Positions 1-44,955 of a DNA stretch of 44,955 nucleotides are shown here, one piece after another (position 1 is the first letter of the stretch; each line of letters opens with the position of its first letter). The stretch is taken from the NCBI GenBank assembly GCA_020850015.1, contig JADZFF010000064.1, forward strand, positions 1 to 44,955, read 5' to 3'. Both the position numbers and the translations under genes were made by a program. This DNA comes from Bdellovibrionales bacterium. GTDB taxonomy: Bacteria; Bdellovibrionota; UBA1018; JADZFF01. The notes below the pieces were generated by a model. The model made no database searches. It was not told the DNA's origin and saw only the letters and a program-made list of their open reading frames with translations.

Positions 1-1
1 C

Positions 2-202
2 GCGGTTTCGGTGAGCGGCCCCTTCTTCGGCGCCTGGTTCCTCCTGAACGTGGCGGATCAGGAAAGCGCAGCCTCGTTTTTCAGCGACTACGGCGTATCG
101 CGCAGCTACCTCGTGGGCGAGATGCACCTCGCCTCTGGCGAGGACGAGAACATCCGCGTCGCCGGCTCCGCGCTGTACTTCGGCCTTCGCGTGGAGTTCT
201 AG
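2..202 (+). CDS. C-terminal end of an outer-membrane beta-barrel protein (5' partial)
   Basis: The frame is open from the first bases of the window and ends at TAG 200-202, so only about 66 C-terminal residues are visible. They alternate hydrophobic/aromatic and polar residues, as in transmembrane beta-strands (for example GPFFGAWFLLNV), and the chain ends YFGLRVEF. A terminal Phe with hydrophobic residues at -3, -5 and -7 is the usual BAM recognition signal of outer-membrane barrels. The substrate or role cannot be told from this fragment. The stop is followed by about 200 bp of non-coding DNA before the tRNA on the other strand. Confidence 0.55.
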   Translation, partial: AVSVSGPFFGAWFLLNVADQESAASFFSDYGVSRSYLVGEMHLASGEDENIRVAGSALYFGLRVEF

Positions 203-282
203 GCCGCAGAGATCTCTCACGCCCAACCAAGGCCCCGGACTGCAGTTTTCTCTAGTTCTCGTCGAAGGGCTCAGTGCGCAGG

Positions 283-356
283 ATTCACCAGGAAAACAGG
301 TGAATTTCCGTTTGAGATGCCTCTCGGGGCGAATTTCACCTGAATTCATGGTGAAT
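283..356. repeat. Two spaced hairpins built from the same ATTCACC/GGTGAAT motif
   Basis: ATTCACC (283-289) pairs with GGTGAAT (299-305) across a 9-nt loop. TTCACC (335-340) pairs with GGTGAA (350-355), again across 9 nt. CAGGTGAA (297-304) can also pair with TTCACCTG (335-342), and ATTCACCA (283-290) with TGGTGAAT (349-356), so a nested alternative fold exists. No T-run follows, so it is not an ordinary terminator. It lies between the barrel gene and the tRNA gene, and could be an operator pair or a small palindromic repeat. Confidence 0.45.
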
Positions 357-403
357 GAGCGCAGACCTCTCGACTCTGGGAGGGTTTCTACTGAGGGTGT
401 GGA

Positions 404-488
404 TGGTGCCCGGGACTGGACTCGAACCAGCATGCCTTTCGGCGCCACCCCCTCAAGATGGTGTGTCTACCAATTTCACCACCCGGGC
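404..488 (-). tRNA. tRNA-Leu, anticodon GAG
   Basis: On the minus strand this 85-nt gene folds as a class II tRNA. The acceptor stem is GCCCGGG/CCCGGGC with discriminator A and an encoded CCA (404-406). The D-arm contains GGTGAAATTGGTAGAC. The anticodon stem CCATC/GGTGG closes the loop TTGAGGG, so the anticodon is GAG (Leu, CUC/CUU codons). A long variable arm GCC-GAAA-GGC and T-arm GCTGG-TTCGAGT-CCAGT follow. The long variable arm and D-arm pattern are typical of tRNA-Leu. It stands alone, opposite to its neighbours. Confidence 0.96.
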
Positions 489-603
489 ACGTCACCAAGG
501 ACGAGGAAGGAAATCGAGGGAGACCTCGGGTTTACCACAGGTTGGAGGGACTTCAAGCGACGGCTCAGAGGCTTTCGCCCTGAAGGCACTGGCCCAAATC
601 CCC

Positions 604-632
604 TTGCACGGCCGTGACTTTCGATCTAAACG
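604..632 (+). promoter_or_regulatory. Candidate promoter of the bL32-like gene
   Basis: TTGCAC (604-609) is followed after exactly 17 nt by TAAACG (627-632), a weak -10 box. Transcription would start about 3 nt before the ATG at 642, with GAGGA (635-639) between the -10 box and the start. Inferred from spacing and from similar arrangements elsewhere in the window. Confidence 0.35.
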
Positions 633-641
633 CTGAGGACT

Positions 642-842
642 ATGTCTCAACCGAAGAAAAAGACCTCGCCCCGCCGCCGTGACCAGCGCCGCGGAGCCTT
701 CCAACATCAGCTCCGCACGGTGACCTGGATCAACGGCGCCACGGAGCCCACCCGCCCCCACCGCGTGACCCTGGAGTCGATTGACGCGTATGTGGCGGCC
801 CGCACGGCCAAGAAGAAGACCGGCAAATCGGCAACCCGCTGA
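642..842 (+). CDS. rpmF: Large ribosomal subunit protein bL32 (divergent, cysteine-free)
   Basis: This 66-aa, very basic protein opens with MSQPKKKTSPRRRDQRRG. That closely follows the bL32 N-terminus (PKRKTSxSRRDMRR), which threads into the 50S subunit near the exit tunnel. A central RPHRV resembles the xHRV/xHHIT segment of bL32, but the usual GYYxGR is replaced by a divergent sequence, and the four zinc-binding cysteines of C+ forms are absent, as in E. coli bL32. Length fits the family (56-66 aa). GAGGA lies 3 nt before the ATG. A strong terminator follows, so it is a single-gene unit; the plsX/fab genes often found beside rpmF are not here. Family assignment rests mainly on the N-terminal third. 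Confidence 0.72.
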   Translation: MSQPKKKTSPRRRDQRRGAFQHQLRTVTWINGATEPTRPHRVTLESIDAYVAARTAKKKTGKSATR

Positions 843-858
843 TTTTATAAGACTTTAC

Positions 859-895
859 AGAGGCAGGTGGAGGCAATTCCCCTGCCTCTCTTTTT
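859..895 (+). terminator. Rho-independent terminator after the bL32-like gene
   Basis: AGAGGCAGG (859-867) pairs perfectly with CCTGCCTCT (881-889) across a 13-nt loop and is followed by C and TTTTT (891-895). It starts 16 nt after the stop codon. It is the clearest intrinsic terminator in the window. Confidence 0.9.
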
Positions 896-905
896 GTCCC
901 TATAT

Positions 906-934
906 TTGACCAAACAAATCAACAATTGTATCCT
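906..934 (+). promoter_or_regulatory. Candidate promoter of the RCC1 lipoprotein operon
   Basis: TTGACC (906-911), a 17-nt spacer, and TATCCT (929-934) lie in an AT-rich stretch between the bL32 terminator and the lipoprotein gene. Transcription would begin near 941 and give a leader of about 75 nt before the ATG at 1017. Confidence 0.55.
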
Positions 935-1016
935 ATTCCTCAGGGGTTAGCGGTTCGAGGGACTTCTTCAAGGAGCAAGCCTCCGGCCTGTTGAGCCCAT
1001 GTTTTTGGGGGAACGT

Positions 1017-4000
1017 ATGCGGCCTGGATTGCGCAGGGCAAGGCACTGGCTTGGGGGTACCACTCCCCTCCTGGCCTCGCTTGCCCTGTTGTTGAGCGCC
1101 GCCCCTGGCTGCACCAAGATCCAGGACTTCCTGAAGCCCGTGGAGGTACCGCCCGAGGAGGCCGGCCCGCCGCAGTGGCGGCTGGGCGCCACCGACGACC
1201 CGGCCGAGTTCGATCTGCGCCTCATGGGCTCGGCGCTCGCGCCCTCTTCCACGACCCAGGCCTACCTGGATTTCAAGCTCACGGGCACGGCCACGGGCGC
1301 GGGCCTCGTTGCCTCGTTCCCCTTCGAGCCCGGCGACAGCTCGCCTGAGGTGCACCGGGTTTTCGCGCGCGGCTATGGTCCCCGCTCCGCAGGAGGGAAA
1401 GGTTGGGTCAAGACCTCGCCGGTCTTCGACACCATCGACGACTTCGCGGCCCAAGGGATTCTGGGCAACGAGACCAGCGGAGGCAATCTCGCGGCGGCGA
1501 TGTCGCTCGGCGGCGACCTGATCGCGGCCTTCGGAGCCTACCAGTCCACCGGGTCCACGAGCACCGCCCACGCCGCGATCCGGATGGCCGATGAGGGCTG
1601 GGACCAGCAGTCCATCCTCACCGCCCCGACCTTTGGCGAGGAAGCGGCGCACGTGAACCTTTCCCGGGGACTCGGGCGTTCCTCCGACCTGGTCTGGGAC
1701 CAGGTTCCCTCGGCCTGGTACGGGTACATCGCAGGACAGAATGCGATTCGAATCGAACTCAATGTCGGCGCCCCAGGCGAAAACCTCTACGAATATTGGG
1801 TGAACGGAGTCCGCGTGCGGCTCACCAGCAATGGCGCGAACCTCACAATGAGCGACGAGCTCGACGAGCTCGAGCTCGAGCACCAAACTGACGGCGCAGA
1901 CGCGGTGGCAGAGTTCGTCAATCTGGGGTGTTCGACTCTGAGCCCGGCGGTTCAGAGCCGCTGCGCCTTCCTGCTTTCGCCTAACCCTCTCGGTTCGCCG
2001 GACGAACCTCTTCATGTCTATCCCGTGAGCGCGGTAACCGTGGCGCCGAGCGGGGTGGTGCGCGCCCGCCGCTACGACTTCCTGAACGGCTGGGGCGCGC
2101 TGTCGGAGCCCATGAGCATCGGGGCGGGCGCGGAGCAGGTGCAGATGGTGGCCGACGGGGTAAAACGCCACGCGCTTTGGGTGTCGCGCTCCCCGGTGAA
2201 CCGCGCAGACCTAGCCCTGGGCCAAGATCACTCCTGCGTGCTCGACAACCTCGACGTGCGCTGCTTCGGCCGCTCCAACCAGGGGCAGGTCGGAACTGGC
2301 ACCACAGCCGACGTCTCCACCCCCGCTCAGGTCCACGGCCCGGTGGCTTTTTCCGCGGTCTACTCCTCGGGCCTTCACACTTGCGCGATCTCGGACGTCT
2401 CGGACGACCGCCGTGTCTATTGCTGGGGCGAAAACGGGTCGAGCCAACTGGGCGTGGTCGGCCCCACCGACAGAACCACCCCGGTTCTTGCCGCGGCGAT
2501 CACCGACGTGATGGAGCTCGCCGTGGGACTGAACCACACCTGTGCCATGCGCGACTCCAACAGCAACGGCCTCGCTGACGAGATCTGGTGCTGGGGTTCC
2601 AACAACTCCGGGCAGATCGCAGACGCTGGCGTCTTTCCTTCCACGGATGTCGCGCCCACCTTGATCACGGACTTCGGGGGTGCGGATTACCTCTCGATCA
2701 CCGCGGGCAACAATTTCACCTGCGCCGTCACGGATGACGATGCGGTCTACTGCTGGGGCGATAACGGGCTTGAGCAGCTTGGCTCCGGCGCGGGAGCCGA
2801 CACGAACGTACCAACGCTCGTCGCCTCGCCTTTCGCCGTGCATACGAAGGTCCGCGCGCATGGAAACGTCGCCTGCGCGCTGAGCAACGACGAACGGCTC
2901 GCCTGCTGGGGCGAGAATGACCTGGGACAATCCGGCGTGGTGGGGGCCGCGGACCCCGCCCCGCCCGGGATCGTGGACACCTCCCTGACGGACGCGACCG
3001 ACCTCCCCGATGTGCAGGACTTCGGCGTGGGCGACAGTCACGTCTGCGCCATCGTCGACTCCACTGATCGAACCCTCGTCTGCTGGGGCAGCGACCAGTA
3101 CGGTCAGCTCGGGAATCTCCGCGCCGAGTGCGGCGGCGTGGCCCCAGGGCTTCCTTGCGAGGTCCATGCCCCCGTAGTCGTCGCGGGGCCCATTCAGGGC
3201 GTGGAACACATCGCCGCCGGCGAAGACCACACCTGCGCCATCACGGACTCCAAAGACACCTACTGCTGGGGACACGGACAGTACGGAACGCTCGGCAACG
3301 GCGTATCCGACCTCGATGCCTTCGCCGGACAGCCCGTGGCGATCAGCGGCGCCACGGTCTGCAAGGGCAGGGAGTGCCTCCTTTCGGCGACGCTGGACGA
3401 CCCCACGCGGATCCGAGTCCAAGCGGTCGGCACGACCTCCCTTCAGAACGGGATGGGTTCCTTTCATGCCTCCACGAGCGGTCAGGGCGACGTTTTCGTG
3501 ACCTGGGTTCAGTGCGACGACACTCTCGCCGCCGACTGCGTCAGCGGCAATTCCGGGTTCCGCCACTACGGCGCGCTTCGCAACGCGATCGGTCAGTGGT
3601 CGCCTCCGGCGCGGGCCGACAGCGCGTTCGACGGTGTTTTCGACTTCTTCGTCACGAATACCCCGCGCATGGGCCAGCCCGTAGTGCAGCCCCGCACCGC
3701 GTATGTGGGCGAAGGGAAATTCCTATCCGTCTTCAACGTCACGATTCAGGACGAGGGCGATGACCCCGACGAGGTCGTAGATGACCTGGGAGCCCGCATG
3801 CTCATGGCGAGGCTTTACGATCGTGTGACCGGGTTCGAGGCTCAGACCTTGGGGGTTTACGGGGATTCCCACGACGTGGAGCAGTTCGAGGACGCGGGCG
3901 AACGCCTCATGGCGGCCAACCGGATGGAGATCGCGGTGACAGGCTCAGGAGACGTCACGCTGGTGGTTCAACAGCCAAGCATCTCCCTCGGAGTGACACC

Positions 4001-4256
4001 CTCCTCGGCCGCGACCACGTTTTACTGGAGGGTGCTGCGCTTCAACGCCTTCGACTTCGACGCGGAGTCGGGGGACTACGACGCTTCCGGCCCCGTCTTC
4101 ACGCACAGCGATCTGGTCTGCACCGGCTCCACCTTCGCCTGCCGCGCCATAGACCCGCCTCAGCTTCAGCTCTTCGATGACGACGAGGCCCTGATCCTGC
4201 TTCCTGGTCTCAACTCGGGCGGCTACAAGCGCCTGCACTCGGTGGAGTACTTCTGA
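1017..4256 (+). CDS. Secreted lipoprotein with a seven-repeat RCC1 beta-propeller
   Basis: A 1079-aa exported protein. The start at 1017 is preferred over ATG 999 because GGGGGAA precedes it at good spacing. The N-terminus has arginines, a hydrophobic run and APGC followed by TK, a weak lipobox. Residues of about 30-390 have no recognised family. Residues of about 398-762 hold seven RCC1-like repeats, each with a Cys in a [HFV]xCA[IVM] segment and a second in C[WF]G followed by QxG (CFGRSNQGQVG, CWGENGSSQLG, CWGSNNSGQIA, CWGDNGLEQLG, CWGENDLGQSG, CWGSDQYGQLG, CWGHGQYGTLG). Seven blades make a complete propeller, probably with one disulfide per blade. About 315 residues follow. Such proteins usually bind other proteins at the cell surface; no partner or enzyme activity is evident. 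The next gene overlaps by 1 nt. Confidence 0.85.
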   Translation: MRPGLRRARHWLGGTTPLLASLALLLSAAPGCTKIQDFLKPVEVPPEEAGPPQWRLGATDDPAEFDLRLMGSALAPSSTTQAYLDFKLTGTATGAGLVASFPFEPGDSSPEVHRVFARGYGPRSAGGKGWVKTSPVFDTIDDFAAQGILGNETSGGNLAAAMSLGGDLIAAFGAYQSTGSTSTAHAAIRMADEGWDQQSILTAPTFGEEAAHVNLSRGLGRSSDLVWDQVPSAWYGYIAGQNAIRIELNVGAPGENLYEYWVNGVRVRLTSNGANLTMSDELDELELEHQTDGADAVAEFVNLGCSTLSPAVQSRCAFLLSPNPLGSPDEPLHVYPVSAVTVAPSGVVRARRYDFLNGWGALSEPMSIGAGAEQVQMVADGVKRHALWVSRSPVNRADLALGQDHSCVLDNLDVRCFGRSNQGQVGTGTTADVSTPAQVHGPVAFSAVYSSGLHTCAISDVSDDRRVYCWGENGSSQLGVVGPTDRTTPVLAAAITDVMELAVGLNHTCAMRDSNSNGLADEIWCWGSNNSGQIADAGVFPSTDVAPTLITDFGGADYLSITAGNNFTCAVTDDDAVYCWGDNGLEQLGSGAGADTNVPTLVASPFAVHTKVRAHGNVACALSNDERLACWGENDLGQSGVVGAADPAPPGIVDTSLTDATDLPDVQDFGVGDSHVCAIVDSTDRTLVCWGSDQYGQLGNLRAECGGVAPGLPCEVHAPVVVAGPIQGVEHIAAGEDHTCAITDSKDTYCWGHGQYGTLGNGVSDLDAFAGQPVAISGATVCKGRECLLSATLDDPTRIRVQAVGTTSLQNGMGSFHASTSGQGDVFVTWVQCDDTLAADCVSGNSGFRHYGALRNAIGQWSPPARADSAFDGVFDFFVTNTPRMGQPVVQPRTAYVGEGKFLSVFNVTIQDEGDDPDEVVDDLGARMLMARLYDRVTGFEAQTLGVYGDSHDVEQFEDAGERLMAANRMEIAVTGSGDVTLVVQQPSISLGVTPSSAATTFYWRVLRFNAFDFDAESGDYDASGPVFTHSDLVCTGSTFACRAIDPPQLQLFDDDEALILLPGLNSGGYKRLHSVEYF

Positions 4257-5851
4257 TGGGGAACCGGAACGCATCCCGCGTCGTGAGCATGCTCTCCGGA
4301 TTCGGCGCAGCCTGCATTGCCGCCGGGCTCCTGGCCTGCGACCCTTTCGCCGACGGCACCGCCCTGCCATTCTCCTCTGCCCCCGAGACGAGCGAGAGCA
4401 TGACGGGCAAGGACTGGCAGCTTCCGCAGGCCCTGGAGATGAACCCGGACTCGCCGTCCATCGGAGGCGACGCGTCCTCTTTTCGGGGCTTCGACCTGCT
4501 TGCGGACGGCGACAGGATCCTGCTCGCGGCCTCGCTCTTCGACGCCGACGACGCCCTCTACCAACCCCACGCCAGGCTCTACACCCAGGGCTCGGGCTGG
4601 GCGCTTCCGGGCTCACAGTTCCGGCGGATCGCCGACACCGGGGCCGACACCACTTTTGCCAGCTTGGCCCTTTCTCCCGGCGGGAACAGCCTCGCGAGCT
4701 TCGCGAGCAGCGACGGCACCGGCCTCACCACGGTGGAGTACGACGGGAGCTGGGGCACGAGCAGTTCCGTGGTCGTTGCGTCGCCGTTCCAGCCCGCCTA
4801 CGACACCGACTACCACCAGGACTACGGGCCGGCGCTCCAGTCGGTGTTCGACCCACTGGGCCGCGCCTTCATCCTCGCGAAAAACTACAACAACATCAAC
4901 GCGGGCGTCGGCTTCAGCGTCTGGCAGGCGGGCGCGCCATCGGGTGAAACCCTCGTCACCGGATCTGATGCGTCCTCTTTCCGGCACCACGACGTCGTCT
5001 TCGACGGCGTGGACCAGATCTGCGCCTCCTGGGATACGAGCACGAACGACCTCCGCGTGAACTGCTTCGACCCGCTCACGGAGATCCCCTTCGATGACGC
5101 CGCCACCACCGTGGATAATACCCTCACCGTGCGCGGGCACTCGCTCGCCTCCGATGGAGAGGGTGTCATTCGCGTGGTCTACTACGCCGAGGACCCTGCC
5201 ACCTCCGTCTGGGGCGTGTATTCGCGGCGATACAAGAACGGCTCCTGGTCGTCCGCCACCCGCATCGACACCAACACCCCCTCGGGTTACGAGGCGGGCC
5301 CTGCGGGTTGTGCCGGGGCCGACATGGCTTGCGCGCCCACTTTCCCGGCGATCGCCCATCCGGTCCCCGCGCTCGCGCACGTGGGCGACGGGAAATACGT
5401 GGCCGCCTGGATGCTCGTGAACACCACCTCGAAAGTCTCTGGCCTGTACTACGCCACCTACACGCCGCTCGACGGCTGGACCGCGCCCCGCCAGCTGGGC
5501 GATCTCTACACCTATACGACGCGGCCCCGCTTCCACAGTCCCCGCCTGAGCTCCAATCTCTTCGGGGATGCCGTGCTTACCGCGCCCGTGATGTCCACCG
5601 AGGGCACTAACGTCGCCGCGCACGTTTACGTCACCTTTGCCGCCCGTTATCACGTCGACGTGGGATTCAAGAGCACGGTGCTCCTGGGAAGCGGCTGCCG
5701 CTACGGCGACGGAGGCGTGGGTGATGACGGCGCGGGCCCCTGCTCCCAGCCCCGCTCGGCCGTGGTGCTCGACGACGGCGATGCGATGGTGGTGTACCCC
5801 GACCAGGACGCGAGCCTCCGTTTCCGACTGATGGGCGTGGAATTCCGGTGA
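4256..5851 (+). CDS. Lipoprotein with probable BNR/sialidase-like propeller, unknown function
   Basis: The ATG overlaps the stop of the RCC1 lipoprotein gene (TGATG), which implies translational coupling. The 531-aa product has a signal sequence ending in AAGLLAC, a good lipobox, then CDPFADG. The rest has repeated short beta-rich units with Asp/Gly turns and aromatic positions (DGDRILLAASLF, YKNGSWSSATRID, GKYVAAWMLVN, DGWTAPRQLGD), the look of an exo-sialidase/BNR-type propeller. No catalytic Arg triad or Asp boxes of true sialidases could be picked out. Probably an outer-membrane or surface lipoprotein acting with its upstream partner. The function is unknown. Confidence 0.75.
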   Translation: MGNRNASRVVSMLSGFGAACIAAGLLACDPFADGTALPFSSAPETSESMTGKDWQLPQALEMNPDSPSIGGDASSFRGFDLLADGDRILLAASLFDADDALYQPHARLYTQGSGWALPGSQFRRIADTGADTTFASLALSPGGNSLASFASSDGTGLTTVEYDGSWGTSSSVVVASPFQPAYDTDYHQDYGPALQSVFDPLGRAFILAKNYNNINAGVGFSVWQAGAPSGETLVTGSDASSFRHHDVVFDGVDQICASWDTSTNDLRVNCFDPLTEIPFDDAATTVDNTLTVRGHSLASDGEGVIRVVYYAEDPATSVWGVYSRRYKNGSWSSATRIDTNTPSGYEAGPAGCAGADMACAPTFPAIAHPVPALAHVGDGKYVAAWMLVNTTSKVSGLYYATYTPLDGWTAPRQLGDLYTYTTRPRFHSPRLSSNLFGDAVLTAPVMSTEGTNVAAHVYVTFAARYHVDVGFKSTVLLGSGCRYGDGGVGDDGAGPCSQPRSAVVLDDGDAMVVYPDQDASLRFRLMGVEFR

Positions 5852-5884
5852 CGCTTCCCCCGTCTGCATGGCAGCCTGGGCCGC

Positions 5885-7177
5885 ATGCTGAACACCGTTT
5901 TTCCAAAAACCCGTAAGGAAGCCAGCCGCGAGGCGATCGGCGGAATCACCACTTTCTTCACGATGGCCTACATCGTGGTGGTGAACCCCGCGATCCTGTC
6001 GACCGAAGGAACGGGCATGCCCTTCTCGGGCGTGCTCACCGCCACTGTGCTGCTCTCCGCGGTCTGCACCCTCCTCATGGGCCTGTACGCGAAGCTCCCC
6101 TTCGCGGTGGCGCCCGGGATGGGCATCAACGCCTTCTTCACCTACACGGTGATCCTGGGCCAGCAGGTGCCCTGGGCCACGGCGCTCGGCATGGTGTTCT
6201 GGGCCGGCGTGATCTTCATCCTCGTCTCGGTGACTCCCGTTCGGGTGGCGATCGCGAAGGCCATCCCCCACAACCTCCGCATCGCCTCGGCCACGGGCAT
6301 CGGGGTGTTTATCTCGTTCATCGGGCTCAAAAACGCAGGCGTCATCGCGGCCCACCCTGTGACCTTCGTCACGGTGGGAAAGCTCGGCTGGCCCACCCTG
6401 GCTTTCTTTTCGGGCCTCGCGGCCGGCGTCTGGCTCATGCGCCGCAAAAACCCGTTCGCGCTCTTGGCCGCCCTGGGGCTCGGCACGGCGATCGGCGCGG
6501 GCGCGGGTCTGGTGGGAGCACCCGCCTCGTTCGTGAGCGCGCCCGATTTCTCTCTATTCCTGAAGGCCGATTTCGCAGGCGCACTCGACCTCCAGTTCCT
6601 GCCCATCATCATCACGCTCTTCGCCACCGACCTGTTCGACTCGATCTCGACCTTCGTGGGCGTTTCGCAGGCGGGCGGGCTCCTCGATTCCAAGGGCAAC
6701 GCGAAAAACCTCAAGGAAGGCCTTCTCGTGGACGCGGTGGCCACGGTGGGCGCGGGCCTGGCAGGCACCTCCTCGGGCACGGCCTACATCGAGAGCGCGG
6801 CGGGAATCGAGGCGGGCGCACGGACGGGCTTCGCCTCCGTGGTCACGGCGCTCTGTTTCCTCCCCTGCCTTTTCCTGGCACCCCTGGCCGGGATGGTTCC
6901 GGGCTTCGCCACGGCCTCCGTTCTCGTGCTCGTGGGCGCGCTCATGTTCCGAAGCGTTAAGGAACTCAAGCTCGGCGCGCTCGAGGATTCTCTACCTGCG
7001 TTTCTGACCATTGTTTTGATTCCGTTAACGTTCTCCATCACGCAGGGCATTTTGTGGGGCTTTCTGGCTCACACCGCGCTTTACCTGCTTTCGGGGCGCG
7101 GGCGCGAGGTCGGCGGTGGTCTTTACGCGATCGCGGGCCTCTCGGCCGTGTTGCTCTGGATCTCTGACCTGGGCTAA
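5885..7177 (+). CDS. NCS2/AzgA-family purine permease
   Basis: A 430-aa polytopic inner-membrane protein. The N-terminal REAIGGITTFFTMAYIVVVN followed by NPAIL, the motif APGMGINAFFTY, and LFATDLFDSISTFVG are hallmarks of the AzgA/PbuG branch of nucleobase permeases (COG2252), which import adenine, guanine or hypoxanthine with protons. The length (430-490 aa usual) and 12-14 hydrophobic segments fit. Substrate preference cannot be read from the sequence. It starts 33 nt after the lipoprotein gene without a clear Shine-Dalgarno sequence. GMP reductase, encoded nearby in the opposite direction, and PhoX make a purine/phosphate salvage context plausible. Confidence 0.93.
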   Translation: MLNTVFPKTRKEASREAIGGITTFFTMAYIVVVNPAILSTEGTGMPFSGVLTATVLLSAVCTLLMGLYAKLPFAVAPGMGINAFFTYTVILGQQVPWATALGMVFWAGVIFILVSVTPVRVAIAKAIPHNLRIASATGIGVFISFIGLKNAGVIAAHPVTFVTVGKLGWPTLAFFSGLAAGVWLMRRKNPFALLAALGLGTAIGAGAGLVGAPASFVSAPDFSLFLKADFAGALDLQFLPIIITLFATDLFDSISTFVGVSQAGGLLDSKGNAKNLKEGLLVDAVATVGAGLAGTSSGTAYIESAAGIEAGARTGFASVVTALCFLPCLFLAPLAGMVPGFATASVLVLVGALMFRSVKELKLGALEDSLPAFLTIVLIPLTFSITQGILWGFLAHTALYLLSGRGREVGGGLYAIAGLSAVLLWISDLG

Positions 7178-7187
7178 GCTTCGCCCC

Positions 7188-8849
7188 ATGAAAACGACCT
7201 CGAAGAGCTGGAACCGCCGCAAATTCCTGGAATTCATGGGCCGAACCGCCGCCGTCGGCGCGGTGGCGGGAGTGGGGTTGCCCTCGCTCAGCGCGCTCTC
7301 GGGCCTGAGCCGGGCGAAGGCCGCCAAGTCGGCGGAGGGCAGGCTCCCCTTCAAGTCCTTGAAACCCCAGATCAGCGACCAAGTGGTGCTCGCGGACGGT
7401 TTCATGCACGAGATCCTCATCCGCTTCGATGATGTGATCAACTCGAAGGGCGAAAGATTCGGCTTCAACAACGACTTCATCAACTTCGTGGAGCTGAACG
7501 GGAAGAACGACCTCCTGCTCTGGGTGAACCACGAGTACACGAGCCACCTTTTGGTCAGCGGACTCACCGAGGAGGATCTCAAGGCCGGAAGAAAGACCAA
7601 AGACCAGGCGATTCGTGAGCAGGACACCGTGGGCGGCAGCATCCTGCGCGTGAAGCGCGGAAAGGACGGACGTTTCGCGGTCGTGAAGAACGACCCATTG
7701 AACCGGCGGATCACGGGTCGCACGCCTATCCCCATGATTGTCGACCGGCCCATCCAGGGCACCAAGACCGCCATCGGCACGATCTCGAACTGCGCGGGCG
7801 GCAAGACGCCCTGGGGCACCTTTCTCACCTGCGAGGAGAACTACGACGGCTCCTACGGCGAGGCGCACTTCGCGCCCGACGGCACGCGCACGCTGACGCC
7901 GAGCTGGGCCGACGGCTGGGAGACGTACTTCCCCTACCCGCCCGAGCATTACGGCTGGGTGGTGGAAGTCGAACCGAAGACCGGGGCTGCGAAGAAGCTG
8001 ACCGGGCTCGGACGCTTCTGCCACGAGTGCGCGACGACCGTGCGCGCGAAAAGCGGGATGCCCGTGGTTTACACGGGCGACGACGCGAACGACGAGTTCA
8101 TTTACAAGTTCATCTCCAAGGAGAAGAACAGCCTGGAGCGCGGAACCCTTTACGTGGCCGACACCGTGAACGGCCGCTGGCTGCCTCTGGACCTCGAGCA
8201 GGATGCACGCCTGAAGAAGGCCTTCAAGGACCAGACCGAGCTTCTGATCCGTACGCGCGAGGCCGCGCGCATCGTGGGCGCCACCCCTCAGGACCGCCCC
8301 GAGGACGTCGGGATCGATCCGGCAACCGGAGCGGTGCTCGTGGCGCTGACGAACAACAAGAAAAAGGGCAACTTCCACGGAAGCCTGCTCAAGATCGAAG
8401 AAAAGGGCGGCGACTACGGATCTCTCGACTTCAAGGCCTCCACCTTCCTCGCGGGGGGCACCGCCACGGGCTTTTCGTGCCCGGACAACATGGCCTTCGA
8501 CCTGAAAGGGAACCTCTGGATCACCTCGGACATCTCGGGCTCGTCCATCGGAAAGAACGAGTACACGCCCTTCGGCAACAACGGGCTTTTCTACGTGCCG
8601 CTCTCAGGCCCTGAGGCGGGCAAGGTGTTCCAGGTGGCCTCGGCCCCGAAGGAAGCCGAGTTGACCGGGCCCTGCTTCAGCCCGGATGGGCGCACGCTAT
8701 TCCTGTCGGTGCAGCATCCAGGGGAGGAGAGCCCCTCTCTCGACGCCCTCACGAGCCACTGGCCCGACGGCGGGAGTTCCAAGCCCACGCCCGCGGTGAT
8801 TCAAATCTCGGGGCCCGCGCTCGATGCTTTGATCGGAGCGAAGGCCTAA
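7188..8849 (+). CDS. phoX: PhoX-family alkaline phosphatase, Tat-exported
   Basis: The 553-aa product starts with a twin-arginine signal (NRRKFLEFMG) followed by a hydrophobic Ala/Gly/Leu stretch. PhoX motifs follow in order: LLWVNHEYT, NCAGGKTPWGTFLTCEEN, GRFCHECA, YTGDDANDEFIYKF and CPDNMAFD..GNLWITSD. PhoX enzymes are periplasmic phosphomonoesterases with a mixed Fe/Ca centre; the Cys of the NCAGG motif is an iron ligand in the characterised enzyme. ATG 7188 is chosen because it gives an intact Tat signal and lies 11 nt after the permease stop. TAAGCT sits 7 nt before the ATG, a possible leaderless -10. No Pho box was recognised. The 3' end overlaps that of guaC by 4 nt. Confidence 0.93.
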   Translation: MKTTSKSWNRRKFLEFMGRTAAVGAVAGVGLPSLSALSGLSRAKAAKSAEGRLPFKSLKPQISDQVVLADGFMHEILIRFDDVINSKGERFGFNNDFINFVELNGKNDLLLWVNHEYTSHLLVSGLTEEDLKAGRKTKDQAIREQDTVGGSILRVKRGKDGRFAVVKNDPLNRRITGRTPIPMIVDRPIQGTKTAIGTISNCAGGKTPWGTFLTCEENYDGSYGEAHFAPDGTRTLTPSWADGWETYFPYPPEHYGWVVEVEPKTGAAKKLTGLGRFCHECATTVRAKSGMPVVYTGDDANDEFIYKFISKEKNSLERGTLYVADTVNGRWLPLDLEQDARLKKAFKDQTELLIRTREAARIVGATPQDRPEDVGIDPATGAVLVALTNNKKKGNFHGSLLKIEEKGGDYGSLDFKASTFLAGGTATGFSCPDNMAFDLKGNLWITSDISGSSIGKNEYTPFGNNGLFYVPLSGPEAGKVFQVASAPKEAELTGPCFSPDGRTLFLSVQHPGEESPSLDALTSHWPDGGSSKPTPAVIQISGPALDALIGAKA

Positions 8850-9856
8850 AGCGCCTTGTGCGGCAGGCTCTCCGTTCGGCCGGCGGGCGTGACGAGCACG
8901 AAATTCATCTTGCGCTGAAGCTCACGGATGTTGGCTGCTCCCCCGTAGGTCAGGCCTGAGCGCAGGCCACCGATGAGGTCGGCCACGATGGCCTCCTCGT
9001 CCTCGCGGTAGGGCACGTTCACGGCCACGCCCTCTGCGGTCTTCCACTCGGGCATGCCGCCCATGAAGTCCTCCTGCGCCTCGCGCGAGGCCATGCCGCG
9101 GTACTGCTTCACCTGGCGGCCGTCGGCGAGTTTCACCACGGGCCCGGGAGTGACGCGCGTGCCTGCGAACATCCCGCCCACCATCACGAAGTCCGCGCCG
9201 AAGGCCAGGGCCTTCACGATGTCGCCCGCGGTGCGGATGCCCCCGTCGGCCACGATCGAGCGGTCTACCTTCGCGCACTCCTCGATCGAGCTCAGCGTGG
9301 GGATGCCGAAGCCGGTCTTGATGCGAGTGCTGCACACGGAGCCTCCCCCGATGCCCACCTTCAGGATGTCGGCGCCGCAGCCGGCGAGGTAATCCGCGCC
9401 CGCGTAGGTGGCCACGTTCCCCGCCATGATGCAGGCGTTTGGCAGATGCTCCCGCAGCCGCTTCAGCGTCTTGCCCACGTACTTCGCGTGCGCGTGCGCT
9501 ACGTCCAAACAGAAGTACTCGGCGCCTGCGTCGCGCAGCGCGAGCGCCCGCTCGAGGTCGGCCTCCGAGCAGCCCACCGAGACAAAAACCTTTTTCTTGC
9601 ACTTCTTGAACTCGGCCACGTTCTGCTCCACCGACAGGAACCGGTGAAGCACGCCGATGCCGCCCCGCTCGCCGATGAAGTTCGCCATCGTGCTCTCGGT
9701 GACCGTGTCCATGTTGGAGGTCATGAGCGGGAACTCGAGCGTGAGTTTGCCCATGCGGTCGGTCATGGAGATATCGACATGGCGGCGGCTCTCGTAGTGG
9801 TTGTAATTGGGCACGAGCAGCACGTCGTCGAAGGCGTAGGTCTGGCGGTTGTTCAT
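8846..9856 (-). CDS. guaC: GMP reductase
   Basis: A 336-aa TIM barrel of the IMPDH/GMPR family. It converts GMP to IMP with NADPH and releases ammonia, returning guanine nucleotides to the adenine branch. Seen: the N-terminal TYAFDDVLLVPNY, the catalytic loop GGSVCSTRIKTG with Cys at about 175, SIVADGGIRTAGDI, and the GMPR-type C-terminal pattern GMASREAQEDFMGG, AEGVAV and GGLRSGLTYGGA. There are no CBS domains, and the length matches GMPR (about 345) rather than IMPDH (about 490). TATGCA preceded by TG lies 8 nt before the ATG and could be a nearly leaderless extended -10. Convergent with phoX, with a 4-nt overlap. Confidence 0.9.
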   Translation of the reverse strand: MNNRQTYAFDDVLLVPNYNHYESRRHVDISMTDRMGKLTLEFPLMTSNMDTVTESTMANFIGERGGIGVLHRFLSVEQNVAEFKKCKKKVFVSVGCSEADLERALALRDAGAEYFCLDVAHAHAKYVGKTLKRLREHLPNACIMAGNVATYAGADYLAGCGADILKVGIGGGSVCSTRIKTGFGIPTLSSIEECAKVDRSIVADGGIRTAGDIVKALAFGADFVMVGGMFAGTRVTPGPVVKLADGRQVKQYRGMASREAQEDFMGGMPEWKTAEGVAVNVPYREDEEAIVADLIGGLRSGLTYGGAANIRELQRKMNFVLVTPAGRTESLPHKAL

Positions 9857-9896
9857 AGAGCTTCTGCATAGCAGAGCCCCTCGTGCTCAGCCAGCC

Positions 9897-10931
9897 TTAG
9901 CCGTCTGCCCCGCAGCCCCGGACCTGCCGGGTGGCGGTGGGCTCGAAGATCGCGGGCGGGGGTGCGGCGAGCAAACCGGCCCGAAGCCGGCAGCGGGTTT
10001 CGTGCTCGGCGATGAGCTCGTCACCGAACAGAACCTCCAGCGCATGGCGCCGGTTGTTCGGATCCCAGCCCGTGCGATGAGTCCAGATTCCTTCCATGTC
10101 CGGCGCCTCGTCCGAGTCGGCCTCGAAAATGCGTTCGATTCCCTCTTGATCGGCGCGAAATATCGCCACGAGGTGCGGGAATGCGGAGCTCACGCCGATC
10201 TCTCCGTATTTGATCTTCCGAACGGCGATGCGGGTGCCCGCGCCGTCGAGTCGCTCGCCAGCCCGGGTGATCATGCAGCGAAAGGCGTGCCGGTACTGCT
10301 CGTCGCTGCCCGGAGCCGGAAAGCGACCCCGGAGCCAGCGAACGCCCATGTCGTAGGCGTCGGGGGCGATATAGAGCGCCTCGATCCTCGGGCGCGAGGG
10401 CGCAAGCGCCGGCATGCCCGGGATCCTCGAGAGGCACTGCGCGATGGCGTACTCGCGCTCGCGGGGAGAGGCGTGCTTGAAATTCGTGAACGAGCCGGGC
10501 GACTCGAGAAAGGTCCATGCCGGGTTCTCGGGGGCGTCCTCCGTCTTGTACACAGAGGCGTTGAAGGCCTCCTCCCAATCGTCGCTCCAGGAAGGGGTAC
10601 GGCCGCAGAGCATGTTGAGGGCTCCGCTCGAAGAGCTCGACGTGCTGATCCGGAAACCCGCGAACACACGGCCTCCCTGACGGTACTCATTGAGCCTGCG
10701 GATCGCGGCCTCGGGATCCGCGAAGCGCTGAAGGGCGCGAGCCATTTCCCCGGCGACGGGACTCGGCGAGGGAGAGAGGGTGGTGTGGCCATCCGCCCAA
10801 TCCAGGAAGTTCGTGGGGTCGATGAACTCGATGAGCCATTTCGAGCGGTCCGGGGTACCCGACCCTGCGTACCCGGGAAGGCCCACCCCGGCCAGGCCGA
10901 CAAGCAAGAGGATCGTGAATAAGCGGGACAT
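9897..10931 (-). CDS. Secreted protein of unknown function
   Basis: The chosen ATG (10931) opens a classic Sec signal peptide (MSRLFTILLLVGLAGVGLPGYAG), with GGAGA 13 nt upstream. An upstream in-frame start at 11018 would bury the signal. The mature part is about 320 residues with several cysteines, SDDWEEAFNASVYKTED and DPNNRRHALEVLFG. I recognise no family and see no catalytic motif. An upstream TGCTAGGTT (extended -10) at about 10973-10981 could drive it with a short leader. It lies 40 nt before guaC's start on the same strand and is divergent from the BNR protein gene. Confidence 0.7.
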   Translation of the reverse strand: MSRLFTILLLVGLAGVGLPGYAGSGTPDRSKWLIEFIDPTNFLDWADGHTTLSPSPSPVAGEMARALQRFADPEAAIRRLNEYRQGGRVFAGFRISTSSSSSGALNMLCGRTPSWSDDWEEAFNASVYKTEDAPENPAWTFLESPGSFTNFKHASPREREYAIAQCLSRIPGMPALAPSRPRIEALYIAPDAYDMGVRWLRGRFPAPGSDEQYRHAFRCMITRAGERLDGAGTRIAVRKIKYGEIGVSSAFPHLVAIFRADQEGIERIFEADSDEAPDMEGIWTHRTGWDPNNRRHALEVLFGDELIAEHETRCRLRAGLLAAPPPAIFEPTATRQVRGCGADG

Positions 10932-11162
10932 TCGCACGCGCAGATCTCCGTTTCTTTCCCTGAGAACGGAGTAACCTAGCAATCCCCCGGCCAAGGCCCC
11001 GGGCCTGTTCTCCCCCAATGAGAGGCCATTGGGTCCGCTCGGCGCCGTTCAAGACCTGGTCAGGCGGCAGGCCGCACCCCTGAGGCCGCCTTGACACAGC
11101 TCCCTCAGGCGGAGGAGGATCAACGCTCGCCTTTCACTCGAACGACCGGAGGGGATGCCGTC

Positions 11163-12458
11163 GTGAAACTCGCACCACCGGGCCTTTGGACCCTGCTTAT
11201 CGCCGCCGCGGCCTCTGGCCTGCCAGTTCCCGTCGCGGGGGCCGATCCAGCGCTCCTCACCGCGGAGGAGATCCGGGCCGCCGCGCTTGCCGAGATCTCG
11301 GACGACCCGGCTCAATGGCCGATCGCCGCCGACGCGGATTCCTTCCAGCCCCTGCTCTCTGCGCCCATTTGGAAGGTTCCAGCCCCCGAGATCCCGCTAC
11401 CCACCCAGCTCTCGAACAACAACGTGAGCATCGAGTTTCACGAGGGCCGCGTCTTCATGGCCTGGCGCACCTCTCTCGTGCATTTCGCCTCGGAGCATAC
11501 GCGCATCCATGTGGTGTCGAGCGCGGACGGCGGCGCGAGTTGGGACACCGAATTCACCGCGGCACCCGGGCGCGACGCGCGCGAGCCCTTGCTCTGGTCT
11601 CACGCTGGGGTGCTCCGCCTGATGTATTTCGAGGCCGGCACCACGCTCACGGCCTTCGAGCCGCACCGGGTGCTGCTCTCGCGGCGGCTCGCGCAGGCGC
11701 AGTGGTCCGAACCGGAGGCCGCGCTCGAACCGGGCGAGATCCCCTGGGACCTGCGCGTGCGGTCCGGCAAGGCCTGGCTGAGCTCCTACGTCGGCGCGCA
11801 CTACGCCGTAGGCGGAAAAGGCGGGCTGAACGCGCGCGTGCGGTCCGCGGCCGATGGAGAAACCTGGGAGCCGCTTCCGGGCGCCCGGGAGGATGGCGTC
11901 GTCTACCAGGGCGGAGTCTCCGAGGTGAGCTTCGAACTCGCTGAAGACGGGGCGGTGATGGGACTGGGACGCAACGAGGATGGCGACGATACGGGCTTCG
12001 GCAGCCTGGTCTTCCACTCATTCGCCGAAACTCCCGGCCTCTGGACCCATCCCGCGCGCTCGGACCCCGAGCGCTACGACTCACCCCGGATGTTCCGGCA
12101 TGGCGACGCGTTTTACGCGGTGGCGAGGCGTGACGTCGGCGGCCCCTTCGACAAGGGCTGGCGCTTCCTCCCCTTCGCGCTCAGGCGCTTGATCCTCTGG
12201 AAGAACTTCTGGACGCGGCCCAAGCGCACGGCGCTGTACCGGATCTTCCCGATCGAGGGGCGAGCGCAGCATCTGATGGACCTGCCCTCGGCCGGCGACA
12301 CGGCGTTCCCGGCCATTCGCCGCCTGGGCCGCGACGAGTTCCTCATCGCCAACTACACCTCGCCCCTGGATCAGCCCTGGATCACCTGGCGCAAGGGCCA
12401 GGTGAGCGGCAAGGGTACGCAGATCTACTGGATCAAGCTGACGTTCATGCCCCGGTAG
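11163..12458 (+). CDS. Secreted BNR/sialidase-fold protein, unknown function
   Basis: The GTG at 11163 is chosen because GGAGGGG sits 8 nt before it and the resulting N-terminus is a Sec signal (hydrophobic LWTLLIAAAASGL ending near VAGA-DP). The 431-aa product contains an Asp-box-like SSADGGASWD, the S-x-D-x-G-x-[TS]-W pattern of BNR repeats, and further beta-rich repeats (SAADGETWEPL), so a six- or seven-bladed propeller is likely. It may be a sialidase-like or other glycan-binding exoprotein. Neither the sialidase Arg triad nor the Tyr/Glu pair was identified, so no enzyme activity is claimed. It ends 15 nt from the stop of the convergent phosphatase gene. Confidence 0.75.
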   Translation: MKLAPPGLWTLLIAAAASGLPVPVAGADPALLTAEEIRAAALAEISDDPAQWPIAADADSFQPLLSAPIWKVPAPEIPLPTQLSNNNVSIEFHEGRVFMAWRTSLVHFASEHTRIHVVSSADGGASWDTEFTAAPGRDAREPLLWSHAGVLRLMYFEAGTTLTAFEPHRVLLSRRLAQAQWSEPEAALEPGEIPWDLRVRSGKAWLSSYVGAHYAVGGKGGLNARVRSAADGETWEPLPGAREDGVVYQGGVSEVSFELAEDGAVMGLGRNEDGDDTGFGSLVFHSFAETPGLWTHPARSDPERYDSPRMFRHGDAFYAVARRDVGGPFDKGWRFLPFALRRLILWKNFWTRPKRTALYRIFPIEGRAQHLMDLPSAGDTAFPAIRRLGRDEFLIANYTSPLDQPWITWRKGQVSGKGTQIYWIKLTFMPR

Positions 12459-12473
12459 GCGGCGGGCCCGGCT

Positions 12474-12971
12474 TTACTTGTTGTTCTGCACGAGCGCCAC
12501 GAGGCGCGTCTGCCCCTCGACGAGCTGGATCTCGCACCAGGCCGCCTTGTGGATCTCGGCGCGCGCGCCCGTGAGCAGGAACAGGGCCACCGGAATCCAG
12601 TCGCCATGGGAGCACGCGATCAGGGTCTCGGGCCCCTCATGGCGCCACCAATCCAGGAAGGCCTGAACACGGCTCTCGAACATCTGGTTGGACTCGGCAG
12701 AGGCGCCCTCGTCGAGCCGGGGGTCCACGCTCACCTTGCTGGCGGAGCCCCGGGCGATGGAGTTGAAGGTTTCCTGACAGCGTTTCTTCGGGCTGGAAAG
12801 AAGCGCCACGTTCCGGGCGTCGGGGAACCTCTTGCGGAAGGTATCCATCAGGCGCTCCGCCTGGTCGCGGCCCTTGGAGCTCAGCCCGTTGTCCTGGTTC
12901 ACGTCGGCGGTGTCGCGGTGGGCGTGCCTCACGAGCACGAGCACCTTCTCGATCTCCTTGCGCTTCCCCAC
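12474..12971 (-). CDS. Histidine phosphatase superfamily protein (SixA-like)
   Basis: A 165-aa protein with LVLVRHAHRD near the N-terminus. His16 of the RH[GA] motif would form the phosphohistidine, and CSHGDW (His122) is the second catalytic His. SSPKKRCQETF supplies the usual conserved Arg region. The small size and RHA start resemble SixA and other short branches rather than phosphoglycerate mutase. It starts at GTG 4 nt after the stop of the upstream HExxH-protein gene, so the two are almost certainly one operon. The substrate is unknown; it has no signal peptide and is probably cytoplasmic. Confidence 0.85.
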   Translation of the reverse strand: MGKRKEIEKVLVLVRHAHRDTADVNQDNGLSSKGRDQAERLMDTFRKRFPDARNVALLSSPKKRCQETFNSIARGSASKVSVDPRLDEGASAESNQMFESRVQAFLDWWRHEGPETLIACSHGDWIPVALFLLTGARAEIHKAAWCEIQLVEGQTRLVALVQNNK

Positions 12972-12975
12972 CGGA

Positions 12976-13887
12976 TCAGGCTCCCCGCCCCTGGCAGCGA
13001 TTCTTCAGGAATCGCGCATTTTCAGCGGGTTTTCCGGGCATGGACGCCAGGGCTCGGAGCGCGCCCGCGGACTCCCTGCGGCGCGAGTTGGCGCAGGCCA
13101 CCTCGTTCATCTGCTCGAACTCCTCGAGGAGGGCTACCGGGTAGGGCGTTCGCCCCGTGGAGGAATAGAGCACCGGCTCGTCGTCCGAGAGCGCCTGAAG
13201 CACGCGATGCTCCTTCCCCAGCTGTTTCTGGAGCCGATCCCGCCATGCGCCCACCGCGTAGAAGTCCTTCATGATGAGCGAGCGGTCGATCCGGCCCGAG
13301 GCGTTCTCGTGCCCGTATCGGTGGCAGCGATCGGAGAGGCGCGCGCGGCTCGCCGGGGAGCGCGCGGCGATCCCCGTCTTGGAGCGAACCAGATCGTTCG
13401 CCACCGTGCATTCCTCGAACACGGCATCAACTTCCCCGCCCGCGCCCTCGATCGATACCTGAATGTATTTCGTGGCGGTGAGCTCGGGATCGTAGGGGTC
13501 CCAAAGGGGGGGCTCCATGGCGTGCACGATCTCATGAGCCAGATCGAGCACGGTTTCCTCGATCGGAAGGTCACGCCTGAGGTAGATCACCACTTGGCGC
13601 GAGCGCTCCTCCTTGCCCGTCACGGGGTCGAAGTGACGCGTCAGCACGGCATCCGTCTTGGAGACCGTGCCCCAACGCAGATAGGCCAACAACTGGTTCA
13701 CGCGTTCGAGCTTCCAGGCCACCGCCGCCCGCTTCACCAGGCGATGCCCCGCGGGCGTGGCGTCCAGGGTCTGCAGGATCTGCGAAAGCCGCAGGCCCTC
13801 TCCCGCCCTGGGCGCGGCCAAGGCCGCATCGCCTCCCACGAGGAGAAGCAAGGCACCAGCAATCCAGGTCAAACCCCTGACACCCAT
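12976..13887 (-). CDS. Secreted zincin-like protein (HEIVH)
   Basis: A 303-aa protein with a Sec signal (MGVRGLTWIAGALLLLVGGD, then AALAAP). LAHEIVHAMEP contains HExxH (His118, Glu119, His122), the zinc-binding and catalytic motif of zincin peptidases. A downstream VDAVFEECTVAND could supply a third ligand, but the family is not recognised, so peptidase activity is inference. Eight nucleotides before the ATG lies GATAGG, with TTGAGC 17 nt further up, a possible near-leaderless promoter overlapped by the palindrome at 13890-13905. It is cotranscribed with the histidine phosphatase gene. Confidence 0.7.
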   Translation of the reverse strand: MGVRGLTWIAGALLLLVGGDAALAAPRAGEGLRLSQILQTLDATPAGHRLVKRAAVAWKLERVNQLLAYLRWGTVSKTDAVLTRHFDPVTGKEERSRQVVIYLRRDLPIEETVLDLAHEIVHAMEPPLWDPYDPELTATKYIQVSIEGAGGEVDAVFEECTVANDLVRSKTGIAARSPASRARLSDRCHRYGHENASGRIDRSLIMKDFYAVGAWRDRLQKQLGKEHRVLQALSDDEPVLYSSTGRTPYPVALLEEFEQMNEVACANSRRRESAGALRALASMPGKPAENARFLKNRCQGRGA

Positions 13888-13889
13888 AT

Positions 13890-13905
13890 ATCCGACCTAT
13901 CGGAT
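13890..13905. repeat. Palindrome ATCCGA-N4-TCGGAT at the start of the zincin gene
   Basis: Six-base arms (13890-13895 and 13900-13905) separated by CCTA begin 3 bp before the start codon and cover the presumed -10 box GATAGG of the minus-strand promoter. This position suits a repressor operator or a 5' hairpin. Chance occurrence is possible. Confidence 0.4.
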
Positions 13906-13953
13906 CAACAACTAAAAGGCTCAACTACTTGTGCGCTTTTTGGCGCGAGCGGA

Positions 13954-13995
13954 TGTGTCAAGGGAGGCCCAGGGGGTGTCCACGCGGTTGACACA
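13954..13995. repeat. Inverted repeat TGTGTCAA...TTGACACA
   Basis: Eight-base arms at 13954-13961 and 13988-13995 are separated by 26 bp. Each arm contains a perfect TTGACA reading outward, so they could be divergent -35 boxes or a dyad operator. No good -10 box was found at 16-18 nt on either side, which favours an operator. Confidence 0.35.
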
Positions 13996-14194
13996 CCCGC
14001 TGTAAATCGTAAGAGCTAACATATTGTTATTACTTGGTTATGCCTCGAATGTCTGCGGCGCGGCGCAGGCATGTGGCTTGCTCTAGTAGCGCTTCATCAG
14101 CCCCCGCGCACGTGGGCGGCCAGTGGAAGCGGAAGTTGAAGTGACACCCCAGGGGCATGCTAGACCCCGATTGCGGATGCGGAGTGGAGCAGGA

Positions 14195-15367
14195 ATGAAG
14201 AAGCACCAGAGCAACTCATCTTGGATCACGAGCCTGGCCCTGGCGGGCCTGAGCCTGACGTTTTTCGGCTTCGCCAAGCTGCCGGACGACGCCAAGCGGA
14301 TCTTCAAGGACAGCATCACGCCCTCGCGCAAGGCGCTCACCCAGCCCTTCAAGAACTGGGGCCTGCTCAACGGCACGGGCAAGAGCCACATCTCGGCTCC
14401 CGAGGCCTGGAAGATCGAGCAGGGCTCGCGCGACGTCGTCGTGGCCGTCATCGACACCGGCATCGACCCCCGCCACCCCGACCTCGGCGCCAACGTCTGG
14501 CGCGACAAATCCGCCCGCAGGACCGCGCGCTCGCAGGGCGAGTTCGGCTGGGACTACGTCACGAACCGCCCCGATCCCTCGGACGAACAGGGCCACGGCA
14601 CGCACGTGGCCGGCATCATCGGCGCCACGGCCAACTCGCGCGAAGGCGTGAGCGGCGTCGCTCCGAAGGTTTCGATCATGGCCGTGAAGTACTACTCCGA
14701 CGCCAATCCAGGCTCGGTGAACCTCGCGAACACCATCAAGGCCATCAACTACGCCGTGGCCAAAGGCGCGCGCATCATCAACTACAGCGGCGGCGGCCCG
14801 GAGTTTTCGGAGGCCGAGTACCTCGCCATCAAGAAGGCCGAGGCCCGCGGCGTGCTCTTCGTGAGCGCGGCCGGGAACGAGCGCCAGGACACGGATCTGC
14901 CGGAATACTACTACTACCCTGCCGCCTACCGCCTGCCGAACATCATCACGGTGGCCGCCACCGACATCCACAACAACCTGCTGCCTTCGTCGAACTGGGG
15001 CCGCACGCGCGTGGACGTCGCCGCCCCCGGCGAGAACATCTACAGCACCCTCCCGGGCGGCAAGTACGGCTACATGTCGGGCACCTCGCAGGCCACGGCC
15101 TTCGTGACCGGAATCGCAGCCCTGCTGCTCTCGCGCAACCCGAACCTCACTCCGGCCGAGATCAAGAAGCTCATCCTCGACTCGGTCGACCCCGTTCCGC
15201 AGCTCAAGAGCCGCGTCGCTACCGGTGGGCGCGTAAACGCGCACCAGGCCCTGCTCGCCCTCACGCAGCCGGGCTGGAAGCCCCTGCGCGACTCGCGGCC
15301 CTCGGATCTCGTGGCGCGCCGCCCGGTGTCGCTGCTCGATGCCCTGGCGCCGGGTTTCGAGAACTGA
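14195..15367 (+). CDS. Secreted subtilisin-like serine protease (S8)
   Basis: The ATG at 14195 is preceded by GGAG at 5-nt spacing. The N-terminus (KKHQSNSSWITSLALAGLSL) looks like a signal peptide or anchor. The S8 triad is complete: Asp87 in VAVIDTGID, His134 in GHGTHVAGI, Ser298 in MSGTSQATAF. The oxyanion Asn is in SAAGNE. The 390-aa length leaves a short pro-region of about 60 residues (residues 30-90) rather than a full I9 inhibitor domain, and a C-terminal tail of about 50 residues after the fold. It is expected to be an active exported endopeptidase. It is monocistronic; the next gene has its own promoter. Confidence 0.95.
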   Translation: MKKHQSNSSWITSLALAGLSLTFFGFAKLPDDAKRIFKDSITPSRKALTQPFKNWGLLNGTGKSHISAPEAWKIEQGSRDVVVAVIDTGIDPRHPDLGANVWRDKSARRTARSQGEFGWDYVTNRPDPSDEQGHGTHVAGIIGATANSREGVSGVAPKVSIMAVKYYSDANPGSVNLANTIKAINYAVAKGARIINYSGGGPEFSEAEYLAIKKAEARGVLFVSAAGNERQDTDLPEYYYYPAAYRLPNIITVAATDIHNNLLPSSNWGRTRVDVAAPGENIYSTLPGGKYGYMSGTSQATAFVTGIAALLLSRNPNLTPAEIKKLILDSVDPVPQLKSRVATGGRVNAHQALLALTQPGWKPLRDSRPSDLVARRPVSLLDALAPGFEN

Positions 15368-15484
15368 GTGAGGCTATTAGGCCAAGACCGATAGCTTAGG
15401 AACATTGAACATTCGCATCCAACTGCTACCAGTGCGGGATGCTAAACATGGGTCCCCCGCGCTAGGCATCATCCTTCTCGCGAG

Positions 15485-15513
15485 TTGCGGCTCCGGCAAC
15501 CCAACGATAGACT
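15485..15513 (+). promoter_or_regulatory. Leaderless promoter of lnt
   Basis: TTGCGG (15485-15490), a 17-nt spacer and TAGACT (15508-15513) are followed by 6 nt and the ATG at 15520. Transcription would begin at or within a base of the A of ATG. No Shine-Dalgarno sequence is present between -10 and start. The same geometry recurs at several genes in the window. Confidence 0.55.
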
Positions 15514-15519
15514 CCGGGC

Positions 15520-17181
15520 ATGATCGCCAAGTATGCCCTCGCGCTCTGGAAGAACTGGGGGCCAACCCGCGCCACGCTCCTCAGCGCCTTCCTGATCGTC
15601 GTGGCCTTCCCACCCTGGAACTTGGCCTTCCTCATCTGGATCGCGCCGATCCCCTGGATTCTGGAGCAACGGGCGGCGAAGAGCTGGCGGGAAGCGCTCC
15701 AATCCGGGCTCTGGCTCTCCTGGCTCATGACCTGCGGCGGCTTCGGCTGGGCCACCTACGCGCTGAAGCAGTTCGGAGGCATACCGCTCCCGCTCGCGGC
15801 CCTGCTCTTCGCCCTGGGCGCCGTGATCGGCCAGCCGCAGTTCGTGCTCTTTCCTGCGCTCGTGCGCCTCTGGCGCGCGGCCTGGGGCAAAGGCGCGATG
15901 GCCTGGCCGGCAGCGCCGACCGCGGCGCTTCTGTACACGGCGGCGGATCGCCTGGCGCCGAAACTCTTCCTCGATACGCTCGGGCACTCGCAGTACGCCA
16001 CGGGCCCCACGCGCCAGCTCGCCGAGCTTTCGAGCGCCTTCGTGATCACGGGGCTCTTGTGGTGGGTGGCCGAGGCCTGGGCCGCGCCCATCGCGTCTCA
16101 GTGGGCGAAGGTCAGGAAGGAGGCCCGGGCGAAACTCAACCGCGCGCAATGGCTCCATGCCGGGATGGCCGCCGCCGCCCTGCTGGTGGCCGTGACCTGG
16201 GGCATCTGGCGGCAGCGCGACGTGCTCGAGGCCATGAACGCCTCGCCTCACCGCCTGCGCCTCACCGCGGTTCAGGCCAATATCGGCGATTTCGAGAAGC
16301 TCGCCTCCGAGTCGGGGCTCTTCCAGGCTGGCACGGACGTGGTGAACAAGTACTTCGCGCTCTCCGACCGCGCGATTCAATCCGAGCACAAGCCCCACGC
16401 GGTGATCTGGCCCGAGACGGCCTACCCCTCCACCTTCCGCACGCCGCTCAACTCTTTCGAGGCCGCGCGCGACCGCCGCGTAGAGCAATACGTGCGCGAG
16501 CGGCAGGTTCCGCTCTGGTTCGGGGGATACGACCACGAGGGCACGAAGGACTTCAACTCGCTCTTCTTCCTGCGTCCAGTGCCAGACGCCGAGGGCAAGG
16601 ATCTGCGCGTGTACCACAAGTCAATCCTGCTCCCTTTCGGCGAGTACATCCCCTTCACGGAGGACGTGGCCTGGGTGCGCGACACCTTCCCGCAGGTGGG
16701 CTACTTTGGTCGGGGCCCCGGGGCGAGCGTGTTCCGGCACCAGATGCACGACGGGCTCGAGGTCGCCGTGACACCGGTGATCTGCTACGAGGCGCTCTTC
16801 ACGAGCTTCGGCGTCGAAGCCGCGCGCAAGGGCACGCAGCTCCTGCTCAACATCACGAACGACTCCTGGTTCGGCCCCTTCGGGGAGCCGCACCTGCACT
16901 TGGCGCTCACGACTTTCCGGGGAATTGAAACGCGCCTGCCGCAGTTCCGCGCCACCAACACCGGCATCTCCACGCTGATCCTGCCCGACGGGCAGATCAC
17001 CGGCGCGACACCGCTCTTCGAGGAAGCTCTGCTCGAATCCACGATCGCGCTCCCGCCCCCGGGAGGATTCCGCCCCACGCTCGCGGTGGCCTGGGGCGAC
17101 TGGTTCGGCTGGTTCTCGGCGATCGTCAGCGCCCTGGGCCTCGCGCTCGGCGCGGGCCTGCGTCGCCGCAGACACTCTTGA
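15520..17181 (+). CDS. lnt: Apolipoprotein N-acyltransferase
   Basis: Lnt N-acylates the diacylglyceryl-cysteine of lipoproteins using phospholipid, the last step of lipoprotein maturation in the inner membrane. The 553-aa product has a hydrophobic N-terminal half of about 6-7 membrane segments and a periplasmic nitrilase-fold domain. The catalytic triad is visible: Glu299 (VIWPETAYP), Lys367 (YHKSILLPFGEYIP), Cys422 (VICYEALF). ITNDSWFG is also typical, and a last hydrophobic segment precedes the basic C-terminus. Triad spacing matches E. coli Lnt. It is consistent with the several lipoprotein genes in this window. Confidence 0.97.
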   Translation: MIAKYALALWKNWGPTRATLLSAFLIVVAFPPWNLAFLIWIAPIPWILEQRAAKSWREALQSGLWLSWLMTCGGFGWATYALKQFGGIPLPLAALLFALGAVIGQPQFVLFPALVRLWRAAWGKGAMAWPAAPTAALLYTAADRLAPKLFLDTLGHSQYATGPTRQLAELSSAFVITGLLWWVAEAWAAPIASQWAKVRKEARAKLNRAQWLHAGMAAAALLVAVTWGIWRQRDVLEAMNASPHRLRLTAVQANIGDFEKLASESGLFQAGTDVVNKYFALSDRAIQSEHKPHAVIWPETAYPSTFRTPLNSFEAARDRRVEQYVRERQVPLWFGGYDHEGTKDFNSLFFLRPVPDAEGKDLRVYHKSILLPFGEYIPFTEDVAWVRDTFPQVGYFGRGPGASVFRHQMHDGLEVAVTPVICYEALFTSFGVEAARKGTQLLLNITNDSWFGPFGEPHLHLALTTFRGIETRLPQFRATNTGISTLILPDGQITGATPLFEEALLESTIALPPPGGFRPTLAVAWGDWFGWFSAIVSALGLALGAGLRRRRHS

Positions 17182-17259
17182 AAATTTGACGCTTTGCGTT
17201 CACCCTAGGTTCAGCGGGAATCGTTGTGGCTTTCCGCGGAAAAGACGGGGAATTCAACA

Positions 17260-18642
17260 GTGCGGCTGATTTTTCGCCCTGCGAGCGCGGCGCTCCTTGC
17301 CCTCCTGACGCTGGGGGCTCCTTCGAGCTCGTCCGCGCTTCCGCTCCCGAGGGGCGTGACGCCCTTCGAGAACGTCAGCACCCTCGAGGATCTGATCACC
17401 TACTGCAGCCTCGCCTGCCACGAGGCCTGCGAGCATTTGCCCATGCTTTACGTGCGGGTCCACTGGTGCCGCTCCACGCCAAGGCCCGGGGAAGCCGTGG
17501 ATCCCCCCCACGGCCCTTCCGTTCCGGCAACCGTCACCACGAGCATCCCGCTTCCCAGCAGCGCCTGCGGGAACGCCGCTTCCCATCAGCAGCTGCTCGA
17601 CAACTCGCGCGCCGAGTTCGCCTCGCTCTGCACCAGCCCACAGCCCGGGCGTGACGACGCGTTCTTCCGCGCGATCCGCCTGAGCTCGGGAGAGAATCCC
17701 ACGATGGAGGAGTTCGAGGGCATCAACGCCTCCGAGGAGCCTTGGAGCGCGCTCTCCACGCGGATCGCTTCCGTCCGCTCGGCTTCCGGCAGCCAGCGCC
17801 AGCGGCGGCTGAATCAGCTCTTCGACGCCGCCACGCGCCGGGTCTTCCTGAACCGCAAGAACGAGATGATCGCCCAGTTCCGCGAACCCCAGCCCCGTCA
17901 GATCTCCGAAGGCTTCTGGGTGGTGGATGGCGGATCCTTCAGCCCGGAGAGCGCGCTTGACGCCACGCAGGCCAGGGCGCGCGCCACGCTCGATGCGATC
18001 CTCGCCCTGCCCCTCGCGCAGCGCCCCGACTGGGCCGTGGCGCTCCGAAACGAGCTCGAGGCCCTGGCGACGCGCACCCGTCGCGTGAACGAGCTTTTCG
18101 AGCGGATCGACGGCGCGGGCGAGCATCTCACACACGGCATCCGCACGCAGCTTGAGCAGCGCATCGACGAGCTTCGCACCGGATGCGCCGACCCGGGCGG
18201 ATGCGGCGCGGGCACCACCGGGGGAAGCATGAGCGGCCTGGCGCCTCTGCTCCTCGACATCCCTCCCACGGCCCCGGAAGGCGCCAGCGCCGAGATCGAG
18301 CGGCTCTTCCAGGCTGCCAACGCGCTCAGACAGTCCGCCGAGCCGCTTCACGATTTCCTCGAAGGCCACGCCTCCGACCACGGCTTCCACGCGCTTTACG
18401 AGGAAATCCTCGCCGCGAGCGATTGCCGCAGGGTCGATCAGAACATCGACGAGCATCTGGCCGGCACGCGGCAGCCCAGCTGCGCAAGCTACTGCGCCCG
18501 CGAAGGCGGCACCTACCGATCTTCCACGCGCACCTGCACGCGCACCGAAAGCGCCGCCCACTCCGAAGGCGACCGCGGGCGCGCGGGCACGCCCGACGGC
18601 GCGAGCGGCCTTCCGAACACCGGCGCCAGAAGGCCCGACTGA
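17260..18642 (+). CDS. Secreted cysteine-containing protein of unknown function
   Basis: GTG 17260 is chosen because GGGG lies about 10 nt upstream and the product then begins with a signal peptide (RLIFRPASAALLALLTLGAP); an in-frame TTG at 17224 is the alternative. The 460-aa product has a cysteine cluster soon after the signal (CSLACHEACEH and a Cys 15 residues on), a long helical middle rich in Glu, Arg and Leu with coiled-coil character (about residues 140-300), a Gly/Cys hinge (TGCADPGGCGAGTTGG), and a Cys-rich, low-complexity C-terminal tail (SCASYCAREGG). The pairs suggest disulfides in the periplasm or outside. No family was recognised. Confidence 0.65.
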   Translation: MRLIFRPASAALLALLTLGAPSSSSALPLPRGVTPFENVSTLEDLITYCSLACHEACEHLPMLYVRVHWCRSTPRPGEAVDPPHGPSVPATVTTSIPLPSSACGNAASHQQLLDNSRAEFASLCTSPQPGRDDAFFRAIRLSSGENPTMEEFEGINASEEPWSALSTRIASVRSASGSQRQRRLNQLFDAATRRVFLNRKNEMIAQFREPQPRQISEGFWVVDGGSFSPESALDATQARARATLDAILALPLAQRPDWAVALRNELEALATRTRRVNELFERIDGAGEHLTHGIRTQLEQRIDELRTGCADPGGCGAGTTGGSMSGLAPLLLDIPPTAPEGASAEIERLFQAANALRQSAEPLHDFLEGHASDHGFHALYEEILAASDCRRVDQNIDEHLAGTRQPSCASYCAREGGTYRSSTRTCTRTESAAHSEGDRGRAGTPDGASGLPNTGARRPD

Positions 18643-18666
18643 TCAAACCCTCGACACCGGCGGGCC

Positions 18667-18699
18667 CTGTGTCCGAACAGACACGGACTTAGCGAACAG
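18667..18699. repeat. Hairpin plus direct repeat upstream of the 194-aa lipoprotein gene
   Basis: CTGTGTC (18667-18673) can pair with GACACGG (18680-18686, one G-T pair) over a 6-nt loop. The loop sequence CGAACAG (18674-18680) is repeated at 18693-18699. There is no T-run, so it is not a clear terminator; it could be a regulatory site in the 105-bp gap. Confidence 0.3.
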
Positions 18700-18747
18700 G
18701 CACTTACCGCCGTTTCGCGCGGCACGGGCGTTGCTCTACCCAAGTAC

Positions 18748-19332
18748 ATGAAACTCCGTCTCACGAACGTCGCTTTCGCGCTCGCGCTCGCTGCCTCGGC
18801 CAGCGGTTGCCTCACGCCCTCCGGCGAGGACTTCGTCCTTCGCCAGGGCACGACCGGAGGCTCCTCCTTCGGCGCTTCCGCCGCGGAGTCCGATGGCTTT
18901 CAGTGCCCCGGGGCGCCGAACGTCCTCCCGAACTACGATTTCAACCTCGACGGCACCGAGTTCTGGGAAGTCTGTCACCATCCGGAGGAGCTGCCTCGGA
19001 TCCGCATCAGCGGAGCCACCGTGAACGCCCCGGTGGTCTGCGTCTACCCGGTGGAGATCAACGACGAGAACGGCAGCATCTCGCTCAAGAAGGACGCCGC
19101 AACTCAGACCCTCATCAAGAAGTGCGTGACCGCCAGCGTGAGCGACGGCTACTACACCAAGACCTACTACGATTTCTACGACAAGGACCTGAGCTTCTCC
19201 GGAATCCTCTACAACGCCGTATTCATCGTCAAGCAGACGAACACCGCGCAGATGGAAGTCTGCCTGGACGGCCCGCTCGGGGCGAACGTGAACTTCTGCC
19301 CGCCCTACAGCTTCGGCCGTTTCAGGAACTGA
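18748..19332 (+). CDS. Small lipoprotein of unknown function
   Basis: A 194-aa product with a textbook lipoprotein signal (MKLRLTNVAFALALAASASGC, lipobox ASGC) followed by LTPSGED, so probably sorted to the outer membrane. The mature part contains six further cysteines (SDGFQCPG, WEVCHH, VVCVYP, KKCVTA, EVCLDG, NFCPP), an even number that would suit three disulfides, and Asn/Asp-rich beta-like segments. No family was recognised. The stop region contains an in-frame 15-bp near-duplication that repeats AACTGACGGA and the TGA codon. Confidence 0.7.
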   Translation: MKLRLTNVAFALALAASASGCLTPSGEDFVLRQGTTGGSSFGASAAESDGFQCPGAPNVLPNYDFNLDGTEFWEVCHHPEELPRIRISGATVNAPVVCVYPVEINDENGSISLKKDAATQTLIKKCVTASVSDGYYTKTYYDFYDKDLSFSGILYNAVFIVKQTNTAQMEVCLDGPLGANVNFCPPYSFGRFRN

Positions 19333-19370
19333 CGGATCAGAAACTGACGGAGCTTCGGCTGCCGTGGCGC

Positions 19371-20426
19371 CTAGTGGACGATGCGGAGCTTCGGCTCCTC
19401 GTCGCCAGGTTCCTCTTCTTCGCCTTCCGCCTGGGCGGCAGGCGACTCCGGGTCCTCAGCTGAATCCACCTCTTTGACCCCGGTGCGGTAGGCTGCGACG
19501 AGCTCGGCGTCGGTGGTGGGAAGCGCGTCCAGGATCTCGATCTGCTCGGGTTCGCCAGTCTCCCGCGCCACGAGCAGGTACCAGAAGGGTTTCTTCTCGG
19601 GATTCTCCTCGGCCGCAGCGGCGAAGTGCTTCACGAAGTGGAACATCCGGCGCCCCTCTCGCGTGATCTCGAGCGACCAGACCTGGTCGGGCTTCTCCAG
19701 CGTGGAGCTGATGCAGCCTTCGTAGGCGCCGAACGAATCGCGGGGGATGTCGCCCGCCTTGCGCCGGCCCGCGAGCTCGGCTCGGATGGTTTCGTCGACC
19801 GTCCAGGGCTCCGCGAGGCAATCCAGCACCGGATCGGCCGTCGCCTCGGCCGAATCCTCGGCTTCCACCGAGACTTCCATGTCCTTCTTCATCGCTGCGT
19901 CTCCCATGGGGTGCTGGAAATCCTGCTGCGCCACCGAGCCCTGCATGGCTCGGCGCGACTCAACGGGCTCGCCCTCGCGGAACACGTCCGCCAGGCGGGC
20001 GTCGCGCGTCACGAACGCGAGATAGAGGAAACTCGGCTCTCCCCGGAGGAAAAGCGAGATGCACACGCACCAGATGGGCTGGCCGTCGTGGCGAAACTCA
20101 GAGACCAGCGTGTAGCGGCGGTCCCCCTCCACCGTCTTCGCAAGCCAGGTCTCTCCCGGCTCGCGCAGCGTGGACCACCTGAGGTGGGCGAGGTTCTCGC
20201 GCTCCTCCGGGCTGAGATCCGAGGCCTTGAGGTGGGCGAAGTAGCGCTTCTCGAGCTTCTCGATCGCCGGCCCGAAGTGCTGCACGATGCAGGCCTCCGA
20301 ACAGAACACACGCCCGACTTCCTCTTCCACGAAGAGAACCTTCTCCGAATCCGCGATCTCCGTGTCACAGTGATCGCAACGGTATTCGGGCTGCGTGTCC
20401 TTGTTCTGAAGGGCCGCCTTGCTCAC
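19371..20426 (-). CDS. Protein with N-terminal TRASH-like zinc finger, unknown function
   Basis: A 351-aa cytoplasmic protein read from GTG 20426, the first codon of a predicted leaderless transcript; an in-frame start at 20582 would run across the promoter and palindrome and is unlikely. The N-terminus has Cys17-x2-Cys20 (YRCDHC) and Cys42-x3-Cys46 (FCSEACIVQHF), the layout of TRASH/MYM-type zinc-binding fingers, used for metal sensing or protein contacts. A middle domain (FRHDGQPIWCVCISLFL), an acidic linker and a C-terminal domain (FGAYEGCISSTLE, FHFVKHFAAAA, FWYLLVARE) follow, then a very acidic tail. The two larger domains are not recognised. It is divergent from the 105-aa/Hsp20-fusion operon across a 30-bp palindrome. 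Confidence 0.7.
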   Translation of the reverse strand: MSKAALQNKDTQPEYRCDHCDTEIADSEKVLFVEEEVGRVFCSEACIVQHFGPAIEKLEKRYFAHLKASDLSPEERENLAHLRWSTLREPGETWLAKTVEGDRRYTLVSEFRHDGQPIWCVCISLFLRGEPSFLYLAFVTRDARLADVFREGEPVESRRAMQGSVAQQDFQHPMGDAAMKKDMEVSVEAEDSAEATADPVLDCLAEPWTVDETIRAELAGRRKAGDIPRDSFGAYEGCISSTLEKPDQVWSLEITREGRRMFHFVKHFAAAAEENPEKKPFWYLLVARETGEPEQIEILDALPTTDAELVAAYRTGVKEVDSAEDPESPAAQAEGEEEEPGDEEPKLRIVH

Positions 20427-20432
20427 CCTCTC

Positions 20433-20462
20433 ATTGTAGCGACCGGCCGGAGACGCGGTCAA
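20433..20462 (-). promoter_or_regulatory. Leaderless promoter of the Zn-finger gene
   Basis: On the minus strand TTGACC (20462-20457), an 18-nt spacer and TACAAT (20438-20433) are followed by 6 nt and GTG (20426). The expected transcription start coincides with the start codon. It adjoins the palindrome at 20471-20500, which would cover the region just upstream of the -35 box. Confidence 0.65.
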
Positions 20463-20470
20463 ACCAACGG

Positions 20471-20500
20471 TGTCAAATCTGCCGCATGGCCGATTTGACA
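20471..20500. repeat. 30-bp palindrome, likely operator, in a divergent promoter region
   Basis: TGTCAAATC (20471-20479) and GATTTGACA (20492-20500) are perfect 9-base arms. Inside them GCC (20481-20483) and GGC (20488-20490) are also symmetric, so 12 base pairs match around one centre. The right arm contains the TTGACA -35 box of the plus-strand promoter and the left arm adjoins the minus-strand promoter. A dimeric repressor bound here could control both directions. Confidence 0.7.
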
Positions 20501-20522
20501 TTCCCGGCCCCACGGCTAACCT
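20495..20522 (+). promoter_or_regulatory. Promoter of the 105-aa protein / Hsp20-fusion operon
   Basis: TTGACA (20495-20500), a 16-nt spacer and TAACCT (20517-20522). The -35 box lies wholly inside the right arm of the palindrome. The predicted leader is about 67 nt and ends with AAGGAAGGGG before GTG 20596. Confidence 0.6.
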
Positions 20523-20595
20523 GGAAGCTGGCAGTCGCTCCCCAGGACGGGGGGCCAGGGGCCTCCTCAGGCCCGATCCCAAGGAAGGGGCTCAC

Positions 20596-20913
20596 GTGAT
20601 TTACGTCTCGCAAGACCAGCTCGACCAAGTCGAGTACCTGATCCGTCAGTCCATCCAGGGCAACCACGTTCTTTTCGACTCGGACACCGTGCGTGACGTG
20701 TTTCTATCCCTGCGAAGCGACGCCTCGGGGTTCGCCGTGCAGGACGCCTACGGCGTGGAGCACCACATCGAGCGCCTGATTTCCCAGCCCTCGCTGGCGC
20801 AGAAGCGCGCCTATCTCGAGCGGCTCGACCGCGACACCTACCGGAAAGTCGTGCGCACCTACTTCAACATCGTGGAGAACAACCTGTTCGAGTCCGGGGA
20901 AGCCCGGCACTGA
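20596..20913 (+). CDS. Small conserved-looking protein of unknown function
   Basis: A 105-aa, probably all-helical cytoplasmic protein (IYVSQDQLDQVEYLIRQSIQ at the start, YRKVVRTYFNIVENNLFES at the end). GTG 20596 is chosen for the strong purine-rich AAGGAAGGGG 6 nt upstream; the in-frame ATG at 20470 lies inside the palindrome and upstream of the promoter. The spacing of 12 nt to the coiled-coil Hsp20 gene makes an operon and a functional link likely. No family was recognised. Confidence 0.65.
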   Translation: MIYVSQDQLDQVEYLIRQSIQGNHVLFDSDTVRDVFLSLRSDASGFAVQDAYGVEHHIERLISQPSLAQKRAYLERLDRDTYRKVVRTYFNIVENNLFESGEARH

Positions 20914-20925
20914 GGCGGTAACGAA

Positions 20926-22131
20926 GTGTCGGATGTCGGAAAAACCCGCAACTCGCCCGACTACGCCGCCGTGCAGGCCGAGAAGGACGCGCGCAAGCGG
21001 ATCCAGCGCGCCGCCGAGGAGGTCACGCGCGCCCAGATCGAGTCGCAGAAAAGGCTCGACGTGCTCCAGGAGGAGTACGCCCAGCAGTCCGAGCGCCTGA
21101 GCCTCTCGAACGAGGGCGCGCTCCAGCGCCAGCAGCAGATCGGCTACGAGAACATGCGCAAGATCCGCGACGAGCAGCGCCGCTCCCACATGCGCATCGA
21201 GGGCGAAGGGAAGAAGCGCGAGGCGGACCTGGAGCAGCACTATCACGCCCGCACCTACGAACTAGAGACCGACGGCGACCGCAAGCTCCGGGACGTGCAG
21301 AGCCGCTACGCGATCCAGACCGACTTCGAGGCCGCCAAAGGGCGCCAGGCCGTTGACCACATCCAGGAGGATAACCGTCTCCAGGTGGAGCGGGCCACGG
21401 TCTCGAGCCAGAAGCAGCAGGAGGACCTCTCCAAACAGCACTCCGAGCGCTTCGCGACGATGTCGGCCACCTACGTGAAAGCCAGCGAGACGGCCGAGGA
21501 GCAGTTCAACGACAAGCTCCGGAACACCATCACGAAGCAGTACAAGATCATCAACGATATGAACCAGCGGGGCGCCGACGACCTGAAGAGCCTCAGGCAC
21601 GATACGTCCCACAAGCTCGCGGCCTACCGGGACCGCCAGGGCGACCCGTTCTACCGCCTGCTCAACATGGACGCCGAGGTCTGGGACGACGGCAAGTCCT
21701 ACGTGATCGCGGCCCGGGTGCCGGAGCACGAGCGCGAGAACCTCTCGATCAGCTTCCGCGGCGAAAAAGGAGTGACGCTCTCGGGCTCCCGCCGCAACGA
21801 CGAGAAGCTCACGCTCGAGGACGGCCGAACGCGGGGCACGAGCGCCTTCCAGAGCTTCTTCGAGAGCATCCCGCTCGACTACCCGGTCGACGCGCGCTCG
21901 CTCGCGCGAGAAACCGACGGCGACTGGGTGATCTTCACCGTGAAGAAACAGGGTCCCCACGCGCGGAAGGGCCCCTTCCAGGCCGATGTGCCCGCGCGGG
22001 TAGTGGCCGAGCGGCCCGACTTCCCCGGGAATCTGCCCGTGGCCGAGAAAACGCCTCCTCCCGAGGATCACGATCCGGAAGACCCGCCCCTGCCGAGCCC
22101 GGCGACCCCCGGCAGCCGCCCACTGGGCTGA
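20926..22131 (+). CDS. Long coiled coil fused to an Hsp20/alpha-crystallin domain
   Basis: A 401-aa protein starting at GTG 20926. Residues of about 10-235 are a highly charged, Gln/Glu/Arg-rich helix with heptad character (KDARKRIQRAAEEVTRAQIE). At about 240 the sequence becomes DPFYRLLNMDAEVWDDGKSY and continues IAARVPEHERENLSISF, VTLSGSR, FFESIPLDYPVD and WVIFTVKK. These are the beta-strand landmarks of the alpha-crystallin domain of small heat-shock proteins. A proline-rich tail (about 350-401) lacks a clear I-x-I motif. Ordinary Hsp20s are 140-200 aa with a short N-terminal arm, so a 230-residue coiled coil is unusual. It may scaffold or polymerise rather than only hold unfolded clients. 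It is the second gene of the palindrome-controlled operon. Confidence 0.8.
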   Translation: MSDVGKTRNSPDYAAVQAEKDARKRIQRAAEEVTRAQIESQKRLDVLQEEYAQQSERLSLSNEGALQRQQQIGYENMRKIRDEQRRSHMRIEGEGKKREADLEQHYHARTYELETDGDRKLRDVQSRYAIQTDFEAAKGRQAVDHIQEDNRLQVERATVSSQKQQEDLSKQHSERFATMSATYVKASETAEEQFNDKLRNTITKQYKIINDMNQRGADDLKSLRHDTSHKLAAYRDRQGDPFYRLLNMDAEVWDDGKSYVIAARVPEHERENLSISFRGEKGVTLSGSRRNDEKLTLEDGRTRGTSAFQSFFESIPLDYPVDARSLARETDGDWVIFTVKKQGPHARKGPFQADVPARVVAERPDFPGNLPVAEKTPPPEDHDPEDPPLPSPATPGSRPLG

Positions 22132-22143
22132 TCCGCCCCGCGT

Positions 22144-23550
22144 TCAGCGCGCCAGCAGCTCGCGCCTCACGCGCGAATCCCAGCCGGGAACGAACCGGGG
22201 GCAGCCAGCGCCCGGGAAGGACTCGAACTCGGCGAAATCCAGACCCGGGCTGCGGTCGAAGCGAAGATCGCCCATTGCCTGCGTTCCGGGGCGCAAGGCG
22301 GGCTCCACCTCCTGCACGGCGGGGAAGCGCGCGAACCGCAGGAGCGCGTCGAAGCCGCAGTCCTCGCGCGCAAGGGCCCTCAGGCGCTTGAGCGGCCAGC
22401 GGAACTCCCCTTCCCAGACCACGCGCCCGTGGGCCGGGATCGCGGCCCTGGCCGGGCCGGGTTTGAATGTGGCCTCCGCGGGCTGAAGACGCCCGCACTC
22501 AGAGAGCGCGGACCAAGCGGGCGCAGCGCGGTAGAACCCCTTGCGGGTGACCCACTCGCCTTCAGCCGAAATCGTGGTGGCGAGCACGCCCCAGCACAAC
22601 GGATTCACGGGCCCGGGCGAAAGCATCAGCTCCACGAGCCGCTCGCCCGAGGCGCCCTCGCGCAGGGCCCCCGCGACCTCCCGCCTCCCCTTCAGGCCCT
22701 GAGTGGCAAAGGTTCCCAGCACGAGCGCCACGCCCGCCAGCGCCAGGCTCGCGCGTACCAGCGGCGATCTGAGCTTCCACTGAAGGGCCAACTGGAACGC
22801 GAGCCATCCCTGCGCCGCGAGCTGCACCGGAAGCGTGAGCACGCCCGCGCCCCACATCAGGAGCTCCAGCGCCGCGAGCGCCAGGCCCCAGAACACCCGA
22901 CCCCGTTTCGAGCCGCTCGTGAAGAACGCGAAGGGCAGCAGCGTCAAGAGCAGCAGTGGCTCCACGATGAAGATCACGTCGCCGTAGAACCAGCCTGGGT
23001 TCCAGGGCCAGAGCGGATGGATGCCGTAGATGTTCCACCCGTCCATCCCCACGTGGAGGCACGCGGACAACAGCGCCACGCCGAACAGCAGCGCGCGCAG
23101 CCTCCAGGGCGCCCGCGACTCCTGCGCCGCGGCCTTGGGGATGGCGAGCCCGAGGCGCGAGCGCACGGCCTGCCAGCGCCAGGGTTTCAGGGCGCGCGGC
23201 ACGCTCCCCAACACCTGGTGCGCCGGGACTCGCGCGAGCAGGCAGCCCAACGCCACGGCCGCCCAGGCTGTGAAGGGCGCGAAGACGAAGGTGTGGGTGT
23301 GGCCACGGTGGTGAAGAAGGTATCCCAGCGGAGTATGGCCGCTGATCCAGGTGTAGAGGCCGTCGGCGTCGGGGAGATTGCTCGCGGCGACGGCGGTCCA
23401 GAGCAGCGCCCGATCCCAGCGCGCGCGCTCAGCCGCGAATTCAGTCGCGAGCGCGGCGTTCCGCGGCCGGCCTGAACGACGGCCCGGAAGCGCGGAGCGG
23501 AGGACGCGGTGAACCGCGACCCCCGCAAGCGCGTGAGTCAGATTGTCCAT
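22144..23550 (-). CDS. YdjM/DUF457-type membrane-bound metal-dependent hydrolase with long C-terminal extension
   Basis: The N-terminus MDNLTHALAG, then SNLPDADGLY and LLHHRGHTHTF, are the conserved His/Asp motifs of the YdjM (LexA-regulated, PF04307-like) family of predicted membrane-bound metal-dependent hydrolases. About six to seven hydrophobic segments follow. E. coli YdjM is about 200 aa; this 468-aa protein carries a further soluble domain of about 180 residues (from about 290) of unknown role. TAAGAT lies 7 nt before the ATG, a candidate leaderless -10. The substrate is unknown. Convergent with the Hsp20 fusion gene, 12 nt apart. Confidence 0.82.
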   Translation of the reverse strand: MDNLTHALAGVAVHRVLRSALPGRRSGRPRNAALATEFAAERARWDRALLWTAVAASNLPDADGLYTWISGHTPLGYLLHHRGHTHTFVFAPFTAWAAVALGCLLARVPAHQVLGSVPRALKPWRWQAVRSRLGLAIPKAAAQESRAPWRLRALLFGVALLSACLHVGMDGWNIYGIHPLWPWNPGWFYGDVIFIVEPLLLLTLLPFAFFTSGSKRGRVFWGLALAALELLMWGAGVLTLPVQLAAQGWLAFQLALQWKLRSPLVRASLALAGVALVLGTFATQGLKGRREVAGALREGASGERLVELMLSPGPVNPLCWGVLATTISAEGEWVTRKGFYRAAPAWSALSECGRLQPAEATFKPGPARAAIPAHGRVVWEGEFRWPLKRLRALAREDCGFDALLRFARFPAVQEVEPALRPGTQAMGDLRFDRSPGLDFAEFESFPGAGCPRFVPGWDSRVRRELLAR

Positions 23551-23557
23551 GAGGGGG

Positions 23558-23563
23558 ATCTTA
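23558..23563 (-). promoter_or_regulatory. Candidate leaderless -10 box of the YdjM-like gene
   Basis: TAAGAT on the minus strand is followed by 7 nt and ATG (23550). No -35 match was found. The GC hairpin CCGCC-GTG-GGCGG just upstream may instead end the preceding transcript. Confidence 0.35.
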
Positions 23564-23587
23564 CCACCGCCGTGGGCGGCGGGAGGA

Positions 23588-24007
23588 TCACTCCTTCACG
23601 AGCTCTTCCAGCTCCGAGAGCATGAAGCGAAGACGCTGGTGAAGATCCGTCAGGGAGTTCAGGTTCTGCTTGAGGCTTTTGAGCGTGAGATCCTCCGGCA
23701 CCGGCTGCGGGAGCGCGGAGTGGCGGCGCAGGGCCGGCTCGCGCAGCTCGGGCACCGCGTGCTGGACGCGTTTGCCCATGAGCTCCACCGGGCGGTACTC
23801 GCGGATCTCTGGCTCCGGGCGCGCGGGCGCGCGGCGCAGGCCGGCGTGGTGCTCCACGCCTTCGGTCTTCAGCACGTGAAAGGTCTCGGAGCCCTTCAGC
23901 GCGCTCAGGTCGGCGGCGCGCGCCGCCTCTTTGCCCTTGCGGTAGATCTGGTACAGGTTGGAGTAGACGAAAGAAAACTTCTGGTTTTTATCGTAGTTGG
24001 CAGACAT
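23588..24007 (-). CDS. Small protein of unknown function
   Basis: A 139-aa, cytoplasmic, basic protein. AGAGGAG lies 9 nt before the ATG. The N-terminal third (FSFVYSNLYQIYRKGKEAAR) and C-terminal third (LNSLTDLHQRLRFMLSELEE) look helical, and the middle is rich in Pro, Arg and Glu. No family was recognised. It is followed 37 nt later by the YdjM-like gene on the same strand. Confidence 0.6.
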   Translation of the reverse strand: MSANYDKNQKFSFVYSNLYQIYRKGKEAARAADLSALKGSETFHVLKTEGVEHHAGLRRAPARPEPEIREYRPVELMGKRVQHAVPELREPALRRHSALPQPVPEDLTLKSLKQNLNSLTDLHQRLRFMLSELEELVKE

Positions 24008-24345
24008 CTCAGGCGCTCCTCTTCAGCAGCTACAGCTTCAGCGTTCACTTCCACTCGTGCCCTCGTTCACCGGGAGGGCCTCATCCACAGGGACTTAAGT
24101 TAGCAACGCAGGTGCCAGCCCCGGTCGAAATCCCGAGCCGACCCCTCTTCGGAACCGAACTAGAAACAGTCGTAGATTCAGTAGGTTATAAGGCACCCTG
24201 CAGAATCCACCTCTTGGTTTCGAACCCCCTCCTGTCCAAGCCGTGAACACCTGCCCAGGGGGACTGAGTCCTCCCTGACCCACCGCCGCCGGGGGGCCCC
24301 ACCCCCCGAATGGAGCCGGGGAGGCGCAAGGGATACAATGGAGGG
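24008..24345. other. 338-bp divergent intergenic region
   Basis: It lies between the 139-aa protein gene (minus) and the HD-GYP gene (plus). It contains a TTATAA patch (24186-24191) without a good -35 box, and a GC-rich hairpin CGGGGGG-CCCCA-CCCCCCG (24290-24308). The TACAAT -10 box of the HD-GYP gene ends it. I examined both strands for tRNA-like or small-ORF signals and found none I would support; an in-frame ATG at 24310 is discussed under the HD-GYP gene. Confidence 0.45.
24334..24339 (+). promoter_or_regulatory. Leaderless -10 box of the HD-GYP gene
   Basis: TACAAT is followed by GGAGGG and ATG at 24346, so -10 to start is exactly 6 nt. The same hexamer and spacing occur at the Zn-finger gene. 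The -35 region (TGGAGC at 17-nt spacing) matches TTGACA poorly. Confidence 0.5.
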
Positions 24346-25398
24346 ATGGCGGAGACCTCAGGGGCGGACGCGGGATCATCGAAGCTCATGGAGCACGGCA
24401 GGGCCCTCCAGCTGGCCTTCTCCGACCGCCTAAGCCGCCGCAACGGCTACGTGGAGGTGCCCACGGCTCTTTTCGTACCCAAAGTGGACGTCCGCATGCC
24501 CCCGCTGCCCTCGGTGGCCTTCTACGTCTGGGCGGGCGCGGGGGTGCGCAAGATCCGCGACGCCGACCAGCCCTACTCCCCCCTGGCTCTGAGCGCCCAT
24601 GGCATGGTGCTCGTGAGCGAGGCCGACATCGAGGGGATCCGGAAGTTCGCCGAGCGCCAGATCCTCTCGGCTGGAGAGGGCGGGCTATCCCGCGAGAGCC
24701 GCATGGAGACTCTGAGGCGCGCGGCGATCGAGGTCGTCGACGGGCTTTTCCAGGCCCCCACGCCCGAGAACATCAAGAAGAGCACAAAGGTCGTATCGAG
24801 CTTCGTCTATGTGCTCATGAAGGAGCCCGAGGCCTACCTCGTGCTCGCCAAGCTTTCGAGCCACGACCCCTATACCCTCCAGCACAGCGTAGGTACCGCC
24901 GTGAACGGCATCATCCTGGCCAGAAAAGCCGGCATTTCGGACGAGGGTGAGCTCAACGAGGTGGGCATGGCCGGGCTGCTGCACGACATCGGGAAGACCC
25001 AGGTGAGGCGCGAGATCATCAACAAGGAGGGGCCGCTCAACGCCGCCGAGTGGGAGGAGATGAAGCAGCACGCGCAATGGGGATACGATCTCGTGCGCGG
25101 CAATCCCGCCCTCAGTGAACGCTGCCAGAAAGCCGTCCTGGAGCATCACGAGGACCGCATCGGCAAAGGCTATCCGGGCGGCCTGCTCTCGGGCGACCTC
25201 CATGTCTTCTCGCGGATCGTAGCCCTCGCCGACGCATTCAACGCGCTGACGACGGACCGCACCTACTCCAAGGCCCGCAACCCCTTCGAGGCCTTTCAGT
25301 TCATCAACGACAAGCTGAACCACAAGGTCGACCCCGAGCTTTTCCGCTCGCTGGTGCTCGTGTACGGCGGCAAGATGCCCGCCGGGACTACCGGTTGA
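24346..25398 (+). CDS. HD-GYP domain protein (probable cyclic-di-GMP phosphodiesterase)
   Basis: A 350-aa cytoplasmic protein. The C-terminal half has the HD-GYP landmarks: LLHDIGKTQV (His213, Asp214), HHEDRIGKGYPGGL and SRIVALADAFNALTTDR. Two positions differ from the consensus: DG before xGYP is IG, and DAL is NAL. The metal-binding His, HH and first Asp of ADxF are kept, so activity is likely but not assured. The N-terminal part (about 1-150) is a sensor-like domain as in many HD-GYP proteins. The ATG at 24346 is favoured by the TACAAT box 6 nt upstream; an in-frame ATG at 24310 would lie upstream of that box. It overlaps the convergent lipoprotein gene by 11 nt. Confidence 0.9.
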   Translation: MAETSGADAGSSKLMEHGRALQLAFSDRLSRRNGYVEVPTALFVPKVDVRMPPLPSVAFYVWAGAGVRKIRDADQPYSPLALSAHGMVLVSEADIEGIRKFAERQILSAGEGGLSRESRMETLRRAAIEVVDGLFQAPTPENIKKSTKVVSSFVYVLMKEPEAYLVLAKLSSHDPYTLQHSVGTAVNGIILARKAGISDEGELNEVGMAGLLHDIGKTQVRREIINKEGPLNAAEWEEMKQHAQWGYDLVRGNPALSERCQKAVLEHHEDRIGKGYPGGLLSGDLHVFSRIVALADAFNALTTDRTYSKARNPFEAFQFINDKLNHKVDPELFRSLVLVYGGKMPAGTTG

Positions 25399-25846
25399 AG
25401 AGCTCGTTGAGGTATTTCGCCCGGTTCTGGACGTACTCGTCCACGAAGCTCGTCACGCCGGCGCCGTTCATGATGGAGACGTAGTCCCCGTCGTCGCCCC
25501 GGGTGTTGTCGTGAGGGCGGCTGAGCTCGCAATGGCCCAGCTCGTGGAACATCAGGAGTTCCTTGGCCGCCTCGTCGGAGGCCATCTCGCGCCAGGACTC
25601 AGGATCGATCCAGATCTGCTTCCGGCCGTCCTCGCCCTTCGGGTAGCAGTAGCCGCGAAAGCCGTCGAGCTCGCGGAAAACGACGTCGCTCGTCACCGGG
25701 AAGCCGGCTTCGTCCTCGAACTTGCGCACGTAGGGGGTGAACTCGGTGTCGACCTCGGGGCTCGGGCCGCAGCCTGCGAGCAGGCTCGCCGCTGCCATGA
25801 GGACAGCGAAAAAGGGGGCTTTGCGGCGTTTGGCATTGGGGGTCAC
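25388..25846 (-). CDS. Lipoprotein with zincin motif HELGHCELSRPH
   Basis: A 152-aa product read from GTG 25846. The N-terminus has basic residues, a hydrophobic run and LLAGC (Cys26), a good lipobox. Near the C-terminal third FHELGHCELSRPHDN contains HExxH (His101, Glu102, His105) with another His seven residues on. That is close to the metzincin HExxHxxGxxH pattern but shifted by one and lacking the Gly, and IMNGAG may be a Met-turn. It is probably a cell-envelope metallopeptidase-like protein of unknown substrate. An in-frame TTG at 25900 would extend the signal to an implausible length. Confidence 0.7.
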   Translation of the reverse strand: MTPNAKRRKAPFFAVLMAAASLLAGCGPSPEVDTEFTPYVRKFEDEAGFPVTSDVVFRELDGFRGYCYPKGEDGRKQIWIDPESWREMASDEAAKELLMFHELGHCELSRPHDNTRGDDGDYVSIMNGAGVTSFVDEYVQNRAKYLNELFNR

Positions 25847-25980
25847 GTGGCTTCGATATTCCAAGCGGCGTGCCAGGGCGAGCCCTTCCTTAACAGCCAA
25901 TATCCCTTTAAAACCAAATATCTATGCAAATAAGCGGTGGCGGTCGCTGTCGAAACCCTAGTCAGCTGCCAGGCCTTGGT

Positions 25981-26487
25981 TCAGAGGTCGACGCGGTAGT
26001 GGCGCTTCGGTCTCGCGACCTCGGGGCCCTCGTACAGCCGCTCAAGAACGCCCCCGCAGCGCTCGATCGTCCGGATCGAGCCCTGGTTGTCGTCGTCGCA
26101 GGTCAGGAGCGCCCGGGTGATGCCCAAGGCCCTGGCGAAGGGCAGGCTCTGGCGCAGCATCTCGGTGGCGTATCCGCGCCTGCGGTGGCTTGGGACCGTG
26201 ACGTAACCGATATGGCCGCCGACTTTCTCGAGCCAGGGGTTAAGCCGATGCCGGATGCTCAGCCGGCCCACGCAGTCTGCGCCCACGAATCCGTATAGCA
26301 CCGTGCCGGGCACGAAGCCCTCGGGCAGTTCCTCGCCCCGCTCGTGGGCCGCGAGCTGCCGCAGGTACTCGGCGTAGGGGAACTGCCCCCGGTACTGGTG
26401 CGCGAACTCGGGGTCCGACGGGAGGGTCTCCGCGAGAGCCGCGCGAAACGCGCGCTCGTCGGCGAGGGTCAGCCGGCGAAGCTCCAC
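25981..26487 (-). CDS. GNAT-family N-acetyltransferase
   Basis: A 168-aa protein with the acetyl-CoA-binding motif VPSHRRRGYATEMLR (R/Q-x-x-G-x-G/A type), preceded by beta-strand 4 (GGHIGYVTV) and followed by LLTCDDDNQGSIRTIERCGG, the usual motif B with the Asn. It resembles the predicted acetyltransferases of COG3981. The acceptor substrate is unknown. It is the last gene of the glpX operon, starting 4 nt after the preceding stop. Confidence 0.9.
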   Translation of the reverse strand: MELRRLTLADERAFRAALAETLPSDPEFAHQYRGQFPYAEYLRQLAAHERGEELPEGFVPGTVLYGFVGADCVGRLSIRHRLNPWLEKVGGHIGYVTVPSHRRRGYATEMLRQSLPFARALGITRALLTCDDDNQGSIRTIERCGGVLERLYEGPEVARPKRHYRVDL

Positions 26488-26491
26488 GAGG

Positions 26492-26920
26492 CTACTCCCA
26501 CTCCACGGGCAGCACGACTACGTCATCTCGTACGCTGCGCCACTGCCCGTTGGGGTTTCGCTCGACGATGAAATACAGCACGCGGCCCGCGCCGGCCGCG
26601 GCGGCGGTGATCGCCGAAAAGAGCCCGGCCTTGCGGGCCGAGCCTGTCGCCGTGACGGCCCAGAGCACCTGCTCGCCTTCCGCCTCGATGCCTTCGTCCT
26701 CGAAGGAGCAGGTGCCGGGCATCGCGAGCAGCTGCCCACGCGGGCCAGCGGCGCCTTTCACGGCCTGGAAGTGGAGCCCCAAGTTCCAGGCCGCGCCAGG
26801 CGCGGAGCGCGTCTGTTCGCCGGGAGCAAGGTAGGGCGGGCGTGCCATGGTTTCGTAGGCCGATGGTCGCTCGCCGCGAAGAGCGCGAGGCGCAGGGCAC
26901 GCGGGCTGTGCTCGCCTCAT
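26492..26920 (-). CDS. Conserved-looking protein of unknown function
   Basis: A 142-aa product if read from the ATG at 26920, which overlaps the upstream stop as ATGA and so is probably translated by coupling. A second in-frame ATG at 26848 would give 118 aa. The C-terminal two thirds contain beta-like segments (GEQVLWAVTATG, RVLYFIVERNPNGQWRSV). There is no signal peptide and no recognised motif. Confidence 0.6.
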   Translation of the reverse strand: MRRAQPACPAPRALRGERPSAYETMARPPYLAPGEQTRSAPGAAWNLGLHFQAVKGAAGPRGQLLAMPGTCSFEDEGIEAEGEQVLWAVTATGSARKAGLFSAITAAAAGAGRVLYFIVERNPNGQWRSVRDDVVVLPVEWE

Positions 26921-27246
26921 GCCTTCGAAGCCTTCTTACCCTCGCGCGCGGGGCGGAACTTCACGGTGATCTCCATCTCGTGATCCTCGAGGATCTCCTT
27001 CGCGAGCGCCCGCACGTCCACCTTCTGCATGAACTGGTCGGTCATCTTGTCGCTCAGGTCGCGCAGGAACTCGCTCTTGGTCCGGTTCGCGCTCTCCATC
27101 AGTCCGCCGATCAGCTCGGCCGGGATCTTGTACTGCTTCACGAGGGCCTTGATGCTCTCCTCCGTAAGGAAAACGGCGCCCACGCCGATGGTGAGGATGC
27201 GCCGAACCAGGTCGGCGGGCTTGAATCCGGAATCGTCCTGAGACAT
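26917..27246 (-). CDS. Small phasin-like helical protein, unknown function
   Basis: A 109-aa protein. SGFKPADLVRRILTIGVGAV opens it, followed by FLTEESIKALVKQ, then amphipathic helices (DLSDKMTDQFMQKVDVRALA) and a basic tail. Proteins of this size and pattern are seen beside metabolic operons in delta-proteobacteria and resemble phasin or granule-associated helical proteins, but I cannot assign a family. It starts 19 nt after glpX's stop and overlaps the next gene by 4 nt. Confidence 0.65.
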   Translation of the reverse strand: MSQDDSGFKPADLVRRILTIGVGAVFLTEESIKALVKQYKIPAELIGGLMESANRTKSEFLRDLSDKMTDQFMQKVDVRALAKEILEDHEMEITVKFRPAREGKKASKA

Positions 27247-27265
27247 CGATTCGCCCCCCGGGTAA

Positions 27266-28216
27266 TCAGTACTTCGGTTTGCGGTCGAAGTGGTGCTCAG
27301 CCTCGATCGTGCGCGTGGTGCCGCTCTCCGAGCGCATCACGATCGAATGCGTGCGCGCGCCCCCCGAGAAAAAACGCACCCCACGCAGCATGGTCCCGTC
27401 GGTCACGCCCGTGGCCACGAACATCACGCGCCCCCGCGCGAGCTCGTCGATGCGGTACACGCGGTCGAGGTCCTTCACGCCCATTTTCGCGGCGCGGCCG
27501 CGCTCGTCGTCGGTACGGAAGATCAGCTTCCCCTGGAAATCCCCGCCCGCGCAGCGAAGCGCCGCCGCGGAGATCACGCCCTCCGGCGCGCCGCCCGTGC
27601 CCATGAGCACGTCCACGCCGCTGTTCGGGATGCAGGTGGAGATCGCGCCCGACACGTCGCCGTCGCCGATCAGGAAGATCCGGGCGCCCGAGGCGCGCAC
27701 CTCCTTGATGAGTGCCTCGTGGCGCGGGCGATCCAGGATCACGACCGTGAGATCCTCGATCGCGCACTTCTTCGCCTTGGCTACCTCACGCAGGTTCTCA
27801 GTGGGGGTGGCGCTCAGATCGATCGCACCCTTCGCGGTGGGGCCCACGGCGATCTTCATCATGTAGGTGTCGGGGGCGTGCAGGAAGCAGCCCTCCTCCG
27901 CCACGGCGATCACGGAGATGGAGTTCATCCCTCCGTGCGCGCAGATCGTGGTGCCCTCGAGCGGGTCGAGCGCGAGATCGAGCTTGGGCCCGCCGCGCCC
28001 CACCTTCTCGCCGATGTAGAGCATCGGCGCCTCGTCGCGCTCGCCTTCTCCGATCACCACGCGGCCTTCGAAGTCGATGGAGTTCATCGCCGCGCGCATG
28101 CTTGTCACGGCGGCCTGGTCGGCCCCCTTCTCATCGCCCCGTCCCATCATTCGGGCGCTCGCGAGCGCGGCGGCTTCGGTGACGCGGACAAATTCGAGAG
28201 CGAAGTTCCGGTTCAT
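27266..28216 (-). CDS. glpX: Class II fructose-1,6-bisphosphatase (GlpX)
   Basis: A 316-aa enzyme that removes the 1-phosphate of fructose-1,6-bisphosphate in gluconeogenesis. Typical motifs: the N-terminal LEFVRVTEAAALASARMMGR, VVIGEGERDEAPML, LDPLEGTTICA (metal-binding Asp/Glu), LIGDGDVSGAIS and GTGGAPEGVISAAAL. Length is normal for GlpX (about 320-340). TAGGAT lies 6 nt before the ATG, so it probably starts its own leaderless transcript and heads an operon with three small genes ending in a GNAT. Confidence 0.96.
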   Translation of the reverse strand: MNRNFALEFVRVTEAAALASARMMGRGDEKGADQAAVTSMRAAMNSIDFEGRVVIGEGERDEAPMLYIGEKVGRGGPKLDLALDPLEGTTICAHGGMNSISVIAVAEEGCFLHAPDTYMMKIAVGPTAKGAIDLSATPTENLREVAKAKKCAIEDLTVVILDRPRHEALIKEVRASGARIFLIGDGDVSGAISTCIPNSGVDVLMGTGGAPEGVISAAALRCAGGDFQGKLIFRTDDERGRAAKMGVKDLDRVYRIDELARGRVMFVATGVTDGTMLRGVRFFSGGARTHSIVMRSESGTTRTIEAEHHFDRKPKY

Positions 28217-28222
28217 GGGGGC

Positions 28223-28228
28223 ATCCTA
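28223..28228 (-). promoter_or_regulatory. Leaderless -10 box of glpX
   Basis: TAGGAT on the minus strand, then GCCCCC and ATG (28216). No convincing -35 box at 17-18 nt (GCAGAA). Supported mainly by the recurring 6-nt spacing. Confidence 0.4.
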
Positions 28229-28262
28229 AAAGGGGTCGGAGACTTTTCTGCGTAACGGCGCA

Positions 28263-28994
28263 TCATGAATCCTTCGATTCAGCGCACTTAACGCACCAAT
28301 TCTTCAATTCTACCGGCATGTTAGAACTCAAAACCAAGGTCTTTGCAAGGTCCAACTTCGCCGAATCGGGGACGTCGTCCGGCTTGAGAAGCAACGTATC
28401 GAAGCGCACCGCACCGCGCACCTCGCTCGCCTCCTCCGCCGGTTGGGTGTAGCCCGTGGAGAGGCCCAATTCCGGGTCCCACTGCACGTAGGAGCTGAAA
28501 AGGAAGATCGCGACGCGCCCCAGGTTTCCCGACGGCTGACGCCACACCAGCACGTCCGTGCCCGTAGGCCCATGAAACCAGGTGGCGCTTTCATCCGTCG
28601 AGGAAGGCAGGGGCCGCAGCTCGCGGCCCAGCTCCGCCGGATCGAGGAAACGCCCGAGCGCGCGCACGGTCTCGGCAGCGAGGCTCTCGAACTCCACTCC
28701 CGCCAGGTCAGGGCGCAGGTGCTTCACGCGGCCGATCACCGGGAACTTCTCGCGGTGCAGGTTCAACACCCCCTGCACCTGGTGCCCGACGCTGAAAAGC
28801 GCGAGGTCGGCATGCTCCAGGATGCGAACCGCCATGCCCCCGCTTGAAAGGTCCGCAAGGGAATAGACCTTCGAGTTTTCCTTCAAGAGAAAGTGCTCGG
28901 CAGCGAGATTCAGGCGCGGCACGCGGCGACGCTCCAATCCCTCATTGCCCGATTGGCCCGAGATGACCTCGAGGCTGCGGGACGTCTTGCCCAT
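28263..28994 (-). CDS. PilZ-domain protein (probable cyclic-di-GMP receptor)
   Basis: A 243-aa protein. The PilZ signature is present: RRVPR (Arg23 to Arg27, RxxxR) and DLSSGG (Asp48, Ser50, Gly53, DxSxxG), followed by VIGRVKHLRPDLAGVEF. Both c-di-GMP contact motifs are intact. The C-terminal half (about 125-243) is of unknown type and ends with two Cys (WCVKCAESKDS). AAAGGAGG precedes the ATG at good spacing although the gene starts 53 nt inside the upstream SRPBCC-like gene. It probably responds to the second messenger degraded by the HD-GYP protein 3 kb away. Confidence 0.88.
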   Translation of the reverse strand: MGKTSRSLEVISGQSGNEGLERRRVPRLNLAAEHFLLKENSKVYSLADLSSGGMAVRILEHADLALFSVGHQVQGVLNLHREKFPVIGRVKHLRPDLAGVEFESLAAETVRALGRFLDPAELGRELRPLPSSTDESATWFHGPTGTDVLVWRQPSGNLGRVAIFLFSSYVQWDPELGLSTGYTQPAEEASEVRGAVRFDTLLLKPDDVPDSAKLDLAKTLVLSSNMPVELKNWCVKCAESKDS

Positions 28995-29745
28995 GGCTGC
29001 CCTCCTTTGGCTTCTTCGCTCCTGCGGCGAAAGCGCTCTGCTTCTGCTCTACCAAATAGCTTCGCATTCTTCGGGCGGTGACGCCCAGCACGATTTCCGC
29101 GCCTTGCTCCATCACGAGCCCGGGCGGCCAGCTGTGTTGGCTGTGCGCCCCGTCGAGGTAGACCAAGGTCTGACCCGCGCCCGCCGGGCCCGGCGCGGCC
29201 TCGAATATCAGCCGGCCCTTGAGCCCTCGAAAACTTCCTGCAGCGATCTCGTAATCCTGCCAGCGCGGCCCACGCTCGGTGAACCTCACGAAGGAGGTGA
29301 GCTCGAAGCCCCAGATCCCGCCCTGGATCTTCAGGAGCTGCGTCTGCGAGTTGAAGGTCACCTCTTTCACGAACGGGATCTGCGCGAAGATCTTGGAGTC
29401 CTTGAGCGTAGATCGGGTGAGCTCCAGGCCCGCCGGCATCCTGCAAAGAATCGTGAATCCGTAGTCCCGGAGCTTCCCCTCGGGGGGAGAGTCGCCCAGG
29501 CGCGAATGCACGTAGGGATCGCCCGAGTCCAGCACCGAGGCCAGCGCCGCCTTGCCGCCGGTCCGCGCGCCCATGATCTTCGCCAGAGGCTCAGGCTCCG
29601 CAGATGGACTCGATGAGGCCTTCGCCAGCGGCGCGGCGAAAAGGGGCCCGGCCGCGAGCAACGCGAGGCAGGCAGCCGCGCCCGCCAGCCACGCGGCGGC
29701 GATTCGGTAGCGGGCCTCGGGCCCGCTACCGGACGCGCGGCGCAT
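28942..29745 (-). CDS. Exported SRPBCC/START-like protein
   Basis: A 267-aa product from ATG 29745 (GAGG about 12 nt upstream); ATG 29757 and GTG 29769 are alternatives. The N-terminus has RRASGSGPEARYR and a long hydrophobic run ending near LFAAP, a signal peptide or anchor. The body (FAQIPFVKEVTFNSQTQ, GFELTSFVRFTERGPRW, FRGLKGRLIFE, LVYLDGAHSQHSWP) has the strand pattern of the SRPBCC (START/Coq10-like) fold, which binds hydrophobic ligands. Its 5' end overlaps the cobalamin adenosyltransferase gene by 20 nt and its 3' end overlaps the PilZ gene by 53 nt, so the three genes are tightly coupled. The family call is moderate. Confidence 0.65.
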   Translation of the reverse strand: MRRASGSGPEARYRIAAAWLAGAAACLALLAAGPLFAAPLAKASSSPSAEPEPLAKIMGARTGGKAALASVLDSGDPYVHSRLGDSPPEGKLRDYGFTILCRMPAGLELTRSTLKDSKIFAQIPFVKEVTFNSQTQLLKIQGGIWGFELTSFVRFTERGPRWQDYEIAAGSFRGLKGRLIFEAAPGPAGAGQTLVYLDGAHSQHSWPPGLVMEQGAEIVLGVTARRMRSYLVEQKQSAFAAGAKKPKEGSHGQDVPQPRGHLGPIGQ

Positions 29746-30304
29746 GCCAGGGCACATCCTCGGCCCCACTCTTGCGATTCACCCACCGAGCCAGCACGAA
29801 GAGATGGTCGCTCAGCCGGTTCAGGTAGCGCATGGCCTCGCCACGCACCCTGCCCCCGTCGCCCCCGGGCTCGGAGGCCTGCTGATCCAGGGCGACCATC
29901 GCGCGCTCGCCCCGGCGGCACACCGTGCGCGCCAAATGGAAGAGGGCCGACTCGCGCGACCCTCCCGGCAAGATGAAGCTCTTCAAGGGCTCGAGCTCCG
30001 CCTCCATGGCGTCGATTTCGTTCTCCAGGCGCATGATGGCCTCCTCAGACAGGGCCAACACCATGAGCGGCTTTCCCGGAGGGGTGGCGAGCTCGGTTCC
30101 CAACTGGAAAAGCTCCGACTGGATCCGCTCCACCTGGGCGCGCGCCGCCGCGGGAAGCGCGGGCTCCGCCGCCGCCAGACCCAGCACGGAGTTGAGCTCG
30201 TCGATGGTGCCGTAGGCCTCGATCCGCGGATGCGTCTTCGAGACCCGAAGGCCCGCGAGCAGGTCCGTCTGTCCGGCGTCTCCGCGTTTCGTGTAGATCT
30301 TCAT
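29726..30304 (-). CDS. pduO: PduO-type ATP:cob(I)alamin adenosyltransferase
   Basis: A 192-aa enzyme that transfers the adenosyl group of ATP to cob(I)alamin to make coenzyme B12. Typical: MKIYTKRGDAGQTDLL, YGTIDELNSVLG, FILPGGSRESALFHLARTVCRRGER and YLNRLSDHLFVLARW. The last two carry the conserved Arg and Asn/Asp residues of the ATP and corrinoid sites. ATG 30304 is chosen because the family starts exactly at MKIYTKxGD. TACACT 10 nt upstream, with GCGACA 16 nt before it, could be its promoter. It implies B12 use elsewhere in the genome (for example a mutase or class II ribonucleotide reductase). Confidence 0.95.
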   Translation of the reverse strand: MKIYTKRGDAGQTDLLAGLRVSKTHPRIEAYGTIDELNSVLGLAAAEPALPAAARAQVERIQSELFQLGTELATPPGKPLMVLALSEEAIMRLENEIDAMEAELEPLKSFILPGGSRESALFHLARTVCRRGERAMVALDQQASEPGGDGGRVRGEAMRYLNRLSDHLFVLARWVNRKSGAEDVPWHAPRVR

Positions 30305-30422
30305 GGCGCCACTCAGTGTACCCCGAAGCTCAGCGATGTCGCGCCGCAAGAAAGGCGAGCGCACCCAGGGCGCGGGAATTCCTCATGCCTCCCACACGGG
30401 CTTGCGGTACCGTGACCGGACG

Positions 30423-33038
30423 ATGATTCTCGCGCTTTTCCGGCTCGTTTCACTCAGGCAGCTCCGCCTGAAGCTCTCGCGAACCCTGCTGACCCTGCTG
30501 GGCGTGGGTCTTGGGATCGCCCTCACCACCGCGATCGACCTCATCAACCACTCCACGCTCGAGAGCTTCCGCAAGGACGTCGACACCGTGGCCGGCAAGG
30601 CCGAGCTCTCGATCACGGCGGGAAGCGCGGGCTTCCCCGAGGCCATCCTCGACGAGATCGAGGATTTTCCCGGCATTCAAGCCCTGAGCCCGCTCGTTCA
30701 GGCCAAGGGTTTCTTCACCCTGAAGGGCCGGCAATCCAGCGAGACCCTCGTGATCTTCGGCGTGGACATGCTCCGCGAGAAGGCCGCGCGCGACTACAAG
30801 ACCCTGGACACCGGCGGCCAGGAGGTCGATCCGCTCGAGTTCCTCGCCCAGCCTGACAGCATCATCGTCACCCAGGTCTTCGCCGAGGAGCACGGGCTCA
30901 AGCCCGGGAGCCCCATCGGCATCTCCACCTCCACCGGCCTCAAGAAACTCGTCATCCGCGGCGTGCTCGCGCCCGAGGGGCCGGCCACGGCCTTTGGCGG
31001 CAGCCTCGCCATCATGGACATCGAGGCGGCGCGGCTGCACTTCGCGAAGGAGGGCAAGCTCGACCGCATCGACGTCGTGCCGAAGAAGGGCCAGAACGCG
31101 CGCGCCCTGGGCGACGCGCTTCAGAAGGCCGTGGGCGACGGCGTGGTCGTCACGCGCCCCGAGACCCGCGCCGAGTCCATGGAAAACATGGTGGCGAGCT
31201 TCCAGGCCGTGCTGAGCTTCCTGGGATCGCTCGCGCTGGTGGTGGGCCTCTTTATGGTGGTGAACTCGGTGGGCATCTCCGTGGCGGAGCGACGGGGCGA
31301 GATCGGCACCTACCGATCGCTCGGGGCGCCCCGCAGGGCGATCCTCTGGATCTTCATCGGCGAAGCCGTGGCCATCGGGTTCGCCGGAGCGGCGCTCGGG
31401 CTTGTCCTGGGCCGCGCGCTCGCCGAGCTCATGCTCGGGCCCGTGGTGTCCTCGATGCAGTCGCAGTTCGTCGACAACTTCTACGTGAAATCCATCGTCT
31501 TCGGACCGAGGCAGATCCTCGGCACCCTGGCCTTCGGCGTGGTGGCGTCGGCTCTGGCGGCGCTCCACCCGGCCTGGAAGGCGACGAGGGTGGAGCCGGT
31601 GGAGGCGCTCCGGCAGTCGCGGCTCGGAGCCGAGGCACCGGAGAAGAAGGGCCCAAGCTGGGGCAAACGCCTGCCGAAGATCGGCTCAGCGATGCTTCTC
31701 TATCTCGCGGCGGCTTCCCTGCTCGGAATCACGGGTTCCCACCCCGCGCTCGAGGCGCTGCACGCGCTGTTCGCCGTGGCCGGCGCGGCCACCGTGGCGC
31801 CCGCGGGCGCGCTGATCCTGGTCCGCGTCATCCGCCGGTTCCTCGCCCGCCGGAACCGCACGATCCCGCGGCTCGGGGCCGAGAACCTGCTCCGCGCGCC
31901 CAAACGCACCGCGAGCAACGTGATGACCCTCATGGTTGGGCTGCTGCTCGTGATCATCGTGGCCACGGTGAACAGCAGCTTCCGGAGCAGCATCCTCTCT
32001 TGGTTCGACCGCACCCTCAACGCCGATATCATCGTCTCCTCGAGCGGGCAGGTGATCAGCTTCCAGACCCAACCCTTGCATGAGGACGTGGGCCGCGAGA
32101 TCGCCGTCGTGCCCGGCGTGGACGCCACCGTGGAGACCCCCCCCCGCTCCATGCGGTTCATCCACGTGAATTACGCGGGCGAGCAGCTGGGCATGAAGGC
32201 CGTGGGCGAGCCCCAGACTCCGAAGGATTACTACTCCATCGACGTGAAGGATCGCGACGCGCGAACGGCCGTGCGGGCCTTCTTCAACCCAGGCCACCCT
32301 CGGGCCTTCGTCTCCGAGAACTTCGTGCTTCACTTCGGGAAGAAAACCGGCGACCGCATCATCCTTCCCTCCCCCTCTGGACCGGTGGAGCTGCTCATCG
32401 AGGGCATCGTCACGGATTTCGCGAACCCGCGGGGAGTGATCTACATCCCCCAACGCACCTACCGCCAGCTCTGGAAGGATCCGCTCGTGAACGTGTTCGC
32501 CGTGAACGTGAAGGAAGGGTTCGACCCGGACCAGGTCCGGCTCGAGATCGACCGCCGGTTCGGCGAGGCGCGCGGCATCGTCACCACCTCCAACGCCGCC
32601 CTTCGCCGCCAGTTCGAGTCCGTGGTGGACCGAAGTTTCGCCATGACCCGCGCCGTGGAGTTCGCGGCCCTGGGAGTGGCGCTGCTCGGCCTCATGAACA
32701 CCCTGCTCATCGGGGTGATGGAGCGCATGCGGGAGCTGGGCACCCTTCGCGCCGTGGGCATGTCGCGCGGGCAGATGGCCCGGATGATCGTGTGGGAGTC
32801 GCTCTTCACGGGGCTGCTGACGGGCCTGATGGCCTCGGTCATCGGAGGCTGGATCAGCTACTTCTGGATGAAAGACAGCCTCTCGACGATCCTGGGCTGG
32901 GTCGTGGACTTCCACTTCCCTTGGGGCTCGGTGAGCTGGACGCTCGCGCTCGGGCTGTTCGTCGGGGCGCTCGCCGCGCTATTTCCGGCCCGGCGCGCGG
33001 CGGGGCTTGAGATCCGTGAGGCGCTCTCGTACGAGTGA
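30423..33038 (+). CDS. FtsX/MacB-type ABC transporter permease, double-domain
   Basis: An 871-aa inner-membrane protein with the MacB_PCD/FtsX arrangement twice. The N-terminal helix (LKLSRTLLTLLGVGLGIAL) is followed by a periplasmic domain, three helices with SVAERRGEIGTYRSLGAPRR, a second N-terminal-type helix (NVMTLMVGLLLVIIV), a second periplasmic domain, and three helices with GVMERMRELGTLRAVGMSR. It resembles the LolC/E-MacB-YbbP group (YbbP-like large permeases, about 800-870 aa). Such permeases need a separate ATPase, usually adjacent, but none is in this window. ATG 30423 gives the usual short cytoplasmic start. trmO follows 7 nt later. The substrate may be lipoproteins or lipids, by family. 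Confidence 0.9.
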   Translation: MILALFRLVSLRQLRLKLSRTLLTLLGVGLGIALTTAIDLINHSTLESFRKDVDTVAGKAELSITAGSAGFPEAILDEIEDFPGIQALSPLVQAKGFFTLKGRQSSETLVIFGVDMLREKAARDYKTLDTGGQEVDPLEFLAQPDSIIVTQVFAEEHGLKPGSPIGISTSTGLKKLVIRGVLAPEGPATAFGGSLAIMDIEAARLHFAKEGKLDRIDVVPKKGQNARALGDALQKAVGDGVVVTRPETRAESMENMVASFQAVLSFLGSLALVVGLFMVVNSVGISVAERRGEIGTYRSLGAPRRAILWIFIGEAVAIGFAGAALGLVLGRALAELMLGPVVSSMQSQFVDNFYVKSIVFGPRQILGTLAFGVVASALAALHPAWKATRVEPVEALRQSRLGAEAPEKKGPSWGKRLPKIGSAMLLYLAAASLLGITGSHPALEALHALFAVAGAATVAPAGALILVRVIRRFLARRNRTIPRLGAENLLRAPKRTASNVMTLMVGLLLVIIVATVNSSFRSSILSWFDRTLNADIIVSSSGQVISFQTQPLHEDVGREIAVVPGVDATVETPPRSMRFIHVNYAGEQLGMKAVGEPQTPKDYYSIDVKDRDARTAVRAFFNPGHPRAFVSENFVLHFGKKTGDRIILPSPSGPVELLIEGIVTDFANPRGVIYIPQRTYRQLWKDPLVNVFAVNVKEGFDPDQVRLEIDRRFGEARGIVTTSNAALRRQFESVVDRSFAMTRAVEFAALGVALLGLMNTLLIGVMERMRELGTLRAVGMSRGQMARMIVWESLFTGLLTGLMASVIGGWISYFWMKDSLSTILGWVVDFHFPWGSVSWTLALGLFVGALAALFPARRAAGLEIREALSYE

Positions 33039-33045
33039 AGACGCA

Positions 33046-33774
33046 ATGAGCGACAGCTACTCATTCGAGCCCATCGGCCGCCTCAAATCGGACTACGCGG
33101 AGAAGTTCGCGGTGCCCCGGCAATCCGGGCTCGTGCCAGAGGCCCGTTCCGAGCTCGCGCTCGAAGGAAGGCTCGCGGCCTCCGTCGACGGCCTCGAGGG
33201 TTTCTCGCATGTCTGGGTTCTGTTCGTGTTCCACCTCAGCCAGGGAAAGAGCGCGGGGCGTCTGGCCACGGCGCGGCCGCCGAGGCTCGGAGGCCGCAAA
33301 CGCGTGGGAGTGCTGGCGTCGCGCTCCCCATTCCGGCCCAACCCGCTGGGGCTCTCCCTGGTGCGCCTGGAGACCGTGAAGCGCAGCCGGGGGCGCGCCG
33401 TGCTCGTGCTCCGCGGAGGGGATTTCGTGACGGGCACGCCGGTGCTCGACGTGAAACCCTACCTCCCCTGGGCCGACTCCGTGCGCGGCGCCCGGGCCGG
33501 CTGGGCGGCCGAGCCCCCACCGCGCCAGAAGGTGCGCTTCACGCGCGAGGCCTCGGTGCAGCTTCGCGCGGCCGAGGCCCGCTCGGGCAGGAAGGAGCTC
33601 CGCAGGCTCATCGTGAACGCGCTTTCGCTCGATCCGCGGCCGCCCAACTGGAAAGACGGCGCCTACGCGGCCTGGCTCGGAGACTGGAACGTGAGATGGG
33701 AGCAGCGCGGGGCCGACTGCGCGGTCACGGGCCTGGAGCCCAGAGTTCCCCGGGAGCAGTCGCCGCGTCCCTGA
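33046..33774 (+). CDS. trmO: tRNA (adenine(37)-N6)-methyltransferase TrmO (TsaA family)
   Basis: A 242-aa protein with the TsaA/TrmO barrel motifs: FEPIGRLKSDY, LEGFSHVWVLFVFH, VGVLASRSPFRPNPLGLSL and GGDFVTGTPVLDVKPYLPWADS. The family N6-methylates t6A37 of tRNA-Thr with S-adenosylmethionine. Length and the C-terminal small domain match E. coli TrmO (about 235 aa). It starts 7 nt after the permease stop, probably cotranscribed. Its last 50 nt overlap the 3' end of the convergent secreted zincin gene. Confidence 0.93.
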   Translation: MSDSYSFEPIGRLKSDYAEKFAVPRQSGLVPEARSELALEGRLAASVDGLEGFSHVWVLFVFHLSQGKSAGRLATARPPRLGGRKRVGVLASRSPFRPNPLGLSLVRLETVKRSRGRAVLVLRGGDFVTGTPVLDVKPYLPWADSVRGARAGWAAEPPPRQKVRFTREASVQLRAAEARSGRKELRRLIVNALSLDPRPPNWKDGAYAAWLGDWNVRWEQRGADCAVTGLEPRVPREQSPRP

Positions 33775-35326
33775 GCGCGGGCGGGAGCGCGTCCGTCATC
33801 CGGCCCGTGCCGTCGGAGCGCCACTGCATCACCTTCAGCCCATCCGTCGAGCTGCAGTTCATCGTGACTTGGGGAAGCGGCGGGAAACCTGGCTCGGGGA
33901 AGACAAAGACCTCGCGCGCGGGCTGGCACTGCCAGTCGGTGAGGCCGCCGCCGCCGAAGGAGATCCGAGCCGCCCACCCGCCCTGGCTCCCACGCCAGAT
34001 GAACCCCAAGTACACCGCCTGATCCACCCCCACGATCGTGGCGGGCCGGCCGGTGGGAGGAAAAGACGCCGGCGAGGCCGAGCGAAGACCATGGAGCACC
34101 TGGTTATCGACGAGCGTGCCCAGGAAGGATTCCAGGTCGAAACAGAGTTCGGGGCGGTTCGTGAGCTGATCGCAGAGCGTACCCAGGAATTTCCCGCTGA
34201 GCTCGAGGTCCGCCCGATACTCATAGAGTCGGTTCATGAACGCATCCCTCCCGATGAAGGGAATGTCCGGAAGCCTGCGCGCTTCCTCCGCGAGCTCGCG
34301 CACGGCGCGCGCGAAGGAGAACGCGAAATTCCCCGGAAGGGAGCCGGTGCGCACAAAGGCCTCCCAAACCGCATGGCGCATGGGATCCCCGCGCCGGTGC
34401 GGCGGGAGCCAGAGGCTCTCGGAAAGCGGCCAGCTGTGCTGGTTCATCGTGCGCAGGCAGGAGAACAGCCCGGTGGCCGGGTTGAGGCGCGCGGAGTAAC
34501 AGGGGTTCGCCACGTAGAGCTGCGCGGCGAGGTCAGCCAAGGCCTCATGGACCGCGGGAAGCTTCATCTTCTTCGAGATCTGGCCGCTCTTGCGCCAGGT
34601 TCCGTACACCAGGGCGTGCCCGATCTCGTGGAACACCACCGACTCGTCCAGAAAGGGATGCTTCTGGATCCACGGCTGGCTCGTGCGCCCCAGCACGATG
34701 AAGTCGCAGTCCAGCTGGCTGCGGTAGGAGAAGAAACCGTTGTCGGGGTCGAACCCCGGAAGCGCGCGCGACTCGTCCAGCACGGCCTCGATGTAGCGCT
34801 TCGCCCGATTCTTCCACTCGCGCAGGGGCTGGTGCTCGGCCGCCCGGAGGAAAGCCTCACCGTAGAAAGGGGGATACTGGCAGGAGAACTTCCGGACCGC
34901 CTCCTCCACCGCCGACACCTGGGTGGCATGCCTCACCTCGCGCGTAAGACGCCTGAGGTCTCCGAAGAACCGTGAGCCGTAAAGCCGCGTGATGGCCTGC
35001 CGCTTGGGGATCGACGGGTCGGGCTGAACGTAGATCCGGATCAACTTTTCCGGGAGGGCCATACCAGACGCTTCCCAGAACCGGATGAAGTCATGGGCGG
35101 CCGGCACCAGGTGCTCGGCCAGCTCCTCGTACTCGCCGCTCGAAACGAGCGCGTGGTTCACGCGAATCCGGGGCTTGGCCGCGGGGTACTCGATCGCGGG
35201 AAATGCGGGCGGGACGGCGCTATCTCCCTGGACGGTGGCTTCTTCCCCTCCGGCCCAGGCCGCGTTCGTAGCGCTCGCCGCGCAGCAAACCAGGAGAAAC
35301 GCAGGGGTGAGAGCCCGAAAACACAT
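33725..35326 (-). CDS. Secreted zincin-type metalloprotease-like protein
   Basis: A 533-aa protein with a Sec signal (FRALTPAFLLVCCAASATNA). VVFHEIGHALVYG supplies HExxH (His233, Glu234, His237), and HEALAD 24 residues later supplies Glu261, the gluzincin-like third ligand spacing. The region before it (about 60-200) and the C-terminal part (about 380-533, beta-rich, with GFIWRGSQGGWAARISFGGG) are unrecognised. It is likely an exported peptidase. The promoter at 35333-35361 places transcription start at the ATG. Convergent with trmO with a 50-nt coding overlap. Confidence 0.75.
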   Translation of the reverse strand: MCFRALTPAFLLVCCAASATNAAWAGGEEATVQGDSAVPPAFPAIEYPAAKPRIRVNHALVSSGEYEELAEHLVPAAHDFIRFWEASGMALPEKLIRIYVQPDPSIPKRQAITRLYGSRFFGDLRRLTREVRHATQVSAVEEAVRKFSCQYPPFYGEAFLRAAEHQPLREWKNRAKRYIEAVLDESRALPGFDPDNGFFSYRSQLDCDFIVLGRTSQPWIQKHPFLDESVVFHEIGHALVYGTWRKSGQISKKMKLPAVHEALADLAAQLYVANPCYSARLNPATGLFSCLRTMNQHSWPLSESLWLPPHRRGDPMRHAVWEAFVRTGSLPGNFAFSFARAVRELAEEARRLPDIPFIGRDAFMNRLYEYRADLELSGKFLGTLCDQLTNRPELCFDLESFLGTLVDNQVLHGLRSASPASFPPTGRPATIVGVDQAVYLGFIWRGSQGGWAARISFGGGGLTDWQCQPAREVFVFPEPGFPPLPQVTMNCSSTDGLKVMQWRSDGTGRMTDALPPALRDAATAPGELWAPGP

Positions 35327-35332
35327 CCGCTC

Positions 35333-35361
35333 TCATTACCTTTTGTAACGCACCACGTCAA
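35333..35361 (-). promoter_or_regulatory. Leaderless promoter of the secreted zincin gene
   Basis: On the minus strand TTGACG (35361-35356), exactly 17 nt, then TAATGA (35338-35333), 6 nt and ATG (35326). The predicted start site is the A of the start codon, and there is no room for a Shine-Dalgarno sequence in the transcript. Confidence 0.6.
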
Positions 35362-35388
35362 TTCATTTCTTCATGCGATTCCAGGGGC

Positions 35389-36357
35389 TTAGACTGGAAC
35401 CCAGAAGTGAGCCATTGGCCCTGGTGTGACCTCGACTTCGGTGGGCCCGGACAGGGGATGCAGCTCACCGTCGAGCGTGATGCCTCCGCCCAGGCGGGCC
35501 ACGAGCCGCTCCGCGCCCGCGGCTTGAAACAGGCCCAGATGGGCGAGGGTTCCGGGGTCGCCCCAGCCTGCCAGAAGCCGGGGCACATGCCTCGCCAGAT
35601 CGCGAAGCTCCATCCCGTTGGCGGCCACGTGAAAGGTCCCGGGCTCAAGCGCGGCGGGCGAAAAGGGCCTGATTCCGAGGCTGAGCCTCGGGACCGTCCC
35701 CGCCAGGAGCGAAAGACAGGAGAGCTCAGGGTCTCCGTCGACCACTCCTCCTTCCACGCGCATTCCGAGCGCCGCACGCTCGAAAAGCGAGCCGTCGCGG
35801 CCCAAAGCCGCCCGAACGATGGTCTGCCCGGCCACCACCAACGCGTCCCACGGCCCCGGGCGGGCGGCCCGGGCGTAGTAGGCGCGGAGCACCCGCTCCC
35901 CCACTCCCCATGCCATGAAAAATCCGTACAGCGGGGCCGCATCGCCGATTCGGACGCGGAGGGTGGGCACCGCGCGAAGCGCCGCGAGCCTGCCCTCGCT
36001 CCAACGCTGGAGAGTGGTAGCACCCGAGCCCCGAATGCCGAGCCAGGAACTGAGGAAGTTGATCGTGCCCCCACGTACGGCCAGAAGCGTGGGAAGCGCG
36101 GCCCCTTCCCCGCGCGCGCGGATCCAGGCCGTGATGCCGCGGCTCACGGAACCGTCGCCCCCGTAGAAACACAAGGTGCCCGAGCGTCGCTCCGGATGAG
36201 CCGAAAGTTCCTGAAGGACCTGATCCAGCTCCTCGAGATTGTGGGTCACGCGCACGTCGGGCCTGCGCGGCGCGAGCGCCCGGGCCATCTTCGCCTCGGC
36301 GCCGGCGCACCTGCGCGCGTGCGGATTCAGAACGACGGTGAGCGGCCCGGCCGTCAC
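35389..36357 (-). CDS. Diacylglycerol/lipid kinase family protein (DAGKc)
   Basis: A 322-aa protein of the YegS/DgkB type. VVLNPHARR near the start, CFYGGDGSVSRGI (GGDG at 66-69, nucleotide binding) and LLAVRGGTINFLS (GGTxN) are the catalytic-domain motifs. The C-terminal TLDGELHPLSGPTEVEVTPG is the usual lid strand. Such kinases phosphorylate diacylglycerol, sphingoid bases or related lipids with ATP. The GTG start overlaps the psd stop as GTGA, so the two genes are translationally coupled, which points to membrane-lipid metabolism. The natural substrate is not known. Confidence 0.88.
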   Translation of the reverse strand: MTAGPLTVVLNPHARRCAGAEAKMARALAPRRPDVRVTHNLEELDQVLQELSAHPERRSGTLCFYGGDGSVSRGITAWIRARGEGAALPTLLAVRGGTINFLSSWLGIRGSGATTLQRWSEGRLAALRAVPTLRVRIGDAAPLYGFFMAWGVGERVLRAYYARAARPGPWDALVVAGQTIVRAALGRDGSLFERAALGMRVEGGVVDGDPELSCLSLLAGTVPRLSLGIRPFSPAALEPGTFHVAANGMELRDLARHVPRLLAGWGDPGTLAHLGLFQAAGAERLVARLGGGITLDGELHPLSGPTEVEVTPGPMAHFWVPV

Positions 36358-37244
36358 GCGGAGGCCACCGCTTCACCGAGCCGAACCGCGGTCTCGCGGC
36401 CCGCCTCGGTCTGGGCGAGCAGATCGGCGTCGGGCTTCCAGCGCCCCGGCTCGCCCATCAGCACCACCGTGGAGCCTCCGAACAGGAAGTAGCCCTTCTC
36501 CTCGCCGCGCGCGTGGGGTTTCGACTCGTCATGCGACTGCACGATGCGCCCCACGCAAAGCGCGCCCACCTCGACGCAGGCCAGAAGCCCGAAGTTCGCG
36601 CTCTCGAGCACGGCCACGCGGCGCTCGTTCGTGAAAAGGATGTCCTCCCGCCGCGCGAGCGCGATCGGGCTCACGGAGTGCAGGGGGCCATGGAGGGTGT
36701 AGGCGTCGAGCGTGCGGCCCGCGTCGGGATAGTGGTAGCGGTGGTAATCCGTGGGGCAAAGGCGCGCGATCATGAGCGGGCCGCCCGACAGGCGCTCCGC
36801 CCAACCGCCCCGCTCGCCCAGGAGGGCCGAGGCCGAGATACGGCTCCCCTTCACGGGATAGCGTCCAGCGGGGCCGGTCTTGGCATAAGCCACGTACTTG
36901 CCCTCCGCGAACGCGGGCAGGCGCTTGGGAGCGCTTTCCCAGGGGCGCACGCCCTCGCGGAAGCGCCGGATGAAGAAGTCGTTGAAGCTGCGGAACCCCG
37001 GATCCACGTACTCGTCCATGGGGATCTTGAAGTCGCGGATGAAAGGCTTGATCTTGCGGCGGCTCAGCGCCGAGCTCTGTACGGCGCCGTAGACCCGACT
37101 GAAGGGCCTCCGCGTGAGCAGAGTCGCCGTCAGGGCCCGCCCCGGGGCGGTTTCATAAATCCACCGCATGAATTTCTCGCCGTACACGGCTTCCGTGGCC
37201 AGCCGGCCCGCGCGCCGGTCCCAGTACTGGATGTCGGTTCCCAT
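36354..37244 (-). CDS. psd: Phosphatidylserine decarboxylase proenzyme
   Basis: A 296-aa enzyme that converts phosphatidylserine to phosphatidylethanolamine at the inner membrane. Seen: FRSFNDFFIRRF, LCPTDYHRYHYPDAG (catalytic His region) and the self-cleavage site in FLFGGSTVVL, where Ser258 would become the pyruvoyl group (the family motif is xGST). ATG 37244 is chosen because the usual N-terminus begins close to IQYWDRRAG. TAGGCT lies 7 nt upstream, a candidate leaderless -10. The lipid kinase gene follows with a 4-nt overlap. Confidence 0.95.
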   Translation of the reverse strand: MGTDIQYWDRRAGRLATEAVYGEKFMRWIYETAPGRALTATLLTRRPFSRVYGAVQSSALSRRKIKPFIRDFKIPMDEYVDPGFRSFNDFFIRRFREGVRPWESAPKRLPAFAEGKYVAYAKTGPAGRYPVKGSRISASALLGERGGWAERLSGGPLMIARLCPTDYHRYHYPDAGRTLDAYTLHGPLHSVSPIALARREDILFTNERRVAVLESANFGLLACVEVGALCVGRIVQSHDESKPHARGEEKGYFLFGGSTVVLMGEPGRWKPDADLLAQTEAGRETAVRLGEAVASA

Positions 37245-37251
37245 GCCGGGA

Positions 37252-37257
37252 AGCCTA
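37252..37257 (-). promoter_or_regulatory. Candidate leaderless -10 box of psd
   Basis: TAGGCT on the minus strand, 7 nt before the ATG at 37244. No -35 box was recognised; supported only by position. Confidence 0.3.
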
Positions 37258-37296
37258 ACACAAAGGCCACGCCCCCCCATGGGTACCGGAGGCCCG

Positions 37297-38259
37297 TCAG
37301 ATGCTCGGAACGGCGCCCCTGGATCGTGCGACGCCACCCAATACCGGTCCCAGGGCCTGGCGCTCCACGGCGTCGGCCTCCGAGGCGCGGATGCCGGTAC
37401 CCGAGGGCCCGCCACGCGGTGCATCCGCCGACGTACGTTCGCTCAGGCGCGTACACTCGGCCTCATAAAGCTCCGGGTAGTACAGGAACTTGATCCACGC
37501 CTCGTCGCCCGCGCTTGGCACGCCGCCGTTGTTCCAGTCGTCGTTGCAGTAATTCATGATCGAGTCCTCGTCCCAGGGGCCGAGATGGAGGTCGGGCCTC
37601 GAGCCCTGCGCGGGAGGCGCGTCGCCGCAGGCCTCGCCGGGGCCGGTGGGAGTATCCTCGCGGTTCTGCTCGTGCGTAAGCCCAAGGGCGTGGCCGAACT
37701 CGTGCGCGGCGATCTTGCGGATGCAGCTCTCACGGACCGCGGCGTTGGCCATGCAGCTTGGCTGCCAGACGTTGTAAGTGAAATTCAAGATCATCTCGCC
37801 GTGGCGGTCGCGCAGCCCCCTCCCGAGCTCCGTCACGCGCGGGTTCTCGTCGGCCACCCGGATGCGGATGCCGCCGGAGTTGCCCTCCGAGCAGCGCGTC
37901 CAGCCCACGAAACGCATGCGGCGCGACTCGGGGATCCCCGGCACGTTCAGGATGCGCCCCCAGGTCTGCTCGATCTGATCGCGCGTCCACTGCCGTTCCT
38001 GGTCGCGGGCCGGGTCGTAGGACTCGTCCTGCCAGCAGACCGGGATCTGCCGCAGGTCCCAGATCTCGGCCGACCGCGCGGAAAGCGCGGAGACCACCAC
38101 CCCGATCTCGGAGTCGTCGGGCACCGTGCCGCCTCGAGCCTCGAGCCCGTCGCAGTACCAGGGTTCCGGATCCGTGCAGCCCCGGTTTCCCATCGAAATC
38201 GGGGCGGCCAAGAGGAGCAGGAACGTCACTGCCAATCGGCGGCGAGAATTGAGTTTCAT
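37297..38259 (-). CDS. Secreted metzincin metalloprotease
   Basis: A 320-aa protein with an export signal (MKLNSRRRLAVTFLLLLAAP). A Cys at 28 follows NRG, so a lipoprotein is possible but the lipobox is poor. The full metzincin motif AAHEFGHALGLTHEQNR is present (His186, Glu187, His190, Gly193, His196), and DEDSIMNYC is the Met-turn, closest to the astacin/matrixin style. Several Cys pairs suit an extracellular fold. GGAG lies 8 nt before the ATG, so this gene uses a normal leader. The 52-nt gap to psd contains psd's own candidate promoter. Expected to be an active exported protease. Confidence 0.9.
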   Translation of the reverse strand: MKLNSRRRLAVTFLLLLAAPISMGNRGCTDPEPWYCDGLEARGGTVPDDSEIGVVVSALSARSAEIWDLRQIPVCWQDESYDPARDQERQWTRDQIEQTWGRILNVPGIPESRRMRFVGWTRCSEGNSGGIRIRVADENPRVTELGRGLRDRHGEMILNFTYNVWQPSCMANAAVRESCIRKIAAHEFGHALGLTHEQNREDTPTGPGEACGDAPPAQGSRPDLHLGPWDEDSIMNYCNDDWNNGGVPSAGDEAWIKFLYYPELYEAECTRLSERTSADAPRGGPSGTGIRASEADAVERQALGPVLGGVARSRGAVPSI

Positions 38260-38431
38260 CGTGGATCTCCCTCAGACGGAACCGGGGAGCCCCCGGCCAC
38301 GCGTCGTTTTCCTGCCTGGCTCAATCATTCGATTTCGCAAGGAGGGTGCCACCACGAAGACAGCCAGAGGCCCTTCCGCGGGCAGGAGGGAACGCCCGTG
38401 TCTTCCCGGACCTATGGGTTGCCTTGACGAC

Positions 38432-39376
38432 TCACAGCCAGATCGACAGCACCACCGACGCCGCCGATGCCGCGAGCGTGCCGATCATGAGGCGCTCCAC
38501 GCCCTCCCGGATCGGCGGCGCTTTGAGGGGCTTCTTCAGGAAGGGCAGGCACTTCAAGAGCAGATGCGCCCAGAGGCAGGCGGGCAGGAGCCAGGGAAGA
38601 AGCACGAGCGGGGTCCAGGCGGCGGAACCGAGCGACCAAAAGGCCAGCCCTTGGCTGAGAATCCCCAATCCCCGCACGACGACGGTCACCGGCCGGGGCC
38701 CATAGAGCTTGCTGTAGGTGATGTAGGCCGTCTCCTCTCGGGTGCCGCGGATCTTCCGGCCCAGCTCCCACTGCGTGAATCCCAGGGCCACGGCCGCGAG
38801 GTACGCGACGGCGCCCGGAGGAACACCCGCTGCGCCGGGGGCGTCGGCCTGGCCTGGAAACCAGAAGAAGCTCAGGACGTAGAACTGCTGGAGAGCCACC
38901 ACGGGATGGTGGGTGAGAAAGGCCGCCGTAAGCCGCGGGCGGATCCAAGCTTCCGCGAAGAACCACCGGTACGTGCCCCCGCCAAAAAGAAGCAGTAGAA
39001 TGACGGCGAACAAGGGGCCCTTCCCCACGAAGGGAAGATTCGCCGCGAGCACCAGCGTGTTGAGCGCCACCATCAGGAGCTTGAGGTCCCGCAGGCTCAC
39101 CGTTCCCTTCACGAGCGGTCGGTTCGGGAAGTTCACGGGATCCGTTCGGTGATCCTTCACCTCGTCGTACACGCGAAGAAGAATCACGAAGGCCACCGTG
39201 GCCAGGCCGCCCAGCCCGAGCTCCAGTGCGGGGACCTGCAGATAGAAGAAGAACCGACTCAGGACCCAATGGCAGACGGCGAAGGTGGCGAATATGCCCA
39301 GCTGCGAGGGAAACAGGGGAACCATCTCGCGAATGAATCGCCCCCAGCGGCCAGCCATCGTGGAACCCTTTTTCAT
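38432..39376 (-). CDS. UbiA-family prenyltransferase
   Basis: A 314-aa integral membrane protein with about eight to nine helices. The first Asp-rich motif VYDEVKDHRTD (Asp71, Asp75, Asp79) is followed by FPNRPLVKGTVSLRDL, and the second conserved loop ELGRKIRGTREETAYITYS matches the UbiA pattern E-xx-RKI-R. UbiA enzymes join an isoprenoid diphosphate to an aromatic ring or, in archaeal-type lipid synthesis, to a glycerol-phosphate lipid; the acceptor cannot be told here. It is divergent from the aminotransferase-reductase operon across 117 bp, and has its own leaderless promoter. A CarS-like gene in that operon makes a lipid acceptor worth considering. Confidence 0.9.
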   Translation of the reverse strand: MKKGSTMAGRWGRFIREMVPLFPSQLGIFATFAVCHWVLSRFFFYLQVPALELGLGGLATVAFVILLRVYDEVKDHRTDPVNFPNRPLVKGTVSLRDLKLLMVALNTLVLAANLPFVGKGPLFAVILLLLFGGGTYRWFFAEAWIRPRLTAAFLTHHPVVALQQFYVLSFFWFPGQADAPGAAGVPPGAVAYLAAVALGFTQWELGRKIRGTREETAYITYSKLYGPRPVTVVVRGLGILSQGLAFWSLGSAAWTPLVLLPWLLPACLWAHLLLKCLPFLKKPLKAPPIREGVERLMIGTLAASAASVVLSIWL

Positions 39377-39382
39377 TTTCCG

Positions 39383-39411
39383 AGTATGACCAATGACTTG
39401 ACTCCCCTCAA
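39383..39411 (-). promoter_or_regulatory. Leaderless promoter of the UbiA-family gene
   Basis: On the minus strand TTGAGG (39411-39406), 17 nt, CATACT (39388-39383), 6 nt and ATG (39376). Confidence 0.55.
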
Positions 39412-39430
39412 GAGTTCGACTTTTTATAGT

Positions 39431-39450
39431 AGACCATTTTAGTCCATTTC
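39431..39450. repeat. Tandem 10-bp direct repeat AGACCATTTT/AGTCCATTTC
   Basis: Two copies matching at 8 of 10 positions lie head to tail at one helical turn, in the AT-rich divergent region between the UbiA gene and the aminotransferase-reductase operon, just upstream of the plus-strand promoter candidates. This layout suits an activator that binds tandem half-sites on one DNA face. Confidence 0.4.
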
Positions 39451-39453
39451 TTC

Positions 39454-39482
39454 TTGCCGAATATAACGCAAAGTGTCATAAC
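39454..39482 (+). promoter_or_regulatory. Candidate promoter of the aminotransferase-reductase operon
   Basis: TTGCCG (39454-39459), 17 nt, CATAAC (39477-39482), predicted start about 5 nt before the ATG at 39494. An alternative -10 is TATAAC (39462-39467), giving a 20-nt leader. No Shine-Dalgarno sequence is visible in either case. Confidence 0.4.
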
Positions 39483-39493
39483 TCTCGACTGGC

Positions 39494-42196
39494 ATGGAGT
39501 CCCTCATCCAGCAAAATCAGGAGTCCCTCGCGGCCCTCCCTCCCCGACCGTCCTTGCACGAGCTGGGGCGCCGTTACGGCAAGAGCTCCCTCGTGGATCT
39601 GCTCCAGCTTCTGGGCCTGGACCGCGTGTACCATCGCGCCGAGGCCGACCAGATCTTCTACCGGACACCTGACGGAGAAGAACGCGCCGTTTGGGACTTC
39701 CTGGGCGGTTATGGCTCCACGATCCTGGGGCACCATCCCCCGGAAGTCCGCGGCGTGCTCCGCCGCGCGCTCGACGATGGCGTGCCCGTGCACGCGCAGG
39801 CCTCGCTTCGCGCCGGGGCCCAGGAGCTGGGGCTCGCGCTGAACCAGCTCATCGCCTCGGACCGCTCCGACCCCCTGACGCCGCCGCCCCGATACCATGC
39901 GCACCTGCTCAATACGGGCACCGAAGCCGTGGAGGCCGCGCTCAAACACGCCCTCATGGAGTGGAGCGAGCGGCGGGCCCGGCTTCTCCTGCGCCTGGAG
40001 CGCGAGCGCAACCGAGCGCTCGGAGCCACCGAAGGCGCGTCGGAGCGCGCGCGCATGGCTGAGCGGCTGATCGAGGCCGTGCAGAACGCCGAGCCCACGA
40101 TCCTCGCGATGGAGGGATCTTTCCATGGCAAGACGGCGGGCTCGCTCGCCGTCACCGCCAACTCGGCCTACTCGGCCATGTACCACTCGCGCGCCGCACG
40201 CACGGAGTTCCTGCCCTGGAACGCCGACGCCGCGCTCGTTCGGAGCGCCTTCGACCGCTTTCTCGTCGCCGCCACGGACGAGCTCTCGTTTTCCAGCCTC
40301 GCCGCCGTGATTTTCGAGCCCGTGCAGGGCGAAGGTGGCGTGCGCCCCATGAATCCGGCCTTCGCGTGCGAGCTCGCACGCAATGCTGGTCTTCAGGGCG
40401 TGCCCCTCATCGCCGACGAGATTCAGAGCGGTCTCTACCGCACGGGCCGCGCGCTCGCCTCCCACGGCCTGGGCCTCACACCGGATTACGTGACCCTCGG
40501 GAAAAGCCTCGGCGGAGGATATGCGAAGGTATCGGCCTTCCTCGTACGCTCCGAACGATACGTACCCGAGTTCGGCCTCCTCCACAGCTCCACCTTCGCG
40601 GAAGACGAGCCCAGCTCCCTGGCCGCGCTCGAAACCGTGCGCACCCTGGCCTCCATGCCTCGAACGCTCACGGACCGTGCCCAGCGCTTCGAAGGCCGCA
40701 TGCGGGAAGGCTTCGCGGGGATCATGCAGCGCCATCCCGGAGTGATCCGCGAGGTTCGGGGCCGCGGGTTCCTTCTGGGCGTGGAGTTCGCAGCCGAAGA
40801 GGGCCTCTCGAGCGTGCTCGTGCGCGACATGCTCGCGAGCACGGGGTACCTGGGCTACGTCTTCGCGAGCTACCTCCTGGAGCGCCACGGCATACGCGTC
40901 GCCGCGACCCTGAGTCAGGGCAATACGCTGCGCATCGAACCCTCGGCCTTCGTTCCGGATGAGGCGGTGGACGCCTGCCTCAAGGCCTTCGAGGAGCTCG
41001 CCACCCTCGTCCACACCCGCCGCTTCCTGGCGCTCACGGCCCACCTCTGGCCCGACGCTTCGCGCAGCCCGGCGCTCGCCACTTCGCCGCTGGCCTCGCT
41101 GCCCGCCCCAAGCCGGATCCACGGCAAGACCGGACTCCGAAAAGTGACCTTTCTCTCGCACCTCATCGACTCCGAGCACCTCTGCGCCCTCGACCCTCTC
41201 TTCGGCGCCCTGAGCGCGGCCGACCGGACGCATTTCCTCGAGCAGGTCGGCCCGCTCGTGCGCCCGCAGATCTACTACGAGCAGATCGTGGAGGGCTCGA
41301 ACGGCGAGCGCGTGCAGCTTCAGCTCATGGGCATCGCCATCGGAAGCTCCTTTTTCGAGAAGTGCCTCCGCTCCGGCGACCGCACCGCGCTCCGGAAGGT
41401 CCAGGAAGGCGTGATCCGCGCCATGCGCGAGGAGGGCGCCACCCACCTGGGTCTGGGCCAGTACACGAGCATCGTCTCGGACAACGGACTCCTGCTCTCG
41501 CTCGATCGCCAGTGGAACGTCACCACGGGCAACAGTCTCACCGCGGGCTTCGCGCTGCGCTCCCTGGAGCAGGCGCTGGAGCGCCGAGGCCGCCGCTTGG
41601 ACGACTGCCGCGTCGGGATCGTGGGCGTGGCCGGAAACATCTGCAACACCCTGGCTCAGCTCGTGGCGGACCGGGCCTCGGCCCTCACCGTCGTGCACCG
41701 CGAGTCGCTCAAGGTGAGCCCGAAGTTCCAGCGCGCCGTGGCCGAAGTCGTGAAGAACTCCCGGCTGAGCCTCGACGCCATCCACGCCACCTCGGATCTC
41801 GCCGACCTCAATGCCTGCGACGCGGTAATCCTGGGCACCAACAGTTCGCGCCAGCTTCTCCTTCCCGAGCACCTCAAGAACGGCGCCGTGGTGCTCGATA
41901 TCTCCGTGCCCTCCAACATCCACCCCTCGGTGTTCGAGCTGCGTCCCGACGTGGACTGCTTCCAGGGCGGCTACGCCCGCATGCCGCTCGGCCAGAAGCT
42001 CGGCTCGCGTTTCGTGCCGATCGCGGAAGGGGAGATTTTCGCCTGCATGGCCGAGACCCTGGCCACGGCGCTCGACGGGCATCAGGGGCGGCTCTCTTTC
42101 GGGCCGCTCAGCAAGGCGAGCGTGCTCGACGCGCTCGCAATGGCCGACCGGGTTGGCATCGGCCTGGGCTCCCTGAAACGCACGGCGGCCATCTGA
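39494..42196 (+). CDS. Fusion: class-III aminotransferase + acyl-ACP reductase-like domain
   Basis: A 900-aa two-domain enzyme. Residues of about 45-500 are a fold-type I, class-III (omega) aminotransferase: LNTGTEAVEAALKHA, EGSFHGKTAGSL, FEPVQGEGG, LIADEIQSGLYRTG (PLP Asp) and TLGKSLGGG with the PLP lysine at 337. Residues of about 545-900 resemble cyanobacterial long-chain acyl-ACP reductase (AAR): FLSHLIDSEHL, VRPQIYYEQIV, GLGQYTSIVSDN, VTTGNSLTAGFAL, the Rossmann segment VGIVGVAGNICNTLAQLV, and GEIFACMAETLATAL. That last segment keeps the Cys (851) matching the acyl-carrying Cys of AAR. Inferred reaction: acyl thioester to aldehyde with NADPH, then transamination to a primary amine, as in the PigE/TamH bifunctional enzymes, which use a different reductase. 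The next gene starts 7 nt on. Confidence 0.85.
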   Translation: MESLIQQNQESLAALPPRPSLHELGRRYGKSSLVDLLQLLGLDRVYHRAEADQIFYRTPDGEERAVWDFLGGYGSTILGHHPPEVRGVLRRALDDGVPVHAQASLRAGAQELGLALNQLIASDRSDPLTPPPRYHAHLLNTGTEAVEAALKHALMEWSERRARLLLRLERERNRALGATEGASERARMAERLIEAVQNAEPTILAMEGSFHGKTAGSLAVTANSAYSAMYHSRAARTEFLPWNADAALVRSAFDRFLVAATDELSFSSLAAVIFEPVQGEGGVRPMNPAFACELARNAGLQGVPLIADEIQSGLYRTGRALASHGLGLTPDYVTLGKSLGGGYAKVSAFLVRSERYVPEFGLLHSSTFAEDEPSSLAALETVRTLASMPRTLTDRAQRFEGRMREGFAGIMQRHPGVIREVRGRGFLLGVEFAAEEGLSSVLVRDMLASTGYLGYVFASYLLERHGIRVAATLSQGNTLRIEPSAFVPDEAVDACLKAFEELATLVHTRRFLALTAHLWPDASRSPALATSPLASLPAPSRIHGKTGLRKVTFLSHLIDSEHLCALDPLFGALSAADRTHFLEQVGPLVRPQIYYEQIVEGSNGERVQLQLMGIAIGSSFFEKCLRSGDRTALRKVQEGVIRAMREEGATHLGLGQYTSIVSDNGLLLSLDRQWNVTTGNSLTAGFALRSLEQALERRGRRLDDCRVGIVGVAGNICNTLAQLVADRASALTVVHRESLKVSPKFQRAVAEVVKNSRLSLDAIHATSDLADLNACDAVILGTNSSRQLLLPEHLKNGAVVLDISVPSNIHPSVFELRPDVDCFQGGYARMPLGQKLGSRFVPIAEGEIFACMAETLATALDGHQGRLSFGPLSKASVLDALAMADRVGIGLGSLKRTAAI

Positions 42197-42203
42197 GGAC
42201 GCG

Positions 42204-44711
42204 ATGAGCAACGGAAATCAAGCACTCATGCATCTTGGATCCAGCGACTTCCGCGAGGCGGAGGCCGGAGGCAAGGCCGCGCCCCTGCATCTCCTGGCGC
42301 GGGCCGGGTTCCCGGTGCCCCCGGGATTCGTCGTGCCTTCCGTGCTCGCGCTCGACTCGCTCTCGGAGTCCGAGCTCGCCGAGGCGATCCAGGCGATCGG
42401 CGGATTCCCCGTGGCCGTGCGCTCGAGCGGGCTGCTTGAGGATCTGGGCGACGCGAGCTTCGCCGGCCAGTACGCGACCTTTCTCGAGGTCTCGGATCTC
42501 GCCGAGCTTCGCCGCAAGATCGCGCTCTGCCGCCTCTCGGGCTCGAGCCCCCAGGTGCAGGCCTACCTGAGGCGCCGCGGGCTCGCCCCCGAAGCCGCCC
42601 GGGTGTCCGTGCTCGTGCAACGGATGGTCCCCGCCTCCGTTGCCGGCGTGGCTTTCACCCTCCACCCCCTGAACGGGCGGGAGGAGCACGCCCTCGTGGA
42701 GCTGTGCCGAGGCCTCGGCGAGCGCCTCGTTTCCGGCCTCACTGACCCCACGCGAATCACCTTGGACCTTCGCGACGCCTCCGTCGTGGAGCGCAGCCCG
42801 GGCGCCGAGGACGCCGCGCTTTCGCCGGAGGTCCGCGAGGAGCTCCGCCGAAGGCTTCTTGAGCTTCAGGCTCGCGCCGGCCGCCCCCAGGACGTGGAGT
42901 TCGCGGTGGACGCGGAGGATCGGCTCTGGCTGCTCCAGTCCCGCCCGATCACGGTGTTCCGTTGGCGCGACGAACCCGACGAGTACACGAACGCCGACCT
43001 CAAGGACGGTGGCGTCTCCGCGCGCGTCTGCACTCCGATGATGTACGCGCTCTACCGCGACGCCTTCCAGGAAGCCATGCCCGCCTATGCCGAGGCCGTG
43101 CGCCTGCTCCCTCGTTCGCGCGCGCGCGTGAACCGCGACATCCCCTGGATTCGGTCCTTCTATGGACGCGTATACTGGAACGCCTCGGCCGCGAAGCGGC
43201 TGATGGCCTCCATCCCGGGCTTCGACGAACAGCGATTCGACCAGGACCTGGGAATCCAGAAGAGCTACGGCCCCCAGGGACCGCTGCGGGTGCCCACCAC
43301 GGCGGCCACCATCCTTCCGGCGATTCCCGTCGCGATCGCCCTGGCCCGGCACTACGAGCGGCACCTCGTCCACACCCGCCGCTTCCGCGCCGAGTTTCCC
43401 GCCGCCGAATCGCTTTTCCTGCATCGTGCCTCCGAGTTCGCGCGCGTGCCCGACGCCGACTTCTGGGCCCAGCTCCAGGAGTGCCTGAACTGGCAGCACC
43501 ACGCGGAGGTCACGTACTTCACGACGATCTTCGCCAACACCAACGCGCAGAGCGACTTCAAGACCCTCGTGGCGAAGATCGACCACGCCACCGGAGGTGT
43601 CACTTCCGTCATCCGCCTCATGGGCGGGCTCGAGGGCGTGAGCCACCTGAACGTCCAACGCGATCTGCCCCCGCTCCTGGCCCTGGCCCGTACCGAGGGC
43701 ACAGCGAGCGAGCCCTACCGCCGCGCGCTCGCGGCCTTCCTGGCCTCGCACCACTATCACGCCAACGCCGAGCTCGATCTGCTCTGCCCCCGCTGGGGCG
43801 AGGACCCCTCGATCGTGACGGCGATGGTGGAACGCCTCCTGCGCTCGGGCGCGGCACCGGCCGATCCGGATGCCTCGGCCCGCGCGCAGGCCCGCGCCTT
43901 CCGCGAGGAGCGCGACGCGGTCCGTGAACGCCTCCGCGAAGCGGGTTGGGCGACGCGGCTCCGATTCCTCTCCTCCTTCGAATCGGCACTCGCGCGCATG
44001 CGCGAGTACCTGGCCGCTCGCGAGGAGATGCGCGACTGCTCGTCGCGCGCCTACCGCGTCATGCGGCTTTACCTCCTCGAGGCGGGGACGCGCCTTGCCC
44101 GCAGCCAGTGGGTGGAGGACTCGAACGACGTTTTCTTCATGGACACGGCGGAGCTCCGCGAATGCGCGAGCACCACGCCCAACCTCGATGCCCTGCGCGC
44201 CCGGATCGGCTACCGTCGGCTCATGTTCCTGGGTCTCAGCGAGCTGAGCCCGCCGAACGAGTTCGGCTCGGGCGTGCTTCAGCAGAGCGTGGAAAGCGCG
44301 CGCCTCGTGGGCGCCGGAGGCGAGACCCTGCTTCAGGGGCTGGGCTGCAGCCCAGGCGTCGTGGAGGGCCCCGTGCGCGTGCTCGCCGAGCTCTCGCACT
44401 CCGGCGAGCTCAGGGAGGGCGAGATCCTCGTGACGCGCTTCACGGATCCAGGCTGGACGCCCGTGCTCGGACTCGTGCGCGGGATCATCACCGAGGTGGG
44501 CGGGCTGCTCTCGCACGCCGCCGTGATCGGGCGTGAATACGGCATCCCAGCGGTCCTGAATCTGCCGGGCGCCACGCAAACCCTCCGCACTGGCATGCGA
44601 GTGCGGCTCGACGGCAACTCGGGCCGGGTGACGCTGCTGAATGAAGCCGATGCGGCGCCACTCCGCCCGAACGCGATTCCCTCCGGCGCGGAATCCTCCC
44701 TGCCCCTATAA
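42204..44711 (+). CDS. PEP-synthase-like phosphotransferase/ligase (ATP-grasp + phosphohistidine domain)
   Basis: An 835-aa protein. The N-terminal ATP-grasp (PPDK/PEP synthase type) shows AGGKAAPLHLLARAGFPVPP, VAVRSSGLLEDLGDASFAGQ and LWLLQSRPITV. A long middle domain (about 265-680) does not match the PEP-binding barrel. The C-terminal swivelling domain has GLLSHAAVIGREYGIPAV with the phospho-His at 771. This ATP-grasp/substrate domain/His layout and length are those of rifampin phosphotransferase and of the prodigiosin/tambjamine condensing enzymes PigC/TamQ, not of PEP synthase proper. So it probably activates a small molecule or lipid with ATP. GAGGA lies 4 nt before the ATG. It directly follows the aminotransferase-reductase gene and should act on its product or on a partner of it. 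Confidence 0.85.
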   Translation: MSNGNQALMHLGSSDFREAEAGGKAAPLHLLARAGFPVPPGFVVPSVLALDSLSESELAEAIQAIGGFPVAVRSSGLLEDLGDASFAGQYATFLEVSDLAELRRKIALCRLSGSSPQVQAYLRRRGLAPEAARVSVLVQRMVPASVAGVAFTLHPLNGREEHALVELCRGLGERLVSGLTDPTRITLDLRDASVVERSPGAEDAALSPEVREELRRRLLELQARAGRPQDVEFAVDAEDRLWLLQSRPITVFRWRDEPDEYTNADLKDGGVSARVCTPMMYALYRDAFQEAMPAYAEAVRLLPRSRARVNRDIPWIRSFYGRVYWNASAAKRLMASIPGFDEQRFDQDLGIQKSYGPQGPLRVPTTAATILPAIPVAIALARHYERHLVHTRRFRAEFPAAESLFLHRASEFARVPDADFWAQLQECLNWQHHAEVTYFTTIFANTNAQSDFKTLVAKIDHATGGVTSVIRLMGGLEGVSHLNVQRDLPPLLALARTEGTASEPYRRALAAFLASHHYHANAELDLLCPRWGEDPSIVTAMVERLLRSGAAPADPDASARAQARAFREERDAVRERLREAGWATRLRFLSSFESALARMREYLAAREEMRDCSSRAYRVMRLYLLEAGTRLARSQWVEDSNDVFFMDTAELRECASTTPNLDALRARIGYRRLMFLGLSELSPPNEFGSGVLQQSVESARLVGAGGETLLQGLGCSPGVVEGPVRVLAELSHSGELREGEILVTRFTDPGWTPVLGLVRGIITEVGGLLSHAAVIGREYGIPAVLNLPGATQTLRTGMRVRLDGNSGRVTLLNEADAAPLRPNAIPSGAESSLPL

Positions 44712-44712
44712 T
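44707..44712 (+). promoter_or_regulatory. Consensus -10 box directly before the CarS-like gene
   Basis: TATAAT, a perfect consensus, is followed by GCCCTC and ATG at 44719, the 6-nt leaderless spacing. It contains the TAA stop of the upstream gene. No -35 match was seen at 17 nt, so it may be a secondary internal promoter; part of the match is forced by the stop codon. Confidence 0.4.
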
Positions 44713-44718
44713 GCCCTC

Positions 44719-44955
44719 ATGAGTTCCGCTCTCCTCGATGCCCTCTGGCTGAGCCTTCCCCTCGTGATCGGAGGAGGACTTCATATGATGGTGGTGCGCG
44801 GGGACCTTTTTCCGGCCCTTCGCCGCCCGCTTCACGTGCCCACCTTCGGCGCGCACAAGACCTGGCGCGGTTTCGCGGTGATGATCGCGGCCACCGTACC
44901 TGGAGTCTGGATCAGCGCGGCTTTGGACGCGCCTCTCTTTCCGGAAAGCCCGGCC
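44719..44955 (+). CDS. CarS-like CDP-lipid synthase (3' partial)
   Basis: Only 79 residues are visible before the window ends. ALWLSLPLVIGGGLHMMVV is a first membrane helix, and HVPTFGAHKTWRGF matches the F-G-x-x-KTWRG motif of the CarS/DUF46 family, followed by a second helix (VMIAATVPGVWISAAL). CarS of archaea makes CDP-archaeol from CTP and a dialkyl-glycerol phosphate; bacterial homologues probably activate other lipid phosphates or alcohols. It begins 7 nt after the PEP-synthase-like gene, so it is probably its partner, with a possible extra leaderless start. Confidence 0.75.
   Translation, partial: MSSALLDALWLSLPLVIGGGLHMMVVRGDLFPALRRPLHVPTFGAHKTWRGFAVMIAATVPGVWISAALDAPLFPESPA

Follow-up and report, generated by a model that had tools for sequence, protein, structure and literature searches.

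A fatty-amine cassette proposed from the pairing of a transaminase-acyl-ACP reductase fusion with a PEP-synthase-like enzyme in one bacterial phylum

What is made by an operon in which a transaminase fused to an acyl-ACP reductase is followed by a PEP-synthase-like enzyme and a CarS-like CDP-lipid synthase, with a UbiA-like gene running divergently beside it? The question is raised by the end of a contig (C64) from an 88%-complete genome of a Bdellovibrionales bacterium; this contig, taken whole at 44,955 nucleotides, is called the window here. The answer toward which we lean is that the fusion and the PEP-synthase-like enzyme (PEPS1) form a two-gene cassette that makes and uses a long-chain primary amine, with an envelope lipid as the product.

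The four genes had been proposed in an earlier note on this DNA, and gene calls together with family and structure matches bear them out (Table 1). The intergenic gaps between the fusion and PEPS1 (42197-42203) and between PEPS1 and CarS (44712-44718) are exactly 7 nt each, as described before. The last 124 bases of the window (44832-44955) are identical to the first 124 of contig C59 (L144:1-124), and the two contigs are adjacent in the genome. The last base of the CarS gene is C59:421, and a convergent gene (C59:459-1271) for a PgsA-like protein of the CDP-alcohol phosphatidyltransferase family follows it; the operon is therefore complete with three genes, fusion-PEPS1-CarS. The operon had been thought to continue beyond the window, but only 297 nt of CarS remain there. 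Orthologues of all four genes (UbiA-like, fusion, PEPS1, and CarS) are found in identical arrangement in genome G002, so the arrangement is not due to chance.

Table 1. Features at the operon end of the window, with positions counted from its first base.
Feature	Position	Strand	Size and remarks	Basis
UbiA-like membrane prenyltransferase-family gene	38432-39376	-	314 aa, divergent from operon	NCBIfam PRK13592
TamH-type fusion	39494-42196	+	900 aa	PF00202 + PDB 4ppm, 6jzu, 5dds
PEPS1, PEP-synthase-like	42204-44711	+	835 aa	PPDK_N + PEP-utilizers
CarS-like CDP-lipid synthase	44719-44955	+	first 79 of 177 aa; remainder L144:125-421 on contig C59	
Phosphatidylserine decarboxylase (PSD)	36354-37424	-		PF02666, 154 bits
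DAGK-like lipid kinase homologue, weak	35389-36357	-	just below cut-off; candidate member of the system	PF00781, 23.3 bits vs cut-off 23.6

The N-terminal part of the fusion is a class III transaminase (PF00202, 188.7 bits at 60-501) that is closest by sequence to PigE and to CrmG, an aminotransferase that acts in caerulomycin biosynthesis. By predicted fold, the stand-alone CrmG is the closest match (PDB 5dds, 30% identity). Behind the transaminase, Pfam recognizes a Rossmann domain, and the region of about residues 545-895 is assigned as an acyl-ACP/thioester reductase. In the predicted model (pLDDT 77, pTM 0.57), the transaminase fold alone was confirmed among the matches listed; the reductase assignment rests on sequence, as the C-terminal 357 residues match the N-terminal domain of PigE (PDB 4ppm, E 3.2e-17) and the cyanobacterial acyl-ACP reductase AAR (PDB 6jzu, E 1.7e-5). 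The PLP-binding Lys337 is conserved in 22 of 22 aligned homologues, and the GxxGxxG motif at 708-714 (GIVGVAG) and the catalytic Cys851, which lies within FACMAE, are kept across the family (22 homologues checked).

An N-terminal class III transaminase with its PLP lysine and a C-terminal AAR-like thioester reductase with GxxGxxG and a catalytic Cys are the features of a TamH-type enzyme. PtTamH from the tambjamine YP1 pathway of Pseudoalteromonas tunicata shares this architecture and converts C12 acyl-ACP to the amine in vitro with NADH and glutamate (PMC9594044). PigE from prodigiosin biosynthesis (PDB 4ppm) has both domains as homologs and performs the same two reactions, but starts with the reductase, unlike the fusion (PMC8341465). 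The curated PigE model (NF053554) gives the fusion 274.6 bits, whereas its cut-off is 850. The likeness to PigE and TamH that was drawn earlier therefore holds for the domain order of TamH and fails for that of PigE. NADPH, which had been named as the cofactor, is corrected by the characterized TamH, which is specific for NADH and does not use NADPH (PMC9594044).

The reaction that had been suggested for the fusion, in which an acyl-ACP would be reduced and aminated to a long-chain amine, is well supported by the TamH architecture, by the catalytic residues, and by the place of the transaminase in polyketide synthases. Three alphaproteobacterial polyketide synthases (L031:2-5047, L032:2-7843, and L034:1324-5397) carry the same class III transaminase directly after an ACP, and because of this the substrate of the fusion is probably ACP-bound as well. 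An AAR-like reductase lies behind the transaminase in L031, where the two would constitute a reductive-amination release module; L032 and L034 run off their contig ends. The search of the contig collection yielded ten loci with an alignment as query and none with a single sequence. A fusion with 48% identity to that of the window is encoded beside a MacB/FtsX permease gene in a Terriglobia MAG (L026), on a short contig that has no PEP-synthase-like gene.

PEPS1 consists of an ATP-grasp domain (PPDK_N, PF01326), a helical middle, and a phosphohistidine mobile domain (PF00391) that harbors the invariant His771 (alignment A2) and is predicted with low confidence (mean pLDDT 67.6). The protein stops after the mobile domain and has no C-terminal PEP-binding barrel by Pfam, which separates it from PpsA. 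ATP-grasp and mobile His domains without a PEP barrel are shared with the PigC/RedH/TamQ ligases and with Rph. A diagnostic TNADxKDGG-like motif follows the ATP-grasp, and TEVGGLLSHAAVIGRE is a further motif of PEPS1. The closest solved structure by sequence belongs to the 5fbs family, which we take to be Rph. The scores of PEPS1 against the curated models are 249-262 bits, compared to cut-offs of 999-1350 bits: 254 against 1300 for PigC, 249 against 1350 for RedH, and 261.8 against 999 for Rph.

TamQ is the PEP-synthase-like condensing enzyme that stands alongside TamH in the tambjamine cluster. A TamH-type enzyme (PMC9594044) next to a ligase of PigC/TamQ architecture thus recalls the known tambjamine pair, and the PEPS1 of G162 has PigC as its best NCBIfam match (274 bits). 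PEPS1 could accordingly join the fatty amine to a bipyrrole aldehyde or a similar heterocycle, to give a secreted antibiotic of the tambjamine or prodiginine kind. We hold this to be quite improbable. Every PigC and RedH score is far under the cut-off, no prolyl-PCP, PigH-type, or methyltransferase set for MBC was recognizable on inspection of the cluster gene tables, and the ANL-ACP loader (TamA) and the bipyrrole genes of the PtTamH system were not recognized in the present clusters. The gene neighbors differ from those of PtTamH; they are lipid enzymes and lipoprotein-type exporters.

The reading of an amine-making and amine-using cassette draws on the distribution of the two genes, which was surveyed in 369 genomes of the phylum with a threshold of E <= 1e-100 for the fusion model. 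The fusion is matched in 34 genomes and PEPS1 in 39. A PEPS1 orthologue accompanies the fusion in 34 of 34 genomes, and PEPS1 without the fusion is confined to five (G109, G116, G152, G174, and G295), which are 82-87% complete and split into 220-510 contigs. Among the 235 genomes with at least 90% completeness and at most 5% contamination, both genes occur in the same 21. The association has a Fisher p of 4e-43 that is uncorrected for shared ancestry, and the counts are not independent, as the carriers are related genomes from 16 genera. The pair lies on one contig in 26 of the 34 genomes and is at most 60 nt apart in nine. Separation of the genes in relatives, by which the earlier note would have been refuted, is thus not observed for the fusion and PEPS1. 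Because the two are so strictly paired, PEPS1 would be the enzyme that consumes the amine.

The pair is found in two larger clusters, type A and type B. Type A comprises the fusion, PEPS1, a second PEP-synthase-like enzyme (PEPS2), UbiA, CarS, and F12, joined by a P450 in some members. F12 bears a weak likeness to GNAT proteins; it has no Pfam or NCBIfam match, and its GNAT-like PDB match is non-significant (E 0.28). In G162, a single strand carries CarS, UbiA, PEPS2, P450, and F12 in tight succession, and a gemmatimonadete contig has the order P450-fusion-F12. Two MacB/LolCE-like permeases, an ABC ATPase, a LolA_like protein, and an outer-membrane-barrel-like protein are additionally present in the type A clusters of G162, G144, and G173. 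The genome of the window is of type A, with PEPS2 and F12 together on contig C115; the exporter genes are known from its relatives, and none was located in this genome itself.

Type B combines the fusion and PEPS1 with a different PEP-synthase-like enzyme, a BioF/SPT-like enzyme, and an RND transporter, and also holds DAGK-, ThiL-, and thymidylate-kinase-like proteins and a nucleotidyltransferase-like protein. CysD, CysN(C), and a sulfotransferase occur in several type B clusters (L113 and L114 in G186, L022-L024 in G026, and L120 in G010), suggesting a sulfated product. A sphingolipid reading for the genome of the window was rejected, as the SPT/BioF-like genes were found only in type B clusters and score below the SPT cut-offs.

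In a tree of 27 PEP-synthase-like cluster proteins, PEPS1 forms a single clade across both cluster types with one gene per genome, and the second PEP-synthase-like gene falls into other clades that sort by cluster type. The type A PEPS2 has DTNLxES where PEPS1 carries TNADxKDGG. The second gene of G002 is interrupted by an in-frame TGA (L020, at about 12229) before the phosphohistidine domain, either by an assembly error or by decay. Since both cluster types hold the fusion and PEPS1 while the remaining genes vary, these two are the constant cassette and the other cluster genes are exchangeable. G157 retains a 99-aa remnant of the fusion at the usual place (L141:6303-6602, G157:C20:9303-9602) and lacks PEPS1 in its whole genome, although UbiA, CarS, PEPS2, F12, and the exporter are still present. 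Likewise, G123, G180, G328, and G368 have some of the UbiA/CarS/PEPS2/F12 module but neither the fusion nor PEPS1. The membership of UbiA and CarS that had been claimed from the window stands for type A; of the two cluster types only this one includes them, and both also occur apart from the fusion.

This distribution bears on a second role for PEPS1, in which it would phosphorylate an aminated lipid or lipid alcohol in the manner of Rph, CarS would form the CDP-lipid, and a head group would be added to yield an unusual aminophospholipid. CarS follows PEPS1 directly in the window and in G002, a tightly packed operon of PSD, PEPS1, and CarS is present in G108 and G110 with a second PSD elsewhere, and Rph is the nearest solved structure by sequence. 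The type B clusters, however, hold PEPS1 and CarS was not seen in them, the Rph score stays far below its cut-off, and either of the two PEP-synthase-like enzymes per cluster could phosphorylate. We therefore rate this route as rather unlikely. The PSD of the window is possibly linked to the system; it may be a housekeeping enzyme, because it is the only PSD of its genome, and for the same reason its listing as a firm member was reduced to a possible one.

The UbiA-like protein of the window is recognized by NCBIfam PRK13592 (108 bits) and has no Pfam match of its own; one orthologue scores 36.1 bits against PF01040, above the cut-off of 34.2. Its first metal motif, DExKDxxxDxxxFPxRPL, is invariant among the type A orthologues. 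The second Asp motif typical of UbiA enzymes is absent and WExxRKxR...ET stands in its place. The C-terminal part of CarS, encoded on C59, passes PF01864 (25.4 bits, cut-off 22). The CDP-archaeol synthase family of archaeal lipid biosynthesis includes CarS, and the closest solved structure to the UbiA-like protein is the distantly related DGGGP synthase from M. jannaschii (6m31, E 1.3e-5). Both genes could hence be seen as an archaeal-like module for isoprenoid ether lipids, in which UbiA acts as DGGGP synthase and CarS as CDP-archaeol synthase, while the fusion is a mere neighbor. This reading was dropped after GGGP synthase (PF01884) was found in 0 of 12 type A genomes with positive controls, and we give it very little credence: the second Asp motif of UbiA is replaced, and the fusion and UbiA occur together in 18 of the 34 fusion genomes, far above expectation.

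For the cassette, the proposed pathway would start with the transfer of a fatty acyl chain from the acyl carrier protein onto Cys851 of the fusion. Reduction by NAD(P)H would release the aldehyde, which the transaminase domain would convert to the fatty amine. Subsequently, PEPS1 may be charged by ATP on His771 and activate an oxygen of a partner molecule, which is then displaced by the amine, as TamQ is thought to act for tambjamine; alternatively, PEPS1 may phosphorylate the product. The following steps would differ between the cluster types. In type A, the partner lipid may be supplied by the UbiA-like protein, the second PEP-synthase-like enzyme, the GNAT-like protein, and CarS, the last by CDP activation. 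In type B, the partner may be the product of the serine-palmitoyltransferase-like enzyme and the kinases, with sulfation genes in several clusters. The product lipid would finally be carried to the outer envelope by the LolCDE/LolA-like or RND transporters of the same clusters. None of the cluster genes reveals what the amine is joined to; we infer a lipid partner and an envelope destination because of the neighboring genes, as the clusters hold CarS, UbiA, PSD, LolA_like proteins, LolCE-like permeases, and RND transporters.

Fatty amines that are made directly from acyl-ACP are known in a few pigment-antibiotic pathways, and the first step proposed here is of this known kind, that of TamH. 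Literature searches, which covered open-licence papers, found no description of the cluster, which is conserved and apparently undescribed. The same fusion recurs with one constant ATP-dependent partner in 16 genera of one phylum and in a setting of lipid and export genes. This recurrence is suggestive of a biochemical route toward membrane lipids that contain nitrogen, and such a route appears to be undescribed in these papers. More tentatively, the clusters may stand for an undescribed class of envelope lipids that are built on a fatty amine in place of or besides a fatty acid, through a portable fusion and PEPS1 cassette on two lipid scaffolds, and that dedicated Lol-like or RND systems would export to the outer membrane. 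As two genes, the fusion and PEPS1 offer a compact target for expression or deletion. Several of the carriers appear to be related to predatory bacteria, and the envelope lipids of such bacteria matter for the question of how they live inside or on other cells.

Two minor observations may be added. In a third type of locus (L132 in G058, L131 in G097, and L133 in G203), UbiA is accompanied by a PEP-synthase-like gene and by an AAR-like protein that has no transaminase, together with AMP-binding, formyltransferase-like, and DUF3419 (BtaA-like) genes; a LolA/ABC exporter or a gene of the fatty-acyl-reductase-like or DAGK-like kind is also present in some members. Two related subtilisin-like proteases are encoded in the genome of the window, one at 14123-15367 of the window and the other at L117:10858-12396, where it adjoins PEPS2 on contig C115.

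Follow-up and report, generated by a model that had tools for sequence, protein, structure and literature searches.

A widespread clade of rifampin phosphotransferase-type small-molecule dikinases in a phospholipid-gene neighbourhood

A protein that resembles phosphoenolpyruvate (PEP) synthase at its two ends and not in its middle raises the question of what the enzyme acts on. Such a protein is encoded close to the end of a contig of a Bdellovibrionales bacterium (GenBank assembly GCA_020850015.1, contig JADZFF010000064.1). The stretch analysed here, 44,955 nt long and hereafter called the window, is that entire contig (ending at 44955), one of the 200 contigs of a 3.44-Mb MAG that is 88% complete. 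The original prediction was of either a PigC/TamQ-like ligase or a lipid kinase with a new acceptor, next to an amine-forming enzyme.

Family, fold and catalytic residues

The protein belongs to a widespread and well-conserved clade of dikinases of the rifampin phosphotransferase (RPH) type, uncharacterised and here named PPS-B; we call these enzymes small-molecule dikinases, a term used in the paper on HpeHI (PMC12167813). Orthologues (E < 1e-110) were found in 33 of the 368 genomes of a phylum sample, its own genome counted, and relatives are encoded in at least 583 of at least 591 pattern stretches (genome_contigs), so the open reading frame (ORF) is not a chance one. A long antisense ORF (42108-44579) was taken to be a high-GC artefact. 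Near relatives among the matches listed come from Bdellovibrionales, Oligoflexia, Bacteriovoracaceae and “Deltaproteobacteria” MAGs, which points to Bdellovibrionota as the probable phylum, and the hosts of the best 80 loci include Nocardia, Mycobacterium, Bdellovibrionota, Riflebacteria, Cyanobacteria/Sericytochromatia, Planctomycetota, Myxococcales, Desulfobacterales, Gemmatimonadetes, Spirochaetota, Bacteroidetes, Geothrix, Methylomirabilis, Pseudobacteroides, Oscillospiraceae and Lachnospiraceae. A 57-member alignment of PPS-B has 55 invariant positions, including H771, E607 and R610.

Pfam recognises PPDK_N at residues 57-257 (1.5e-46) and PEP-utilizers at 737-807 (5.7e-24), bearing out the claim that the ATP-grasp and swivelling His domains are conserved, and finds no domain between the two, in agreement with the further claim that the middle of the protein is not a PEP barrel. 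A canonical PEP synthase or pyruvate phosphate dikinase (PPDK) was rejected on the lack of a TIM barrel in Pfam, the nearly all-helical character of residues 252-708 and the end of the chain after the His domain; the label “phosphoenolpyruvate synthase” on PPS-B-type genes is misleading. Scores against NCBIfam models are all far below cut-off: 338 bits for PRK06241 (cut-off 883), 261.8 for RPH (999), 254.2 for PigC (1300) and 249.1 for RedH (1350).

The whole-protein AlphaFold2 model (57-row alignment, pLDDT 91.2, pTM 0.90) has RPH as its top match (Foldseek 3.4e-35; VIA Z 28.1), and in the three best VIA rows 653-724 residues align at 10-12 Å, a deviation that arises because the domain positions differ. 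Folded alone, the middle domain (residues 252-708) is almost all helical (pLDDT 92.8) and matches the RIF-binding domain of RPH with a VIA Z of 23.1 over 379 of 457 residues (rmsd 3.9 Å, 14% identity), against 9.3 for the next non-RPH row. All six Foldseek matches of this domain with E <= 0.001 are RPH entries; no further family appears among the VIA matches, which excludes none. By phmmer, residues 493-812 of PPS-B align with 558-866 of RPH. The original prediction, which held this region not to be recognisably a rifampin-binding domain, was mistaken about the fold: in the models the middle domain has the fold of the RIF-binding domain of RPH, and what differs from RPH is the pocket.

The residues that RPH uses for phosphotransfer, as named in the RPH-Lm study (PMC4844700), were mapped onto 28 PPS-B rows, and all are kept. 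Lys22, Arg117, Arg666, Glu667, Lys670 and His825 of RPH correspond to K24, R73, R606, E607, R610 (Arg for Lys) and H771, each present in 28/28 rows apart from R606 (27/28, with K in the remaining row). K24 sits just before the Pfam PPDK_N match, and His771 is invariant in 57/57 rows of the larger alignment. PPS-B has, in one chain, the ATP-grasp, the helical domain resembling the RIF-binding domain and the C-terminal His swivel of the superfamily, together with the Arg, Glu and Lys (or Arg) of its phosphate site, which form block 9 in PMC4844700, and its catalytic His; homology and fold support the predicted roles of the domains, of a His relay and of the phosphate-site residues.

The pocket is another matter. 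None of the RPH residues Gln336, Gln337, Tyr351, Thr354, Pro356, Ala357 and Met359 (the alignment around 336-357 being uncertain), Val368, Leu387, Phe479, Thr523, Gly527 and Met673, named in the same source as contacting RIF, is kept in PPS-B, and the position of Leu478 holds I, L or V in 25/28 rows. An invariant D268-G269-G270 motif may take the place of Gln336/337, for which the alignment with PPS-B is unreliable. Acidic residues of the acceptor domain are near-invariant or invariant (D268, E342, E435 and E607 in 57/57 rows, D265 in 56/57, E523 in 55/57). Distant clades of the RPH tree are described as keeping the Arg-Glu-Lys block without the RIF residues and as probably using other substrates (PMC4844700).

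In a quick maximum-likelihood tree of 54 rows, containing RPH, RedH and PPS-A (the second dikinase of the cluster described below) and no PigC or TamQ sequences, a branch with an SH-aLRT of 100 separates all 28/28 PPS-B rows from the RPH rows and their relatives L151 and L152, from PPS-A and from three RedH-type rows, one of which (L168) is under the RedH cut-off. The placement among antibiotic-inactivating phosphotransferases that would have spoken against the original prediction did not occur; RIF contacts, tree placement and NCBIfam score all set PPS-B apart from RPH proper. Within PPS-B, the window's protein, two rows of the same order and a Mycobacterium sp. row (L063) form a four-row set with support 98, a grouping that suggests transfer between phyla.

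Table 1. Features of the PPS-B locus in the window (nt positions)
Feature	Position	Strand	Remarks
PPS-B, RPH-type small-molecule dikinase	42204..44711	+	835 aa; single ORF, start ATG 42204, stop ends 44711
ATP-grasp part, Pfam PPDK_N match, residues 57-257	42372..42974	+	Pfam; residue mapping
All-helical acceptor domain, predicted RPH RIF-binding-domain fold, residues 252-708	42957..44327	+	phosphate-site R606, E607, R610
Swivelling phosphohistidine domain, residues 737-807, catalytic His771	44412..44624	+	Pfam match
TamH-like fusion, class III aminotransferase then acyl-thioester reductase	39494..42196	+	900 aa; domains, catalytic residues
CarS-like CDP-lipid synthase, cut by contig end	44719..44955	+	profile 73 bits; relatives match PF01864
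UbiA-like membrane transferase, divergently transcribed	38432..39376	-	NCBIfam PRK13592 4.4e-31, below cut-off; profile 288 bits; motifs
Phosphatidylserine decarboxylase (PSD), GGST site present	36354..37424	-	PF02666 4.2e-45
Diacylglycerol-kinase-like protein	35389..36357	-	PF00781 5e-5, just under gathering score

Gene neighbourhood

The amine-forming neighbour that had been claimed is real. Its gene ends 7 nt before that of PPS-B, and the encoded protein consists of a class III aminotransferase (residues 60-501) followed by an AAR-like reductase, residues 541-900 matching PigE (3.3e-17) and cyanobacterial AAR (1.7e-5). Among 44 aligned relatives, fused ones included, the PLP Lys337 and catalytic Cys851 are present in 44/44, as are the second and third glycines of the GxxGxxG motif at 708-714, the first being present in 27/44. 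Domain order, PLP Lys, GxxGxxG and Cys are those of a TamH-type TA-TR fusion. PigE, in which the two domains are the other way round, was rejected as the best name in favour of TamH of Pseudoalteromonas tunicata, which has the same order as the neighbour, a likeness drawn by description and not by sequence, and with TamA converts fatty acids to amines, TamH itself taking an acyl thioester to a fatty amine (PMC9594044). Unlike TamH in its own setting, the neighbour lies in lipid loci where no bipyrrole genes were seen; TamH-type genes occur outside pigment clusters. A TamH-like gene is present in 43/80 of the best loci, and in 18/80, all of them Nocardia (17) apart from one Sericytochromatia MAG, it forms one protein with PPS-B, a fusion that, with the domain order, makes the clue of the amine enzyme firmer than originally supposed. 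A search of 21 genomes for the TamH-like protein gave a match reaching the reductase domain in 11 and none in 10.

Around these genes, across many phyla, lies a set of dedicated phospholipid genes. Profiles built from the loci themselves were run over the best 80, with flanks of at most 10 kb, so that all counts are lower bounds, and the loci are not independent (many are from Bacteriovoracaceae and Nocardia). In the 62 loci from outside Nocardia and Mycobacterium we identified CarS in 35, UbiA in 30, a second dikinase in 30, TamH-like proteins in 25, PSD in 24, GNAT in 20 and PssA in 12. The gene next to PPS-B, counting those of its own strand no more than 300 nt away, is TamH-like in 21 cases, CarS in 19, PssA in 10 and PSD in 5. 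A typical clostridial order is CarS, PPS-B, PssA, PSD, UbiA, PPS-A, GNAT (L118, L125, L132); the genome of the window has UbiA and PSD upstream in divergent orientation, and PPS-A is found with GNAT on another contig (L169). The CarS-like gene of the window has a listed ORF start of 44641 and probably begins at the ATG 7 nt past the PPS-B gene, and the diacylglycerol-kinase-like protein is a possible member of the locus.

The 18 Nocardia/Mycobacterium loci are differently composed: all 18 have TamH-like, 17 each have the second dikinase, oxoamine synthase, AMP ligase, thymidylate-kinase-like and NTP_transf_5, and the profiles found no CarS, UbiA, PSD or PssA within the 10-kb flanks. Four other loci (L077, L082, L086, L122) gave no match to lipid, TamH or AOS families over the same span. 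As controls, 20 stretches, each of 20 kb, were taken from seven PPS-B genomes; in these, CarS, UbiA, PSD, PssA, GNAT and TamH-like profiles matched in 0/20, dikinase profiles in 1/20 and the AMP-ligase profile in 2/20.

CarS is a second or extra cytidylyltransferase, since 13/14 genomes also hold a CdsA-type gene. Two PSD genes are present in 6/14 genomes; five clostridial genomes yielded no PSD besides that of the cluster, and the same holds for the window's genome. The best NCBIfam match of the PssA-like protein is archaetidylserine synthase, below cut-off, and the UbiA-like protein has WExxRK in place of the usual second Asp motif. The GNAT protein has Pfam matches in some members only and had no phmmer match in PDB. 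A PHROGs search returned nothing beyond a weak kinase match.

Proposed function and its alternatives

Because the neighbourhood is one of phospholipid assembly, we favour a lipid kinase: PPS-B would be a small-molecule dikinase with a lipid acceptor, its phosphorylation feeding CarS-type activation, a reading whose being right and being wrong we regard as about equally probable. ATP would load His771 with a phosphoryl group, with AMP and Pi leaving, and the His domain would swivel to the helical acceptor domain, where R606, E607 and R610 would pass the phosphate on to an oxygen, either a hydroxyl or its equivalent, in a long-chain lipid intermediate. CarS needs a lipid phosphate. The phosphorylated lipid would be activated by the CarS-like cytidylyltransferase, the PssA-like enzyme would add serine and PSD would decarboxylate the product to an aminophospholipid. 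In many genomes, that of the window among them, the TamH-like fusion would supply a portion of the lipid core by converting an acyl thioester, through the aldehyde, into an amine. We infer the identity of the acceptor as the lipid that CarS activates, and likewise the order of the steps and the product.

In support of the lipid kinase are the RPH architecture and fold from end to end and the retained phosphotransfer residues. In addition, CarS is present in the PPS-B locus of 10/10 of the genomes without a TamH-like protein, and of the 27 conserved positions in the acceptor domain, 24 are retained in 9/10 or more of their PPS-B rows (the other 47 rows, used for comparison, come in part from genomes outside the TamH search), so the acceptor site looks the same whether or not the amine enzyme is there. 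Counting against the lipid kinase, the need for a second dikinase is left unexplained, the CdsA search of the window's own genome (an 88% complete MAG) gave no match, that genome has no PssA near PPS-B, and gene neighbourhood can suggest an acceptor but not establish one. The Nocardia loci also count against it: fusion to TamH in a locus without CarS, PSD or UbiA is better explained, for those loci, by a ligase that uses the fatty amine. Either the two types of locus may be served by a single family, or the kinase proposal may be mistaken.

Such a ligase would resemble TamQ or PigC, phosphorylating a carbonyl oxygen from which the TamH-made fatty amine displaces the phosphate to give an enamine or amide-like lipid, with AMP and two Pi released and no phosphate retained. 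In tambjamine synthesis the amine made by TamH is condensed by TamQ (PMC6667630; PMC9594044), and the frequency of TamH-like genes beside or fused to PPS-B, the occurrence in some PPS-B loci of other tambjamine-like parts (AMP ligase, acyl-CoA dehydrogenase, alpha-oxoamine synthase) and the fold family, R-E-R and His residues shared with RedH all speak for a similar reaction. However, PPS-B forms a clade separate from RedH with PigC and RedH scores far short of those models' cut-offs, CarS adjoins it, 10/21 genomes have PPS-B without a TamH-like protein and with the same acceptor-site positions, and no bipyrrole (MBC) genes were recognised among the window ORFs scanned, the contig ending at 44955. 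We consider the ligase doubtful, though the main competitor. Both halves of the original prediction survive, with the neighbourhood favouring the kinase and the RedH-type identity receiving no backing from tree or scores.

The adjacent or fused amine enzyme could instead point to phosphorylation of nitrogen, in a fatty amine or amide, to give a phosphoramidate lipid. Campylobacter glutamine kinase Cj1418 phosphorylates the glutamine nitrogen, acceptors vary widely among the dikinases of the superfamily and the acceptor domain holds the near-invariant acids D265, D268, E342, E435, E523 and E607; against this, the enzyme is kept in genomes without TamH, and we judge N-phosphorylation improbable. 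Less probable still, to the point of rejection, is an enzyme that inactivates rifampin or another drug: PPS-B has the three-domain architecture of RPH, but its pocket lacks the RIF-contact residues, it falls outside the RPH rows, its neighbours are lipid genes, and true RPH and PPS-B occur together in 2/9 of the searched PPS-B-bearing Nocardia/Mycobacterium genomes (both Nocardia). Distant RPH clades are predicted to differ in substrate, and an enzyme from clade N did not confer resistance to RIF (PMC4844700).

Returning to the lipid kinase, the PPS-B cluster probably makes, in many phyla, an undescribed kind of membrane lipid. More tentatively, and with less confidence than we place in the kinase itself, we propose an undescribed multi-phylum phospholipid pathway with two RPH-type dikinases, a UbiA-like enzyme, a GNAT and a CDP-lipid synthase, a serine transferase and a decarboxylase of its own, to which many lineages would add a TamH-like fatty amine, the lipid being amine-containing or non-glycerol and phosphorylated by a phosphohistidine dikinase. 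No paper describing a pathway with the PPS-B cluster genes was found in the open-access PMC literature searched. RPH relatives have been described as a large unexplored group whose substrates are unknown (PMC4844700), and the PPS-B loci give one large clade of them a concrete, testable context. If PPS-B does phosphorylate lipids, it would represent a novel type of lipid kinase, working by a phosphohistidine relay and converting ATP to AMP, and its cluster would predict that Bdellovibrionota, rumen Clostridia, Desulfobacterales, Planctomycetes and other groups contain a membrane lipid not yet seen.

Comparison with known systems

RPH-Lm (PDB 5fbt, 5hv1; PMC4844700) is the closest known structure in this comparison, with the same order of ATP-grasp, helical acceptor domain and C-terminal His swivel, a fold match at Z 28.1 overall and 23.1 for the acceptor domain, and ATP, phosphate-site and His residues that are kept in PPS-B. 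Unlike RPH-Lm, PPS-B is without the RIF-contact residues, belongs to another clade and has lipid and TamH-like neighbours. RedH, PigC and TamQ are of the same superfamily, with the same catalytic residues (RedH was the one aligned) and a TamH-like partner; PPS-B differs in lying outside the RedH clade of a tree that held no PigC or TamQ sequences, in scoring far under their cut-offs and in often occurring in CarS/PSD/UbiA loci. PpsA and PPDK have ATP-grasp and phosphohistidine domains in common with PPS-B, which lacks their PEP/pyruvate barrel and has a helical acceptor domain instead, with the His domain at the C-terminus.

The phenol-type dikinase HpeHI (HpeI PDB 9goj) is likewise of RPH type with a small-molecule acceptor, its ATP-grasp matching that of PPS-B at Z 16.7; it is a two-component enzyme of aromatic catabolism (PMC12167813), whereas PPS-B is a single chain encoded among lipid genes. 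The myxobacterial elb ether-lipid operon was considered and set aside, the genes given for it in a review differing from those of the PPS-B cluster. The archaeal branch of UbiA, CarS, archaetidylserine synthase and decarboxylase comprises the same four enzyme families that cluster with PPS-B; unlike that branch, the PPS-B cluster has a UbiA-like protein with WExxRK, adds two dikinases and a GNAT, and is found in bacterial hosts.

Second dikinase and CdsA in the source genome

PPS-A, the second dikinase of the cluster, adjoins a GNAT-like protein in the genome from which the window derives, on a contig (C115) separate from that of the window. CdsA-type sequences (PF01148) gave 0 matches in this genome (G000) at E ≤ 1e-4; either the MAG, at 88% completeness, lacks the stretch that carries the gene, or the CarS-like (CDP-lipid synthase-like) enzyme substitutes for it.

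Features of the window and related loci
Feature	Locus	Position	Strand	Evidence
PPS-A	L169, C115	8303-10798	-	profile, 786 bits
GNAT-like protein	L169, C115	7188-8564	-	profile, 194 bits
PPS-B immediately downstream of sulfate-activation genes	L070	5460-9962		CysD-like on visual inspection; Pfam match to CysN/APS kinase
DUF3419 protein	L105, L106, L108 (Desulfobacterales)			PF11899, 7.9e-65 (L105)
NAD_binding_4 (fatty-acyl-reductase-type) + LPG_synthase_C fusion	L103	704-2833
Further dikinase-like protein, 729 aa, very diverged	L038	4680-6869	-
Astacin/matrixin-like metalloprotease	window	37297-38259	-	PF01400, 3.6e-5
UbiA-like protein	window	38432-39376
RCC1-repeat protein, 1085 aa	window	999-4256	+	PF25390, 1.1e-55; PF00415, 1.4e-37

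Neighbors of PPS-B and PPS-A

The sulfate-activation locus, in which PPS-B (the RPH-type dikinase clade of the window) occurs, also carries SDR, DAGK-like (assigned by similarity cluster) and oxoamine synthase genes, and may be a sulfated or sphingoid lipid locus. The L103 fusion lies immediately 5' of PPS-B and CarS, and TamH, the aminotransferase-reductase fusion, is absent there. In L057-L072 and other Nocardia loci TamH is itself fused to PPS-B (~2000 aa), with AMP ligase, second dikinase, oxoamine synthase, thymidylate-kinase-like and NTP_transf_5 genes as neighbors, which looks like an uncharacterized biosynthetic cluster. The diverged dikinase-like protein of L038 adjoins TamH-like and PPS-B. 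The DUF3419 protein, located between UbiA and PPS-A, is betaine-lipid BtaA-like.

RCC1 repeats and the lipid-gene side of the window

The window also encodes RCC1 repeats, a family best known from eukaryotes. The UbiA-like family (the window protein and 26 relatives, 27 rows) retains the first Asp motif; the second is replaced by WExxRK, and its members are perhaps not prenyltransferases. The metalloprotease gene sits between the phosphatidylserine decarboxylase and UbiA-like genes, a place occupied in the related locus L054 by the second dikinase.
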